Shown here piece by piece: positions 1-64,000 of a DNA stretch of 64,000 bases. The stretch comes from Incurvaria masculella (lineage: Eukaryota; Arthropoda; Insecta; Lepidoptera; Incurvariidae): contig OX335644.1 in assembly GCA_946894095.1 (NCBI GenBank), positions 25,959,595-26,023,594 of the forward strand, read 5' to 3'. The translations under genes and the position numbers were made by a program. The notes below the pieces were generated by a model, which was not told where the DNA came from, searched no databases, and worked only from the letters and a program-made list of their open reading frames with translations. Position 1 is the first letter of the stretch; every line of letters starts with the position of its first letter.

Positions 1-87
1 ATTATATAAAGTTTTTATATATTTATATTTATATGTATATAAGTAGTTGGTATATTGTGTAAAATATTTGTTGTAGTAAATTCATTT

Positions 88-218
88 GTCTCTATAACTG
101 CCACTCGCACTACTGCTCACGATACCCAAAGGTAGACTGGTAGAGAATGCCCCTGGCATTAAGTTGTACCTTTTGCCCGAATTTTGAGTGCAATAAACAT
201 ATATAAATAAATAAATAA
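88..218 (+). repeat. LINE 3' tail (RTE/CR1-like)
   Basis: A short palindrome (AATGCCCCTGGCATT) is followed by a GCAATAAA-like stretch and an (ATAA)n tail. This layout is typical of the 3' ends of lepidopteran LINEs; no reverse-transcriptase frame remains. Positions 1-87 hold only AT-rich DNA. Confidence 0.45.
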
Positions 219-404
219 GAGCGGCTTGCAGCCTAGTGGCGCGGGGACTTGCCTAGCATACCAGATGTCTGGGTTCAAATCGTCGCCCCGATTGTGCACC
301 ACTATACTTTGCTTTCTGAGTTGGATAAGTGCATTTCGTCTCGAATGCGAGCTGCTTTATGGTTCGGAATCCATGTAAAACTGTAAGTCCCCTTCCCCGA
401 CTAG
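219..404 (+). repeat. tRNA-head SINE, 5' half
   Basis: The head has an A-box-like GCAGCCTAGTGGC and a B-box-like GGGTTCAAATC. The body then stops at TAGGTTATTTC, where a second copy begins in the opposite orientation. Confidence 0.7.
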
Positions 405-820
405 GTTATTTCATGCAACCTGACATGGATGGCTAATATCACACAACGACCGTTATTATATTAGACCAATACACCGAATTCCCGAAGGAATTAGGTGCCA
501 TGCCAGGACCTTCCCTTTATTGAACTAGCTATATTGAACTGGATGGAAAACACGGACAATTTTTCATTACCGCTTCAACCATATTTTCATCCAAAGCGGC
601 GGTACCAACCCGGGCGAGCTTAACCCTACCGCCTAGGAGGGGAAGGGGACCTACAGTTTAACATGGGTTCCGAACTATGGAACAGCTCGCATTCGTAACG
701 TAATGCACTTATCCAACTCAGAAAGAGAAAGAAAGCGGTGAATGTCCGGGCGAGGATTCGAACCCAGACCTCTCGCAAGAAAGGCAAGTCCTCTAGTCTC
801 TAGACTATGAGCTGTATCGA
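405..820 (-). repeat. tRNA-head SINE, near full length, inverted
   Basis: On the minus strand the order is tRNA-like head (B box GGGTTCGAATCC), body with GTAAAACTGTAGGTCC-like text, and tail ending in GCCATCCATGTCAGG. It sits tail to tail with the preceding partial copy. Confidence 0.7.
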
Positions 821-1403
821 GTTAAATATCAGCGATAGACAAATTTGTGTTCATTTAAGTATAATTTTTTTTTTTATAAAAGCCTTAAAGTTTTCATTTG
901 AACAATAATTCATGAATACCTGTACAAAAAATCTAACCTATAATTATTTTTGCATCATGTAGTTTGTGTTTCCAAAGAAGCTTTAAGTTACAAGCAGCTA
1001 ATATATATAACAAGTTACCCATTGAGTTACAAAGAGAAGAAAATGACAAACAATCCAATCAAAACCTGCATAAATGGCTGCTCACAAAAACTTTTTGCAA
1101 GAAAAAAAATAAGTAATATTTTAATTATGTGCCGTGTATATTCAGTATCGTTAATTATATAACGTGCCTGACTTTAGTATTATACTTTCGGATATTTTAT
1201 TTTTTTATAGTGATTTATTCATTTATGATTGAATGATGTTAATTTGAATGTTTAATCCATAATGTTAATTGTTTTATTGAATTTATTACTTTGCCTCAAT
1301 TAAATTTTATTTATCAATTTGAATGCTTACATTTTGTAGAATTATATACCTACCTGTGTATAAACTTTGACGATGTGATAGATGTGTACATAACTAAAAA
1401 TCA

Positions 1404-1452
1404 CAAATAAACTTTTTGAATCTTTTGAATCTTTGAATCTTTGAATCTTTGT
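1404..1452 (+). repeat. (GAATCTTT)n retroposon tail
   Basis: AATAAACTTTTTGAATC is followed by about four GAATCTTT units. Short tandem tails like this mark the 3' ends of some insect LINEs; the preceding ~150 bp is AT-rich and could be a 3' UTR remnant. Confidence 0.4.
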
Positions 1453-1506
1453 ACCAACATTTTTAAATAGGGTATAACAATATTCATAGCATGTAGGTAA
1501 AATCGT

Positions 1507-1628
1507 AAGAGCGGAGGGCCTCGTAGCACACCCAGGACATACGTAGCACTGCTACGTCTGACGTAGCACCACTACGACTTATGCACTGCTACGCCCTGCG
1601 CGCGTAGCACGGCGTAGCAGTGCTACGT
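1507..1628. repeat. Cluster of GTAGC/GCTAC palindromes
   Basis: CGTAGCACTGCTACG and related self-complementary words recur at least five times in 120 bp. The patch is GC-rich inside AT-rich DNA, so it is probably the structured end of a transposon; the family is unknown to me. Confidence 0.4.
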
Positions 1629-2094
1629 AAGGGTTCACTTATAACTGTTTTTGCTCAGCAAGAAAAAAAATTGATTGGATTTTTACACGCTTTTTACGAT
1701 GTATTCTTGTCTTAAAAAATATTATTTGATGAAGTATATCACAAATATAAGAATCCATGGGCTGGAGATTTAGTGTATCTCTCAAATTCCTGCTCTATTC
1801 CATGGTGTAAGCCTGCGGAACCAATGATCATAGCGATTTTTCGAATACTGATTTGTAACTTGTAACAGGTCGCATTTCTCAACCGATTCTCGTGAAATCT
1901 CATGGGCAAGTTCGATAATTATATATATTTGATTTAAAGGAATATGACATGCATGTATGTATAATCGACGTGAAGCAAGGACATTTCATTTCATTTCATT
2001 TGATTTGGGTTTTTTTGGTATACAATTATACACTTAGACACGTCAAATAAGGTACATAATAAAATCAAGATAAAAATTAATTAAACACATTAAT

Positions 2095-2230
2095 TAAAGA
2101 AAGATCCATGTAAAAGGAACTACTTTACGAATATACTGCAAGGCTGGACCAGAACCAGCAAAACATACCATTCGCGGGTATTGTGTCTAACCAATTTCGC
2201 CACCTGCTCTATACCCATCATTTGGAATTA
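2095..2230 (+). repeat. Dispersed repeat (CTGGACCAGAACC type)
   Basis: The text around AAGGCTGGACCAGAACC and ATTCGCGGGTATTGTG recurs in degenerate form near 7790-7905 and inverted near 38395-38460. Confidence 0.4.
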
Positions 2231-2495
2231 CCCTACAGTCCCCCTTCCCGTAAACAACGCCTCCTACTAACACAGTATTTAAGATTATACCTACTGTCGA
2301 TTATACAAACATGCATGTCACATTCCCTGGAATAAGCGACGTACATGCTTGGTACGAAAAAGTATATTTACTTAGATTTTATTTAGTCAAGCCAGTTTTT
2401 GGAAAGAATAAGACAGTTTCGCGAGATCTACAGCTCAGAGAGCTGCGAGTCTATTTAGAGCAGGTTATCCCTAATTTTGCCAAACTCAATAATTG

Positions 2496-3113
2496 GAGCG
2501 GCTCGTAGCCTAGTGGCGCGGGGACTGGCCTAGCGTACCAGAGGCATGGGTTCAATACCGGGTACCATACTCGACGGACCATACTCTGAGATATTAAATG
2601 AATAATATTTTTTATTCTAATATTTCTATTATTATTGTTATTCATAGAAAACTAGGACAGACGTTATGATAAATGTATTCGAATGATACGGTTACGAGTC
2701 AATTACATATTATTCAGTACAGATAACAATAAATTTATTGATTGTAATGTAATTAATTAATTTTTATTATGATACCGACATGCACCACTGTCTTTCTCTT
2801 TCCGAGTTCGATAAGTGCATTTCGTCACTAATGCGAGCTGCTCCATGGTTCGGAATCCATGTAAAACTGTAGATCCCCTTCCCCTACTAGGTGGTAGGGT
2901 TTAAGCCCGCCCGGTTTGGTACCATCGCATTGGTTGAAAAGATGGTCGAAGCGGCAATGAAAAATTGTCCGTGTTTTCCATCCAGTTCAATGTAGCCGTG
3001 CTCATTAAGGGAAGGTCCTGGCATGGCACCTAATTCCTTCGGGAATGTGGTGTATTGGGCTAATATCATAACGGTAGTTGTGTGGTATTAGCCATCCATG
3101 ACAGGTCGCATAA
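2496..3113 (+). repeat. tRNA-head SINE split by an insertion
   Basis: The head starts AGCGGCTCGTAGCCTAGTGG and reaches the B box GGGTTCAATACC at about 2559. The SINE resumes at 2777 with GACATGCACCACTG and runs to the GCATAAAAAAAA tail. The 217 bp between are listed as a separate insertion. Confidence 0.8.
2560..2776. mobile_element. AT-rich insertion inside a SINE, 5 bp TSD
   Basis: ATACC occurs at 2555-2559 and again at 2772-2776, flanking an AT-rich segment absent from other SINE copies. It looks like a small non-autonomous element; no coding capacity. Confidence 0.5.
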
Positions 3114-3261
3114 AAAAAATGCACTTTACATTGAAACAATACAACACAAAGGAGATGACCAACCCGAGATCCCTTAACTAGATAGGTTTACTTTTCTTTA
3201 AGTAACTGGACATCATTGGCTAATAACGAACTAACCGTCAGATATTAGCCTAGCACACCAC

Positions 3262-3572
3262 ATGGGAACTAGGTGCCATGCCAGGACCTTACTTATATTG
3301 CTCGGCTACATTGAACTAGATGGAAAACACGGACAATTTTCATTGCCACTTCGACCATCGTTCATTCAATGCGATGGTGCCAACCCGGGCGGGATTAACC
3401 CAACCGCCTGGTAAGTAAGGAAGGAGACCTACAGTTTTAGGTGAAATCCGAACAACGGCCAGCCTCTACGGTTGAAAATGATCACCCATCCAGAACCTAA
3501 CCGCGCTGAGAGGTGCTTCCCCATATTATCGATTCGTAAGGCTTCGCACACTGAGCTACCGAGGCTGACAAA
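3262..3572 (-). repeat. 5S-head SINE, degenerate
   Basis: On the minus strand the head reads GTCAGCCTCGGTAGCTCAG, then a decayed 5S-like part with TGGATGGGTGATC, then the shared SINE body. Confidence 0.65.
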
Positions 3573-3639
3573 AATTAATAAGTTTTAATAGTAATGCCTA
3601 ACTTGAATCTAGATCGACCTAAGAATTTGATCTAAGTTC

Positions 3640-3780
3640 CACTTACCCCTGTTTTCACCACCTCTAGTTACCTGAAATCCGATAGTAAACTTTCGGCTAC
3701 ATTGCATATTTGTATGATGTAACCGAAAGATAACTTTGGGATTTTTGTAGCTGGAGGTGGTGGAACCGGGCGTTAATGAT
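3640..3780. repeat. Small MITE with inverted ends
   Basis: TTTTCACCACCTCTAGTTACC at one end pairs with GTAGCTGGAGGTGGTGGAA at the other, and ACCGAAAG/CTTTCGG words pair inside. A second copy lies inverted at 39600-39735. Confidence 0.5.
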
Positions 3781-3838
3781 TCAACGCGTTCCTGAGAAGG
3801 GTCTCTTCCACCAAGTACTGATTAGGTTAATCCTCACA

Positions 3839-4212
3839 TTAAGGTCGGCCCGTAAGCACCTGAAAATTTCGCCTCCCATACAAAGGTAGTTTACTAATCA
3901 TTTGAAAACCAATGTTCCAACTTACTGGATATTTGGTATCTAATATTAGGCTACAAATATCTGTGTCTGCATGTCTTTGTTTTTTCGATAAATGTATTCT
4001 GGGTCAAACCACAGAGAAAACAAAATTCGTATGAATATTTTCTTCTTGCTTTCATTTCATTCGGTTTGGATTTTTCAAAAATACAAAAGCGTGCAGACAC
4101 AGATATTTGTTACCTGATATTAGATATTAAATATCAATTTAATTGGAATAGCGGTTTCCAAATTATTAGTAAACTACGTTTGTATGGGGAGCATAGCTTA
4201 CGGGCCGTTAGG
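3839..4212 (+). repeat. TTAA-1 MITE
   Basis: It starts TTAAGGTCGGCCCGTAAGC and ends GCTTACGGGCCGTTAGGG. The halves are largely inverted: AATATCTGTGTCTGCATG on the left pairs with TGCAGACACAGATATTTG on the right. The right TTAA is lost. Confidence 0.75.
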
Positions 4213-4234
4213 GTCACAAAGATAAAGTAATTTT

Positions 4235-4522
4235 TTTCGGGTTTACCCAAAGGGTGCCAACGGAACCCTATCACTAAGAATTCGATGTGCGTCCGTCCAT
4301 TCGTCTGTCAACTGGCTGTATCTCGTGAACCGTAATACGTGGACAGCTGCAATTGTCACAGAATGTGTATTACCATTGCCGCTATAACAACTAATAGTAA
4401 ACATGAATATAAATAAAATGGGAGATACTCCATACGAGGGACGTGATTTTTTTGTTTTTGAATATGTTATCATGGTGCGAAACCCTTCGTCTACTAGTCC
4501 GACTCGCACTTGACCGGTTCTC
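4235..4522 (-). repeat. GTTCCG element
   Basis: It has the family's diagnostic ends (CCAAAGGGTGCCAACGGAAC and GTCCGACTCGCACTTGACCG) and the CGTCCGTCC stretch near 4290. Confidence 0.75.
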
Positions 4523-4587
4523 CTTTTGAGGAACGAAACCATAAAAAACTCAAATGTGATTTAAACTGGTATATACTCGTATCTGGG

Positions 4588-4704
4588 CGTGTATTCTTGG
4601 CATTCAGTCATTGCGGATTCAGTAGAGTTAACAGTAATGTCAAAGTAAATTCTTCTTCTGTTAACTCTACTGAATCCGCAATGACTGAATGCCAAGAATA
4701 CACG
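4588..4704. repeat. Perfect 47 bp inverted repeat, 23 bp loop
   Basis: 4588-4634 is the exact reverse complement of 4658-4704 (arm begins CGTGTATTCTTGGCATTCAG). The loop is 4635-4657. A transcript in either direction would fold into a perfect hairpin. Confidence 0.85.
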
Positions 4705-4954
4705 TCCTGGTACGGTTTTCAAACGAAAATTAAGCGAGCCACCGCCGATATTGGCAAGACATTGAAAGGGCGGTGGTATGACTTAAATAAACACGTCTGA
4801 AGAGCACACGACATGGAAATGTCTTTATTCGTTCAAATATTTCGTGCTATGTTCAGTACATTTTTGTCGTCACTTCGTGTGAAGTTTGGCGTAATGATCT
4901 TTAAACTTTGAATTTTTATATTAAAACGCACGTTACATACACATACAGAGAGGC

Positions 4955-5166
4955 AGTCCGAGTTCTCACTCAATTTGCTTTTACGGAACTTCGGAGTTAC
5001 GTAAAAGTTGTCCGTGTTTTCCATCCAGTTCAATGTAGCCGTGCTCACAAAGGGAAGGTCCTGGCATGGCACCAAATTCCCTCGGGAATGTGGTGTATTG
5101 GGCTAATATCATAACGGTAGTTGTGTGGTATTAGCCATCCATGTCGGGTCGCATAAAAAAAAACAC
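4955..5166 (+). repeat. CTCAC MITE fragment fused to a SINE tail
   Basis: 4955-5006 resembles the left end of the CTCAC MITE (GAGTTCTCACTCAATTTGC). It runs directly into the 3' third of a tRNA-head SINE, which ends GGGTCGCATAAAAAA. Confidence 0.55.
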
Positions 5167-5474
5167 GCTGCGCTGTCGCCTACAATATTAGAATAACAGA
5201 GCTGAATTATCTGCTTGCTGAATTATTGATCGTAGAGGACTGCGGTGAATACAGAAATAAAGGATGCAAAAATAAAGATTCGTAGATCACATCCTTAAGT
5301 TTAGTTACTCTTTCAATATTTGTTTTTATTGAAAAAATTTAAGTTCCGAAAAGCTCATCAGAATTATTCATGGGGTAGAGTTGTGCCATCTACGATTTCC
5401 CTGTAAACATCCTGCCTTACTTAACTTGATTTCTTTATTATTCAATATGACGGATTTGATTCGAAAGTCTTCGT
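5167..5474. other. Unassigned spacer
   Basis: No coding exon or recognisable repeat seen. Confidence 0.4.
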
Positions 5475-5773
5475 TTTTAGGGTTCCGTACCCAAAGGGTG
5501 AAAACGGAACCCTATTACTAAGCCTCCGCTGTCCGTCCGTCCGTCTGTCCGTCTGTCACAGGGCTGTATCTCAGTAACCGTAATAGATAGACAGCTGAAA
5601 TTTTCACAGAGTGTGTATTTATTTTGCCGCTATAACAACAAATAGGTAAGATTAAGAAATAATTAAAATTAAAGGGGGTCTCCATACAAAAAACGTGATT
5701 GTTTTGTATACATTTTTTACGATGGTACGGAACCCTTCGTGTGCGAGTCCGACTCGCACTTGGCCGGTTTTTA
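5475..5773 (-). repeat. GTTCCG element, full length
   Basis: Both ends are complete: TTAGGGTTCCGTACCCAAAG and CGACTCGCACTTGGCCGGTT. The CCGTCCGTCCGTCTGTCCG stretch is inside. Confidence 0.85.
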
Positions 5774-6705
5774 CAAGCTTTTATTTAACTTGACATTTTA
5801 GTTCGTTGGTGTGTTTGGGTCAAATATTGTAAGTAACTGAATTTGATCAAGTTATCCTCCACCCATTGAGCTGAAATTTTGATTACAGGTTAAGTTTGGA
5901 TGACAATGCATGGTTAGATAGGTAACATTATTCACAATGCAATATGGCGGACTCCCAAGATCGGGGACCAGTAAATAAAATCATCAAATGAAATGGTTCT
6001 CTGAGCAGACGAACAATAAAAATACGTCACACAATATTCAAAATGGTGGACGCACCAAGATATCGGATAAAATGTAATTATTTGCCATCGCAAATAAAAG
6101 GATTTGATAAATATTTTTATTAAATTTAGTATTTTTATTATAAAAAAAAACTTTTATTCAATGTTTCGTTCGTACTAAATTTAAAATAATAATTTTATAC
6201 AAGGCCCATTTAGGCTAGTTAATCAAATAATTTTAGCAAATGCTTTAAGCGCAAAAAAAAAAAAAATTTGCACAACTGCTTGCATAAAAGCTTGTTTTTT
6301 TATGAAATTAAGAACTTGAATTGAATTTTTTTATGAAAAACTGATATGAATGGCTGTGCCGAGGGACAAGTTGTATGTTCTCAATGGTATGAACTCAACG
6401 ATAAAACGACAATCACAAGCAGCGTTACGAGAAATCAGTGCCACCGCAGCTTCTACCTCTCCCCTGCTGTCACCTCATCCGAGCGTTATAACTAGCATAT
6501 AGAATGTTACGCACGTGCCTACCCCCTATCCCCCTTATGTACCTGCTGTGTTCTCTTTAACCACTACTGTTCTTTTGAAGGGACACGATACTTGGGCATT
6601 CTCCTCAGCTGCCAATGCCACCGCGTACCTAACTATTCCCCTCAACCGATCTCCATTTTCTGTGTCGCTTGAAAATTGTATAAACTCAGCGAAGAAGTTT
6701 TACTT
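5774..6705. other. Unassigned AT-rich spacer
   Basis: It contains two ATGGCGGA/ATGGTGGA words near 5945 and 6053, and a C-rich patch near 6440-6560 whose reading frames have no splice or homology support. No gene called. Confidence 0.4.
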
Positions 6706-6994
6706 AAAAAAAACCGGCCAGGTGCGAGTCGGACTCGCACACGAAGGGTTCCGTACCATCACACAAAAAATCACGTTTTTTGTATAGGTGTATACCCTTT
6801 AATTTTTATTATTTTTTTAATGTTACCTATTTGTTGTTATAGCGGCAAAATAAATACACAGTCTGTGAACATTTCAGCTGCCTACCTATTACGGTTCATG
6901 AGATACAGCCCTGTGACAGACGGACGGACGGACGGACAGCGGAGTCTTAGTAATAGGGTTCCGTTGGCACCATTTGGGTACGGAACCCTAAAAA
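6706..6994 (+). repeat. GTTCCG element, full length
   Basis: It runs from AAAACCGGCCAGGTGCGAG to GGGTACGGAACCCTA with ACGGACGGACGGAC inside. Long open frames across it are a property of the repeat, not a gene. Confidence 0.85.
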
Positions 6995-8160
6995 CTAGGT
7001 ACGCAAGCGAACTCCAATGGGCATGGGATAAACCGCGAAACCCCTCCAGTTTATTTAGCGAGCGAGTGTACCGTACTGGTCAACAGGCTCCGTGGCTTGT
7101 ACCACGACTAGATAAAACTTGATAATTGAATAAATTACAATAATTTACGACTTCAAAGATATAGACCGCTACGTCGCGCTACACCTCAGATAAGCTTGGG
7201 CGGTGCACGGTGGCTCAAAAATAGCTTAGATTTGTTTTTATTGAATTGAAGAATTTCAAAATAAAAAAGACTATAATTTATTGCACAATCACTTATTATA
7301 GTACAAAACAAACGGTGAACTAACGGTACTTAATATATATACGGCAATAGAGTTTCATATTTTCGCGAGGACATAGATTGAAAATTTGTAATGGGATAGA
7401 ATTAGGCTCAAATAAAACTTGAAAAAGAAGCACTATGAAACTTATTACCACAAATATATATTTATAACCCTTGTAACTCTATTTTATTATAGTTGACCTT
7501 ATTTTTAAGGTTCAGGTAGCAGGATTTTCCCATTGTTTCAACCTATGGTGAAGTTTTTTTTAATATAGTTATAGCTGACTGTATTGTGCTCTCTATTACT
7601 ATTGTCAGTGTAGATTTTCCAGATTGTGCGAAGGCGGCGTAAAGAAAGTGCCCACCAGTAAGACATTTCTTCTGATTTTTTTTAAAATAAAATCTTCTTT
7701 GTCTTTCAATCAAGTACATACGTCGTTTTGTTCAAGCGATATGATACTTATATGGAATCACCGGGAATGAAGGACACATTAATTAAAGAACCCCCTGTAT
7801 AAAATAACCATTTTGTAAGTACTTTAGAATTACTTCATGAAAATACTGCAACGCTGGACCAGTAAAGGCAGTGCGTCTACTAATTTCCTCAACCAGCTCT
7901 CTGGTAATCAGCTTCAACGTTTGCATGGATTCCGTTACGTAGAACAGCTCGCATTCGTGATTAAATTCATTTATCCAACTAAGTGGTGCATGAATGTGGG
8001 ATGAGATCGAACCCATGAATTCTGGCATTGAGCGACGAACCGCTCTTATATTAATACATACAGTTACATAAAAACAAACAATAAAAAAGGTGTGGAAATC
8101 ACTTAGAATTTATTAGAATTCATATATTTTTCGGGACACCCTATGTTGCAAAATTTTCCC
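6995..8160. other. Unassigned spacer upstream of the 8.2 kb promoter
   Basis: The stretch near 7783-7905 is a degenerate copy of the 2095-2230 repeat. 7905-8040 resembles a decayed SINE body and inverted head. No coding exon seen. Confidence 0.4.
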
Positions 8161-8171
8161 CGATAGAAGCC

Positions 8172-8265
8172 TATAAAAGACGAACTTCCGATATCACTCG
8201 TTCACTATCATAAAGCTTGCTTACGGGAAAATTCTCGCTCACATCCGACAGTCGAACAGTTCACA
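8172..8265 (+). promoter_or_regulatory. TATA promoter and 5' UTR of the signal-peptide exon
   Basis: TATAAAA lies at 8172-8178, and TCACT initiator-like words follow at 8194 and 8202, the latter at the usual ~30 bp spacing. The inferred leader runs to the ATG at 8266 with no intervening ATG. Confidence 0.5.
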
Positions 8266-8302
8266 ATGAAGTTAACCACAGTTATTTCTTTAGTGTTAGT
8301 TG
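8266..8302 (+). CDS. Signal-peptide exon, candidate trissin exon 1
   Basis: ATG AAG TTA ... GTT G, then donor GTAAGT at 8303. It encodes 12 residues (MKLTTVISLVLV) plus the first base of a Gly codon, so it ends in phase 1. This is the N-terminal half of a signal peptide, a split common in insect secreted proteins. Trissin exon 2 starts in the matching phase and supplies exactly the missing second half (GGALWAEA). No other second-half candidate was seen between 8.3 and 17.2 kb. It could still belong to a different secreted-protein gene, such as a cuticle protein, whose next exon I failed to see. Confidence 0.5.
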
Positions 8303-11300
8303 GTAAGTCACTGAGATTTTATTCATAGCATGAAATGGTGAGATTCTGCAGCCTACTTAATAAAAAAAATACAAAATAAAAAATCCTAATTTAAAAATGC
8401 GAAAGTGAGTTTGCTACGCTGTCACGATTAAACCACTGAACGGATATTAATGAAATTTGGCTAGTAGATAGATTATATCCTGGGGGATTTTTTTAAAAAC
8501 AATGTTTAAGGGGGTAAACTAGGGGATGAAAATGTATACTATAGTTCCTAATTAAAACTTTTTCAAGTCAGGAATATGAAAACTTATATTCATCTTTCGG
8601 TAATACTCGAGAACCACTTATCCTATTTCGATTCTAAATAAATCGACCTATGGTTAAGATTTTTCCCGCAGCTTTAGGGCTACTTGCCATCACGCTAAAT
8701 TACCCGAGCGGTGACTAGTGGGATGAAATGCTGACAACTAGAGAACGATTGACTAATTTTATATTCTGATTCTACGTATAACTTATAGGCTACATTACAT
8801 CACGCTCAAATTGCCAGAGGGGTAAGCTTGTCATAACTTGCTAACCGATCACCTTATTTATATTTTTAATATCTACGTTTAGAATTCTAGGCGCGGTTGG
8901 GTTCCAAATGATTCCGATGACCGTTTTCGAAGTTAAGGCTAGCTGTGGACCACAGCTGGAATACCAACAGCCTGTGGTTCGTATTCACGTAAAACTTTAG
9001 GTCTTTCCTTACTTGCTTGGGTTAATGCCTGGGTTGGTACGGTCGTACAATCATATTTGTGCCAGAGTTCCAGAAGCTGTACTGAACCAAGTCGGCAGAG
9101 GTTGCGTCACAAACACACACACGTCACAAGCCTGCGTCTTTTGACCTATTTCGTGTTTGGTACATGGTTTGACTGTGTCCAACTACTGCGATAGTGAAAT
9201 CATTCCGAAGTGCGTGCGAATTCGAAGAATCCCAGGACATCGCGAAATCGAAGCAAATTCTGCGAACTATTCCACGAAGAGTTTTTTAAGATTAGGCGGT
9301 GAGAAAAGCCAAACACATCTTACGCTTAGCGAGGCACCATACCAGCGGATTTTCGGACTATCGCAGAGGACACCCGAGAGATGAGTTTGAAAAACGGTTC
9401 GTTCCCAAAAGCCTAATGTCAACAACATGGGGGTGCTCTGATTTTCTGCGGCGGGTGCTCCGGATATTTCTTGGATGAGGAGGAACAAGGGATGCAAGTT
9501 CCATAGCGCAACGTCCATTGCAGTACCTGTGACTGAGCGTCCCTGCAATCGGTCTGTGGCTAAGGGAATCCAACGAAGCGTCCTGTTACTCAAACAGCTC
9601 ATACGAAATAATTACAGCCCATGATGAAGCTCCCAAATGTTCAAGAGCACGCCTTGCTTCTCATACTTGCGGTAAACATGAACAGTTACGCTGACGGCAG
9701 CAATGAGCATGGGGATATGTCAGGGATTGGAGGAGAAGAGACGCACAGCCCAGCGAGGCTCAACGTTCTGTGTTAAATAAGGTGGATACTGTTCTCGGGA
9801 AAGTAGCCAACTGGGGCCAGGAGGCCTCCTCGCCTTCAACGTCCGCAATGCCAAATGCTGCGTTTTCTCTGCCAAGGCAAAACCCTTTCCGCTCCGAGCA
9901 AGATTTCGAGGCATTGTCGAACCTTTCTCGGAGCAACTGGACGTGGTGAGCCGCAACATCTCTAAAGACGTGGGTTTTAGGCGTTTACTGGGGGTCCTAT
10001 ACCGTTGCAGAAGGTTACTTTGACCGGGAAAACTATTACTTATTTAGAAATGACAGATTAGGCCGGTGATAGAATACTGTAGCCACATATGGGAAGGTGG
10101 TCCCCAGTACCTGCACGCCTTAAGGTGCTAGGACTAGACAACTACTCGCGCGATACAAATGCACCTTTAAACAAATGTAATAATATGTAGAGGAACGCCT
10201 CAGCAAGTCCAAATAGAACTCCTGACAGATAATGGATTGTTAATGTTTGTTTATTGCATCATTTATTTAAATAATAATAAAAATAAAAAAGTTGATTTTT
10301 CATTTTAGAAATCTGAAAGTAATATGATTCCTAGATATAAGCAAAAACAGCATATATGCATAAACAAATAATTCCATTTGCTTATAGATTGCTACATTTA
10401 GTCAAAAAAGTTCGGAAATGGACACCGTTTCCGCAATGTATTTTGTATAGAAAAAGGAAACATACATTAACGAAAATAGGTTGATTCCTAGACAATGAAT
10501 CATATATTGTAAGAATTACACTTCTAATCTTCAAATTTAGTTAGTTAATTTGGGGCGCCTCGTCTTACTTTGCGATTTGGCTAGTACCAGGGCCTTAAGA
10601 GAATCCTTATACCTAGTAAACATGTTCGACCAATTTTTGCGATTGAAACGAGATAACCAGAGCCCGAAGTCGCTTAGTAAGAGCAGCTAGGAATCAATCA
10701 TTCGAAATGTGACCAACCCTCATACCCTTCGTTAAAGAAATTTCAAAAAGTTAAGCATAAATTGGTAGATAAAGATAAAATTATATTTAAATCAACATAA
10801 GTTACGAGTAAGAATACGTTCTGACTTTATCATTTTTTCGATGCAAAAAATATCATTTTCTAAAATTTTTTTTAACTATATTGTATGCATGTTTATTTCT
10901 TATTCTCATTAATAAAGTTCAGGAACTTAGCGCAATCAAACATTGGCTAAATTCATAATCTCAAGACAGTGATACCTCGGGGTCGCCGACGAGGCGTACG
11001 GCACGGCGATGCATCGAGCGTTTCTCTGCTTATGGGATAGCGGGGCTCAACTCCCTATACAAACGGTGAAAGAAGATCACGTCCATATTTCTTGTCAGAG
11101 ATCCAAAATTCTACTCAAAATAGCTTTATTTGATCGAACTAGATGTCTGATGACCGTTAGCATTGTAAAATTGTGTTCGGTTTCTAAGTTATAAGGTCCG
11201 AAAGTTCGAATTTTTCGCGCGTTTTATACAATAACTTTGGAGGTGGATTACGCAATGATAAAGTAAGAAGCTCTTAAAAAGATTAGTCATCAAACATAGC

Positions 11301-14300
11301 TTATATAATCAAGATTTATAATCTATTTGATTTTTGTTCGATTTTTTACTACAGCGTTCGTGGTTTACTTTTAGCTATAAGTCATTTTGTAATTAAACCA
11401 AATCATACACTATGCACATTGTATTTTTTGTGGACATGTTGCATCTTCCTCATCACGGAGCCTGTCTTTTTCTTTGAAACAGAGAAGGTCCCAGAGCGCA
11501 ACAGCACGGTTTTGTACCGTGCCCGCGATCGAGTTAGTCCCGCCGGGTTGGGCCACCTTAAAAAGATTAGTCATCAGACATAGTTTATTTAATCAAGATT
11601 TACAATCTATTTGACTTTTGTTTTATTAACCGACTTCAAAAAAGGAGGAGGTTATCAATTCGTCGGAATCTTTTTTTTTTTTTTTTTTTTTTTATGTATG
11701 TTCACCGATTACTCGAAGACCCCTGGACCGATTTGAAAAATTCTTTTTTTGTTCGAAAGGGTATACTTTCTAGTTGGTCCCATTTTTTTTTTATCAAAAT
11801 CGGTTCAGTAGTTTGGTACTTAACTATACCAACATCGAATTTCTTAACCCCGCGAACCCAGAAATGTGATTTTTTAGTTACAGTAGCTTTCTTTTCGGGT
11901 GAGATTGCTCAGTATGAGAGGTTTTTTTTTACTTCAACTGTTGGGGGTATTCAAGGTGGTAAAAGAGGGCAAATTGTACACATTTCTATCTCTAGAGCCG
12001 CTGAACCCAGAAATTGCAGAGTATGTTTGTTTTAGATGGGAATGCTTTAGAAGAAAATATTTTTGGAAATTATACTATTAGGGGGGTAAAACAGGTCAAA
12101 ATGAACACATTTAGGCGAAAACCACTCATGTTGAGATCTCTGAAACCAATTATCCTCGAAACTTAAAATTTTCAGTGACTTCTTGTTAAGACGAAAAGGC
12201 TCGCTCACAACGGATTTTACAAAATTCAACTGTTAAGGGGGGATAAACGAGGCCGATATATACACATTTTCATACAACTTAAACTTACGCAAGAAACAGA
12301 CTATCCGGAACGATGTAAGGATGAGAAATTCAGAAGCTCAGCGGTTCCGGTCATTCGTTGTTTTGTCTTTTTAGGGTTCCGTTCCCAAAGGACACCAACG
12401 GAACCTTATTACTAAGCTTCCGCTATCCGTCCGTCCGTCCGTCTGTCACAGCACTCTATCTCACGTGATCTCATCGTATCAATTATCGTACGTATGAACC
12501 GTAAACTCATGAATCCAGATAGTTACCGGTCTACCTTTCGTCAGAAATGAGATTTCTTAATGGTTTCATTTCTGCTAATGCTCGTTCATTGTATTGCATT
12601 GTATTGTATATGTATGTATATCTTCTTTCCACTTTGTATGTGAAGTTGAGCAGGAGGGCTCGCCCACCTTGAGTCAAAAGTTACGCCACCACTAAAAAGC
12701 AAAAAATAAAATATTTTTAAATAAAAAAAGGACCGCCTTCAAAAAAACCGGAACTAAAAAGCAAAAAATAATTGGTTACTTTTAATTAATGTACGAAAAG
12801 CTATTTTAATTCTAAATAATTATGTACAATTTCTTAATTTTTAATCATCTTTTGAAGTCGGTGCCTTGGGTAGACGTTCTTTAAGGGCTGCAAGTAGTTT
12901 GATTAATATCACCTATGGCTAAGAAAGAAATATAAGTAGGTAGTTACTTACATTTACCTACTTGAACAAAACACAAAAACAAAAATTAAATAAACAAACA
13001 GGTCGGAAAAACGTATGTAAGTAGGTATTTAGGCAAGTACTTTGTAATTTAAATATGCCTTATACTTAAACTAAATACCTAACACAGTAAAAACAAAATA
13101 TTTACAAGAAAACCCTACGAACAAACCAATATAAAAACAACGACCACTTATATGATAAATATTTAGGTAGGTGTAGCTTGTACTTTTTATTCTACCTAAA
13201 TACCTACATAACACAAAACAAAAAAAAACAAATATAGAAAAGAACAGAAAACAATAGGTAGCGACTTTGAGGTGTCTGCTCTCAACTACGTGACAAAACG
13301 AGTGTGCGGTTAGTACATATCTCACCAATTTCGTCAGAATTCGTCTCGTTCAGACAACGATGTTGCAGGGAAGTACCAATCAACACAGAGGTGCGAATTA
13401 ACGTACTCCTTCACCAGTGCGCGCCTTTATAAAGCCGAAAGTACTAATAATCGTTGAAACCCAATTTCAGTACGCTGCGCTGTATCGATATCAGCTTGCA
13501 CGTAAACCAACGCTAAGGGCATCTCCAGTTAGACGAACGGTTGCTTAAAATGCTCTGTGGAATGACGATGTCTGTGGACCAATCATTGCTGACTCAGGTT
13601 GTTTACGCTCTCGTAGACTTCGGGTGTGTTTGGCTGAAATAGTATCTGTTCGGTCAGCAGCGTGCGAAGCGAACTCTACCCAAGGCACCGACTTCAAAAG
13701 ATGATTAAAAATTAAGAAATTGTACATAATTATTTAGAATTAAAATAGCTTTTCGTACATTAATTAAAAGTAACCAATTATTTTTTGCTTTTTAGTTCCG
13801 GTTTTTTTGAAGGCGGTCCTTTTTTTATTTAAAAATATTTTTTTTTTACTACAGCGTTCGTGGTTTACTTTTAGCTATAAGTCGTTTTGTAATTAAAATT
13901 TTGGTAAATGTTACCAAATCATACACTATGCACATTGTCTTTTTTGTGGACATGTTGCATCTGCCTCATCACGGAGCCTGTCTTTTTCTTTGAAACAGAG
14001 AAGGTCCCAGAGCGCAACAGCACGGTTTTGTACCGTGCCCGCGAATGAGTTAGTCCCGCCGGGTTGGGCCACCTTAAGCTGAATCCCTCACGAACGAAGC
14101 CCTGTTACCCCTTAACCTGAAGCGTTTGTTCTAGGGATGGCTTTCTCGCGATGCGCGCTGACGATTAGACGACACAGGAGGGGGGCCTCGGCCGACGCGG
14201 ACCCCGGATCAGGTAGTGTTCCCAGGATACGTTGGCACGCCCCTAACGTTAGGGTTGGCACTATTTTCGGGACGTACATTTTAGTCCGTCTCATTCGTGG

Positions 14301-17300
14301 ATTTTACACCAGAAAATACTGTAATATATTTTATTGAATATTTGTTTAGTAAATTCATTTGAATGTTTAATACCTTTTGAGAACTTAATCTATTGTACTA
14401 AAAAAATTGCTTGGCTGTATTATTTAGATCTGAGCGTTTATTTAATTTCTGTCGAGGAAAAATATATTTAAATCAGTGTTAAAGCCAGTGTTAACAAGTT
14501 AAATCAAACTTCTCTACTGAGTTAATCGTATCGTATTGTATTTTGTATTCGTCAAATTGGTAGACAAGCTACACTCAGACAGGTCATATTTTCTTATTTT
14601 AAGGCATAGATAATTAGGATTTACAACAATACACAAAACAACAATTAACATTCATACATCTTACCATTTGTGGCATATACAATCGTCAAACTTACTGAAT
14701 AATTAAATAACAATCATTTTGTGGCGTATCTTGGTGTGATTTTACAATTAAAAGGTTGTTGGTTTCATAAAATGAAATTAAATTTGCTATTTTAATTACT
14801 CGCTCGTAAATTTAGACATATCTACACTTAAATTTAGACATTTAAGAGGACTCTAGTCACACCGCCCGACGTCAAACCGCACAATCTTACTTTCCCCTTC
14901 ATCTGGCAAACGGATACTCTGCTATCTTTCATGATATGTTCGCTACCTTTGGTCTTTTATCATCATATTTAGGAGTAATCTCAAAGTCATTACTTGCTTT
15001 GAAATAAAGCCTGTGTGTGTCTTATATTCGAGCGTCATGGGACCATGCCATATTATCATACCGGAACAGGACAATATCTACTAGAAAAAAGGCTTGAAGT
15101 TAAATGCACTATTTTTTTTAAGAATTCGACGTTATATTGAATCGACCGTGAAGCAGGAACACATTAACTACAGAGAGAATGCTCTACAAAAGAACTGCTT
15201 CATAAGTTACAAGCCTTTTTCGGGCAATGTTCTAATTCTGTCACACCTCACCCGTAATCATTGCCTCCTGCTAACACATTGTTAACATCCTACATGTAAT
15301 ATTCTTATTACCATTTTTTTTCTTTAACGGTCGGTTCTACAAACACATATCCCATTTGTTGGAAACGTTTTGTGTTCAAAGTATTCTACTTTTGATTAGG
15401 ATAGTTCGATTCACTGGGTTCGATTGATTAACCTCGGTGTTTTTTTTTTGGGATTCTTTGAATGGGGACGATTAGCGACGTGAATAAACGACAGAAGTAT
15501 CGTTAGATAAAAAAAAATTGAGTGTGGAAAAAAAGTAAAGGGTTGTGCCAACATATCCTGGAAATACTGTAGGTGCTTGGAGTTGTAAACCTAGAAATTA
15601 GAATTGTTAGTTTATGGATTATTATGATATTTAAACTTTCCGTGTAGACAGCAACGTAGTTTAAAAGGATATAAATAAAAGGCTATAAACGACCTAAGCC
15701 ATTTATGTTGCATGCTCATAACGCATGACCAAAAACAAATAGTGTTATTATCTTTCTTCTTCGACTGATGCTTTACTCCTCCGCATGACCTAGTATGTAC
15801 ACACCTAGTATGTACATCACTAGTAAATGTACACCATTTCCATCTGTTATGAATGGTTCCATTTGCATGTAACCCATTCGGCCTACCTCGACAGGAGAAT
15901 GGAAAGTAATACTCAATAGAGTACTCCTGTCAGTAAACATAATCTGTACCAACACATTTGTCTCAGCAAACATGAAATACAATTAGTTGTTGTTAATAAT
16001 TTGTATTGTGAAAACTGCAGGCGAATTGGACTCCTGTAGTTTGGGTCAAGAATACAGTCTACTTAGCGAATAACCCAATCTACAACACGCATTTATTTGT
16101 GGCTGCAGAAAATCTGGACTTCTCTGTTCAACTTCAGCTGACTATGAATGTATCATTCGCTCTCCTAGAATGTGCATACCAGGGGCCGAACTGGCGTCAT
16201 ATGTGAAGGAATTCGATCAATTATGCACCAATCAGAATTGGATGCCAAATATTCTACTCAGTAAGAGACCAGAAGGTATGATGTAAACGCTGCTGAGAGG
16301 TGCACAATTTATCGCATTCCTTCACATATTTTCTCACATCTTACGCCGGTAACCCCCCCCCCCCCCCCCGGCCTGTAACCAGAGTGGGCAGTCTGAGTTC
16401 TCACCAAAATTGGCGTTTACGGCAAACCGATCGACTGGCGTTTTCTCCAAACTCCATACAAGTTTTTACTAGATATTCTGTGGTTTTACTTCTTCAAGCT
16501 GTCAAATTCAAACGCGGACTTCCGATTTGTATGAAAACGCGGAGTGGACGTAAACGGCAACGTCGACGTATTTACGGCAACGTTGAGTAAGCTGTCAAAT
16601 CAAGCTCGGACTCGCAAATGTTAGTTCGCTTAACGCCCGCTGCGCGCGCTCTTCAATTTCTCCATACATTTGAAAACGCCAGTCGATCGGTTTGCCGTAA
16701 CGCCAATTTAGGTGACAACTTAGACTACCGGCTCAGAGCCCGTAGTCCCAGTTGTCACCGAAATTAGCGTTTGCGCCAGACTGGGCAACCCTCGGGGCAA
16801 CCGCGTCAAATAATATAAAAAGTAAAAAAATAAAACAACTAAATATGTTAAAACAAGATAATACAAAACAAGATTTAGACGCACAGACGAGTTAGACCAA
16901 AACACCTGACTGTGATAGTTCGCTTACGAATTCGGGAAGCGCAACGTCGAATGTTCGTTGCACCTGTGAAGTTTTTACGTGTTCTTACGTGTCGTTTTAA
17001 CTCGAGAATACCTGTAGTAATTATATATATAAGAAGTTTCAGTTGCTACTCCCGTCCTACCATGCTCGCTGGTGGCACACGACACCCGGCCGGTTCCCAT
17101 ATGATAACACGGACAATATGCCAGTCATCATTGGCCCGGTTTCCTTTTCTGCGGTTTACTCGAGAAGGCCACGCGTCGTCGACCCTCTATCCGCTCGCCG
17201 CTGTCACTTTCAAACGATATCACACGTAACGCCCCGCCGCAGGTGGAGCGCTGTGGGCTGAGGCGGCTGGCGGCTGCCAGTCGTGCGGCAGCGAGTGCGC

Positions 17301-20300
17301 GGCGGCGTGCGGCACGCGCCAGTTCCGCACGTGCTGCTTCAACTACCTGCGGCGCAAGCGAGCGACGCCCGCGCCGCTGCCACCCGCCGGACTCAAGGTA
17401 TCCGCCATGTAGCATGACAGGGGGCGCGCTGTGGGCGGAGGCGGCCGGCGGCTGCCAGTCGTGCGGCAGCGAGTGCGCGGCGGCGTGCGGCACGCGCCAG
17501 TTCCGCACGTGCTGCTTCATCTACCTGCGGCGCAAGCGAGCGACGCCCGCTCCGCTGCCGCCCGCCGGAATCAAGGTATCCGCCATGTAGCATGACAGGC
17601 GGCGCGCTGTGGGCGGAGGCGGCCGGCGGCAACCAGTCGTGCGGCAGCGAGTGCGCGGCGGCGTGGGGCACGCGCCAGTTCCGCACGTGCTGCTTTAACT
17701 ATCTGCGGTGCAAGCGAGCGACGCCCGCGCCGCTGCCGCCCGCCGGACTCAAGGTATCCGCCATGTAGCATGACAGGCGGCGCGCTGTGGGCGGAGGCGG
17801 CCGGCGGCTGCCAGTCGTGTGGCAGCGAGTGCGCAGCGGCGGCGTGCGGCACGCGCCAGTTCCGCAGGTGCTGCTTCAACTACCTGCGGCGCAAGCGAGC
17901 GACGCCCGCACCGCTGCCGCCCGCCGGACACTGATAGGCGGCGCGCTGTCGTGGCATGTCTGAACGCAGATCGTAACTGTTCGATCGGTGAGGCTGGTTG
18001 TGGTTTGGATTCCACAAAATATTATCCCCTTACTTAACGGCTCGTAGCTCAGGAGCAAGGCGACTTGCCTTCTATGCCAGAGGCCATGGGTTCGATCCAT
18101 GACCCGTTCATGAAACACTATATTTCCCATTCTGACCATAATTTCGTCCAATGCGATGGCACCGACCCGGGCGGGCTTAGTCCTACCATCCAGTAGACGA
18201 AAGGTGTCATATAATGAGAAGAAAAGTTTATGTCAGTTTGACTGCAAGAAAAATGTAAAGAACAAATAAAAGATTTCAAAGTAAAAGGTCGTATTCTATT
18301 CATGGTAGCATCAGACTGCGCCGCAACAACATTTCTGGCGACCGTGACAGGACGCAGTCTTACAAGAGACCATGGACAACCTCCGCAAGGAGCGCACCGT
18401 TTTACGGCGACTTTTTACTATTTCGGAAAAAAGATTATCAGATATGGACGAAACAGCGGAAACAAAAGAACAGGTAATTACAATTTATAAGATCCTGCAA
18501 GCGAAAGCGGAAGCCCTGTTTCGGTTGGATTTGCTTATCGAACAACAATTAATGAAAGATGGAGAACTCGATGAAGAAATCCTGAATAAAGAGTGCGAGT
18601 CAACAGAAAATTACCAATTACGCTGGCGCTGCATGATTAATAAATATCGTCATATTTTGAGTCAATCAATCCACGAGGGTGCTAGTTTGTCAGGCAGCAG
18701 TGTGTTGGAAAATAATACCGTCACACAGGGGAACTATGGGCATGACCCTATTGATCGGTTCGTGGAATGCGATAAATTGAGACAAACATACGAACAAAGC
18801 GCACGACGAGATTCTGCACAATTCACCGATAGTTTGGAAAGTCAAGTAAATGGAGAAATAAATAGAAAAAATCAATATAAGAAACATTTTCACTTACCAA
18901 AGATTGAACTGAGGAAGTTTGACGGACAAATGAAAAATTGGCTTGGATTTTGGGGTCAGTTTAAAAAGATAGACGAAGATGTGGAGATAGATGACGACGA
19001 CAAGTTCCAATATCTTTTACAAGCAACCGAACCTGGATCAAATGCTCGGGAACTTGTCGATAGTTTTCCTCAGTCAGGTCTAAATTACCACAAAGCGATT
19101 GAACAATTAAAGAGTCGCTTTGCCAGAGATAACCTAATGATTGAAAATTATGTGCGAGAGATTTTGATCATAGTAATGACGCAAGTTAAGCAAGGAAAAC
19201 CATACAATTTACGTAATCTTTATGATCACTTGACCACTCAGTTAAGATCACTGGAAACACTGGGCGTAACAAGTGACAAATTTGCAGCCATGCTGTATCC
19301 CATGATAGAATCGGCGTTGCCAGAAGATATCATAATTGCATGGGAGAGAAGCTACAAGGAGATAGGTCAAAATCGGCTGGAAAATTTACTTGTATTTTTA
19401 AGAAAAGAAGTGGAGACACAAGAACGAGTAGAGATAGCCAAAAGTTGTTTCCAGCATGCAGATTTTCTAAGAAAAATCGCACAGCCAACGGCCTCATTTA
19501 TGATATCGGGTGAAGCAAAGAAGGTTCCAGAAGTCAAAAACCTTAAATGTATGTGGTGCGATAAAAAACACAGCAGCATTGAATGCATTTCAGCATCTAA
19601 AATGTCAATGGAAGACAAAATGGAGATTATTAAAAAGAAGAGAGGGTTGGGTTGGATATTGCAGCGTCCGAAAACTGGTTCAAGCTATACTGCGACTGTA
19701 AATATGACATGTCTACTTAATGAAGATCTTTCCCATTTATGGCACCTGGATGTGCTGGATCCAGCCGAGAGACAATGGAAGAAAAGGAAAAAAAGTAGTC
19801 TTGAGCCAAGCTGTATCCAGAAGGATACTTACACTACAGGACATTAAGGAAGAAAAACCTATTCGACAGCGGACGACCAAAGTAGGAAGTGTAGTGAAAG
19901 GCCCAGATAGATATAGGTTCTCAATATAAATTTTGATTTAATATTTATGTGGTAAACCCTTGAAAAGGTGTTAAGGTAATTTATTTTATTTTGTGTTGAC
20001 TTTTGAACCCCAAAAGTCAAGATGGGGAGTATGTCATATAATGAGAAGAAAAGTTTATGTCAGTTTGACTGCAAGAAAAATGTAAAGAACAAATAAAAGA
20101 TTTCAAAGTAAAAGGTCGTATTCTATTCATGGTAGCATCAGACTGCGCCGCAACAACAAAAGGGGCCCTACAGCTTTACATGGATTTCAAACCATGGAAC
20201 GCATTTTTAACCGAATGCATTGCAACTCATAAAGATATTATTTATTAATGTTAAACGCGGCATATGGCGTACGACAGGACCTCTTAAGATGCCCGACGAC

Positions 20301-21014
20301 CAAGGAGGTGAAGAAAGACACCCATGGGATTTTGAACTTAGAGGGGGCTGGCGCTTCCTCACACCATGTTTGAAGGATCCTAGGTTGTACTTTGGGGGAA
20401 ATACCTCGATTAAAGTGGTGCATGAACGGATTCGGGATTTGAACTGGCACGGAAGGAAAGTTCACATGTCTCTGAGTTATGATCTGCTCTGTGGCAGGAA
20501 AACAGACAAGGAACAGGAAAAAGTGGTGGAAACAATTAACTTTAAATGTAATAAAGCTTGTTGATTAGCTGTTTAAGCATGTTCTATAAAATGGCGGCTA
20601 CAGCTCAATTCGATTTTGAAACGCAGAAAAAAACATGGTATTTACAAACATTGTATTATGTAATCAAGCCAAGAATATGTGGTACAAAGCGCAGGTTTTG
20701 TGTGTTATTGAGTGGATCCCTGGATCGTTTAGATTTACAATTTAACTTGGTTGGTGGCGCTGTTGTCGAGATATTTCCCCGGTGGAGCCGGAAACTACAA
20801 TCACTCAAAAACGAACACAGCCCTCAACCAATCTTCTCGCTAGTTGCAGCTCTGGCTGGCGAAGAATCAGGACCCAGAGGCGGCCCGTCAGCGGCGGTTG
20901 CCCGTGTTCCTCGAGCCCCTCTCCGACCCGCCGTCGCCCGCGCGCGTCGCCTACGACCTCGACCAACTCGCCGACCCGCTGGAGAGCCAGCTGCAGCTCA
21001 TATACGACTCCTAA
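8266..21014 (+). CDS. Trissin neuropeptide precursor, candidate three-exon model
   Basis: Model: exon 1 8266-8302, exon 2 17243-17397, exon 3 20850-21014, giving ~118 aa. The joined N-terminus (MKLTTVISLVLV, then GGALWAEA) makes a textbook signal peptide with A-x-A before the cut. Next come the mature peptide with six Cys (C-x2-C-x3-C-x3-C-x7-CC), ending FNYLRRKR with a dibasic processing site, and then a 54-residue C-terminal propeptide ending LQLIYDS. The Cys pattern and the GTR-FRTCCFNYLR core are those of insect trissin, a secreted peptide hormone acting on a G-protein-coupled receptor. Phases agree at both junctions (1 and 0). What is uncertain is exon 1, chosen by phase and signal-peptide fit across ~9 kb, and whether the other three copies of exon 2 are used. 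The symbol is left blank because naming differs between species. Confidence 0.55.
8303..9690. other. Repeat-derived intron sequence
   Basis: 8395-8720 resembles the common insect repeat built around CACTGAACGGATATTAATG and AATTTGG. 8895-9040 is a decayed 5S-head SINE body (TGTGGTTCGTATTCACGTAA). 9150-9610 has overlapping open frames on both strands; part of it (AGCGAGGCACCATACCAGCG) recurs near 38090, so I treat it as repeat. Confidence 0.4.
9690..10215 (+). pseudogene. LINE reverse transcriptase C-terminal remnant (Jockey/R1-like)
   Basis: Across shifting frames the translation shows LLAFNVRNAKCCVFSAKAKP (about 9823-9884), later SRNISKDVGFRRLLG and, near 10060-10110, IEYCSHIWEGGPQYL. These match the order found downstream of the catalytic region in Jockey/R1-type LINE ORF2 (N-x-KTQxCxFSAK, then LGV, then RPxxEYCSHIWxGAP). 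There are frameshifts and at least one stop, so it is dead. The catalytic YADD region is not present. Confidence 0.6.
10216..11019. other. Unassigned AT-rich intron sequence
   Basis: No exon, known repeat or RNA gene seen. Confidence 0.4.
11020..11561 (+). repeat. TTAA-2 element, 3' complete
   Basis: It matches the copy at 40756-41576 and ends CCGGGTTGGGCCACCTTAA at 11561. The left end is degraded (GGGGCTCAACTCCCTATAC). Confidence 0.65.
11625..12360 (+). repeat. GGAGG repeat
   Basis: It starts ACCGACTTCAAAAAAGGAGG, followed by a run of 22 T. It continues through CACCGATTACTCGAAGACCC and several CTGAACCCAGAAAT units. This is a family widespread in Lepidoptera; the frames through it are not genes. 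Confidence 0.65.
12368..12472 (-). repeat. GTTCCG element, truncated
   Basis: Only the end with GGGTTCCGTTCCCAAAGG and CCGTCCGTCCGTCTGTCAC remains. Confidence 0.65.
12708..13841. mobile_element. Foldback element with ~167 bp inverted termini
   Basis: 12708-12874 reappears reverse-complemented at 13675-13841 (outer text AAATAAAAAAAGGACCGCC, inner text GGTGCCTTGGGTAGA). The arms look nearly identical. The ~800 bp core has no transposase frame but includes a TTTATAAA box near 13425. The right arm abuts a TTAA-2 fragment. Confidence 0.7.
13842..14077 (+). repeat. TTAA-2 element, 3' half
   Basis: From CTACAGCGTTCGTGGTTTAC to GGGTTGGGCCACCTTAA. The left half is missing next to the foldback element. 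Confidence 0.65.
14078..16385. other. Unassigned intron sequence
   Basis: 14110-14300 is GC-rich and open on both strands, without a motif I recognise. 16350-16368 is a homopolymer C run. A short frame between stops at 16073 and 16285 encodes a Cys-rich stretch (FICGCRKSGLLCSTSADYEC) and is probably transposon-derived. No supported exon. Confidence 0.35.
16386..16737 (+). repeat. CTCAC MITE, full length
   Basis: The left end GTCTGAGTTCTCACCAAAAT pairs with the right end ATTTAGGTGACAACTTAGAC. The inner AAACCGATCGACTGGCGTTT pairs with AAACGCCAGTCGATCGGTTT. A further partial end follows at 16738-16800. Confidence 0.75.
16738..17242 (+). other. Intron 3' end upstream of trissin exon 2
   Basis: Holds the partial CTCAC end, then unique DNA with no gene. 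It closes with the acceptor CCCCGCCGCAG at 17242. Confidence 0.4.
17243..17397 (+). CDS. Trissin mature-peptide exon, copy 1 (intact)
   Basis: It lies between acceptor GCCGCCGCAG-like text and donor AAG/GTATCC (GT at 17398). It is 155 nt, entering in phase 1 and leaving in phase 0. It encodes the end of the signal peptide (GALWAEA), then GGCQSCGSECAAACG and FRTCCFNYLRRKR: all six trissin cysteines and an RRKR processing site, then a Pro/Ala-rich linker. Its acceptor is the best of the four copies, and its donor joins in frame to exon 3, so this is the copy I expect in the main transcript. Reading past the donor meets a stop within five codons (VSAM, TAG). Confidence 0.85.
17421..17575 (+). 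CDS. Trissin mature-peptide exon, copy 2
   Basis: A 155 nt duplicate, exactly 178 bp after copy 1, with its own AG (GCATGACAG) and donor AAG/GTATCC in the same phases. All six Cys and RRKR are kept. One change in the core is FNYL to FIYL, and the linker ends GIK instead of GLK. An in-frame ATG lies at 17414, giving a 58-residue stand-alone frame to the TAG at 17588. The acceptor lacks a pyrimidine tract, so use is doubtful. It could act as a mutually exclusive exon encoding a variant hormone, or be unused. Confidence 0.6.
17599..17753 (+). pseudogene. Trissin mature-peptide exon, copy 3 (decayed cysteines)
   Basis: The reading frame, borders and 178 bp spacing are kept, but the first Cys is Asn (GGNQSC) and the fourth Cys is Trp (AAAWG). 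The RRKR site is RCKR, still with a KR pair. Two of three disulfides or more would be disrupted, so it cannot make normal trissin. The frame is open, so decay is by missense only. Confidence 0.7.
17777..17934 (+). CDS. Trissin mature-peptide exon, copy 4 (no donor)
   Basis: It has all six Cys but an extra Ala between the third and fourth (CAAAAC), and Thr to Arg before CC (FRRCC). The RRKR site is kept. The text diverges after PLPPAG and ends in HIS then TGA at 17932-17934, with no GT donor. If it is ever the acceptor exon, it would give a terminal peptide without the C-terminal propeptide. Otherwise it is a broken array end. Confidence 0.55.
17935..17950 (+). repeat. Stub of a fifth trissin repeat unit
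   Basis: AGGCGGCGCGCTGT repeats the start of copies 3 and 4, then homology stops. The donor-spacer text between copies 4 and 5 is deleted. Confidence 0.5.
18038..18204. repeat. SINE target of the Pao insertion, left part
   Basis: 18038-18110 is a tRNA-like head (TAGCTCAGGAG and GGTTCGATCC boxes). 18140-18204 is SINE body in minus orientation (CGACCCGGGCGGGCTTAG). The body is cut by the LTR element and resumes at 20159. Confidence 0.65.
18205..18331 (+). repeat. 5' LTR of the Pao element
   Basis: 127 bp, TG...CA ends. It contains AATAAA (about 18262), usable as an LTR polyadenylation signal. I see no difference from the right LTR. Confidence 0.9.
18332..18353 (+). other. Primer binding site of the Pao element
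   Basis: TGGCGACCGTGACAGG begins a few bases after the left LTR, where minus-strand priming by a tRNA 3' end is expected. The tRNA was not identified. Confidence 0.6.
18372..19847 (+). CDS. Pao-type Gag polyprotein, DUF1759 family, C-terminally rearranged
   Basis: 491 aa from MDNLRKERTVLRRLFTISE. The N-terminal half is helical. A DUF1759-like region at about residues 170-350 includes LPKIELRKFDGQMKNWLGFW and FQYLLQAT; its (L)PKxxLxxFxG-xxxxWxxFWxxF signature is typical of Pao-family Gag. Near residue 392 a metal-knuckle-like CMWCDKKHSSIEC follows. After about residue 425 the text leaves the family pattern and stops at 19847; another frame nearby resembles the end of pol. This suggests an internal deletion joined gag to the pol 3' end. 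Gag forms the particle that packages element RNA in the cytoplasm. It is retroelement-encoded and lies on the sense strand of the trissin intron. Confidence 0.85.
   Translation: MDNLRKERTVLRRLFTISEKRLSDMDETAETKEQVITIYKILQAKAEALFRLDLLIEQQLMKDGELDEEILNKECESTENYQLRWRCMINKYRHILSQSIHEGASLSGSSVLENNTVTQGNYGHDPIDRFVECDKLRQTYEQSARRDSAQFTDSLESQVNGEINRKNQYKKHFHLPKIELRKFDGQMKNWLGFWGQFKKIDEDVEIDDDDKFQYLLQATEPGSNARELVDSFPQSGLNYHKAIEQLKSRFARDNLMIENYVREILIIVMTQVKQGKPYNLRNLYDHLTTQLRSLETLGVTSDKFAAMLYPMIESALPEDIIIAWERSYKEIGQNRLENLLVFLRKEVETQERVEIAKSCFQHADFLRKIAQPTASFMISGEAKKVPEVKNLKCMWCDKKHSSIECISASKMSMEDKMEIIKKKRGLGWILQRPKTGSSYTATVNMTCLLNEDLSHLWHLDVLDPAERQWKKRKKSSLEPSCIQKDTYTTGH
20032..20158 (+). repeat. 3' LTR of the Pao element
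   Basis: A 127 bp match to the left LTR, preceded by the purine tract GATGGGGAGTA and followed by the AAAGG duplication. Confidence 0.9.
20159..20222 (-). repeat. SINE target of the Pao insertion, right part
   Basis: GGGGCCCTACAGCTTTACATGG continues the SINE body interrupted at 18204. Confidence 0.65.
20223..20849. other. Intron sequence before trissin exon 3
   Basis: The 20250-20560 text (GGCATATGGCGTACGACAGG) recurs near 25645 and inverted near 55140, so it is a dispersed repeat. An ATGGCGGC motif lies at 20591. It ends in a good acceptor (CTTCTCGCTAGTTGCAG at 20849). Confidence 0.4.
20850..21014 (+). CDS. Trissin C-terminal propeptide exon (candidate)
   Basis: Acceptor TTCTCGCTAGTTGCAG, then 54 residues and TAA. 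It opens LWLAKNQDPEAARQRRLPVF, continues acidic with two Pro-rich turns, and closes LESQLQLIYDS. It starts in phase 0, matching the donors of peptide copies 1-3. GC-rich codons match the peptide exons and contrast with AT-rich surroundings. The RQRR could be a second processing site. I assign it to trissin by position, phase and composition; I do not recognise this propeptide by homology. An ATTAAA poly(A) signal follows 102 bp downstream. Confidence 0.6.
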   Translation, partial: LWLAKNQDPEAARQRRLPVFLEPLSDPPSPARVAYDLDQLADPLESQLQLIYDS

Positions 21015-21115
21015 ATCCAGAAATTGAAGACGTGACACGTTTCCGAATGTACTGATTGGACCCCGGATTAATTATGTGGGACAATATAGCTGCTACAAGT
21101 CCGTTTAAGAAAGAA

Positions 21116-21121
21116 ATTAAA
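21116..21121 (+). terminator. Candidate poly(A) signal of the trissin gene
   Basis: ATTAAA in AAGAAATTAAAGACTTTT, about 100 bp after the TAA. Confidence 0.4.
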
Positions 21122-21690
21122 GACTTTTAATGTTTTCAAGTATGTCAATTGGCACAGCTTAAATGTTTTACAAAATGGCGGCCATAGCTCAATTCAATTG
21201 TTAAACTTAGAAACAAAGAAATCAAGCATTGTTTATTAGCTTACTTTGAATATGTTACAAATTGGCGGGTTTTCGAGCTTCTTAAATCGCCCGCTTAAGT
21301 ATAATATGTGTTACAAAATAATAGCTAAACTCAATTCAATGATTAAACCTTGAAACAATCAAACTATCAAGCATGTAGATTTCTTAACAGATGTTACAAA
21401 ATGGCAGCTAGCGCACGCGCGAAAAGTCATGTCTCACAAAATGGCGGCTTTATCTCAATTCGATGTTTGAATCCAGTAAAAAAGATGTTATTTAATCAAG
21501 CTTGTTAACTGGTACCCTTAGTACATGTTATAAAATGGCAGGGTTTCAAGTATTTTGATCAACATCCGCTTGCATATGTTACAAAATGGCGGCTACAGCC
21601 TAATTCAATGCTTGAACCCAGAAACAAAGATGTTATCTTGCATATTGGCTCCTTTAGAACATGTTTAGCATACAAATTATATGTTCCAAA

Positions 21691-22378
21691 ATCGCGAGTA
21701 CCTAAGCATTGCATTTTTGCCAAGTTACTAGGCCTATGGTTTAGGCTTTAGGCTACACAACAGAGCTTGCATGTGCATAAATCGTATTTTTATAATCGCT
21801 GAGGTACGATCGTGGATCTTCAAATATTTATGTACCTACTCATATTTTTAAATTTCCTGCAATTAACATTATCGTTTTGGAATAATCGTGAGAGATTAAA
21901 TTCAATATTTTCGTTGGAAAAAGGCACATTTTTCCTCATTCTACATAATTGAAACAATTAATTCCGCACTTATGGCAATCTGTGTATGATATTAAAAATG
22001 TTTTACATTACGATATATCCATAACGATACAAGGAGAATAATTTTATTGGTATACTGTTTTGTGTATATATCCCGGTATATTCCGATACAGATTATTATA
22101 AAACAATATTTATGACTTCCAAGTTTCACTCTAACTTTGTCGTTTTTAGCCAGGCTGTGGCTTAAATGTGTTTCCTTCTAAATTGTTTTCATCAAATTGA
22201 AAACAATTTAGAAGGAAACACATTACTAAACTATTCAAAGTCCATAATTAGAATAGTCGGTCTTTTGCCTTCAATCAAAGGTAAATATATTTTTTAATAT
22301 TTCTTCAATCAATACCTAGAATTGAAGACACTAGACAAAGCGGTTTTCTATTGAAAGTAAAAATGTTGAGGATGCTAC
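21691..22378. other. Unassigned spacer with a hairpin
   Basis: AT-rich; apart from the inverted repeat listed next, no gene or known repeat. Confidence 0.4.
22165..22224. repeat. Perfect 27 bp inverted repeat, 6 bp loop
   Basis: The arms are 22165-22191 and 22198-22224 (AATGTGTTTCCTTCTAAATT...). The loop is TCAAAT. Confidence 0.8.
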
Positions 22379-22677
22379 TAAAACCGGCCAAGTGCGAGTC
22401 GGACTCGCACACGAAGGGTTCCGTACCAACGTACAAAAAAATGATACAAAAAAAAACGTTTTTTGTATGGGGGCCCCCTTTAATTATAATCATTTTTTAA
22501 TCTGACCTATTTGTTGTTATGGCGGCAAAATAAATACACACTCTGTGAAAATTTCAGCCGTCTATCTGTTACGGTTACTGAGATACAGCCCTGTGACCGA
22601 CGGACGGACGGACGGACGGACAGCGGAGGATCAGTAATAGGGTTCCGTTTTCACCCTTTGGGTACGGAACCCTAAAA
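22379..22677 (+). repeat. GTTCCG element, full length
   Basis: From AAAACCGGCCAAGTGCGAGT to GGTACGGAACCCTA, with (GACG)n near 22605. Confidence 0.85.
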
Positions 22678-23194
22678 TAGAAGTAAATAGTGAAAATTAT
22701 GAAGGGCTCTTAAAGTAATTTAGTAACTTTGATATATCAATGGCTGGTTGATAAATTAAAGTTGCTTATGAACTATGTTAGTTGCGGTTTTATTTCCTTT
22801 AATAATCTCATCTTACACTATTCGATTACTCAAGTAAAACAAGTATGGTTTTTATGTTAGGTACTTCACTGCAAACGAACAAATCTGATGTACATTTTCC
22901 CAAAAGATAAAGAGAAAAATATTTTGCGCTTAATTGTACAAAATATTTTAAACAATTAAATATAATCTAAGTATCGGCGACTGAAACTTAATAGCAATTA
23001 TTTGAGTTCTCATTATTTTAGTTAAAATATTTATGTTTTGAGAAATACATACAAGAAATAAACTGATCTCTAAAACTAGTTGCTATGTTTTTTTTTGTGA
23101 TACATAACACGTTACTTCCTTTGCATACATATTAATGACTGAATCTATGCATTTACATTATAAGGACATTATATACAGGTGATTTTTTAAGTCA
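22678..23194. other. Unassigned AT-rich spacer
   Basis: No feature recognised. Confidence 0.4.
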
Positions 23195-23480
23195 CCCTTA
23201 GTGGTGCGACGCCTTGCCTGAAAGCTGGGTAAAGCACCTCTGACCGCGGTTAGTTTCTAGATGGGTGGCCATTGTCAACCGTTGAGGTTGGCCGTGGTTC
23301 GGATTCCACGGAAAACTGTAGGTCCCCTTCCTTACTTACTAGGTGGTAGGGTTAATCCCGCCCGGGTTGGTACCATCGCATTTAATGAACGATTTTCGAA
23401 GCGGCAATGACAATTGTCCGTGTTTCCCATCCAGTTCAATGTAGCCGAGCAATTTAAGGAAGGTATGGCACCTAGTTACT
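23195..23480 (+). repeat. 5S-head SINE, degenerate head
   Basis: A 5S-like TTCTAGATGGGTGGCC is followed by the shared body (GTGGTTCGGATTCCACGG) and a short tail. Confidence 0.65.
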
Positions 23481-23885
23481 GCCAAGTGTGCCTGCATGAC
23501 CAAATCCGAAACTATAAGAAAAAAATGCGAATAACAATCAAAGAATTCATGTGGCCGATTTTGATAAAAATTTAAACTGCATTATTAGGTACATGGATAT
23601 TGGAAGAATTTTATTTTTCTAGCCTGTATTATACCGACCAAGTGTCGCTTATATTGGAAATAAATTCTGTAAATAAATGTCAAACGTGAAACTAAAGTAA
23701 AGCGTTGAATTTTAATAAAACGATAAATATTTTTATACCATTATTAGATTTTTTTAAAAATCTGATCACTAAGTAATTTTTTTTATAGAAATCGACGTCA
23801 TTTCTGTCTCCTTTGAGTGTTTTTCGCAATATATTATAGCTTCGGATTTAGCAATGCAGGCACAGTTGGAAAATTCAACCTTAAT
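23481..23885. other. Unassigned spacer
   Basis: No feature recognised. Confidence 0.35.
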
Positions 23886-24133
23886 ACAGGGGGCCCATTC
23901 AGGTAATAGTGAGTTCGAGTTCGGGAGTGAGTTAACCTAAAAATAGCAGGGAAATATATTATTATTTAAATAACGGAACCGTTATTTATACTTCCAACGT
24001 ATTTATGGGAAAAACTAGATTTTTACCAAACTAAAATGATGTTCAAGAAGTGTGGAAACATGAACTATTTAAAAAAGTGAATTGAGATTTAGCGACGAAT
24101 TCGAACTCACTCTTACTTGAATGGCCCCCCAGG
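23886..24133. repeat. CATTCA MITE
   Basis: The ends GGGGGCCCATTCAGGTAA and CTTGAATGGCCCCCC are inverted. GTGAGTTCGAG pairs with CGAACTCAC, and AACGGAACCGTT is a palindrome inside. A second copy lies at 44925-45155. Confidence 0.75.
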
Positions 24134-24303
24134 AACGTATACGACTAGTGGAAATTAGGTTCCGGAACTTTTCCAATTAAACACGAACAAAATGTTACTA
24201 TCGCCCTTCACAATAGTCTAATCTACAGAACGATTCCACCGTTGGTCATACGATTGGAAGCATCTTGGTAATCTTTCGAAGTTCAGCACACCGGGTTCTG
24301 AGT

Positions 24304-24655
24304 GGTCAGTCTGAGTTCTCACCTAAATTGGCGTTGACGGCAAACCGATCGACTGGCGTTTTCTCCAAACTCCATACAAGTTTTTACTAGATATTCTGTG
24401 GTTTAACTTCTTCAAGCTGTCAAAGTCAAACGCGGACTTCCGATTTGTATGAAAACGCGGAGTGGAAGTAAACGACAATGTCGACGTATTTACGGCAACG
24501 TTGAGTAAGCTGTCAAATCAAGCTCGGACTCGCAAATGTTAGTTCGCTTAACGCCCACTGCGCGCGCTCTTCAATTTCTCCATACATTTGAAAACGCCAG
24601 TCGATCGGTTTGCCGTAACGCCAATTTAGGTGACAACTGAGACTACCGGCTCAGA
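24304..24655 (+). repeat. CTCAC MITE, full length
   Basis: Ends GTCAGTCTGAGTTCTCACC and GGTGACAACTGAGACTACCG; closest to the 16386 copy. Confidence 0.8.
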
Positions 24656-24721
24656 TCCCATGACCTCGTGTACGCCGACATGATGAGTTGCCTTGGTGCA
24701 ACTTCATCTTGGGGAATAAGA

Positions 24722-25036
24722 AAAAACCGGCCAAGTGCGAGTCGTACTCGCACACGAAGGGTTCCGTACCATCGTACAAGATTTGCCACAAAAAAACACG
24801 TTTTTTGGATGGGGTCCCCCTTTATTTTTTATTATTTTTTACATTTTCTTATTTGTTGTTATAGCTGCAAAATAAATACACATTCTGTGAAAATTTCAGC
24901 TGCGTAGCTATTTCAGTTCATGAGATACAACCCTGTGACGGACGGACGGACGGACGGACGAACGGGCGGACGGACGGACATCGGAGGCTTAGTAATAGGG
25001 TTCCGTTAGCACCCTTTGGGTACGGAACCATAAAAA
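24722..25036 (+). repeat. GTTCCG element, full length
   Basis: Family ends are present; the GGACG tandem near 24940-24985 is expanded and includes a GAACGGGCGG variant. Confidence 0.8.
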
Positions 25037-26300
25037 GTCGCAGGGGGCGATACCGGGGCTAGAGGGTGGGAGCGGCAACGATGGACTTCAATAAAATAGG
25101 AGGTTCTCAATTCGACTGTATTTTTTTTATGTTTGTTACATCAGAACTTTCGCCTGGTTGAAACGATTTTGATGATTTTTTTTTATTTGAAAGCTGGTGC
25201 TTTCCGTGTGGTTCCATTTCACTTTGGTTTAATTCTGACAATGATATCCGTGAGAAAAAGAATGGCAAAATCACTATTGACCGCGGTTTCGAATTATTTT
25301 TTAATTGTGTTTTTGGTGTCCACTTTTGAATGCCATAACTTTTGTCGAACTAATTCTCGGGAAGAAGCCTCTACAGCTCATCAAAACTAAGCTTTTGAGG
25401 TTATAAAATATTTCATCACATAGGTATTGCTCAAGATCCATAAATAGATCAACCAATTATAGGTTTTAATAATTAAATCTCACTAAAATAATCTATTGGA
25501 CACTAATAATTTGTCAATAATGTTTCTTCCGTCTTCAGATGCTACCCACATCTGTAAACGTGTATGAATCCCAATTGCCTCAAAGACGGGCTCACTCTGG
25601 GTTCGACCAATTTAGAGTATTGTGTGGTTTTTTAAAAATCGCGGCATATGGCGTACGCCAGGACCTCACAGAGAGCATGGAAGGACGGAAGTAGCAACGG
25701 AAACTCGTTTGTATGGGCGCGGCGGCGGCCGGCGTAGCCACTTTTACATACAAGAACGGAACCGGCGGCAAGTGAGTTCTCTTATGAATTTACTTAATAT
25801 TGAATTTCTCGAGCTATAATGACACTTAAGAACTTCAAAAGACGCCATTTAGTGTGTGCCGTCATGCTTCATAAGCATACCGCACATATAGACTAGGAGG
25901 TCGCGACAAAAATGGTAACGATAACGTAAATGGCTGAAACTGGGTTCACAGGATAAAGTACAACCCTCTGAAGCTAAATGTGTTAGTCTGCCTGTTCCAA
26001 GTGGTTGCGTTACGTAGATAAGGCGCCTGAAAAAGTAGTTATGGTGACAAAAAATACATATGATAAGGTAAATGGATGCAAATGACGAAGCATGAAAGTA
26101 TCAATACATACTTGCTTAGCAATGCAAAAACTGAACAAATCTTTGGTTGCATTTAGTAGTTATAGTCGATTTAGGTTACAGATATAACTTTAGGTTTATT
26201 TAAGTATTTAATTAAGTAACCGTCTGGTTATTTTTGTATAATTAATAGGTATCAATGTTTCCAGATAATCAGTATATTCATCAGCAGGTACATACCAGCA
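25037..26300. other. Repeat remnants, no gene
   Basis: 25085-25390 resembles the GGAGG repeat (AATAGGAGGTTCTCAATTCG). 25640-25700 shares GGCATATGGCGTACGCCAGG with 20255. The rest is unassigned. Confidence 0.4.
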
Positions 26301-26308
26301 TCTTTCGT

Positions 26309-26690
26309 CAGCCTCAATGGCCCAGTGGCGCGACACTTCGGCGATCGCTCTCCGAAGTTAAGCATCGCTGGGTCCGGTCTGGTCTTGGATGGGTGACCAT
26401 ACGACCGTTGAGAGAGGCTGGCCGTGGTTCGGATTCCACGTTAAGCTGTAGGTCCCCTTCCTTACTTACTAGGTGGTAGCGTTCATCCCGCCCGGGTTGG
26501 TACCATCGCATTGGATGAACGATGGTCGAAGCGGCAATGCAAATTGTCCGTGTTTTCCATCCAGTTCAATGTAGCCGTGCAATATAAGGAAGGTCCTGGC
26601 ATGGCACCTAGTTCCCATGTGGTGTGTTGGGCTAATACCATGGACAGAAGGTGTGGTATTAGCCATCCATGCCCAGTCAGATAAAAAAAA
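26309..26690 (+). repeat. 5S-head SINE, best copy
   Basis: The head holds CTCCGAAGTTAAGCATCG and TCTTGGATGGGTGACC, the A-box and C-box text of 5S rRNA. It is joined at GTGGTTCGGATTCCACG to the same body and GATAAAAAAA tail as the tRNA-head SINEs. This is a 5S-derived (SINE3-like) Pol III retroposon. Confidence 0.85.
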
Positions 26691-27856
26691 ATCTATTTTA
26701 TATAGCCAATCTAGAAAAGGGTTGGTCTCTAACATGTAAACCCAGATTCAGCCATTTACCTTATCGTGACCTCCCGGAATAATACACGTGTTTATAGGTG
26801 TTTCCCCCGCATCAGATTTTACACTATTTGACAAAGCCTCTTTACAGCTGCCACTATTGTTTCCTTGAATGTAACCTATTTTTTTAATCATCGACAAAGC
26901 CTATTTACAGCTGACGATGTTAAAATGTTAGTCTACCAATGAGTCGATCTCTTTCCATTGGACAATCTAATAATTAATGTATTCTTTTTTATTACCCGAC
27001 TGCGAAAGAAGGAGGGTTATCTGACTCTCTATTTATGACAAGGCCTCTTTACAGCTGATGATGAAAGTAAAACTTTATAATAATAGACATGTTTATATGA
27101 TCTGAGATGTATAGTAGTAGTGATCTAGTGTAAAAATTTGTATGTTACTTCTTGCAACCATCTGACGTATCTGAGTGTATGTAATGTACCTATAGGATGA
27201 ATAAAAATGAAATGAAATAAAATGAAAGACTCGCGCCCGTACGATTAGTGAATATATATGGGTAGATTCTTTCGCCGGCTATTTTTGGGTAATATAAAGG
27301 TATACAAAAATTTCTAAAATACTGAATTCATGTTCTATATACTTATCGGGATGACACAAGTTTTGGAAAATTGGAAACGGGTTTTGCCATTCTCCTTTGC
27401 ATTAAGTATGTGCGCGACAATGGACGAATATCTCAATATAACGTTAACCGATTTCGATGATTCTTCATTATTGGAAAGGACGTGTACAAATCAGTTAGTC
27501 TACTTCAGATTCACGAAAAATAAACAAAAATTTCAACAACAAAAAAATCGAATTCAAAAACCAATTAACATTAATTAAAAAGTAAAAAAATAATTGCCAT
27601 TTTTGTAGTTACGATTATTGTAGTTTTATAATACTACTTTTTCTTTGAAGTCGGTTTTTGAAGTGACTAGATGGCACTGATGGTTTAGCATATTTTCAAA
27701 AATCTGCTTCAAATGTAGTTAATTAAAATACTTAACAAATCCGTTCATTAGTTGTGTTAATAATCAATTATCCCAAGTTATTACCATCTCAAATCTAGTT
27801 ACTACAAATGTAAGTTTATTTTACAGTTCAATAGTGCGCTCTTGAAATTCTCGAAG
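26691..27856. other. Spacer upstream of the secreted Cys-rich gene
   Basis: 26990-27020 and 27300-27665 look like GGAGG-repeat remnants (CCGACTGCGAAAGAAGGAGG, CTTTGAAGTCGGTTTTTGAA). TTTACAG/TTCAATAG near 27825-27840 may be a 5' UTR splice acceptor of the next gene. Confidence 0.4.
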
Positions 27857-27959
27857 ATGGCGTCGCCTAGAATCCTGCTCGTCTTCTGTGCTGTCTTGTT
27901 TCTGGTTGTAGTTGAAAATGCAGCCAAGAAAAGACATACAACAACTCCTGTACCTGCAG
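27857..27959 (+). CDS. Exon 1 of the secreted Cys-rich protein
   Basis: ATG in GAAGATGGCG context, signal peptide and linker. It ends GCA G with donor GTAACT, phase 1. Confidence 0.75.
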
Positions 27960-29483
27960 GTAACTTTTAGGACCTACCGCTGATTAGCTTAATCGCCGCA
28001 TATCAAGGGCCTTTGTTAGCAGCTTGCATTCAATACCAGTACAAGTTAATCAGAACTTTAGTAATAAAGGCACTTTAAGTGTCGATTAAAATAAATCAGG
28101 ACTTGGTGAAAACCAGGGTGAATCATAACATATACATACATAACCTTTCTTTGTAAACATGGGACCTCTTGGGCAAAAGTCTGGTAACATTTCACTGGAT
28201 TGTTCAGTAATAACACGTCTAGTATTAATAAAATATTTTAGGCTTTCTTCTTCAACTTTAGGTCCACATTCGCTCCATGTGGAGCTAACTAAAACCGTGT
28301 AATAATACCTAAAATTTGTTAGGTTATAGGTCGAATGATATGTTTTGCTAGTAACCTAATAAAGTAGATATTTTAGAGGGCTCTTTCTTTAGTTAATTTG
28401 TGCTTGCTTCACGGTCGATTAAACATACTAACATTTGTGTTGGTTTGGTTATAGGTCGAATGGTATGTTTTGCTGGTAACCTAATAAAGTAGATATTTTT
28501 ACAGGGCTCTTTCTTTAATTAATTTGTGCTTGCTTCACGGTCGAAAACATACTAACATTTGTGGGTTTGGTTATAGGTCCAATTGTATGTTTTGCTGGTA
28601 ACCTAATAAAGTAGATATTTTTACAGGGCTCTTTCTTTAATTAATTTGTGCTTGCTTCACGGTCGATTAAACATACTAACATTTGTGGGTTTGGTTATAG
28701 GTCGAATTGTATGTTTTGCTGGTAACCTAATAAAGTAGATATTTTTACAGGGCTCTTTCTTTAATTAATTTGTGCTTGCTTCACGGTCGATTAAACATAC
28801 TAACATTTGTGGGTTTGGTTATAGGTCGAATTGTATGTTTTGCTGGTAACCTAATAAAGTAGATATTTTTACAGGGCTCTTTCTTTAATTAATTTGTGCT
28901 TGCTTCACGGTCGATTAAACATACTAACATTTGTGGGTTTGGTTATAGGTCGAATTGTATGTTTTGCTGGTAACCTAATAAAGTAGATATTTTTACAGGG
29001 CTCTTTCTTTAATACTTTGTGCTTGCTTCACGGCCGATTAAACGTACTAACATTTGTGTTGGTTTGGTTATAGTTCGAATGGTATGTTTTGCTGGTAACC
29101 TAATAAAGTAGATATTTTTACAGGGCTCTTTCTTTAATTAATTTGTGCTTGCTTCACGGTCGATTAAACTTACTAACATCTGTGTTGGTTAGGTTATAGG
29201 TCGAATGGTATGTTTTGCTAGTAACCTAATAAAGTAGATATTTTAGAGGGCTCTTTCTTTAGTTAATTTGTGCTTGCTTCACGGTCGATTGTACATACTA
29301 ACATTTGTGTTGACAGAACGGTTGCATTACCTGCCTCTACCGTGCCTGGTCCTATGCCCTCGCAAGTGCAAAACAGACCCGGCAGGATACCTGAAGTGTT
29401 GCGGCGAATTCTGTATATGGGCGATCACGCCTGAATTCAGTGAAGATTATTACGATGAACCGAAGACGTTTAACCAGAAATAA
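27857..29483 (+). CDS. Small secreted cysteine-rich protein, two exons
   Basis: Exons 27857-27959 and 29317-29483 give 89 aa. Residues 1-22 form a signal peptide (MASPRILLVFCAVLFLVVVE), followed by a basic/Thr-Pro linker (AAKKRHTTTPVPAG). The mature part holds six Cys: CLVLCPRKCKTDPAGYLKCC, then GEFC. Spacing C-x3-C-x3-C-x10-CC-x3-C recalls the C-terminal half of a WAP (four-disulfide core) domain, lacking the Cys after the Asp and the N-terminal pair. The tail is acidic (EFSEDYYDEPK). Junction phases agree (1). The family is not recognised; a secreted inhibitor, antimicrobial or extracellular-matrix role would be guesswork. ATTAAA at about 29490 may be its poly(A) signal. The intron is dominated by a tandem repeat. 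Confidence 0.75.
27970..28120. repeat. Dispersed ~150 bp repeat
   Basis: GCTGATTAGCTTAATCGCC through GTCGATTAAAATAAATCAG matches, inverted, the segment at 57433-57952. That copy carries a TTAA-1 insertion; this one is the uninterrupted version. Confidence 0.65.
28316..29310 (+). repeat. Eight-copy ~124 bp intronic tandem repeat
   Basis: TGCTTGCTTCACGGTCGA recurs at 28401, 28527, 28649, 28773, 28897, 29020, 29146 and 29271 (spacings 122-126 bp). Inner units are nearly identical; the first and last share TTTTAGAGGGCTC instead of TTTTTACAGGGCTC. Most units include TACTAAC, the branch-point consensus, about 20 nt before an AG. The last unit supplies the 3' splice site of exon 2. Confidence 0.9.
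29317..29483 (+). CDS. Exon 2 of the secreted Cys-rich protein
   Basis: Acceptor GTGTTGACAG, 54 residues with all six mature cysteines, TAA at 29481-29483. Confidence 0.75.
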
Positions 29484-29990
29484 ATTAATAATTAAAATAT
29501 GTATGTTTGCTTGGGGTACCTATCTCCCGCTCAACTCCCTGTACAGTCAACCAAAGGTTAAAGGATACACTTCCGGTTTAACACAAAAATTAATGGTGTT
29601 TAAATATAACCTCTGATTCAATTTTGTTAGGGTTTTGTATACTCAGTAGCTAGTAGACATTCTTCAACTATGTTTAAATCTATAATCAACACTATAATTG
29701 TTTCCAAAATTCAAAGTATTTTGACTGTTCATCTTTTCATCATCTATCTATCTAAACTCTTTGTTCGACTGTACAAACGTGGAAATCAGATCACGCTCAC
29801 ATTTTGGTCGGAGATCCAAAATGCTATAAACTGCTTTATTTAATCGAACTAGATGCGTGATGACCATTGGTATTGCAGAATTGTTTTTGGTTTCAAGTTG
29901 TAAGGTCCGAAAGTTTGAACATTCGAGCGTGTTATGCAATACGTTTGAACTTGGATTACTCAACGATAACATAAAAACATGTAAACATTT
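29484..29990. other. Spacer with TTAA-2 remnants
   Basis: CCCGCTCAACTCCCTGTACA at 29528 and 29770-29970 (GATCGAACT-like text) are decayed TTAA-2 pieces. No gene. Confidence 0.45.
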
Positions 29991-30322
29991 TTAGGGCTCC
30001 GTACCCAAAGGGTGAAAACAGAACCCTATTACTAAGCCTCCGCTGTCCGTCCGTCCGACCGTCCGTCCGTCTGTCACAGGGCTGTATCTCATTAACCGTA
30101 ATAGGTAGGAAGCTGAAATTTTCACATCTTTCGTGAAACCTGCCTTAAGATGGGGATCATACCTATATCAGGAGCACCCGGCGCAGAGAATCAGCGTACC
30201 CCTTGTGGTTGACATTGGACTTTTGAGAACGAACTGTGACAGACGGACGGACCGACGTACGGACAGCGGAGACTTAGTAATAGGGTTCCGTTGGCACCCT
30301 TTGGGTACGGACCGAACCATAA
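29991..30322. repeat. Two opposed GTTCCG half-elements
   Basis: 29991-30128 is the right part in minus orientation; 30236-30322 is the same part in plus orientation. Between them is unrelated text, so the pair is a foldback. Confidence 0.65.
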
Positions 30323-30334
30323 CAAGGGAAAACA

Positions 30335-30790
30335 ACGAATGTCCAGAACCGCTGAACATTTCTCATCCTAAAAAAAAGCTACTGTAAATATTTCATATTT
30401 CTGGGTATAGCGGTTCCGGGGAGTCTGTTTCTTGCGTAAGTGTTGTATGAAAATGTGTACATATCGGCCTCGTTTATCCCCTTGATAGTTGAATATTATA
30501 TAATCCGTTGTGAGCTAGCATTTTCGTCGTAAAAAGAAGTCGATGAAAATTTTAAGTTTAAGTAATGGATAATTGGTTTCGGAGATCTCAACATGAGTGG
30601 TGTACCTAAAAATGTTAAATTTGGCCTTTTAAACAGGGTAATAGTAGGGTTTCCAAAAATATTTACTTCGTAAGCATTCCCATCTTAAAAGAACCTACTA
30701 TGACATTTCTGGGTTCAGCGGTTTTAGACGTTTAAAATGTGCACAATTTGCCCTCCTTTATCCCCCTTAACAGTGAAATTTAAAAAACCT
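30335..30790 (-). repeat. GGAGG repeat
   Basis: Minus-strand copy of 11890-12330 text (CTGAACCCAGAAAT-type units, CTCATGTTGAGATCTCC). Confidence 0.6.
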
Positions 30791-31589
30791 CTCTTAGCCC
30801 CGATTGCACGAAGAGCCGGCTGAGTTAATAATGTTGAAACACGTCACTTGGTGGGAAAACTAGGGACCAACCTCATCGATGCTCGATGCCTTCGACAGCT
30901 GGAGCAGCGAGTGGACTGAGGGACGCCGCTTCGCAGGATCCCTCTTCGCCAACCACTCACTATTCACTCATCTTGGCTTCCTGCCTTGATGAGGACACAG
31001 ATGAATCACGTCGCGATGATGTAGCGGATAATAAGTATTTTTTTCTTGCGCGAGTAGATCTTCGCGCGCGTGCCGCACGCGCCGCCGCAAAAGATCTCTG
31101 ATTTCGGGTGCGTCAGCTCGCGTATTCGAGGTCGATGTTCTTCTCTCTTCTCTCTTGAAGCGTGTGAGCGGGAGGGAACGTGTCAGTGCGTACAATGTTA
31201 AGCGTGGTGTGTTTTAAGTTGCGCGCTATCCCGCCAAATAATAACGGTGGCTAATTTGAATAGTGATGAGTCAAAATGGCTCAACCATCACTTTTAGTGA
31301 ACCGCATGGAGTTGGTTCCATACCGTCCATAGAAAGTTACGTGTTTAATCATACGTTGACGTTGATTTTGATTTTTTGTCCTTTCGTGCACTCGACCTTT
31401 AGACCCGATTGCACGCAGAGACAGCTGAGTTAATCAATGTTCAAACACGTCACTTTTAGTGATCCGCAAGGAGTCCCTTCCATACTGTCCTTACCAAGTG
31501 ACGTGTTTAATCATATGTTGTCGTTGATTTTGACTTTTAGTGCCCTTAGTGAGCATTCTCTACCCCAAAATAAAGGTACCGTAAATAAA
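30791..31589. other. GC-rich patch and spacer, no assigned gene
   Basis: 30870-31190 is GC-rich with frames open on both strands, for instance a 33-codon frame from ATG 30879. It lacks recognisable domains or convincing splice sites. Flanks contain two copies of GTTGAAACACGTCAC / TGTTCAAACACGTCAC text, suggesting a repeat. Confidence 0.35.
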
Positions 31590-31815
31590 AAATCTCGTTT
31601 CTGGGTTCAGTGGTTACGAAAATTCGTTGTTTGTTGTTTTTAAGTACCAAACTATTGAACCGATTTTGATAAAAAAAAATGGGACCACGTGGAAAGTATA
31701 CCCTTTCAAACAAAGAAAATGATTTTTCAAATCGGTCCAGGGGCCTTCGAGTAATCGGTGAACATACATAAAAAAAACATTCCGACGCATTGAGAATCTC
31801 CTCCTTTTTTTAAGA
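31590..31815 (-). repeat. GGAGG repeat, right end
   Basis: TTTGATAAAAAAAAATGGG, ACCCTTTCAAACAAAG and GAGTAATCGGTGAACATACA mirror 11690-11800. Confidence 0.65.
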
Positions 31816-32509
31816 CGGTTAAAAATGATTTGGATGACGAATTTCTCGGATGAGCGAAGTATTTAGCATATGTGAAGTTGTTGTGGCAGAAGATAAATAA
31901 CGCTCAAATTTTTTACAATTTTTTTAAAACTAGGTAGGGTATTACGTAATTTGTCGAATAGGAGGAGGAATATCGTTCCAACACTTGCATGCGAAGGCGT
32001 TCGCCATTAAGTTGTAATAATTTCAGTTTAATGGCGAACGCCATTAAATTGAAGTTAATGAATGAAATAATGATGCAATTTAAACTCAAGCAAAACATTA
32101 CGAATTGAATGTGCAATAATTATTTCCACATTCAATCACCATCACAAATTGCATATGAAGTATATCACGTTCATTGAAAACAGCGATGTAATTGTTTAGT
32201 ATGAAATAGTTTATTTTACTTACAGGGTTACTTGTACAGGGTGTTTGGAAATTCGATACATTCCTTCTAAAGGGTCATTCTAGAGCTAATTTGCAACAAA
32301 TTTGGCCAAGTGAAATGGGGGGTCTAATATCAATAATTTTTGAGTTATTTAAGTTTTAAGTTTTTTTTAACAGTGATTTATTATGAAAAAGTGATGATTG
32401 TAAAATAACTACTACACTCTGGGCATTTTATCAGCAATTTTCTAATAGCTGATGAATGAGAGACTTCTTCTAAAAAATAAATGCATTCAAATTATCCATA
32501 ATCTCAGAA
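31816..32509. other. Unassigned spacer
   Basis: Contains GGCGAACGCCATTAA inverted words near 31990-32050 and a MITE-like end (ACAGGGTGTTTGGAAATTCG) at 32236. No gene. Confidence 0.4.
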
Positions 32510-32712
32510 ATGATTTTTATTTATTTTTTTATTTCACCTTTTGGTTTTTATAGTGGCAAAATAATTACACACTCTGTGAAAATTTCAGCTGTCTACCTAT
32601 TACGTTTCATGAGATACAGCCCTGTGACAGACGGACGGATGGACGGATGGACGAAGAGCGGAGGCTTAGTAATAGGGTTCCGTTGGCACCCGTTGGGTAC
32701 GGAACCCTATAA
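32510..32712 (+). repeat. GTTCCG element, 5' truncated
   Basis: Retains the part from ATAGTGGCAAAATAATTACAC to GGTACGGAACCCTA; the ACCGGCC end is missing. Confidence 0.7.
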
Positions 32713-33148
32713 AAAACGAGCACATTTACCTTCCATTATATCATTTCAGATAAAATCGATAGATTAAATCAGGTTGAGAACTCACATTGCCAAATGCCGA
32801 TGAAGTCTGTTGGCCTCTTTGCATTGTGGCTCATTTTACAAAAGTGATATGTTACATTAATACAGATACACATTTCATTAATCAGGTTTGCTTTATTTTA
32901 AAAAACGCAAAAATATACATATATTTATTTCATTTGTACATATAACAGATTGTTGGCCAAGGTACATTCCTTGCGCCTTAATACTTGACATGTTAAAATA
33001 TATTTACATTTAAAATGTATAACAATAAAACCACAGTTTTTCACATTGGAACATTTAGCGAGGGATGGGCCTTTATAAGGTCATTTCGTTTATACTTATT
33101 TTGTAACATAATTAATTTATTTCAGTGCCAAAAAATATTCATCAATCT

Positions 33149-34343
33149 TCAAGGTTGGGCCTGAAACCCAAGATTTCCGTTCTGGGGTCCGGATGTATTC
33201 AACATTCTCGCCATATGTTCATCGACGTAACTCAAAAACGAAGCCACGCTCTCCGATTTGTAAAGGTCATCTTCTGACGCGCCGCTATGCGCCGGGAGGG
33301 ACGAATCGCCAAGCAGAGTGTCCCGTTCCATTCCATTGATAAATCCCTTGCTTGTTCCTTTCTTCGATTTCCGCTTCCTCATGTTATTCAATGGACACAG
33401 ACGACTGGTCACGTGGTACCTCAACGAGTACTTCTGCGTGAACAGCTTGCCACAGTCACACGCGTAGGGCCTGCTCCCCAAGTGGGTCTTCTTATGTTTA
33501 CTCAGCGCGTCCTTCGATTTGAAAGTCTTCCCGCACTCGTCACACGCGTGGCACCGCTCTATCTGGTGACTCCGCTTGTGTATCCGGAACACGTTGCGGA
33601 ACCTGAACGTCTTGTCGCACAGCTCGCACACGTACGGCTTGTCGCCGGTGTGCACTCGCATGTGGCACTGCAGCGTGTGCTTCTGGGCGAAACTCTTCTC
33701 GCACTCGCTGCAAGAGAACGGCCGCTCGCCGGTGTGGGTCCTGTAGTGCGTCACTACCAGGCTCTTTGTCGTAAAGCTCTGCCCGCACTCTTTGCACTGG
33801 AAGGGCCGGTCTCCGGTGTGCACGCGGAAATGCATCTTCAGGAGGTTCTTCTGGGCGAACCTCATGCCGCAGGTGTCGCACTCGAACGGCTTGTCGCCGG
33901 TGTGGGTTCTCGTGTGCCGCGTCAGATTCCCTTTCTGGGTGAACTTCAGGCCGCAGATGTCGCACGCGAACGGGCGGTAGCCGGTGTGGGTTCGGTAATG
34001 GACGTTGAGGTCGGCGTTGCGGATAAAATGGTGGCCACATTCGAGGCACACGAACGGTCGGGTGTCCTTGTTGAGTGGTCTATTGTTAGGGTCGAATTTG
34101 ATTCTCGGCAGTTTCAGCACACACAATTTTTTCTTTGGGTTTTTTCTGTGGTCTATGTATCTTGCGGCGAGAGGAGGGTCTTCACCTTCTGATGATGGTG
34201 CATCTTTTTTTTCCTCTTTGACCTTGACTAGGAATGTCGTGGGCTGTTTGGAAGTCACCGCTGACTCCGAATCAGATGACTGCTCGATGTTATCTATGGG
34301 TTCGATTTTTATTCCCACATCATTTGCAACATCGTCATTCGGC
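33149..34343 (-). CDS. Zinc-finger exon (terminal)
   Basis: Acceptor TTTTTCTTTTCAG on the minus strand just above 34343, then 397 codons to TGA at 33149-33151. An acidic linker (NIEQSSDSESAV) precedes fingers starting FVCLECGHHF, FACDICGLKF, FECDTCGMRF, FQCKECGQSF, FSCSECEKSF, YVCELCDKTF, HACDECGKTF and YACDCGKLF (C-x-C and ending in Cys, degenerate). A basic RKRKSKKG stretch follows as a possible nuclear signal. High GC in the fingers creates long false frames on the opposite strand. Confidence 0.9.
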
Positions 34344-37300
34344 CTGAAAAGAAAAAAAAAACTGATTATACATTCTGGGCTTGACATTAATCGACAACTT
34401 TTAGACAATTAAAACCTTAAGAAATGATAACTGGAAAAAAAAACATGCCTATTATGGCAATTTAAGCGAGAGAGAGTGAGAGTAAAGTGGAGTACTGCCC
34501 TCCTTATTAAAAAGGCGTTAACTACATTGGACCTAATATGTAGTTGTTACCGCCTTCTTAATAAGGAGGGCAGAGTATTGGTGTATGGAGTATTATAATT
34601 TTAGTAGTGTTATTTCAACTTCTTTCTTTTGACTGAATATTTTTTGTTTCCAATTTAAAGTTGTTTTTTACGAATTGTTATATTTTATAATAATAAAATA
34701 ATACATAAACACAATGTTGTATTTTTTAAATATTTTTTTTCTTTGAATTGGAGCTTATATTAATAAATCAGTAAAAAGTGCTCTAACTTCTAAACTACTA
34801 AGAATGCGGTAACTACATCCCCGGTGATTATGATAGTAAATAAGCTCCTCTATCACCCCAGTTCGTTTGGACCATGACTTTTGGGACACCCTGTATATAG
34901 CAGCCCGTCCCGGCTTTGCACGGGCTTAATATAATTTTAAAAATATTATTTTGACACAATGATACACAAATGAACCCTTCTTTCCTTCCTAAAAAAAGAG
35001 CATATACTTACATTGAAATATTTGAAATAAAAATAACAAATTTTGTATTATATATTAGCTTTAAGTTCAGTTTTTTTGTTGTTTGTTAAATAGATAGTCA
35101 AAAATTAAGCATGTAGTGTTGACAACGTAGTCGCGTGTACATTGCTGTATTAATATAAGTTTATTTTTTATTGTAATCTCTATATTGTATAACTTTGTAT
35201 TTTAACCAATAAATAAATACAAAGTTTGTGCTATGGAACGAAAATCGTTCATTTCATGCGGATATAGCTGAAGTTACATAATAACTAGCTGAGGTACCCG
35301 GCTCCGCTCAGATCAATGTCGTTTTGGACTGATGTTGGGCTGAATTATTCCCTGAATATTATATAAGTTCCCCATACAAACTTTCATCCCCTATTTCACC
35401 CCCTTAAAGTTTCATTTTCGCCACAAAATGTAGCCTATGGCCTTCCTCAAGGTCCAGAATATCTCTATACCGAAATTCATCAAAATTGGTTCAGCGATTT
35501 AGTAGTGAAAACGCAACAGAGCCAGTTACTTTTGCATTTATAATATTAGTATGGATATATTTGAGCTTGATAAGTTAAGTGCTCTTTGAGAAATTTAAAA
35601 TGAATGAATGCCTTAAGGTCGGCCCGTAAGCATCAGAAAATTTCGCCCTCCCATACAAACGTAGTTTACTAATAATTTGAAAACCACTGTTCCAACTTAC
35701 TTGATTTTTGGTATCTAATATTAGGCTACAAATATCTGTGTCTGCATGTCTTTGTTTTTTCGGTAAATGTATTCTGGGTCAAACCACAGAGAAAACAAGA
35801 TTCGTATGTAGATTTTCTTTTTGCTTTCATTTCATTCGGTTTGGATTTTTCAAAAAAAAAACAAAAGCATGCAGACACAGATATTTGTTACCTGATATTT
35901 GAGACATAGCTTACGGGCCGTTCTTAAGAATGGCCCGTAAGCTATGTTCCCCATACTAACGTAGTAAACTAATTATTTGAAAAACCCTGTTCCAATTTGC
36001 TTGATATTTGGTATCTAATATTCGACAATAGTTATCTGTGTCTGCACGCTTTTGTTTCGCTCAAAAATCTAAAGCCAGTCAAATAACAGGCAAAAGAAAA
36101 TCTTCATACCAATTTTCTTTGCTCTATTGTTTGACTCAGGATAGATATTTCGAAAATACAAACGCGTGCAGACAGATATTCGTTGCTTGATATTATATAC
36201 CAAATATCAAGTATATAGGAAAAGTGGTTTTCCAATGGCCGACCTTAAGGGTTTTATAAACTTAGCACTTGCAAAAAAACAATATTTGTTCTAAAAAAAT
36301 ATTCTTTGAACAATACCGACCGTAGAACAGGCGCGCGGGGATCTGCCTTCCTGCCTTAAGGCTGTTCCGACCCATATAAAGTTGTTTGCACACATAACGC
36401 AAAAAGTATTGCACTTTAAGCCACGAATTAATAATAAAAGCTTAATATAGTCATATTACTTGCAGCGAAAACAATTTCACAATTTCAGGATTAATGGTTT
36501 CGTTGTAATTGCCGATTAGAAGTTTTACACCGTTAAATGTTAGGGTTAAGCCTGCCAGGGTTGGCACTATCGCATTGGATTGAAAAAATGGTGGAAACGG
36601 CAATGACAAATTATCCGTTTTTCCATTTAGCTCAATGTAGACGTGATCATAAAGGGAAGGTCCCGGCATGGCACCTAATTATTTCGGGAATGCGTTAATA
36701 TCATGATGGTTGGTATGGTATAAGCGATCCATGTCCGGTTACATAAAAATACCTGATACATTAAAAAATCTTACTCCGTTTTCACAACTGCTTCGGTTTT
36801 TTCCGCCTTCACGAGCACCAGCTCCGGTGTGGCGTTGGCGGCCTTCTCCACGTCCGGGGTCTCAATTTTGATTTTTTTGGCTAATTTCTCGTGATTTTTT
36901 GTCCTGCAACAAAAACATACGCTTCTGCAATGGCATGCAATGCTGCATCGCTTCTTGTTGGTCTGCTGTAAGATGGGGCATCAGAATGGGTAGGTTTTTT
37001 TTTTATGCGACCTGACATGGATGGCTAATGCCACACAACTACCGTTATGATATTAGCCCAATACACCACATTCCCGAAGGAATTTGGTGCCATGCCAGGA
37101 CCTTCCCTTTATGAGCACGGCTACATTAAACTGGATGGAAAACACGGACGATTTTTCATTGCCGCTTCGACCATCTTTTCATCCAATGCGATGGTACCAA
37201 CCCGGGCGGGCTTAAATCCTACCACCTAGTAGTGGAAGGGGACCTACAGTTTTACATGGATTCCGAAACATGGAGCAGCTCGCATTCGTAACAAAATGCA

Positions 37301-39332
37301 CTTATCGAACTCGGAAAGAGAAAGACAGTGGTGCATGTCGATATTGAACCCAGGCCTCTGGTACGCTAGGCCAGTCCCCGCGCCACTAGGCTACGAGCAG
37401 CTCTAAACGACCTACTAATATAATACTGCTTAAGAATGTATTTTTCTGAATTCCTTCTTTGAACTCGCTAATCTCTGGAACTACCAGTCAGTTTTAAAAA
37501 TATTTTTGCATTTGATGGCCCAATTCTTGAGGAAGACTGTAGGCTATTTGACATTACACTACGACCCTAAGTAATGGACTGAAAAGAAAAAAAAAAACCG
37601 GCCAAGTGCGAGTCGGACTTGCACACGAAGGGTTCCGTACCATCGCACAAGATAAAAAAAACACGTTTTTTATTTTACGCCCCCTTTAATTATTATTATT
37701 TTATAATGTTATCTATTTGTTGTTATAGCGGCAAAATTAATACATAATCTGTGAAAATTTCAGCTTCCTATCTGTTACGGTTCATGAGTTACAACCCTGT
37801 GACAGACGGACGGACGGACGGACGGACGGACGGACGGACGGACGGACGGACGCACAGCGGAGGCTTAGTAATAGGGTTCCGTTTTTACCCTTTGGGTACG
37901 GAACCCTAACAAAAGAACACTAAGCAAAAATGTAGTAATCGCGGGGGCGGGCGATGCGACGCGATGATCAGCGTACTTTTCCGGGCTCCACTAGGGGATT
38001 TTTTTAATGAAAACCGGTATGTGTGGCTGTGCTAAAGACTAAATGTGCTCAGAAAAACCAAAAACGCCTCGCCTCGCAAAACCACACTCAACGAGGCGCC
38101 ATGCCAGCGGATTTGTGTACTATTGCTGAGCTATCGAGCTTGTTCAAATTACGCAATAACGTCATACGACATTTTGAGCGGCTCGTAGCCATGTGGCCCA
38201 GGGACTTGCCTAGCGTACCAGAGGTCTGGATTCAAAACCTCGCCCCGTTTGTGCACCACTTTCTTTCTCTTTCTGAGTTGGATAAGTGCATTTTGTCACA
38301 AATGGAAGGGGATGAGGTTAACCTAACCTCACCTCACATAATTGAATCTAATCTAACTTACCCTAGACTAACCTAACCCGGCGAAATGGGAAGACGCGAC
38401 ACCTGCGAATGGTATATTTTGCCGGTTCGGGTCCAGCCTTGGAGTATATTTATTTTTATTTATTTATTTTAGACAGGCAGCCTAAGCTGATATGTCTAAA
38501 TCTTATTTTTCATTAGTTTAAGTTGATCATGTTCTGTTTGCATGTGGATAGTAATTTAGGTAGTATTTGGTTACACATAAATTTATTTGTTTTTTTTTAT
38601 TCAATTGCCATTTTAATATGGATTCTGGTTCTTTGTTTTATTTTCTTTTAAAAAAAGTGTCTAAACGATTTTTTAATTGATTGGTTGAGTTAGCTCGCGC
38701 TTAAAGTAGTTTCGTTTTACAGGACTCCTTCTTTAATGAATGTATCTTTGCTTCACGGTCGAGTACCTACATACATAAGCATCACTTTCCCTGGAATAAG
38801 CGACATACCTGCATAGTATGAAAAAATATAATTACCAACCTAACCTGACCATATTACGCAAATCACAATTATCCCAGCCACATTTTAATAGTGATTTAGG
38901 GTAAAAAGATTACACATTATCACAGAATAGTCAAAATCCCCATCACTCAACTTGATAATACTAACTCTATGATCGGCCTTCGGTATGCATATCAGGCTAT
39001 TAAACATAATCTAAAAAAAAAATATCTCCAAAAGTATTAGTCTCCAGCAAATAATTCTAAGTTCCTTAGACCCTCACCTACCAGTCCCAGCTAACAGCAA
39101 TTTTGTTTTAAATCTTCCTTATACTACAGTCCACTGGCACTATGACACCACTGGCAAAAGGAACAGGCACTTACAGAGAGGGTGTCTTCGCTTCTGGTTC
39201 GGGAACCTCCAAAACAGCGCTGACAAAATTCATAGGGTGCATGAAGTTGTCTTCGGACCCGGCTGGGTGGCCGCGAGTTGTATCTGGCAATCCCTTGCCT
39301 CCCTCAGTGCGGAGCCGGCAATTTTCATCCAT
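33149..39332 (-). CDS. C2H2 zinc-finger transcription factor, three coding exons
   Basis: Exons (minus): 39332-39175, 36903-36775, 34343-33149, total ~493 aa. Exon 1 starts at ATG 39332 in a GTAATGG context, just after an acceptor, so a non-coding first exon is likely. It encodes an acidic/low-complexity N-terminus (MDENCRLRTEGG). Exon 2 adds IKIE, VKAE and VKTE, which fit the SUMO-acceptor pattern (hydrophobic-K-x-E). Exon 3 has more (IKIE, VKEE), then eight consecutive fingers joined mainly by TGxRP/TGxKP linkers; the last is atypical. Tandem fingers with such linkers are the hallmark of sequence-specific nuclear DNA-binding proteins. All junctions are phase 2. No ZAD or BTB domain is visible. 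The specific orthologue is not recognised. Confidence 0.8.
34493..34580. repeat. Imperfect hairpin in zinc-finger intron 2
   Basis: GCCCTCCTTATTAAAAAGGC pairs with GCCTTCTTAATAAGGAGGGC around a ~15 bp loop; a small MITE is likely. Confidence 0.6.
34581..35274. other. Intron sequence with small repeat ends
   Basis: GGGACACCCTGTATA near 34883 and GCCCGTCCCGGCTTTGCACGG near 34903 are common insect transposon-end words. No exon. Confidence 0.4.
35275..35560 (+). repeat. Helitron/SINE-like repeat (GCTGAGGTACCCGGCTCCGC)
   Basis: AGCTGAGGTACCCGGCTCCG at the left, CAAAATTGGTTCAGCGATTT and ATAATATTAGTATGGAT at the right. The type is widespread in insects; class uncertain. Confidence 0.45.
35613..36248 (+). 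repeat. Two TTAA-1 elements sharing one TTAA
   Basis: Element one spans TTAA 35613-35616 to TTAA 35924-35927 (internally shortened). Element two, a diverged variant starting GAATGGCCCGTAAGCTATG, spans 35924 to TTAA 36245-36248. The same pairing occurs at 48114-49766. Confidence 0.75.
36249..36533. other. Unassigned intron sequence
   Basis: No feature recognised. Confidence 0.35.
36534..36750 (+). repeat. SINE body, degenerate
   Basis: From TAGGGTTAAGCCTGCCAGGG to TCCATGTCCGGTTACATAAA; the head is missing. Confidence 0.6.
36775..36903 (-). CDS. Zinc-finger gene, internal exon 2
   Basis: The minus acceptor is GTTTTTGTTGCAG, the donor GGA/GTAAGA. It is 129 nt (43 codons) with both borders in phase 2, so it could be skipped without frame loss. 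It encodes TKNHEKLAKKIKIETPD and later LVLVKAEKTEAVVKTE. If the donor is not used, translation stops at once (TAA at 36771-36773). Confidence 0.75.
36993..37403 (-). repeat. tRNA-head SINE, near full length
   Basis: Tail TTTTTTTTATGCGACCTGAC at 36993, head ending AGCTGCTCGTAGCCTAGTGG (minus strand) near 37400. Confidence 0.85.
37593..37911 (+). repeat. GTTCCG element with expanded (GGAC)n
   Basis: Family ends intact; the GGAC microsatellite at about 37804-37852 has roughly 12 units, the longest in the window. Confidence 0.85.
38176..38310 (+). repeat. tRNA-head SINE, 5' part
   Basis: GAGCGGCTCGTAGCCATGTG through GAGTTGGATAAGTGCATTTTG; truncated. Confidence 0.7.
38395..38525 (-). repeat. Repeat fragment and CR1-like LINE tail
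   Basis: 38395-38450 is the inverted CTGGACC repeat. 38450-38525 (TATTTATTTTAGACAGGCAGC) is the reverse complement of the LINE tail at 49490-49543. Confidence 0.6.
38526..39174. other. Intron 1 sequence of the zinc-finger gene
   Basis: 38700-38820 resembles one unit of the 28.3-29.3 kb tandem repeat (CTTTGCTTCACGGTCGAGTA). No exon. Confidence 0.4.
39175..39332 (-). CDS. Zinc-finger gene, first coding exon
   Basis: On the minus strand the acceptor AAATCCACAG precedes 39337; ATG at 39332 gives 52 codons plus two bases to donor CT/GTAAGTG. The product starts MDENCRLRTEGGKGLPDTTR and ends EVPEPEAKTPS. Reading upstream of the ATG in this exon remains open, so a still earlier start by splicing cannot be excluded. 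Confidence 0.7.
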
Positions 39333-39337
39333 TACAT

Positions 39338-40303
39338 CTGTGGATTTGATGATCTATTCTATGTATCTCTAGGAAAAAAGCTAAATATTATAGGTTTTTT
39401 TCGGGACTACTGTCACAACGGGCGCGTACATTCGAGGTATGCCCTGATACGGCAAATAAAAAAATATAATATATCCTCGGGAAACGTCGGACAGTTGAGG
39501 AAAACCAGGAAAACGGATCAATCAATCGTGCATGGAAGTGTTTCCGCCCAGTTTGACACATGTTTGACAGGTGGAAAAACATATTTTTGATGTAACATTT
39601 CTAATGCCCATTTTCACCACCTCCAGCTACAAAAATCCCAAAGTTATCTTTCGGTTACACTAGAGGTGATAAAAATAGGGGTCTGTAACCGAAAGTTAAC
39701 TATCGGATTTCAGGTAGGTGCAAATAGTGAAATAAGGGGTAAGTGCGGTTCATGGGTCGTCTTTTCCTTGCCACAATTTTGTAATATTACTTATATACCT
39801 AAATTATTTATTTTTTTATTTATTACTCTTTTCTATAAACATTAACATAATAGACGTATTTACTGCATTGGAGTTTATCTTTCAATACTATCTCCTCCAA
39901 AGTTGAATTTTTATTTGAGTATTAATACGAGTACTCGTGTCAGTGGAATACAAGTAAATCGTGAGTAATGCGACCTAGAATACAGTTTACTTGTTGACGT
40001 TTCCGTTCTGACGTGTTCTTCGACTGCTGGCGCGAGTTTTCCGCAGATTATCCGCTGGTTCAGCGATTTTATATGTGAAACGTAGCATAGATCAAAGATC
40101 GATGTCTTCGATAGCACACGCAATGATTTCTCTTACTTCGTCGTCGTAGTTCCGTCGGATTTGGTTCCGTACGGTTATGTACGTGTCCTCGGTAACTGCA
40201 CTGTCCCAACGGGTTTATCCAGGGATAAAATAGTCAACGGTGTTTAGTGAAGTGTTCACGTCTTCGGCAGTCTATTTTCCTTGGTTAAATACCCGAAACC
40301 AAC
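39338..40303. promoter_or_regulatory. Divergent upstream region of the zinc-finger and SLC35B1 genes
   Basis: The two start codons are 971 bp apart and point away from each other. 39600-39735 is a small MITE. On the minus strand a donor-like CAA/GTAAAC at 39991 could end a non-coding first exon of the zinc-finger gene. 40020-40300 is less AT-rich, with several CG dinucleotides and no TATA box in a clear place, as expected for a housekeeping promoter. Confidence 0.5.
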
Positions 40304-40501
40304 ATGTTTAAAGATAAAAAGGACATCAAATTCTTGTTCTACGCGGGCGCCGTGTTCCTGTTATATTTCGTCTTCGGATTGATCCAGGAGAAGATAACGA
40401 GGGGGCGCTACGGTTCAGGAGAGGGTGAGCGCTTCACCTGTACTCTGTGCCTCGTGTTGGTGCAGTGCGTCACGAACTATGTGTTCGCGAAGATTTTGAT
40501 G
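40304..40501 (+). CDS. SLC35B1: SLC35B1 exon 1
   Basis: 66 codons from ATG in CCAACATG context to ATG/GTGAGT, phase 0. Contains TM1 and the [10 protein letters not shown] loop. Confidence 0.92.
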
Positions 40502-43500
40502 GTGAGTTTGAGGTTATGTTTTGACACTCGTCTTCACTTTTTAAAAATATTCGAAAGATATCGTAAACATTTTCTGTTCCGGTCTTCGCAGTAGCCAAAA
40601 ATATTCGAAAGATATCGAAAACATTTTCTCTTCCGATCTTCGCATTAGCCACTTCGGCGATGTATGCATAGAAGTTTACTGCACTTAATACTTCTCTCCC
40701 CTTCCCCACCACCTGCACTTCCACCTCTTGTCTTACCCAAGTCTTGCTTCCATGCTTAAGGTGGCCCAACCCGCTCAACTCCCCATACAAACGGGGAAAT
40801 AAGATCACGCCCATTTTTCTTATCAGGGATCCCAAATTTTGCTCAAAATAGCTTTATTTGATCGAACTAGATGTCTGATGTCCGTTGGCATTGTAAAATT
40901 GTGTTTGGTTTCTAAGTTGTAAGGTCGGAAAGTTCGAATTTTTCGCGCGTTTTATACAATAACTTTGGTGGTTTATTACGCAATGATAAAGTAAGAAAAT
41001 CTTAAAAATATTAGTCATCAGACATAGCTTATTTAATCAAGATTTATAATCAATTTGGTTTTTGTTATATTTTTGACTACAGCGGTCGTGGTTTACTTTT
41101 AGCTATAAGTCGTTTTGAAATCAAAATTTTCGTAAATCTTATCAAATCATACACAATGCATATTATCTTTTTTTTAGGGTTCCGTACCCAAAGGGTGAAA
41201 ACGGAACCCTATTACTAAGCCTCCGCTGTCCGTCCGTCCGTCTGTCCGTCTGTCACTGGTAGACAGCTGAAATTTTCACAGAGTGTGTATTTATTTTGCC
41301 GCTATAACAACAAATAGGTAAGATTAAAAAATAATTAAAATTAAAGGGGGCTCCCATACAAAAAACGTGATTTTTTTGTTTTTTTTTTCTACGATGGTAC
41401 GGAACCCTTCGTGTGCGAGTCCGACTCGCACTTGGCCGGTTTTTGTAGACATGTTGCATCTTCCTCATCACGGAGCCTGTCTTTTTCTTTGAAACAGAGA
41501 AGGTCCCAGAGCGCAACAGCACGGTTTTGTACAGTGCCCACGAATGAGTTAGTCCCGCCGGGTTGGGCCACCTTAAGGGTAGGCACCTGCACATGAATCG
41601 CCAGCCTAACTCTAGGCGTAATTGTCTGTTTATCCTGCCGTTCACTATGTTCTTAGCAATCACTCTTCTTTCAATGTCTAGATCATAGTATCTATCAAGG
41701 AAAAATAACACCCCAGAACTGATTCACCTGTCATGTATACTTAAAATCGATTTTTACCGATATCCCGCAGATGTCCTGGCAGCACGAGAAGGATCACACT
41801 CGCACCACGTACTACTTCTCATCGGCGCTCACCTACCTGCTCGCGATGGTCTGCTCCAACCTGGCGCTGCAGTGGATCAACTACCCCACGCAGGTGTGTG
41901 CCGTCCCGTCACCGCCTGCCCGACCATCTGTTGGCACAGGCTTGCGGTGCCCAATGTGGTGAACAACGATGGGCACCCATCTTGTAACGCTAAAAGCGTG
42001 GTGGCTGGTCGGTCCGGGTCGGAGGACCCGCAATGAAGACTTTGCGGGTCCCGCACCTCCTGCCCCGACACTCTCCAAGTTAGGTGCGGTATTTAATCCA
42101 ATTTTTCGTTACGTTTAGATTTTAATGACGGGTTGGTGAATTGAAAACCACATGGAGACAGGGCCGGATTTAGAGGTATGAACATGCAACACAGTAATGG
42201 ATGCCCCTAATTTTTTTTCATATAGCCCGGAAGCGGCGGTGAATGCGTTCCACAAAAACCTTAAAGAGTTCCCTAAGGAAGACTGGTCGAACTTCTTTTT
42301 GCAATGGTTCCAAATAATGCAAAATAACATTTATTTTGAGGGCGCATATACTTTGACAAACAATAAAAGTATCACAAGAATTCAGAAACGTTCTCTAAGT
42401 GAACATATAATGATATAAAAACACACTGTTATAAAGAAAAAATATTACTGAATCGATAAATCGAATTTAAGCCATGCCAGGAACTAACCTCCACAAGCAC
42501 AGCTACATTGGGCTGGATCGAAAATACGGTCAATTTTCGTTGGCGCTTTGACCCTCGTTCATTCAATGCGATGGTGCCAAGGCAGGTGGGTTACAGTTTA
42601 ATGTGAAATCCGAAACAGAAACGAATCCCTTAGTTGGCTATTGCAAAATGCACGGGAAAAAATGCAGTGGGCTCAATTATATTATTTTTTGTGTCAGAAC
42701 TCGCTTAGCTCAAAATGCCTGTTAGTACACCTTGTTGTGCAGAATTTAGATGCAGCTATTCTTTTTCCACTTCCTAATGACGGGAGGTACTCCGCATCAA
42801 CCCTACACTTTCCTGTTTCAGGTAGTTGGGAAGGCAGCGAAGCCAATCCCCGTTATGATACTGGGCGTACTCGTCGGCAGAAAGGTGTACCCGCTCAAGA
42901 AATACCTCTTCGTCTTTCTTATTGTGCTCGGGGTGATCACATTTATGTACAAGGTATTTTGATTTCTTTCATTTATTAATATAGTATTAAGTTCTCTAGC
43001 ATATTTTTTTTCTCTTGATTTGATTGGGGCTTTAGCCATGATTGACTATGCTAGCCCCGTAGTAACTGTTTTGTGTGTTTATTGATTGCTGCGCAGATTG
43101 ATTGCTTGCACGGCTACATTGAACTGGATGGAAAACACGGACAATTTTCATTGCCGCTTCGACCATCGTTCATCCAATGCGATGGTACCAACCCGGGCGG
43201 GATAAACCCTACCACCTAGTAAGTAAGGAAGGGGACCTACAGCTTAACGTGGAATCCGAACCACGGCCAGCCTCTCTCAACGGTCGAATGGTCACCCATC
43301 CAAGACCAGACCGGACCCAGCGTTGCTTAACTTCGGAGAGCGATCGCCGAAGTGTCGCGCCACTGGGCCACCGAGGCTGACAAAGAAGTTAAAGAAGTTG
43401 GTCACAATTTTGAATTCTTTACTCTGTTGTTGGCACAGGGCATCATGGATTTAAAAAAATAGATTTAGTCTATCCGTGCATAGATCTATCAACAATTTAT

Positions 43501-46500
43501 GTCTCAATCTTGGTTCCGGACGCATTCCAACAGTAAGCGTAGCTGATCCTCTGCTTGTTGACAAGCAGAACAGTTGGGTGACATGACTATTCGCTAAAAA
43601 AAATATTATAGGTTAAATTTCTTATGTACATTGACTTTTAACTGTCATTTGGCCCAGTGAAATGTGTTTATAAATGCCTCCTCTAATTTAGCGACCGTTT
43701 ATTGTGCAGTGTGTGGTCCAGTGTCATCCTGAAGTAGCAGTGGCCTAGAGCAATTGACCAGTCTCGGTTGTTTAACGGCTAGCTTTTCCATCGTGGCTTG
43801 CGATTGTTGACAATACAGAACTGCTGTAATCGTCTGGCCAGATTTAAGGAGGCTGTAGTGGACAGCACCATCATTGGTCCACAAGGCTACCTTACCTACC
43901 TTTTTCTGAGTCAACTTTCACATAGGGCAGGATTTGGCCGGTTGAGAGTTTCTGATTATCGTACAGGATCCATTTTTCATCACAAGTAACAATGCGATAC
44001 AAAATCGCCTCGTTATTGTGACGGTTGAGTATTGCAACGCAGCACTCGATGTGTGTTTGTTGGTGTGCTTCATTTAATTCATGCGGTACCCATTTTTCGA
44101 GCTTTTTCACTTTACCAATTTCTTCCAAATTAATTAAAATTGTTTAATCACTCACACCGAAGCTCGCCGCTAACTCTGACGTGGTTTAAGATGAATTAGC
44201 TTCCACGATCACTTTTAATTTTTCATTGTCAACCAGTGGTTTACCATACACAAGCCTAAATTTTAATTTGGAACCCCTGACCAATAATTGAGATCAAATT
44301 CTCCAGTTAGACAAAATGCCAATTTTATATGCAAGGACTGAATACTTAAAATGCTTCTATATATACCGCGAAATGAAAAATTTTTTTGAAAGAATACAAA
44401 CAAAATATGATACATTACGGCTTCATAATTATGAGAGGAGAGAAAGCTTTGCATAATCACGTTATATTGGACGACCTGGGCGTACAAAGGCAATAAAATG
44501 TTATGTACTATATATATACTACGAGCGGGTCGTAGCCTAGTGGCGCGGGGACTGGCCTAGCGTACCAGAGGCCCGGGTTCAATACCGACTTGCACCACTG
44601 TCTTTCTCTTTCAGAGTTCGATAAGTGCATTTCGTCACGAATGCGAGCTGCTCCATGGTTCGAAATCCATGTAAAACTGTAGGTCCCCTTCCCCTACTAG
44701 GTGGTAGGGTTTAAGCCCGCCCGGGTTGGTACCATCGCATTGGATGAAAAGATGGTCGAAGCGGCAATGAAAAATTGTCCGTGTTTTCCATCCAGTTCAA
44801 TGTAGCCGTGCTCATAAAGGGAAGGTCCTGGCATGGCAACTAATTCCTTCGGAATGTGTTGAATTGGGCTAATATCATAAGGGTAGTTGTGTGGTATTAG
44901 CCATCCAGGACAGGGGGTCCATTCAGAGTAAGAGTGAGTTCGAATTCACCACTAAATATCAACTCACTTTTTTAAATAGTTACTGTTTCCACACTTCTAG
45001 AACATCATTACAGTTAGGTAAAAATATGGTTTGTCCCGTAAATACGTTGGAAGTATAAATAACGGTTCCGTTATTTAAATAATAATATATTTCCCAGCTA
45101 TTTTTAGGTTAACTCACTCCCGAACTCGAACTCACTCTTGCTCCGAATGGACGCCCTGGTCGCATAAAAAAAAACTATAGGTATAGAGGTTGAATTATAT
45201 ACATGTCTTCGTTATGGTAACACAGGAGCAGAAAGGCGGTGCGGGGGTGGAGGACAGGGGCATGGGGCTCGGGGAGGTTCTGCTGCTGCTGTCCCTCACC
45301 ATGGACGGCCTGACCGGCGCCGTGCAGGTGACTATACTCATCTTGACATAAAACCAAGGATGAAAAGAGAAGGGTGTATTGTTTTTTTTATGGACTCTGA
45401 CATGGATGGCTAACCGAGTTGGATAAGTGCATTTCGTCACGAATGCGAGCCACTCTATGGCTCCGAATCCATGTAAAAACGTAGGTCCCCTGCCCACTAG
45501 TTGGTGGGGTTAAGGCCCGCACGGGTTGGTACCATCGCATTGGATGAAAAGCTCATAAAGGGAAGCCATTTATGAGCTTTTCATCCGATGCACCTTATTC
45601 CTTCGGGAATGTAGTGTATTGGGCTAATATCATAACGGTAGTTGTGAGGTATTAGCCATCCATGTCAGTTTGCATAAAAAAAACGTTTCTGGGTTCCCCA
45701 TTCATTACGTGATAAGTTCTGTTCCGAAGAGTCAAAGAGAATAAGTGTAACTAGTTTTAAATTATATTCTCACGTTTCACTTCAGGAGCGGATACGAGCA
45801 GAGTCGTCGCCTACGGCGTATGATATGATGCTGAACACCAACTATTGGTAAGTATTGATAAGATAGTGTTTAGAAAATAACCGAAGTAACCTAACCTAAC
45901 TTAGTCTTTTTGCACATCCATTTCCGTAAGGGATCCATAAAATGCAACAGAATAGTTTGTAATTTATTTACCCTTTCAGTGAGGATTCAGGAAGTGTGTA
46001 TTCTGTGCTGTGTGGGTTCGTACACTTAAAAATAATAAAATTTGGCCCCACTGTATTTCTTCCCATGCATGTCGTAAGAGCCAACTAAGGGATTCGTCGT
46101 TTGTGATTCAGATTCGACGTTAAACTGTAGGTCTCCCTTGTTACTATACATTATGACTAATCCCGCTCGGGTTGGTACCCGCATCGGTATTGGTATCGCA
46201 TCGTGTTTAGTTTAGTGACTGAGTTGCGCGGATCTCTGAGCACGCATTGCCGAGTTTGCGCGACCGTAAGTCTGTTTGTTTTTGGTGGCGAGCTGTCACA
46301 ATTAGTTGCACGAACTGAATAGACGTTGGATTTTGTTACGAGTCCATTGACGCGTGTATTTCCTCCTATCCCAGACCCATATGCTCATGAGCAATTCCTG
46401 TCTCAGTAAAATAATAAATAAAGAAAATATAGAAATAAGTGCACTCAGTAATTCTCAAAACCTAAAATGCACACATCTGCTTACATATGCTAGTGTTATA

Positions 46501-49500
46501 AACCAAATAATAATAACTATAAAATAAATAAATAAAAAATCACATGAAGAAAATGTAAACTAATTAGCGCAAGCATTGGCCTCCAGGTCATCTCTGATCA
46601 TGGCCGCCGGCGTGGTGCTGAGCGGAGAGCTGTTCCGCTTCGCGCTGTTCGTGACGGAGCACCCGGAGGTGGTGGTGCACCTCGCCGCGCTCGCCGTCAC
46701 CGGAGCCCTGGGACAACTCTTCATCTTCTTCATGGTGAGACTCGTGTCACCCACATTGTCCGACTCGAGAGCTCGGTGGGAGCGACACTCGGAGATTATA
46801 CCCGCCTGTCTACAATTGCGCAACGCGGAACAAGCGGGCAATGCATTCATCCACTTTCGACATTCAAAAAATCTGAACCGACCGATCCTCTAGGTCCTTT
46901 ATCTATCGAGGTCTCCGTCGAGGAATTTCCCCCAAAGTAAATGGCTGGAAACCAGCGGCCGTAGGTATCCCTTGCGACACACCTAGTTCACTGTTGCCAA
47001 GCCCATCGCCCTTGAATTCTTACATACCCTTTCATGGTTAACTTGTATCTCTGTTTTTTTTATGTTTTCTATGTCTAATGAGTTTTGAGTTTAAGTTGAA
47101 AACGATTTGAAAAAAATATTGTACACTTACTACATCACTTAATTTACTGTTTCGTCAAGTCCAGAAGGAATTGATGAATTATTATTATTATGATATCAGC
47201 GGGCCAATATCATGACCATACATGTCGTGTTCCACAAATAAAAACCTATCGACCGCCTTCGACCGTTCTACCAAAAATGTAAGTTCGGCAGCAGAATTTA
47301 CGTACGATGAAATCATAAGTGTATTATATCATCAATGTGGACAAAATAAGACTCTAACTAACTCTAAATCATAGACCAGTGAAGTTTCTTTTGCGGGTTC
47401 TTCTTCACTGAGTTGGTCGAATCCGTGGATCAATCAAATTGTGACATGACTCAGCGCAGTTTGACTTTCTTTATTTTTTTTTTCTTTATGCGACCCGACA
47501 TGGATGGCTAATACCACACAACTACCGTTATGATATTAGCCCAATACACCACATTCCCGAAGGAATTTGGTGCCATGCCAGGACCTTCCCTTTATGAGCA
47601 CGGACTGCATTGAACTGGATGGAAAACACGGACAATTTTCCATTGCCGCTTCGACCATCTTTTCATCCAATGCGATGGTACCAACCCGGGCGGGCTTAAA
47701 CCCTACCACCTAGTAGGGGAAGGGGACCTCCAATTTTACATGGATTCCGAACCATGGAGCAGCTCGCGTATTCGTGATGAAAATGCACTCATCGAACTCG
47801 GAAAGAGAAAGACAGTGGTGCATGTCGGTATTGAACCCAGGTCTCTGGTACGCTCGGCCAGTCCCCGCGCCACTAGGCTACGAGCCGCTCAGACTTGACT
47901 ATCAGAAGTTGAATAAATAAATGAAATGAAATTCTCCCTACTATGGCCGCATCGTCTTTTCTAGAGGAGGATAATATAGTTTTTAGATTTTAATGAGTTT
48001 CTTTTTAATTAATGTTAATGTTAGATTTTAGTTTGTATTATAAGTTATTTAACTAATGTTATAGGTTATATATATTTTAGGTTTTTGTTTGATAATTTGT
48101 ATGTGTGACCGACTTAAGGTCGGCCCGTAAGCATCACAAAATTTCGCCTGCCATACAAACGTAGTTTACTAATAATTTCAAAACCACTGTTCCGACTTAC
48201 TTGATATTTGGAATCTAATATTAGGCCACAAATATCTGTGTCTGCATGTCTTTGTTTTTTTGGTAAATGTATTCTGGGTCAAACCACAGAGAAAACAAAA
48301 TTCGTATGAAGATTTTCTTTTTGCTTTCATTTCATTCGGTTTGGATTTTTAAAAAAACAAAAGCATGCAGACACAGATATTTGTTACCTGATATTAGATA
48401 TTAAATATCAATTTAATTGGAATAGCAGTTTCCAAATGATTAGTAAAATACGTTTGTATGGGGAGCATAGCTTACGGGCCGTTCTTAAGAATGCCCCGTA
48501 AGCTATGTTCTCCGATTTGATTGATATTTGTTGTAATATTTTACATTAAACATCTCTGTCTGCACGTTTTTGATTTGCTGAAAAATCTAAAGTTTTTCTA
48601 AATTCTTCGCAGATGATTCAAAGTACTTTGATAATCCAACGACTGGTCACACTCAACTACAAGGTGATCTAATCAACATCCACCAGTGGTCTTCGGATTG
48701 GCTCATTAAGCTAAATGCTCAAAAATGCACAGTACTCCATCTTGGAAAGAAGAACCCCAAGCTACCATACTATCTGGACAACGCGCAGTTGCAACCAGTT
48801 ACATCTCAAAAGGATCTTGGGATCACGATCAACTTTGATTTGAAGTGGGAACCTCATATCACCCAAATTGTAAAAAAAACCAACTCTCTTATATACCTAA
48901 TTAAAAAAGCGTTTCATATGCTGACCCCAGAAGTTATGCTCAAAATCTATAAAACCTTTGTACGGCCGCTTCTGGAATATGGTTTCCAGATCTGGCAACC
49001 CTACTTTGTCAAAGACATCCAGCAGTTGGAACGAGTACAACGAAGATTCACCATGATCCCCCTTGAGCTACGTAACCTGAGCTACGAAGAGAGACTTGAA
49101 GCTCTAAACCTGCCTACTCTGGAGTCACGCCGTCAAAGAGGGGACCTAATCGAAATTTACAAAATTCTCACCTTTAAGTACGACTGCCCAGAACTCATTG
49201 AAATATTTGCACGCAACCAGAATGTTCATCTTCGAGGGCACAACATGAAACTGCAAGTCACGGCCTCTAGAACGAATACTCGCAAAAACTACATAACCAA
49301 CCGAGTAGTAGAGGCATGGAATAAACTCCCAGAAGACGCTACGAACACCAACCAATTCAAAAATAGACTGGATAACCATGTCAAACAAAATCGAATGTAA
49401 AAAAAAATAATCAATTTAATTTTTTTTTATTAAAAACCACTTAGCAACTAAATTTATAAATTTATCAAGTTAAACACTGGATTTAGACGCATCAGCATAT

Positions 49501-52500
49501 GCTGCCTGTCTAAAACTTATAAATAAATAAATAAATAAATAAAAGTCAAATAACGGGCAAAAGAAAATCTTCATACAAATTTTCTTTTCTCTGTTGTGTG
49601 ACACAGGATACATTCTTCGATTAAAAAAACACGTGCAGACATAGATATTTTGTTGCCTGATTTTAAGTCCCAAATATCAAGAAAATTGGAACAGTGTTTT
49701 CAAATGATTAGTGAACTATATTTGTATGGGGAGCGTAATTTTCTGATGCTTACGGGCCCACCTTAAGAATTAATTATAACTTAAGCATGTATAATATAGC
49801 ATGGAGTTTTATCAACGAGTTCCTTTGTAATACAATTCTCGTAGTTAATCATGAAAAGTATAGAAGATATTTATTTATTTATTTATTTCAAATTCGTCGG
49901 TAACACCATATCACAAAGGTATGACGATCTAATTACAGTTACAATAAATTATTACTTATTAAATTAATATTAAAATTAAATTAAATTAAATACAATACAA
50001 ATATTTTCTTCTTTTCAATACACACATTAATCCTCATTACACAAAAATGTTTATTATTTTGATTTCTTATTATTATTTTTACATTCTAAAAAAAATTCAT
50101 CAATTGTATAAAATGGCCGATCAATTAAGAATTTCCTTAGTTTCTTTTTAAAATAATTTTTTTAATAAGACTCTTTTACGTAGTCTGGTAGTGCATTAAA
50201 GATTAGTATGGACATATATTCATTGTCCATTTTCCTCAATGACAATCTGGTTTGTGGCAATGTAATCAAGTGCCCATGAACATTCGGCCACGTGTGTGCA
50301 CAGGTGGCCGGGTACGGGCCGCTGCCATGCTCCGTGGTGACGACGACGCGCAAGTTCTTCACTGTGCTGGCGTCGGTGGCGCTGTTCGGGAACGTGCTGC
50401 TGCCGCGTCAGTGGCTTGGCGCCGTCATCGTGTTCACCGGTCAGTGTCGTACTACACTTGGTCAGCCTCGGTGGCTCAGTGTGCGACGCCCTGTGAATCG
50501 ATAAGTTGGGGAAGCACCTCTGAGCGCTTAGGTTCTGGATGGGTGACCATTTTCAACCGTCGAGGCTGGCCGTGGTTCGGATTCCACGTAAAACTGTAGG
50601 TTCCCTTCCTTACTTACTAGGTGGTAGGGTTATCCCGCCCGGGTTGGTACCATAGCATTGAATTAACGATGCTCGAAGCGGCAATGAAAATTGTCCGTGT
50701 TTTCCATTCAGTTCAATGTAGCCGAGCAATATAACGAAGGTCCTGGCATGGCACAACAAAATGTTGTACGAAAGAAATTATCACAATAATATAACCTATA
50801 ATATTTCATTTCAAACTTTGTGCTGGTCTATTACATTCAAATTAGTTCGAAGATAACCAAAATCTACTTTTCCTCCAAATCTTATTTTAACTGCATCATG
50901 AAGTAAATCTTGCATCTGAAAACTCAAAAATAAAACTTGACAGAAATGACAGTTTTGACGTTTCTCAAGTGAGGTTCCTCATACGACACCTACAAGCATT
51001 AACATAAATATTACTACGTAAGGACAAGCCCTTCCATGCAACAAAAACGGATTTGAGCGGCTCGTAGCCTAGTGGCGCGGGGACTGGCCTAGCGTACCAG
51101 AGACCCGGGTTCAATACCAACTTGCACCACTGTCTTTCTCTTTCAGAGTTCGATAAGTGCATTTCGTCACAAATGCGAGCTGCTCCATGGTTCGGAATGC
51201 ATGTAAAACTGTAGGTCCCCTTCCCCTACTAGGTGGTAGGGTTTAAGCCCGCCCGGGTTGGTACCATCGCATTGGATGAAAAGATGGTCGAAGCAGCAAT
51301 GAAAAATTGTCCGTGTTTTCCATCCAGTTCAATGTAGCCGAGCAATATAACGAAGGTCCTGGCATGGCACAACAAAATGTTGTACGAAAGAAATTATCAC
51401 AATAATATAACCTATAATATTTCATTTCAAACTTTGTGCTGGTCTATTACATTCAAATTAGTTCGAAGATAACCAAAATCTACTTTTCCTCCAAATCTTA
51501 TTTTAACTGCATCATGAAGTAAATCTTGCATCTGAAAACTCAAAAATAAAACTTGACAGAAATGACAGTTTTGACGTTTCTCAAGTGAGTTTCCTCATAC
51601 GACACCTACAAGCATTAACATAAATATTACTACGTAAGGACAAGCCCTTCCATACAACAAAAACCGGCCAAATGCGAGTCGTACTCGCACACGAAGGGTT
51701 CCGTAACATCGTACAAGATTTAACACAAAAAAATCACGGTTTATTAATGGCCCTTTGTTTTTTATCATTTTATTATTTTACCTATTTGTTGTTATAGCGG
51801 CAAAATAAATACATACTCTGTGAAAATTTCAGCTGCCTACCTATTACGGTTCATGAGATACAGCCCTGTGACAGACAGACGGACGGACGGACGGACGGAC
51901 GGACAGCGGAGGCTTAGTAATAGGGTTCCGTTTTCACCCTTTGGGTACGGAACCCTAAAAACGGATAAGAAAGTGGGACACCACTTTGTCTTCAGACAGC
52001 CGCTCGCTGTCGTCATGCGCTTGTGCGTCGCCTCTGGGTAATAATACGACCCAAAAATGCCCAATATGAATGCCCAATGGTAAAACCGTGCAATAATTAC
52101 ATTAAAAAAAATGCAATATCGGAATACCACAACAGGCGGCAGAATTGTATGAAAGGGCATATCCTTACTTTTTACATATCACTGCCTACAATAAGCTTTG
52201 AATTTTCTTCTTCATAAGTGATAAGTCCACCTTTGTGCAGATTCACTCTGTTAGATTTAATTGCTCTGCTGTATATTTTTTATTTTAATGTAATTTGCAT
52301 AATAAAGAATGTCTTTCTTTTCTTTCTTTATTGTTCTTAGTAACATAGTCGATGAAAAGTAAATTTTTGCATTTTCTACCTTGCGGAAAGACCCACTGCA
52401 TTTCTGGGGGCAAAACATGTTCAAATTGTCATTGTCAAACAGTTTGTATGTCTATTTCAGGTCTATTCTTGGACATGTTCTACGGCAGGAGCCCGCACGT

Positions 52501-52516
52501 AGCGGCCAAGCGATGA
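40304..52516 (+). CDS. SLC35B1: ER nucleotide-sugar/ATP transporter SLC35B1 (meigo)
   Basis: Eight exons: 40304-40501, 41771-41893, 42822-42953, 45226-45327, 45786-45847, 46587-46734, 50304-50439, 52461-52516. All borders are GT-AG with matching phases, giving 318 aa against ~320 in animals. The protein is strongly hydrophobic with about ten membrane helices. Family marks are the N-terminal [39 protein letters not shown], the LTMDGLTGA turn, and [16 protein letters not shown] near the end. SLC35B1 sits in the ER membrane and exchanges nucleotides or nucleotide sugars; the fly orthologue is meigo. The C-terminus ends VAAKR, without a clear KKXX. Introns are packed with SINEs and MITEs. It is transcribed away from the zinc-finger gene. 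Confidence 0.93.
40756..41576 (+). repeat. TTAA-2 element with nested GTTCCG element
   Basis: TTAA at 40756-40759 and 41573-41576 flanks inverted ends GGTGGCCCAACCCGC and GCCGGGTTGGGCCACC. It is interrupted at 41172-41446. TTAA duplication suggests a piggyBac-type element. Confidence 0.8.
41172..41446 (-). repeat. GTTCCG element nested in TTAA-2
   Basis: TTAGGGTTCCGTACCCAAAG to CGCACTTGGCCGGTTTTTG. It interrupts TTAA-2 between its T-run and TAGACATG, so it is the younger of the two. Confidence 0.85.
41771..41893 (+). CDS. SLC35B1: SLC35B1 exon 2
   Basis: 41 codons ([20 protein letters not shown]...), acceptor TATCCCGCAG, donor CAG/GTGTGT, phase 0. Confidence 0.92.
42474..42620 (-). repeat. 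SINE body fragment
   Basis: GCCAGGAACTAACCTCC through TTCATTCAATGCGATGGTGC, degenerate. Confidence 0.6.
42822..42953 (+). CDS. SLC35B1: SLC35B1 exon 3
   Basis: 44 codons starting [16 protein letters not shown], acceptor TCCTGTTTCAG, donor AAG/GTATTT, phase 0. Holds the conserved KPIPVM motif. Confidence 0.93.
43108..43381 (-). repeat. 5S-head SINE, tail-truncated
   Basis: On the minus strand the head GCCTCGGTGGCCCAGTGGCG and TCTTGGATGGGTGACC are almost identical to the 26309 copy. Confidence 0.8.
43690..44245 (-). pseudogene. Mariner transposase remnant
   Basis: Minus-strand frames, broken by shifts and stops, show [19 protein letters not shown], then [14 protein letters not shown] (first catalytic Asp) and [12 protein letters not shown] (second Asp region, normally HDNARPH). 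Family order matches mariner; the third catalytic Asp and the C-terminus are not recognisable. Inactive. Confidence 0.75.
44246..44522. other. Unassigned intron sequence
   Basis: Possibly mariner 5' flank; no clear inverted end found. Confidence 0.3.
44523..45172 (+). repeat. tRNA-head SINE interrupted by a CATTCA MITE
   Basis: A complete head and body at 44523-44924 (B box GGGTTCAATACC) resume as TCGCATAAAAAAA at about 45157. The MITE sits in the tail. Confidence 0.85.
44925..45155. repeat. CATTCA MITE nested in a SINE
   Basis: Inverted ends GGGGTCCATTCAGAGTAAG and CTTGCTCCGAATGGACGCCC; AACGGTTCCGTT inside. Opposite orientation to the 23886 copy. Confidence 0.8.
45226..45327 (+). CDS. SLC35B1: SLC35B1 exon 4
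   Basis: 34 codons, [12 protein letters not shown] then [16 protein letters not shown]; acceptor GGTAACACAG, donor CAG/GTGACT, phase 0. Confidence 0.9.
45383..45680 (+). repeat. tRNA-head SINE body, rearranged
   Basis: A piece of tail (ATGGACTCTGACATGGATGG) is fused to the body from GAGTTGGATAAGTGCATTTC to GTTTGCATAAAAAAA. Near 45548-45590 CTCATAAAGGGAAGCC is followed by its own inverted text. Confidence 0.65.
45786..45847 (+). CDS. SLC35B1: SLC35B1 exon 5
   Basis: 20 codons plus TG ([20 protein letters not shown]), acceptor TCACTTCAG, donor TG/GTAAGT, phase 2. Confidence 0.9.
46086..46200 (+). repeat. SINE body fragment
   Basis: GATTCGACGTTAAACTGTAGG through GCTCGGGTTGGTACC; the head is lost. 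Confidence 0.5.
46201..46586. other. Unassigned intron sequence
   Basis: 46380-46530 is AT-rich with AATAAATAAAGAAAATA, possibly a retroposon tail. No exon besides the flanking SLC35B1 ones. Confidence 0.35.
46587..46734 (+). CDS. SLC35B1: SLC35B1 exon 6
   Basis: G completing Trp, then 49 codons ([20 protein letters not shown] ... GQLFIFFM). Acceptor TTGGCCTCCAG, donor ATG/GTGAGA. Confidence 0.92.
46735..47485. other. Unassigned intron sequence
   Basis: No exon or named repeat. Confidence 0.35.
47486..47892 (-). repeat. tRNA-head SINE, near full length
   Basis: Tail TTTATGCGACCCGACATGG at left, head CGGCTCGTAGCCTAGTGGCG (minus strand) at right; very close to the 36993 copy. Confidence 0.85.
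48114..49766 (+). repeat. Two TTAA-1 elements sharing one TTAA, second split by a LINE
   Basis: TTAA at 48114-48117, 48485-48488 and 49763-49766 delimit a standard copy and a diverged copy. The diverged copy is cut at about 48592 and resumes at 49544 (GTCAAATAACGGGCAAAAG). Confidence 0.8.
48606..49400 (+). pseudogene. LINE reverse transcriptase C-terminal fragment, open frame
   Basis: A single open frame of 264 codons begins at the RT catalytic box (FADDSKYFD). It continues [40 protein letters not shown] and a C-terminal [17 protein letters not shown]. This is the 3' part of a non-LTR retrotransposon ORF2 of CR1/Jockey-like type, 5'-truncated on insertion. The 3' UTR ends CTGCCTGTCTAAAACTTATA plus (AATA)n at 49543. 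No stops or shifts, so the insertion is fairly young, but it cannot encode a complete enzyme. Confidence 0.85.
49870..50290 (-). pseudogene. LINE 3' end with ORF2 C-terminus
   Basis: Minus-strand translation gives [14 protein letters not shown], a stop, then [20 protein letters not shown]. This is the conserved end of Jockey/CR1-type ORF2. The (AAAT)n tail is at about 49870-49890. It abuts SLC35B1 exon 7. Confidence 0.7.
50304..50439 (+). CDS. SLC35B1: SLC35B1 exon 7
   Basis: 45 codons plus G ([20 protein letters not shown] ... GAVIVFTG), acceptor GTGTGCACAG, donor G/GTCAGT, phase 1. Confidence 0.93.
50461..50753 (+). repeat. 5S-head SINE
   Basis: Head GTCAGCCTCGGTGGCTCAGT with TTCTGGATGGGTGACC. 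The body ends GGTCCTGGCATGGCAC at the start of the duplicated segment. Confidence 0.75.
50754..51050 (+). repeat. Duplicated ~297 bp segment, copy 1
   Basis: From AACAAAATGTTGTACGAAAG to CCATGCAACAAAAACGG. It matches 51370-51666 with only a few differences. Confidence 0.85.
51056..51369 (+). repeat. tRNA-head SINE recombined into a 5S-head SINE tail
   Basis: The head and body are tRNA type, but the tail has the GCCGAGCAATATAACGAAGG variant found only in the neighbouring 50461 copy. It is followed by the same flanking DNA. Confidence 0.75.
51370..51666 (+). repeat. Duplicated ~297 bp segment, copy 2
   Basis: 616 bp after copy 1. It ends where the next GTTCCG element begins. Confidence 0.85.
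51657..51962 (+). repeat. GTTCCG element, full length
   Basis: AAAACCGGCCAAATGCGAGT to GGTACGGAACCCTA; six GGAC units near 51880. Confidence 0.85.
51963..52460. other. SLC35B1 intron 7 remainder
   Basis: A retroposon tail AATAAAGAATG(TCTTTCTTT)n lies at 52300-52330. No exon. Confidence 0.4.
52461..52516 (+). CDS. SLC35B1: SLC35B1 exon 8 (terminal)
   Basis: GT completing Gly, then [17 protein letters not shown] and TGA at 52514-52516; acceptor GTCTATTTCAG. Confidence 0.9.
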
Positions 52517-52726
52517 GTCCGGAGCTCCCGTGGTGGCTCTGCCGTACTCGCGCGCTCCGTCCATGTGACAGTACATTCCCGCTTAGCACTGAACTATTTC
52601 TTCCATGCGAAATATTTTGGCATTCAATTCGTGCAATTTGTTTTATATTTAAAAATCCAGCAGTGGAAGCACAAACGATTATATCTTGTCGTATCACACT
52701 GATAAGTTTTATGTATCTCCACTTTG

Positions 52727-52837
52727 AAAGTGATATACTCCCTTCGGAGCACGTAGATAGACCAATGATGACATAGATATACCAAATCTATGTCATCATT
52801 GGTTTATCTATGTGCCCGGAAGGGAGCATATATCTTT
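52727..52837. repeat. Imperfect ~52 bp hairpin downstream of SLC35B1
   Basis: GACCAATGATGACATAGAT pairs with ATCTATGTCATCATTGGTT, and outer parts pair less well, around a 7 bp loop. It starts ~210 bp after the stop, so it may lie in the 3' UTR. Confidence 0.7.
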
Positions 52838-53299
52838 CAAATCAGAGAGAGATACATCGGTTTATTGGCGTGACGTGAAATGATATAATCCTTTATTTTA
52901 TACCAGATTTCTTGGTCCACCGATATCGCTATCGAAGTCGAAATCGTATTCAGTATTGAATTACTGTACTGAATATTCAGCGCCTCTTACGGGCGTGATA
53001 GGAGTTAGTTAAACACTCGATAACGAAAAATTGCTTCGATGCAAACCAATTTCTAGTATTTGTTGAGTCACAATTTTGACAGAGGAATGAACGCGATCAA
53101 GCCACACATGCAACTAGGCCATTGAATGAAGGTATAATTTAGGGCAATTGAAAACATTAAATAGCCCATCCAATTAATTTTATTAGAAAAGTTGAAACAT
53201 TTATTTTTAAGCCCATTACTTAGAATCCAACATTGATAGATTTGAAAAATGCTGTATTTTGAGTAATTAATAGCAAATTCACAAAATCTAGGGAATGGC
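52838..53299. other. 3' flank of SLC35B1
   Basis: ATTAAA near 53155 is a weak poly(A) candidate. No other feature. Confidence 0.35.
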
Positions 53300-53560
53300 G
53301 AGTTAGAGCTGATTTTTCATTAGATAAACAGCCAGATAACTATTCGACGGATTTATTTACGCTTCTGCTCATCCATTCGATATAGTAAGTCCATTTGTTT
53401 ATTAGCAAAATTATACTAAGATGATTGTGATAGAAGATATAATTCTCCGGCAATTAATATCTGTCTTTTGACCAGTGTGAATTTGTACTATCAGTCCGAT
53501 AAGTACTATCTGAGGATTGAAAAATTGGCTTTTAGTGTATACCCACTCTATTTAATTGTG
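53300..53560 (+). repeat. Dispersed ~230 bp repeat (GCCAGATAACTATTCGACGG)
   Basis: Closely matches 63757-64000 (shared TTTATTTACGCTTCTGCT and GATAGAAGATATAATTCTCC). Confidence 0.75.
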
Positions 53561-54789
53561 TAAGTTAGCAAAATTAACTAATGAAGCAATTTAGTGGTAT
53601 GCGATACGTAACTCGTAATAAGCCTGATTGTATTGTATTCATTGGTTTATGGGTTACTCACACTGGATTCTGCAGTCACAAAAATGCTCCACTGGATTTT
53701 CATTTCGTTTTTTTAACGAAAATTCGCAGGATGGCGCCGAGTTTCTCCGGGAATTTCGTTTTGAAGCCCAATCTTAACGATACACGGTGAACAGAAAACC
53801 TGTCGAACACCGTTTTAAGAGTCGTTTGTCATACATTGGAAGGGTCAATTTCCCCTGAATGTATGATACGTGTACAACAAACAAGTCAGTCCCACAAAGG
53901 AAGATGGACACAGCCACCATGGCTGTCTGCAGCGGTTTCATACAACTACATTTTACTAAGGGAGTTGTGCCAGACTGGCGGGAAGTACAGTTTCGGATAG
54001 GCTATTGTTATTATTTTTTGCAAAATTTGTACAAAATGTTTCGATATAAAATAAAATTAGTATCATGACCTTTTACTTATAATGCAGTGTTCTTTAGCAA
54101 TGTATGAAACTCTCACGACGCGTTATATTCTCCAAGGTGGGTACGACTTAAGGTCACTGCACCGTGTCACTGTCCTTCAACGTGTTCAAGAGATTTAACA
54201 AAATAATTTTAAATAAATACCGTACCACACCTGCTCATAGTCTGATAGACTGATCGTAGATAGAGGAGAAAAAAAAGCATAGCCATTGGTGAGTCCATCC
54301 ATAATTTAAGAATGTGTACTTAATTACTAGGTTCACTCATTGATATGTGGATTTTTTTTGTTCTACCATTGTCCCTGTCACTTGGATCGGACTGGCTTGA
54401 GAATGGCAATATATTTATTTACGCTATGTTTATAGGCACAATATGACAATGACGATCATCGGACATGTCTAGTTATTTTTAGATAAATTTTATCAGGTTT
54501 TTAGAAAAAATACTGTTCAAGTATGTGGTACCTCTGTGTTGCTTTTAACATTGAGAATGAACAGAACACCTGAAATTGTACTGTATGTGAACTTTTCTTA
54601 CGCTAGATAGAACAATTTTGGTGCATTTTTTTTTTTATTGAATTATTTTATTAACATTGTGACATTTATCAAAAAGCAAAAAGAAATTGAAAATTTCTAT
54701 TTATTTTAGTAGTTACATGTATCCAATCAAATACAGTTCCATCTGTTTGCGCAACAACGTAAAGAGATCTTTTCACATAGCGGCAGTTT
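53561..54789. other. Unassigned spacer
   Basis: Several short frames, none with splice borders or motifs. No gene called. Confidence 0.4.
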
Positions 54790-55085
54790 TTTTAGGGTTC
54801 CGTACCCAAAGGGTGAAAACGGAACCCTATTACTAAGCCTCCGCTGTCCGTCCGTCCTGTCACAGGGCTGTATCTCATGAACCATAACAGGCAGGCAGCT
54901 TAAATTTTCACAGAGTGTGTTTTTATTTTGCCACTATAACACCAAATAGGTAAAATAAAAAAATAATAAATATTAAAGGCCCCCCTTTAATTATACGATA
55001 AACATGACTTTTTTTGTGTTAAATCTTGTACGATGGTACGAAACCCTTCGTGTGCGAGTCCGACTCGCACTTGGCCGGTTTTTCT
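54790..55085 (-). repeat. GTTCCG element
   Basis: TTAGGGTTCCGTACCCAAAG to CTCGCACTTGGCCGGTTTTT; short CCGTCCGTCC tract. Confidence 0.85.
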
Positions 55086-55232
55086 GATTGTTCGGCCAAC
55101 GTCGCCCAAAAGTTCGAAAGCCCATGGGCGTCGCGGGGCACCTCGTATACGAGGTCCTGGCGTACACCATGCGCCGCGCTTAACATAAAAAAATAATGAA
55201 CGGCGAATAACACGCTTGCGAAGGGTACTGAG
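55086..55232 (-). repeat. Fragment of the GGCATATGGCGTACG repeat
   Basis: CCTCGTATACGAGGTCCTGG and GGCGTACACCATGCGCCGCG are related, inverted, to 20255 and 25645. Confidence 0.4.
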
Positions 55233-55568
55233 CCGGGAGTCTCAGTTCTCGCCTAAATTGGCGTTTACGTAACTTCGAAGTTCCGTAAAAACGTCAAACT
55301 CCATGCAAGTTTTTACTAGATATTCTGTGGTTTTACTTCTTCAAGGTGTCAAAGTCAAACTCGGACTTCCGATTTGTATGAAAACGCGGAGTGGACGTAA
55401 ACGGCAACGTCGACGTATTTACGGCAACGTTGAGTAAGCTGTCAAATCAAACTCGGACTCGCAAATGGTAGTTCTTAACGCCCACTCCGCGCGCTCTTCA
55501 ATTTCTCCATACATTTGAAAAAGCCAGTCAATAAGTTTGCCGTAAACTCCAATTTAGAGAACTCGGAC
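55233..55568 (+). repeat. CTCAC MITE
   Basis: AGTCTCAGTTCTCGCCTAAA to AGAGAACTCGGACTGACCGC. Confidence 0.75.
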
Positions 55569-56130
55569 TGACCGCTCAGATCACATTTCACTGGGCTCCG
55601 TGCGGGTAAATATCTGAAATTAAATTGACCCAACAAACTCTCTCTAATATATAAGTCCGATCTTCCATTTTCTTAGACTTTCGTCATACATTAATGTATC
55701 AGTTGAGATGAAAATGCATTATTTTTGTAAAAATATGTTTTCTGAGTTTTGTACACTCATGTAGCTTTCTGTCAAATTGACCTTGCAGAGTAAAGGGAAC
55801 TATTTACTTTGCCGCTGTAAAGATGCAAGGGCACTGTACCGTGAACTACAGTAGGACAAAATGTCATTCCATTGTATAATACTGAAAATAAAGAAACAGA
55901 TATTTTAATTAAATATTGTGTTTTATTTTTCTTCATGCGTAACAAAATATACCTATGCTTGATATACTTAACAAAAAATTTACAATTTAAATGTGTATAA
56001 ATAATATTTCATCACAAACAATAAATTATCACAAAGATAAATCACTTAAAGCTAATGCTCACCCTTAACTAGAACAAATTAATCTAATAACTAACCTAAC
56101 CTAACCGTCCGTTAGGTGTCATAACCTAAT
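55569..56130. other. Unassigned spacer
   Basis: AATAAAG at about 55885 is a possible poly(A) signal of an unknown transcript. No coding exon. Confidence 0.35.
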
Positions 56131-56174
56131 AGTCCGTTTTTCCCTGGAAGGTTACTTCCAGGGAAAAACGGACT
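56131..56174. repeat. Perfect 20 bp inverted repeat, 4 bp loop
   Basis: AGTCCGTTTTTCCCTGGAAG / GTTA / CTTCCAGGGAAAAACGGACT. Confidence 0.85.
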
Positions 56175-57432
56175 TTAACCGTAAAGGGCTTCCATGAATT
56201 ACGTGATGTGTATAGGGGGATCTCACTTGGGGGAGAGGGGTCTCAGCAAATATCACGTAATTAATTTTTACGCAAGAAACAGTGTAAAACGGCGTTGTTT
56301 TTCTTTGCATACCCTAAGCTGTAAAATTTCTCTACGATAGGGTTGATTGTTAGAAAGTGCGTGAGGCAATAAATCCGCCTTTGCATTGTACTTTTGCATG
56401 GATTGCAATAAATAATATTATTATTATTATTGTTATTGCAAGAAAACTGAATTAAATAAAGTAAACCATGTACCTCACAAAATATCGTAGCTTTCCTCGT
56501 ATAACGTATCTGATGTATAACCTCGCCTATTAAATCCAACGCAATCTAGGACAGATTTTTGTATTTACACAGAGAATACGCATTTAACTCACCAAGGAGA
56601 GAGGGGGGGTCGAAGAATCGCCAAAAGCGCCCCACGTAATTAATGGACGCCCCCAATATATATGTATACTCTTAGATAACAACTAATGGAGATTCTTTCG
56701 TTTTATTTGAAGTATAATTAAAGTTGAAGCGGAAATATTTTATTCTATGCTTTCCCTCCAATTCAATACAGCCATCTCATACAAAGGGAAGGCCTTGGCA
56801 TGGCACCTAGTTCCTATGGATCGAACCAATGTTATTAAAAAAAGCTTCTATACTATCCAGGAAGCCTTAACAGAGACTAAAGACTACCTACCTGACAGGG
56901 TAGGTACCTAACATGGTACTACCGTTATATTTTTAATTACCTTAATTCTTTCTAACTACTAACAACCTGACAATATTATTGTGGGTCTGTGAAATGGGTA
57001 TTTTTGTAATATTAATTTGTTTATTCTACTTACTTTGAATTGATACTACTTCGTAATGACGATGGCTTTTTACATCAGAATATTTTATTTTGAGTTTCAG
57101 CGACATCTACATTTGAAGCATTGTAATCAGATTGGAAAATAATCTGTAAAAGTATTGGTTGTGATAATTATCAAGAATATTTTATATTGGAATTGCCTAT
57201 TTATTTAGAAAAATAAGATCTCATATGGTAGTCAAGAGGTTACTTCCACCTATATAAAGGTTGTTCAGCACATTGACGGACAAATATTGTTTGCAGATAA
57301 CCAAATTATCACAAATTTTGTCTACATAGTGAATTGATTCTGTCACATTTTTATTTGTCTTTGGGACTAAGAGGATTCATAAGTCCTTTGCATGGCATTA
57401 GCTTAATCATTATTTACTTACAATACTCTTAG
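56175..57432. other. Unassigned spacer
   Basis: 56755-56815 is a SINE tail fragment (AATTCAATACAGCCATCTC, GGCATGGCACCTAGTTCC). The rest is AT-rich and unassigned. Confidence 0.4.
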
Positions 57433-57952
57433 CCTGGTTTTCACCAAGTACTGATTTATTTTAATCGACACTTAAATGGCCTTTATTACTGAAGTGCTGA
57501 TTATCTGGTACTGGTATTGATTGCAAACTGCTAAGAAAGGCCCTTAAGGTCGGCCCGTAAGCATCAGGAAATTTCGCCTCCCATACAAACGTAGTTTACT
57601 AATAATTTGAAAACCACTATTCCAACATACTTGATATTTGGTATCTAATATTAGGCTACAAATATCTGTGTCTGCATGCCTTTGTTTTTTCGGTAAATGT
57701 ATTCTGGGTCAAACCATAGAGAAAACAAAATTCGTATGAAGATTTTCTTTTTGCTTTCATTTCATTCGGTTTGGATTTTTCAAAAAAACAAAAGCATGCA
57801 GACACAGATATTTGTTACCTGATATTAGATATTAAATATCAATTTAATTGGCATAGCGGTTTCCAAATTATTAGTAAACTACGTTTGTATGGGGAGCATA
57901 GCTTACGGGCCGTTCTTAATATGTGGCGATTAAGCTAATCAGCAGCAGGTGA
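57433..57952 (-). repeat. Dispersed repeat split by a TTAA-1 element
   Basis: The two halves match the uninterrupted repeat at 27970-28120 in inverted orientation. Confidence 0.75.
57544..57919 (+). repeat. TTAA-1 MITE, intact with TTAA duplication
   Basis: TTAA at 57544-57547 and 57916-57919; ends GGTCGGCCCGTAAGC and GCTTACGGGCCG. The clearest copy in the window. Confidence 0.88.
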
Positions 57953-58752
57953 TAAAGGCCCTAACTGGAACAAGGATACATCATCAAGTCCTATAAATTC
58001 TATTTCATGCTCATACAATCCATGAACAAAAAAGTTACAAGGGTTTAAAAGCTGTGATTTTAATTATTTTCATATATAAATAAAAATAAATGTATCAGTC
58101 CATGTGACGAACATTCTGTATGTTTTTTGTGAGTAGACGTTATCTATCATTGTAAACTAGATATTGAGTATGTATCTAATGGATACAAACATTATCTCAT
58201 GATAATGAGGTTATACAACAACGTGTACATAGATAGATAATAATCAGAAAAAAACTGATTTTTTTATGTTTTAAGGCTGGACATTCGTCTGGAGCAGAAT
58301 TCGAAACTGCGACCTTTGGGGGCATGTCCACTGCTCTACCGCTGCGCTTTTTTCGAATCGACACAGTGCTGCTATATATTAGTAGATAGCATTGATTTCA
58401 CGTATGAATCCCACGCTAAGTCATTTTGGATTGCAACTATTTCATCACTAGGTCTCAGGTTCGAATCCTGCTTCAGACGAATACCGCCCGAAATGAGTTC
58501 TGATTAGTTACAAAACCTTATAACAAAGCTTCAATCTAGATGTCGTGGTAAAACCTCTAATCATTGTAAATTAGTTTGTAAGCATTGAAGAAAATAACAA
58601 TAATACATTTGATGGCTGAATGCGCGAATGAGTAGCAGAGCGTGCAGCTCGACGTTTCGGAGCCTCACATGGGCGCCATCTTCAGGAGTACGTGCCTATC
58701 ACGATGGAGGTAGACGCTTTACTGACTACCCCCGCCACTGCTTCACTTCTCA
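57953..58752. other. Unassigned spacer with an inverted pair
   Basis: ATTCGTCTGGAGCAGAATTCG at 58275 is inverted against GTTCGAATCCTGCTTCAGACG at 58452, suggesting a ~210 bp foldback. 58620-58740 is GC-rich and unassigned. Confidence 0.4.
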
Positions 58753-59070
58753 GGCTGGGATAAATAGCCGTTACGGGAACTAGGACTAAGGAAAAGTAGT
58801 GCTTTGTAACGTCACTTTGCATTACTTTGAGATTTTGAATGAATAATGAATAAATTCTTTATTGCGCAACATAGAAAAACAAATATAAGTACAACAATTC
58901 AAAACAACATTACTACTTTTCGTTACTCAAACTATTGTATTCAGAGTGGGCGGACTAACTTTAATCCGCCGGTTTTTGTATGGTTAGTCTGGTGCTAATC
59001 TCTTACTAAGTTTTTACAGGTGCTCTCTGAATACGACTTTTATTTTCTTTTACGGCTATTTATCTCAGCC
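58753..59070. repeat. GGCTGAGATAAATAG MITE, older copy
   Basis: GGCTGGGATAAATAGCCGTTAC pairs with ACGGCTATTTATCTCAGCC; TCA flanks both sides (58750-58752, 59071-59073). The middle holds a LINE-tail-like AATAAATTCTTTATTGCGC and a nested GTATTCAGAG...CTCTGAATAC hairpin. Confidence 0.65.
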
Positions 59071-59149
59071 TCAGTGTCCGAGGCGACGACGATCCAAGGT
59101 AAGCCCACAAACGAAATATTATAATGGTAACTAAATCAGTCATTGGACC

Positions 59150-59356
59150 CTAAAGGAACATAGCCAGGTAGGCGTGTGAGCGGGGCTCCGGACATGATTC
59201 CTTGTAGCGTGAGCATAGGAAGCAAAATCTAAAGTTTTGTATGCACTCCTCCCAGTGTGCACGCAGCTGCCTGAAGTACCAGCATTTGGGCACGTCGCAT
59301 CTCTCGTCGGCCTGTGGACATGTTTGTAGAATGTTTCTAAGGGAATATTCTCCATT
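59150..59356 (-). CDS. TAZ-like gene, terminal exon
   Basis: Acceptor ATTTGTAATAAG (weak pyrimidine tract), phase 0, then NGEYSLRNILQTCPQADERC, C-x4-C, H-x4-C and FCFLC, and 68 residues to TAG at 59150-59152. Confidence 0.65.
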   Translation of the reverse strand, partial: NGEYSLRNILQTCPQADERCDVPKCWYFRQLRAHWEECIQNFRFCFLCSRYKESCPEPRSHAYLAMFL

Positions 59357-62172
59357 CTTATTACAAATATTAAAGAAGGTCATAATCTCCAAACACACAA
59401 AATATATCGGAAGAGCGAATTTTCGTTACAAGCTGTACAATGAAATGTTATCTAGCTGTTGTCAACCAATGTTATCTTAGGCTGAGATAAATAGTCGTAA
59501 CAGAAATTAAGACTAACGAAAAGTAGTACTTTGTGACGTCACTTTGACACATTTTGTATAGACGGAATCTCAAAGTGATGCAAATTGACGTCACAAAGTA
59601 CTACTTTTCGTTAGTCTAGTTTCTGTTACGACTATTTATCTCAGCCTTAGTGGTCAGTCTGAGTTCTCACCTAAATTGGCGTTTATGGAACTTCGAAGTT
59701 ACGTAAAAACGTCAAACCCCATACAAATGTTTACTACTTATTCTGTTTTACTTCTTCAAGCTGTCAAAGTCAAACTCGGACTTCCGATTTGTATGAAAAC
59801 GCGGGGTCGGCGTAAACGGCAACGTCGACGTATTTACGGCAACGTCGACGTATTTACGGCGACGATGAGTAAGCTGTCACATCAAACTCGGACTCGCAAT
59901 TGTTAGTTCGCTTAACGCCCACTGCGCGCGCTCCTCAATTTCTCCAGACATTGAAAACGCCAGTGGATCGGTTTGGCGTGAACGCCAATTTAGGTGACAA
60001 CTGGGACTACGGGCTCTGATGTGACTAAAAATTGTTTGAGTGAACCTTGGGTGTTAACATTGAATGATTAGTATATATATCCTAACAATGTAACACAAAA
60101 TATATCAGAAGGACAAATTTTGTTACAAGCTGTACAAGAAAATGTTATCAGATGGGACTAAAAATGGTTTGAATGAACCTTACATGTTAAAATTTAATGA
60201 TTAGTATATTTGTATGTATCCTTACACAGTAGAGTTATTAACATGTCTAACATCTCTCCTGTGCTTGCATCCAGCAACAGCAGTTACATATAAATATCCT
60301 AAAATGGCAAACCCTAGAATAGGCTACAACTTGTTGAGTAGCAATAAACCAATATTTTTTATGTTCCCGTCAGACTTACAACGAGGCATAAATTGAATGT
60401 ACATCTTTGTCAACACTCGTACTGTGCATATTAAAGAAAGAAGAAAGAATTATTTCTTGTGACTTAAACAGGTCGTAATTACAGCATTCCACATCCTTGA
60501 AGGAGGTCAATCTGTATCGGAAACTGAACCATTTAATAGGAAATTAAAAATGGAAATGGCAATGTTTTTTTTTTTCGCATTTTATTAAAGTCACGTGACA
60601 TATCTGGACAGCGAAAAAAAACATCAAAACCAAATATTGATTTTTCATGAAAATTATTCAGTTTGCGATACAGATTGACCTTCAAGAATGCTGAATGATT
60701 CAATTAAACCCTGTATAGTGATAAAGTTTAAGAGTGTTAAATGCAGTCAATGATGGATGTTACCTATGCTTTTCTGAAAAACTTTGTTTCAATCTCACCT
60801 GACAGCTCTTCAAGTGAACCAGCAGTGCGATAGTGTACCGGCAGCCGAGAACTCCACAATCTTCACCGAAGTCGCAGTCACACCCGTAGGCCGACGCGTG
60901 CAGCAACAGATCCAGCTGAGAGCCGTGCGCGAGCCGGCACGCCTCCACGTCGTCCGGGAGACCTGCAGTATTTTGGTTTAGAACTGGATATTTATTTATT
61001 TAAATATATAGGAAACAGCTTATTACACTTGCAAATGCCTTATCTTTAAAATAATATTAGCCAATGATAAAGTTTCTCGTTTTACTACATTATTGAACTT
61101 AAGAACGGCCCGTAAGCTATGCTCCCCATACAAACGTAGTTTACTAATAATTTGGAAACCGCTATTTCAATTATATTGATATTTTATATCTAATATCAGG
61201 TAAAAAATATCTGTGTCTGCCCGCTTTTGTTTTTTTGAAAAATCCAAACCGAGTGAAATGAAAGCAAAAAGAAAATTATCATACGAATTTTGTTTTCTCT
61301 GTGGTTTGACCCAGAATACATTTACCGAAAAAACAAAGACATGCAGACACAGATATTTGTAGCCTAATATTAGATACCAAATATCAAGTAAGTTGGAACA
61401 GTGGTTTTTAAATGATTAGTAAACTACGTTTGTATGGGAGGCGAAATTTTCTGATGCTTACGGGCCGACCTTAAACTGGTGTACTAGGATGGCTAATGTT
61501 GCCACACCCACCGTCAGAGACTTTCCAACTCCGAAGTGATGTAGAATCTCTCTCTGTGTGCTAACATCTTCACAATGGAGAATACTCCTCAGAATTGCAT
61601 AACGCTGTCCTTCCGTCCCCTTTCTACCATCGCTCAACTTGCACATTGCAGCTTGTCACATAAAGGTCACTTGTCACACATTTTGGCTCTGTAACTTATA
61701 TCTCCTATCTTTTTCTGTTCTTATTTGAATCGCATTGTACTGTAAAATATTCATCCATTTTCGGTTGAGGGGGGGGGTTATTTTAAATACCGATCTGATA
61801 TTTTGACAAACCCCTCCCCCCCCCCCCCCCAATGGTCACGTGGTATGGGAACGTTCCTTAAACTAGCACCATCACTCAATTATAGTATAAAAGGTCACAC
61901 AGAAATTAAACTATACAATACTAAATAGAATTATATCTGCGGCCTTTCCCGTTGATATAAACATTCTTGTAACCTTTATAGGGTCAATCATAAACACTAC
62001 ATAAACGGTCTTTGAGAAAAAATCTTTGGACTTTCTACAGAATCTACTTTCGTTTGGCTGGGCTGATGCAAGAAAGAAAAATGTATATGTAAAAAATTGC
62101 CTTACGGTCCGGCCATTGGTCGGGGACACGAGCAAAGTATCTGCAGTCCAGAACAGGACAGTCGGGGCTGCA
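59150..62172 (-). CDS. TAZ-type zinc-finger protein, 3' exons
   Basis: Three minus-strand exons: 62172-62106, 60962-60799, 59356-59150 (stop TAG), phases 1 and 0 at the joins, at least 145 aa. Each exon carries one Cys cluster with a C-x4-C core: CSPDCPVLDC; FGEDCGVLGC followed by LLVHLKSC; and ERCDVPKC followed by LRAHWEEC, then FCFLC. Spacing C-x4-C-x8/9-H-x3/4-C is that of TAZ fingers, the protein-binding domain of CBP/p300-type coactivators and plant BT proteins. The last exon fits best. The 5' part is not seen, and the acceptor before 62172 is only the nearest plausible one (TTTGTTTCAG). It is probably a small nuclear or regulatory protein; not nejire itself as far as I can tell. Confidence 0.6.
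59480..59646. repeat. GGCTGAGATAAATAG MITE, intact, TTA duplication
   Basis: The ~75 bp ends are inverted (GGCTGAGATAAATAGTCGTA with TACGACTATTTATCTCAGCC; inner AGTAGTACTTTGTGACGTCA). TTA lies at 59477-59479 and 59647-59649. A 3 bp TNA duplication suggests a PIF/Harbinger-like element. Confidence 0.82.
59650..60019 (+). repeat. CTCAC MITE
   Basis: GTCAGTCTGAGTTCTCACC to GGTGACAACTGGGACTACGG; one inner unit (GGCAACGTCGACGTATTTAC) is duplicated. Confidence 0.78.
60020..60480. other. Unassigned intron sequence
   Basis: 60050-60110 and 60165-60215 share TGAATGATTAGTATAT-like text, a small duplication. Confidence 0.35.
60481..60705. repeat. Foldback repeat
   Basis: CATCCTTGAAGGAGGTCAATC and TCTGTATCG on the left pair with CGATACAGATTGACCTTCAAG on the right. 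Confidence 0.55.
60799..60962 (-). CDS. TAZ-like gene, middle exon
   Basis: Acceptor AAAATACTGCAG, GT plus 54 codons, donor CAG/GTGAGA. It starts LPDDVEACRLAHGSQLDLLL and ends IALLVHLKSCQ. It is strongly GC-rich relative to its flanks, which supports coding. Confidence 0.72.
61099..61474 (-). repeat. TTAA-1 MITE, full length
   Basis: TTAA at 61099-61102 and 61471-61474; inverted relative to the 57544 copy. Confidence 0.85.
61475..62105. other. Intron sequence with opposed G and C runs
   Basis: GAGGGGGGGGG at 61768 and a run of 15 or more C near 61816-61830 face each other across ~45 bp. Otherwise unassigned. Confidence 0.45.
62106..62172 (-). CDS. TAZ-like gene, first visible exon
   Basis: Acceptor TTATTTGTTTCAG, 22 codons plus C, donor C/GTAAGG. 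It encodes CSPDCPVLDCRYFARVPDQW then PD. The frame is also open upstream of the acceptor, so the exon may be longer. Confidence 0.55.
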
Positions 62173-62459
62173 CTGAAACAAATAAACCGAAATGTTACGG
62201 CATGCGGCTTGTGTGGACGCCCTACGCGCAAGCATAGATTGAAGAGGAAGGTATGGATAGTTAACATAATACAACGCACAAAACTCGCTGAAAACTGCTT
62301 ATTTTCCAACCAGCGGCATCTCCCGTGACTGCTAGAACTAGTTAAACTGTTGTTAAACTAAGCTTGAATCAACAATTTGCCTATAGATAGGCGTGATGAA
62401 AATGTTACATTTTTTTTACTATTAATGAAGTCGTGTCATTGCATAAATAATCTAAAAAT

Positions 62460-62650
62460 ATCATTCAGATGTTGGCGCCACGAGTTTCGGCGGAAGTTGT
62501 GCGCTTGCCTGCGGACCAATCAGGAGAGAGCAGAGTGGGGAGCCGCCAATCAACGAGCGACATACGAGGGACGGGTAATGCGCCGGCGCGGGAGTGAAGA
62601 ATGTGGCGGCCATTATGTTTTCAAGCACCGTTCCGACTGCTTGGTCCACG
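62460..62650. promoter_or_regulatory. CCAAT/Ets promoter-like region
   Basis: CCAATCAG at 62516, CCAATCA at 62546, an Ets-type CGGAAGT at 62491 and a YY1-like GCGGCCATTATG at about 62606 lie in a GC- and CG-rich island. It is upstream of the minus-strand TAZ-like exons, so it may be their promoter; a plus-strand transcript is equally possible. Confidence 0.45.
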
Positions 62651-62914
62651 CATTGTGCAGATCACAATTATTAATAAACATATACTACTGTCCTAATCGT
62701 TTATTTGACACCGTTATTTCTATGCAGTTACACATATGCATTGGTTACTATTTAATTTATTCAGAAATGTGAATTGCAACGCCACCTGTCGTTTTATTAT
62801 ATCTATTCAACACTGGTATGATGTTAGCAATCTATCCCTGATATATTTAATCTATGACACGAGGTACAAAATGGCTATCAAAGTTGCAACCCAGGCAAAC
62901 TTCCACTTCGGCGA
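62651..62914. other. Unassigned spacer
   Basis: No feature recognised. Confidence 0.3.
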
Positions 62915-63018
62915 TGATGAGTAAGCTGTCAAATCAAACCCGGACTCGCAAACGGTAGTTCACCTAACGCTCTTCAATTTCTTCATACATTTGAAACGGC
63001 AGTCGATTGGTTTGGCAT
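62915..63018 (+). repeat. CTCAC MITE, right-half fragment
   Basis: GATGAGTAAGCTGTCAAATC to GGCAGTCGATTGGTTTGGC. Confidence 0.65.
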
Positions 63019-63027
63019 AAACACTTA

Positions 63028-63480
63028 ACCCTAGTAGGGAAATGGGACCTACAGTTTTACATGGATTCTGAACCATGGAATAGCTCGCATTCGTAACGAA
63101 ATGCACTTATCCAACTCAGAAAGAGAAAGAAAGTGGTGCATGACCGGCGCGACCACAACCTACTGTCATACTAGCACAACACACTGCACAACTCAGTGCC
63201 ATTTTTTTTTATGCGACCCGACATGGATGGCTAATACCACACAACTACCGTTATGATATTAGCCCAATACACCACATTCTACTAGGCTACGAGCTGCTCA
63301 ACGCATGCCACATGCCATGCCAGGACTCCTTATATTGCACGATCACATTGAACTGGATGGTTATCACGGAAAATTTCCATTGCCACTTCAACCATCGTTC
63401 ATTCAATACGATGGCAATAACCCTGGCTTGATTACACCTTTTAAATAAAGAAGGGACCAACAGTTTTACTTTGAATCAAA
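63028..63480 (-). repeat. SINE pieces, rearranged
   Basis: A minus body (63028-63150), a tail starting TTTTTTTTATGCGACCCGAC (63203), a scrap of head (CTACTAGGCTACGAGCTGCTC), then a second minus body to 63480. Confidence 0.65.
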
Positions 63481-63756
63481 TCCACGAACTAATAGTTTTG
63501 CACAACAAGTATGCAAGATATATTTTTTTCGAGAATAAAACGAATGAATCACTAAAATAAAAATGCCTCCATTGAAGAACTAGCGAGTATATGGAAGCCT
63601 TTGGCTTCTGTTCAGTCAGTATCGATACATACGAGTCTTTGGCGCCAAAATCTGCCTTCTTACAAAGGGCATGGAAGGTTAATTTAGAAAAAGGTTTTCG
63701 TGATTTTGCAACCTAAGGGCTAAATAGAGCAAATTTGGCAAGAGGGAAAAATAATC

Positions 63757-64000
63757 TATTAAGGGCTGATTTTTCTATAGTCTGACAAACAGCCAGATAA
63801 CTATTCGACGGATTTATTTACGCTTCTGCTTATCCATCCAAAACAGTAAGTTCATATGCTTATTAGTAAAATTATATTCAGATAATTGTGATAGAAGATA
63901 TAATTCTCCGGCAATGACTATCTGTATTTTGACAGATGTAAATTTGTGCTATCAGTTCGATAATTACTATCTGAGGATTAAAAAGTCGGCCCTCAATAAT
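63757..64000 (+). repeat. Dispersed repeat (GCCAGATAACTATTCGACGG), runs to the window end
   Basis: Second copy of the 53300-53560 repeat, about 90% alike by eye. 63481-63756 is unassigned. Confidence 0.75.

What the first reader, a model, noticed from the sequence alone, without database searches (positions are those of the whole stretch)
17243..17950. Trissin hormone exon amplified in tandem (four copies plus a stub)
The exon encoding the mature trissin peptide is repeated with an exact 178 bp period at 17243, 17421, 17599 and 17777, and a fifth start at 17936. Trissin is normally encoded once per precursor. An array of separate peptide exons, each with its own AG and (copies 1-3) GT borders in matching phase, is an unusual way to diversify or dose a neuropeptide, and I know of no description of it.
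Basis: partly seen in the sequence, partly recalled or inferred. Interest (0 to 1): 0.88.

Follow-up and report, generated by a model that had tools for sequence, protein, structure and literature searches.

The report
Tandem exon duplication in trissin gene
In what looks like a moth or butterfly genome, the exon that encodes the hormone trissin has been copied four times in a row, but the spacing and reading frame let a messenger RNA use only one copy usefully, and only the first copy still encodes a standard hormone, so this is most likely a recent duplication with decaying spares rather than a hormone-diversifying device.

Summary
The array is real. Three 155-nt exon copies and a fourth, altered one start at 17243, 17421, 17599 and 17777; a 12-nt stub follows. 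It sits in a complete-looking trissin gene: signal exon 8266-8302, a probable optional exon 14135-14212 as in lepidopteran isoforms, tail exon 20850-21014. The 118-aa product matches insect trissins (best E 2.6e-19). Two protein queries of the 552-Mb assembly found no other trissin exon.

The diversity or dose reading is not supported. The gap between copies is 23 nt, below the roughly 50-nt donor-to-branch-point limit from vertebrate work. The exon is asymmetric (phase 1 to 0), so joining copies shifts the frame. Read-through past copy 1 meets TAG. One usable peptide per mRNA at most.

Only copy 1 is intact. The six-Cys spacing and the Asn of FNY hold in 120 of 120 homologues listed. Copy 2 loses the Asn, copy 3 two cysteines; copy 4 changes the Cys spacing and lacks a donor. 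Copy 1's five private changes are all synonymous; copies 2-4 have 6 nonsynonymous, 6 synonymous.

Best reading: a young tandem exon duplication, tolerated because copy 1 still works. Exclusive use of copy 2 is not excluded; RNA-seq junctions would settle it.

The parts
8266..8302 (+). trissin exon 1, coding part: ATG and signal peptide start MKLTTVISLVLV(G); donor gtaagt from 8303; TATAAAAG about 94 nt upstream of the ATG
   Evidence: same signal-peptide start and splice position as lepidopteran trissins
14135..14212 (+). probable optional exon of 78 nt (phase 1 to 1, frame-neutral) like the extra segment of lepidopteran trissin isoforms; peptide GMAFSRCALTIRRHRRGASADADPGS
   Evidence: mean local score to 13 lepidopteran segments 31.0, reached by 0 of 2000 shuffles; this place fills the top six of 145 open phase 1-1 AG..GT candidates in intron 1; DNA. 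Not shown by RNA.
17243..17397 (+). exon 2 copy 1: signal end, mature trissin with six Cys, RRKR cleavage site; donor gtatcc; the only copy with all conserved residues
17398..17420 (+). 23-nt spacer gtatcc...cag; in-frame TAG at 17410-17412 if copy 1 is read through; repeated identically at 17576-17598 and 17754-17776
17421..17575 (+). exon 2 copy 2: six Cys kept, FNYL changed to FIYL; AG and GT borders kept
17599..17753 (+). exon 2 copy 3: first Cys to Asn, fourth Cys to Trp, new Cys in the cleavage site (LRCKR)
17777..17934 (+). exon 2 copy 4: extra Ala between Cys 3 and Cys 4, Thr to Arg, donor lost, ends in TGA
17938..17949 (+). 12-nt stub of a fifth copy, then other intron sequence
20850..21014 (+). 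trissin exon 3: precursor tail LWLAKNQ...LESQLQLIYDS and stop TAA; one place in the genome by DNA search

Best explanation
This is the only trissin gene that two protein queries detected in the genome of a probable lepidopteran (order inferred). Its mature-peptide exon, with its donor and about 20 nt of intron, was tandemly amplified recently. Copy 1, next to the original intron, is the working exon: exon 1 (with or without the optional exon 14135-14212) splices to copy 1, and copy 1 to exon 3, giving a normal trissin precursor. Copies 2-4 are mostly silent spares that are decaying and were partly homogenised with copy 1. The array is tolerated because a transcript that reads past copy 1's donor stops at TAG after ...LKVSAM, downstream of the complete peptide and its RRKR cleavage site. 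Shown: array, gene anatomy, frame and stop arithmetic, residue losses. Inferred: which splice sites are used, young age, homogenisation, absence of function in copies 2-4.
For: Copy 1 spliced to exons 1 and 3 gives an intact precursor related to insect trissins; with the optional exon the frame also stays open. Only copy 1 keeps every position invariant in the 120 homologues listed (substitutions). Copy 1's private changes are 5 synonymous, 0 nonsynonymous (P 0.001-0.003 under neutrality); copies 2-4 have 6 and 6 (P 0.07-0.13, not distinguishable from neutral). Upstream of their AG, copies 2-4 have only the spacer and the preceding exon instead of the native intron; pyrimidines 10 of 20 against 12 of 20 for copy 1, a small difference. 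Joining copies shifts the frame; read-through stops after the full peptide. Genome searches with P0002 and P0013 find these four copies and otherwise only hits at E 0.6 or worse.
Against: No RNA data, so exon choice is inferred. Copies 2 and 3 keep AG, GT, phase and an open frame, and 6:6 is somewhat short of neutral nonsynonymous change. Copy 1's donor gtatcc is weak (6 of 9 against a recalled consensus, exon 1's donor 7 of 9; two donor-like sites scoring 8 of 9 lie in the intron at 18474 and 19976) and is identical in copies 2 and 3, so the donor does not favour copy 1. Copy 1's own pyrimidine tract is not strong. The Fisher test of copy 1 against copies 2-4 is not significant (P 0.10). Copy 1's changes cannot be polarised without an outgroup, and no relative's genome was available to date the array.
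Confidence: 0.7

Rival explanations
1. Copies 1, 2 and perhaps 3 are mutually exclusive exons. The 23-nt gap sterically blocks joining them and the phase 1-0 exon makes double inclusion useless, so each mRNA carries one of two or three trissin variants (FNYL, FIYL, and a five-Cys form).
For: AG, GT, exon length (155 nt) and phase are kept in copies 1-3; open frames; 6:6 substitution ratio in copies 2-4. A gap below 50 nt and frame-shifting joint inclusion are recognised ways of enforcing exclusive choice, from human and vertebrate work (PMC5740500, PMC7969005, passages only).
Against: The Asn changed in copy 2 and the two Cys changed in copy 3 are present in 120 of 120 homologues listed; copies 2 and 3 lack the native upstream intron sequence.
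Confidence: 0.17
2. The array mainly alters splicing of copy 1: competing identical donors give read-through or long exons that end at TAG in the first spacer, making a tail-less precursor or a transcript open to nonsense-mediated decay, and so tuning trissin output.
For: Acceptor 1 with donor 2 or 3, and full retention, all give ...LKVSAM stop; donors are identical and weak.
Against: No expression data; exon definition would favour the nearest donor for a 155-nt exon (general knowledge).
Confidence: 0.08
3. Assembly error: the true genome has one copy, or another number.
For: No reads could be examined; tandem repeats can be mis-sized.
Against: Copies 1-3 differ by 8-11 per 178 nt, so they are not one sequence repeated by an assembler; the array spans only 0.7 kb; the assembly has 31 contigs for 552 Mb.
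Confidence: 0.05

Closest known systems
Trissin precursor genes of Lepidoptera (e.g. Pararge, Bicyclus, Bombyx)
   Same: Signal-peptide start, optional extra segment before the core, mature six-Cys core with RRKR/RKKR, tail ending near ...LQ.(I/M)YD(A/S)
   Different: All 120 homologues listed carry one trissin core each; here the core exon lies four times in one gene. Paralogous trissin precursors occur in other moths (S. frugiperda Trissin-1 and -2, PMC11766081, passages; several species with two or more entries).
Parnassius apollo trissin pair (P0014, P0017)
   Same: Two trissin-core proteins recorded with the same longest contig length (1451396), so a nearby duplication involving the core exon is likely
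   Different: Each has its own, slightly different tail, so core and tail seem to have been duplicated together; gene structure not seen.
Locusta neuroparsin gene (PMC4237046, section 17 and passages read)
   Same: One neuropeptide gene whose mRNAs share two coding exons and each add one specific exon
   Different: There expression of the alternatives is shown by reads. Here no expression data, near-identical copies 23 nt apart, extra copies damaged, and a shared exon follows.
Tandem exon duplications / mutually exclusive exons (Dscam1 and others; PMC9013439, PMC5740500, passages read)
   Same: Head-to-tail copies of an internal exon with the same phase to the flanking exons; gap below 50 nt; joint inclusion shifts the frame
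   Different: Copy 4 has no donor, copies 2-3 lack conserved residues, use untested.

Membership tests
trissin precursor | six-Cys core CxxCGxECxxxCGxxxFxxCC followed by FNY | tested here: met
   Copy 1 fits. All 120 homologues listed fit the pattern up to CC, and FNY follows in 120 of 120. Copies 2, 3 and 4 each fail some part of it.
trissin precursor | core follows the signal peptide and ends at a basic cleavage site | tested here: met
   MKLTTVISLVLVGGALWAEA.. then core then RRKR; this layout is described for Polyneoptera in PMC7179676 (passage). No signal-peptide predictor was available.
trissin precursor | sequence homology to named trissins | tested here: met
   12 hits at E <= 0.01; 248 with the alignment, best 120 listed. 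Pfam: no model matched.
trissin precursor | activates the trissin receptor | not testable with these tools
   needs receptor assay
mutually exclusive exon cluster | adjacent similar exons, same phase and length, splice sites intact | tested here: inconclusive
   Met by copies 1-3 as far as AG, GT, length and phase go, not by copy 4
mutually exclusive exon cluster | a bar to joint inclusion (gap under 50 nt or frame shift) | tested here: met
   23-nt gap, 155-nt exon; joint inclusion destroys the frame
mutually exclusive exon cluster | each exon observed in transcripts, one at a time | not testable with these tools
   no RNA-seq available

The most novel reading that the evidence does not exclude
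A neuropeptide gene that chooses one of two or three tandem mature-peptide exons per transcript, with exclusivity enforced by a 23-nt gap and a phase mismatch, producing standard trissin (FNYL) and a variant (FIYL) from copy 2, in a genome where two protein queries found no other trissin gene.
Probability: 0.13. Interest if true: 0.65.

Novelty: new variant of a known kind. Interest (0 to 1): 0.36.

Why it matters
It catches tandem exon duplication at an early stage in a single-core neuropeptide gene: exclusivity is already built in by spacing and phase before any use of the copies is shown. If copy 2 proves expressed, it would be a short route to a second ligand for one receptor; if not, it shows how a hormone gene tolerates a broken exon array because the stop falls after the peptide and its cleavage site.

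Tried and rejected
Dose by several peptides in one precursor: rejected, because joint inclusion shifts the frame and read-through stops after copy 1.

A second trissin gene elsewhere: protein searches of the own genome with P0002 (5 hits, four of them the array, one on C16 at E 0.8) and P0013 (6 hits, four of them the array, two at E 0.6 and 1.6). The C16 place was looked at only as an ORF list, in which I saw no six-Cys core; the other two were not looked at. A search with P0007 did not complete. The tool scores only its best candidates, so a diverged trissin could be missed.

The optional extra exon of lepidopteran isoforms: my first look was a weak tblastn likeness at 14167-14220 (E 0.09 and 0.12 with two queries, 4.1 with the third, whose best match, E 0.03, lay elsewhere at 41766-41813 minus). 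I was about to dismiss it; on reading the DNA and testing it I accept it as probable. The 13 comparison segments were picked by me, so the score is not blind.

Naming the organism: a search with the zinc-finger ORF 33149-34408 (120 of 1878 hits listed) gave mostly vertebrate zinc-finger proteins and did not help. Lepidoptera is inferred from the best hits, the optional exon and the tail; the tail alone is not decisive, since the cockroach precursor P0120 ends rather alike.

PDB sequence search: no relative better than E 0.2. Rfam: none. Structure prediction and fold search were not run.

Literature: eight searches in the open-licence library; the listings showed 40 of 123, 30 of 31, 20 of 220, 15 of 28, 5 of 5, 10 of 161, 4 of 4 and 23 of 23 papers. 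No title or abstract start shown reports a tandem trissin exon array. Beyond the listings I saw passages of seven papers (PMC7179676, PMC4237046, PMC4926255, PMC9013439, PMC7969005, PMC5740500, PMC11766081) and one whole section of one of them (PMC4237046 section 17). Roller et al. 2016 on Bombyx trissin (seen only as a reference) was not read, so absence from print is not shown.
Full report
What is there. The window holds a complete-looking trissin gene on the + strand. Exon 1 (8266-8302) has TATAAAAG upstream and a gtaagt donor. Exon 2 encodes the end of the signal peptide, the mature peptide and an RRKR cleavage site. Exon 3 (20850-21014) encodes the tail and stop. Spliced through copy 1 the product is 118 aa. 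It matches insect trissins: best E 2.6e-19 (Pararge, 45% identity), a named Carabus trissin at 4.5e-18, 12 hits in all at E <= 0.01. With the alignment there are 248 hits, of which 120 are listed; these 120 include the 12.

An optional exon. Lepidopteran isoforms carry an extra segment between signal start and core. Intron 1 holds a 78-nt AG..GT candidate at 14135-14212, phase 1 to 1, after a T-rich stretch (gtttgttctag), encoding GMAFSRCALTIRRHRRGASADADPGS. Its mean local score to 13 lepidopteran segments is 31.0, against a shuffle mean of 16.3 and maximum of 27.2 (0 of 2000 reach it); this place also fills the top six of 145 open candidates of the same phase in intron 1. Including it keeps the whole precursor in frame. 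It is probable, not shown by RNA. With the best hits it makes the animal a probable moth or butterfly; the species is unknown. The tail fits too, but a cockroach tail is rather alike (ten tails printed).

The array. Exon 2 lies four times head to tail with period 178: 155 nt of exon plus a 23-nt spacer that is identical in all three places. Copies 1-3 differ from one another by 8, 10 and 11 of 178. Copy 4 has a 3-nt in-frame insertion, no donor, and a TGA. A 12-nt stub of a fifth start follows at 17938-17949. GC is 74% in the array against 39% in the window. By DNA search the exon was found only here in the 552-Mb, 31-contig assembly, and exon 3 only once.

Why the copies cannot add up. The exon enters in phase 1 and leaves in phase 0, so exon 1 fits each copy and copies 1-3 fit exon 3, but two copies in a row shift the frame. 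The gap is 23 nt; thresholds given for human and vertebrate genes for a donor and a branch point to be used together are about 50 nt (PMC7969005 and PMC5740500, passages); I have no insect value. If the first donor is passed over, translation ends at TAG 17410-17412 after ...LKVSAM, which still contains the whole peptide and the cleavage site. So an mRNA should carry one usable trissin at most.

Which copies are sound. In all 120 homologues listed the six-Cys spacing holds, and Asn follows CCF in 120 of 120 (the pattern itself requires the Cys spacing, and no protein failed it; the Asn was not part of the pattern; the 128 unlisted hits were not seen). Copy 1 keeps all of these. Copy 2 has Ile for that Asn. 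Copy 3 has Asn and Trp for Cys 1 and Cys 4. Copy 4 has four instead of three residues between Cys 3 and Cys 4, and Arg where homologues have Thr, Ser or Ala (68, 35 and 17). Insertions in the core are reported for a few Orthoptera (PMC7179676, passage), so copy 4's spacing is unusual rather than unheard of. Copy 1's private changes are 5 synonymous and 0 nonsynonymous (P 0.001-0.003 under neutrality); copies 2-4 have 6 and 6 (P 0.07-0.13); the two classes do not differ significantly by Fisher test (P 0.10). Four of copy 1's five private changes lie in the first nine codons (P 0.002), which suggests, but does not show, that the rest was homogenised with the array.

How it most likely arose and works. 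At the unit junction only CAG of the native acceptor side is shared, so copies 2-4 did not receive the native upstream intron. The array then seems to have lost its 3' end: copy 4 has no donor and a stub follows. Copy 1 remains the working exon; the others are tolerated. Which acceptor is used is inferred, not shown; the donor of copy 1 is weak and shared by copies 2 and 3. Exclusive use of copy 2 remains open.

Context. Searches for other trissin genes in the same assembly found none with two queries. In one search several Lepidoptera have two or more trissin entries (e.g. Mythimna separata P0039/P0044, Euphydryas editha P0057/P0058, Heliothis virescens P0047/P0052), so more than one trissin precursor per species is not rare in the order. 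Within one precursor, all 120 carry a single core.

Known kinds. Tandem exon duplication and mutually exclusive exons are well known (PMC9013439 cites a 2002 study finding tandemly duplicated exons in about 10% of animal genes, passage), and alternative exons for one neuropeptide gene are known in locust neuroparsin (PMC4237046, section 17). A trissin exon array was not met in the listings and passages named under Tried and rejected.

Noticed in passing
28318-29309: A second tandem array: 124-bp unit, 8 copies, 94% match, lying between two open stretches (about 27857-27959 and 29317-29483, read) that look like exons of a small secreted Cys-containing protein. The neighbourhood may be prone to tandem amplification.
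   Followed up: partly
18037-18109: A tRNA-Arg-like stretch by ARAGORN just downstream of the array; possibly the head of a tRNA-derived short interspersed element. The genome search for its copies did not complete.
   Followed up: partly
18348-19847: A 499-codon open frame with DUF1759 (PF03564, E 4.4e-20), possibly a retrotransposon gag-like fragment, inside trissin intron 2.
   Followed up: no
33149-34408 (-): A C2H2 zinc-finger open frame of 419 codons; protein search gave general zinc-finger proteins.
   Followed up: partly
40543-40651: Two-copy 54-bp tandem repeat, 92% match.
   Followed up: no
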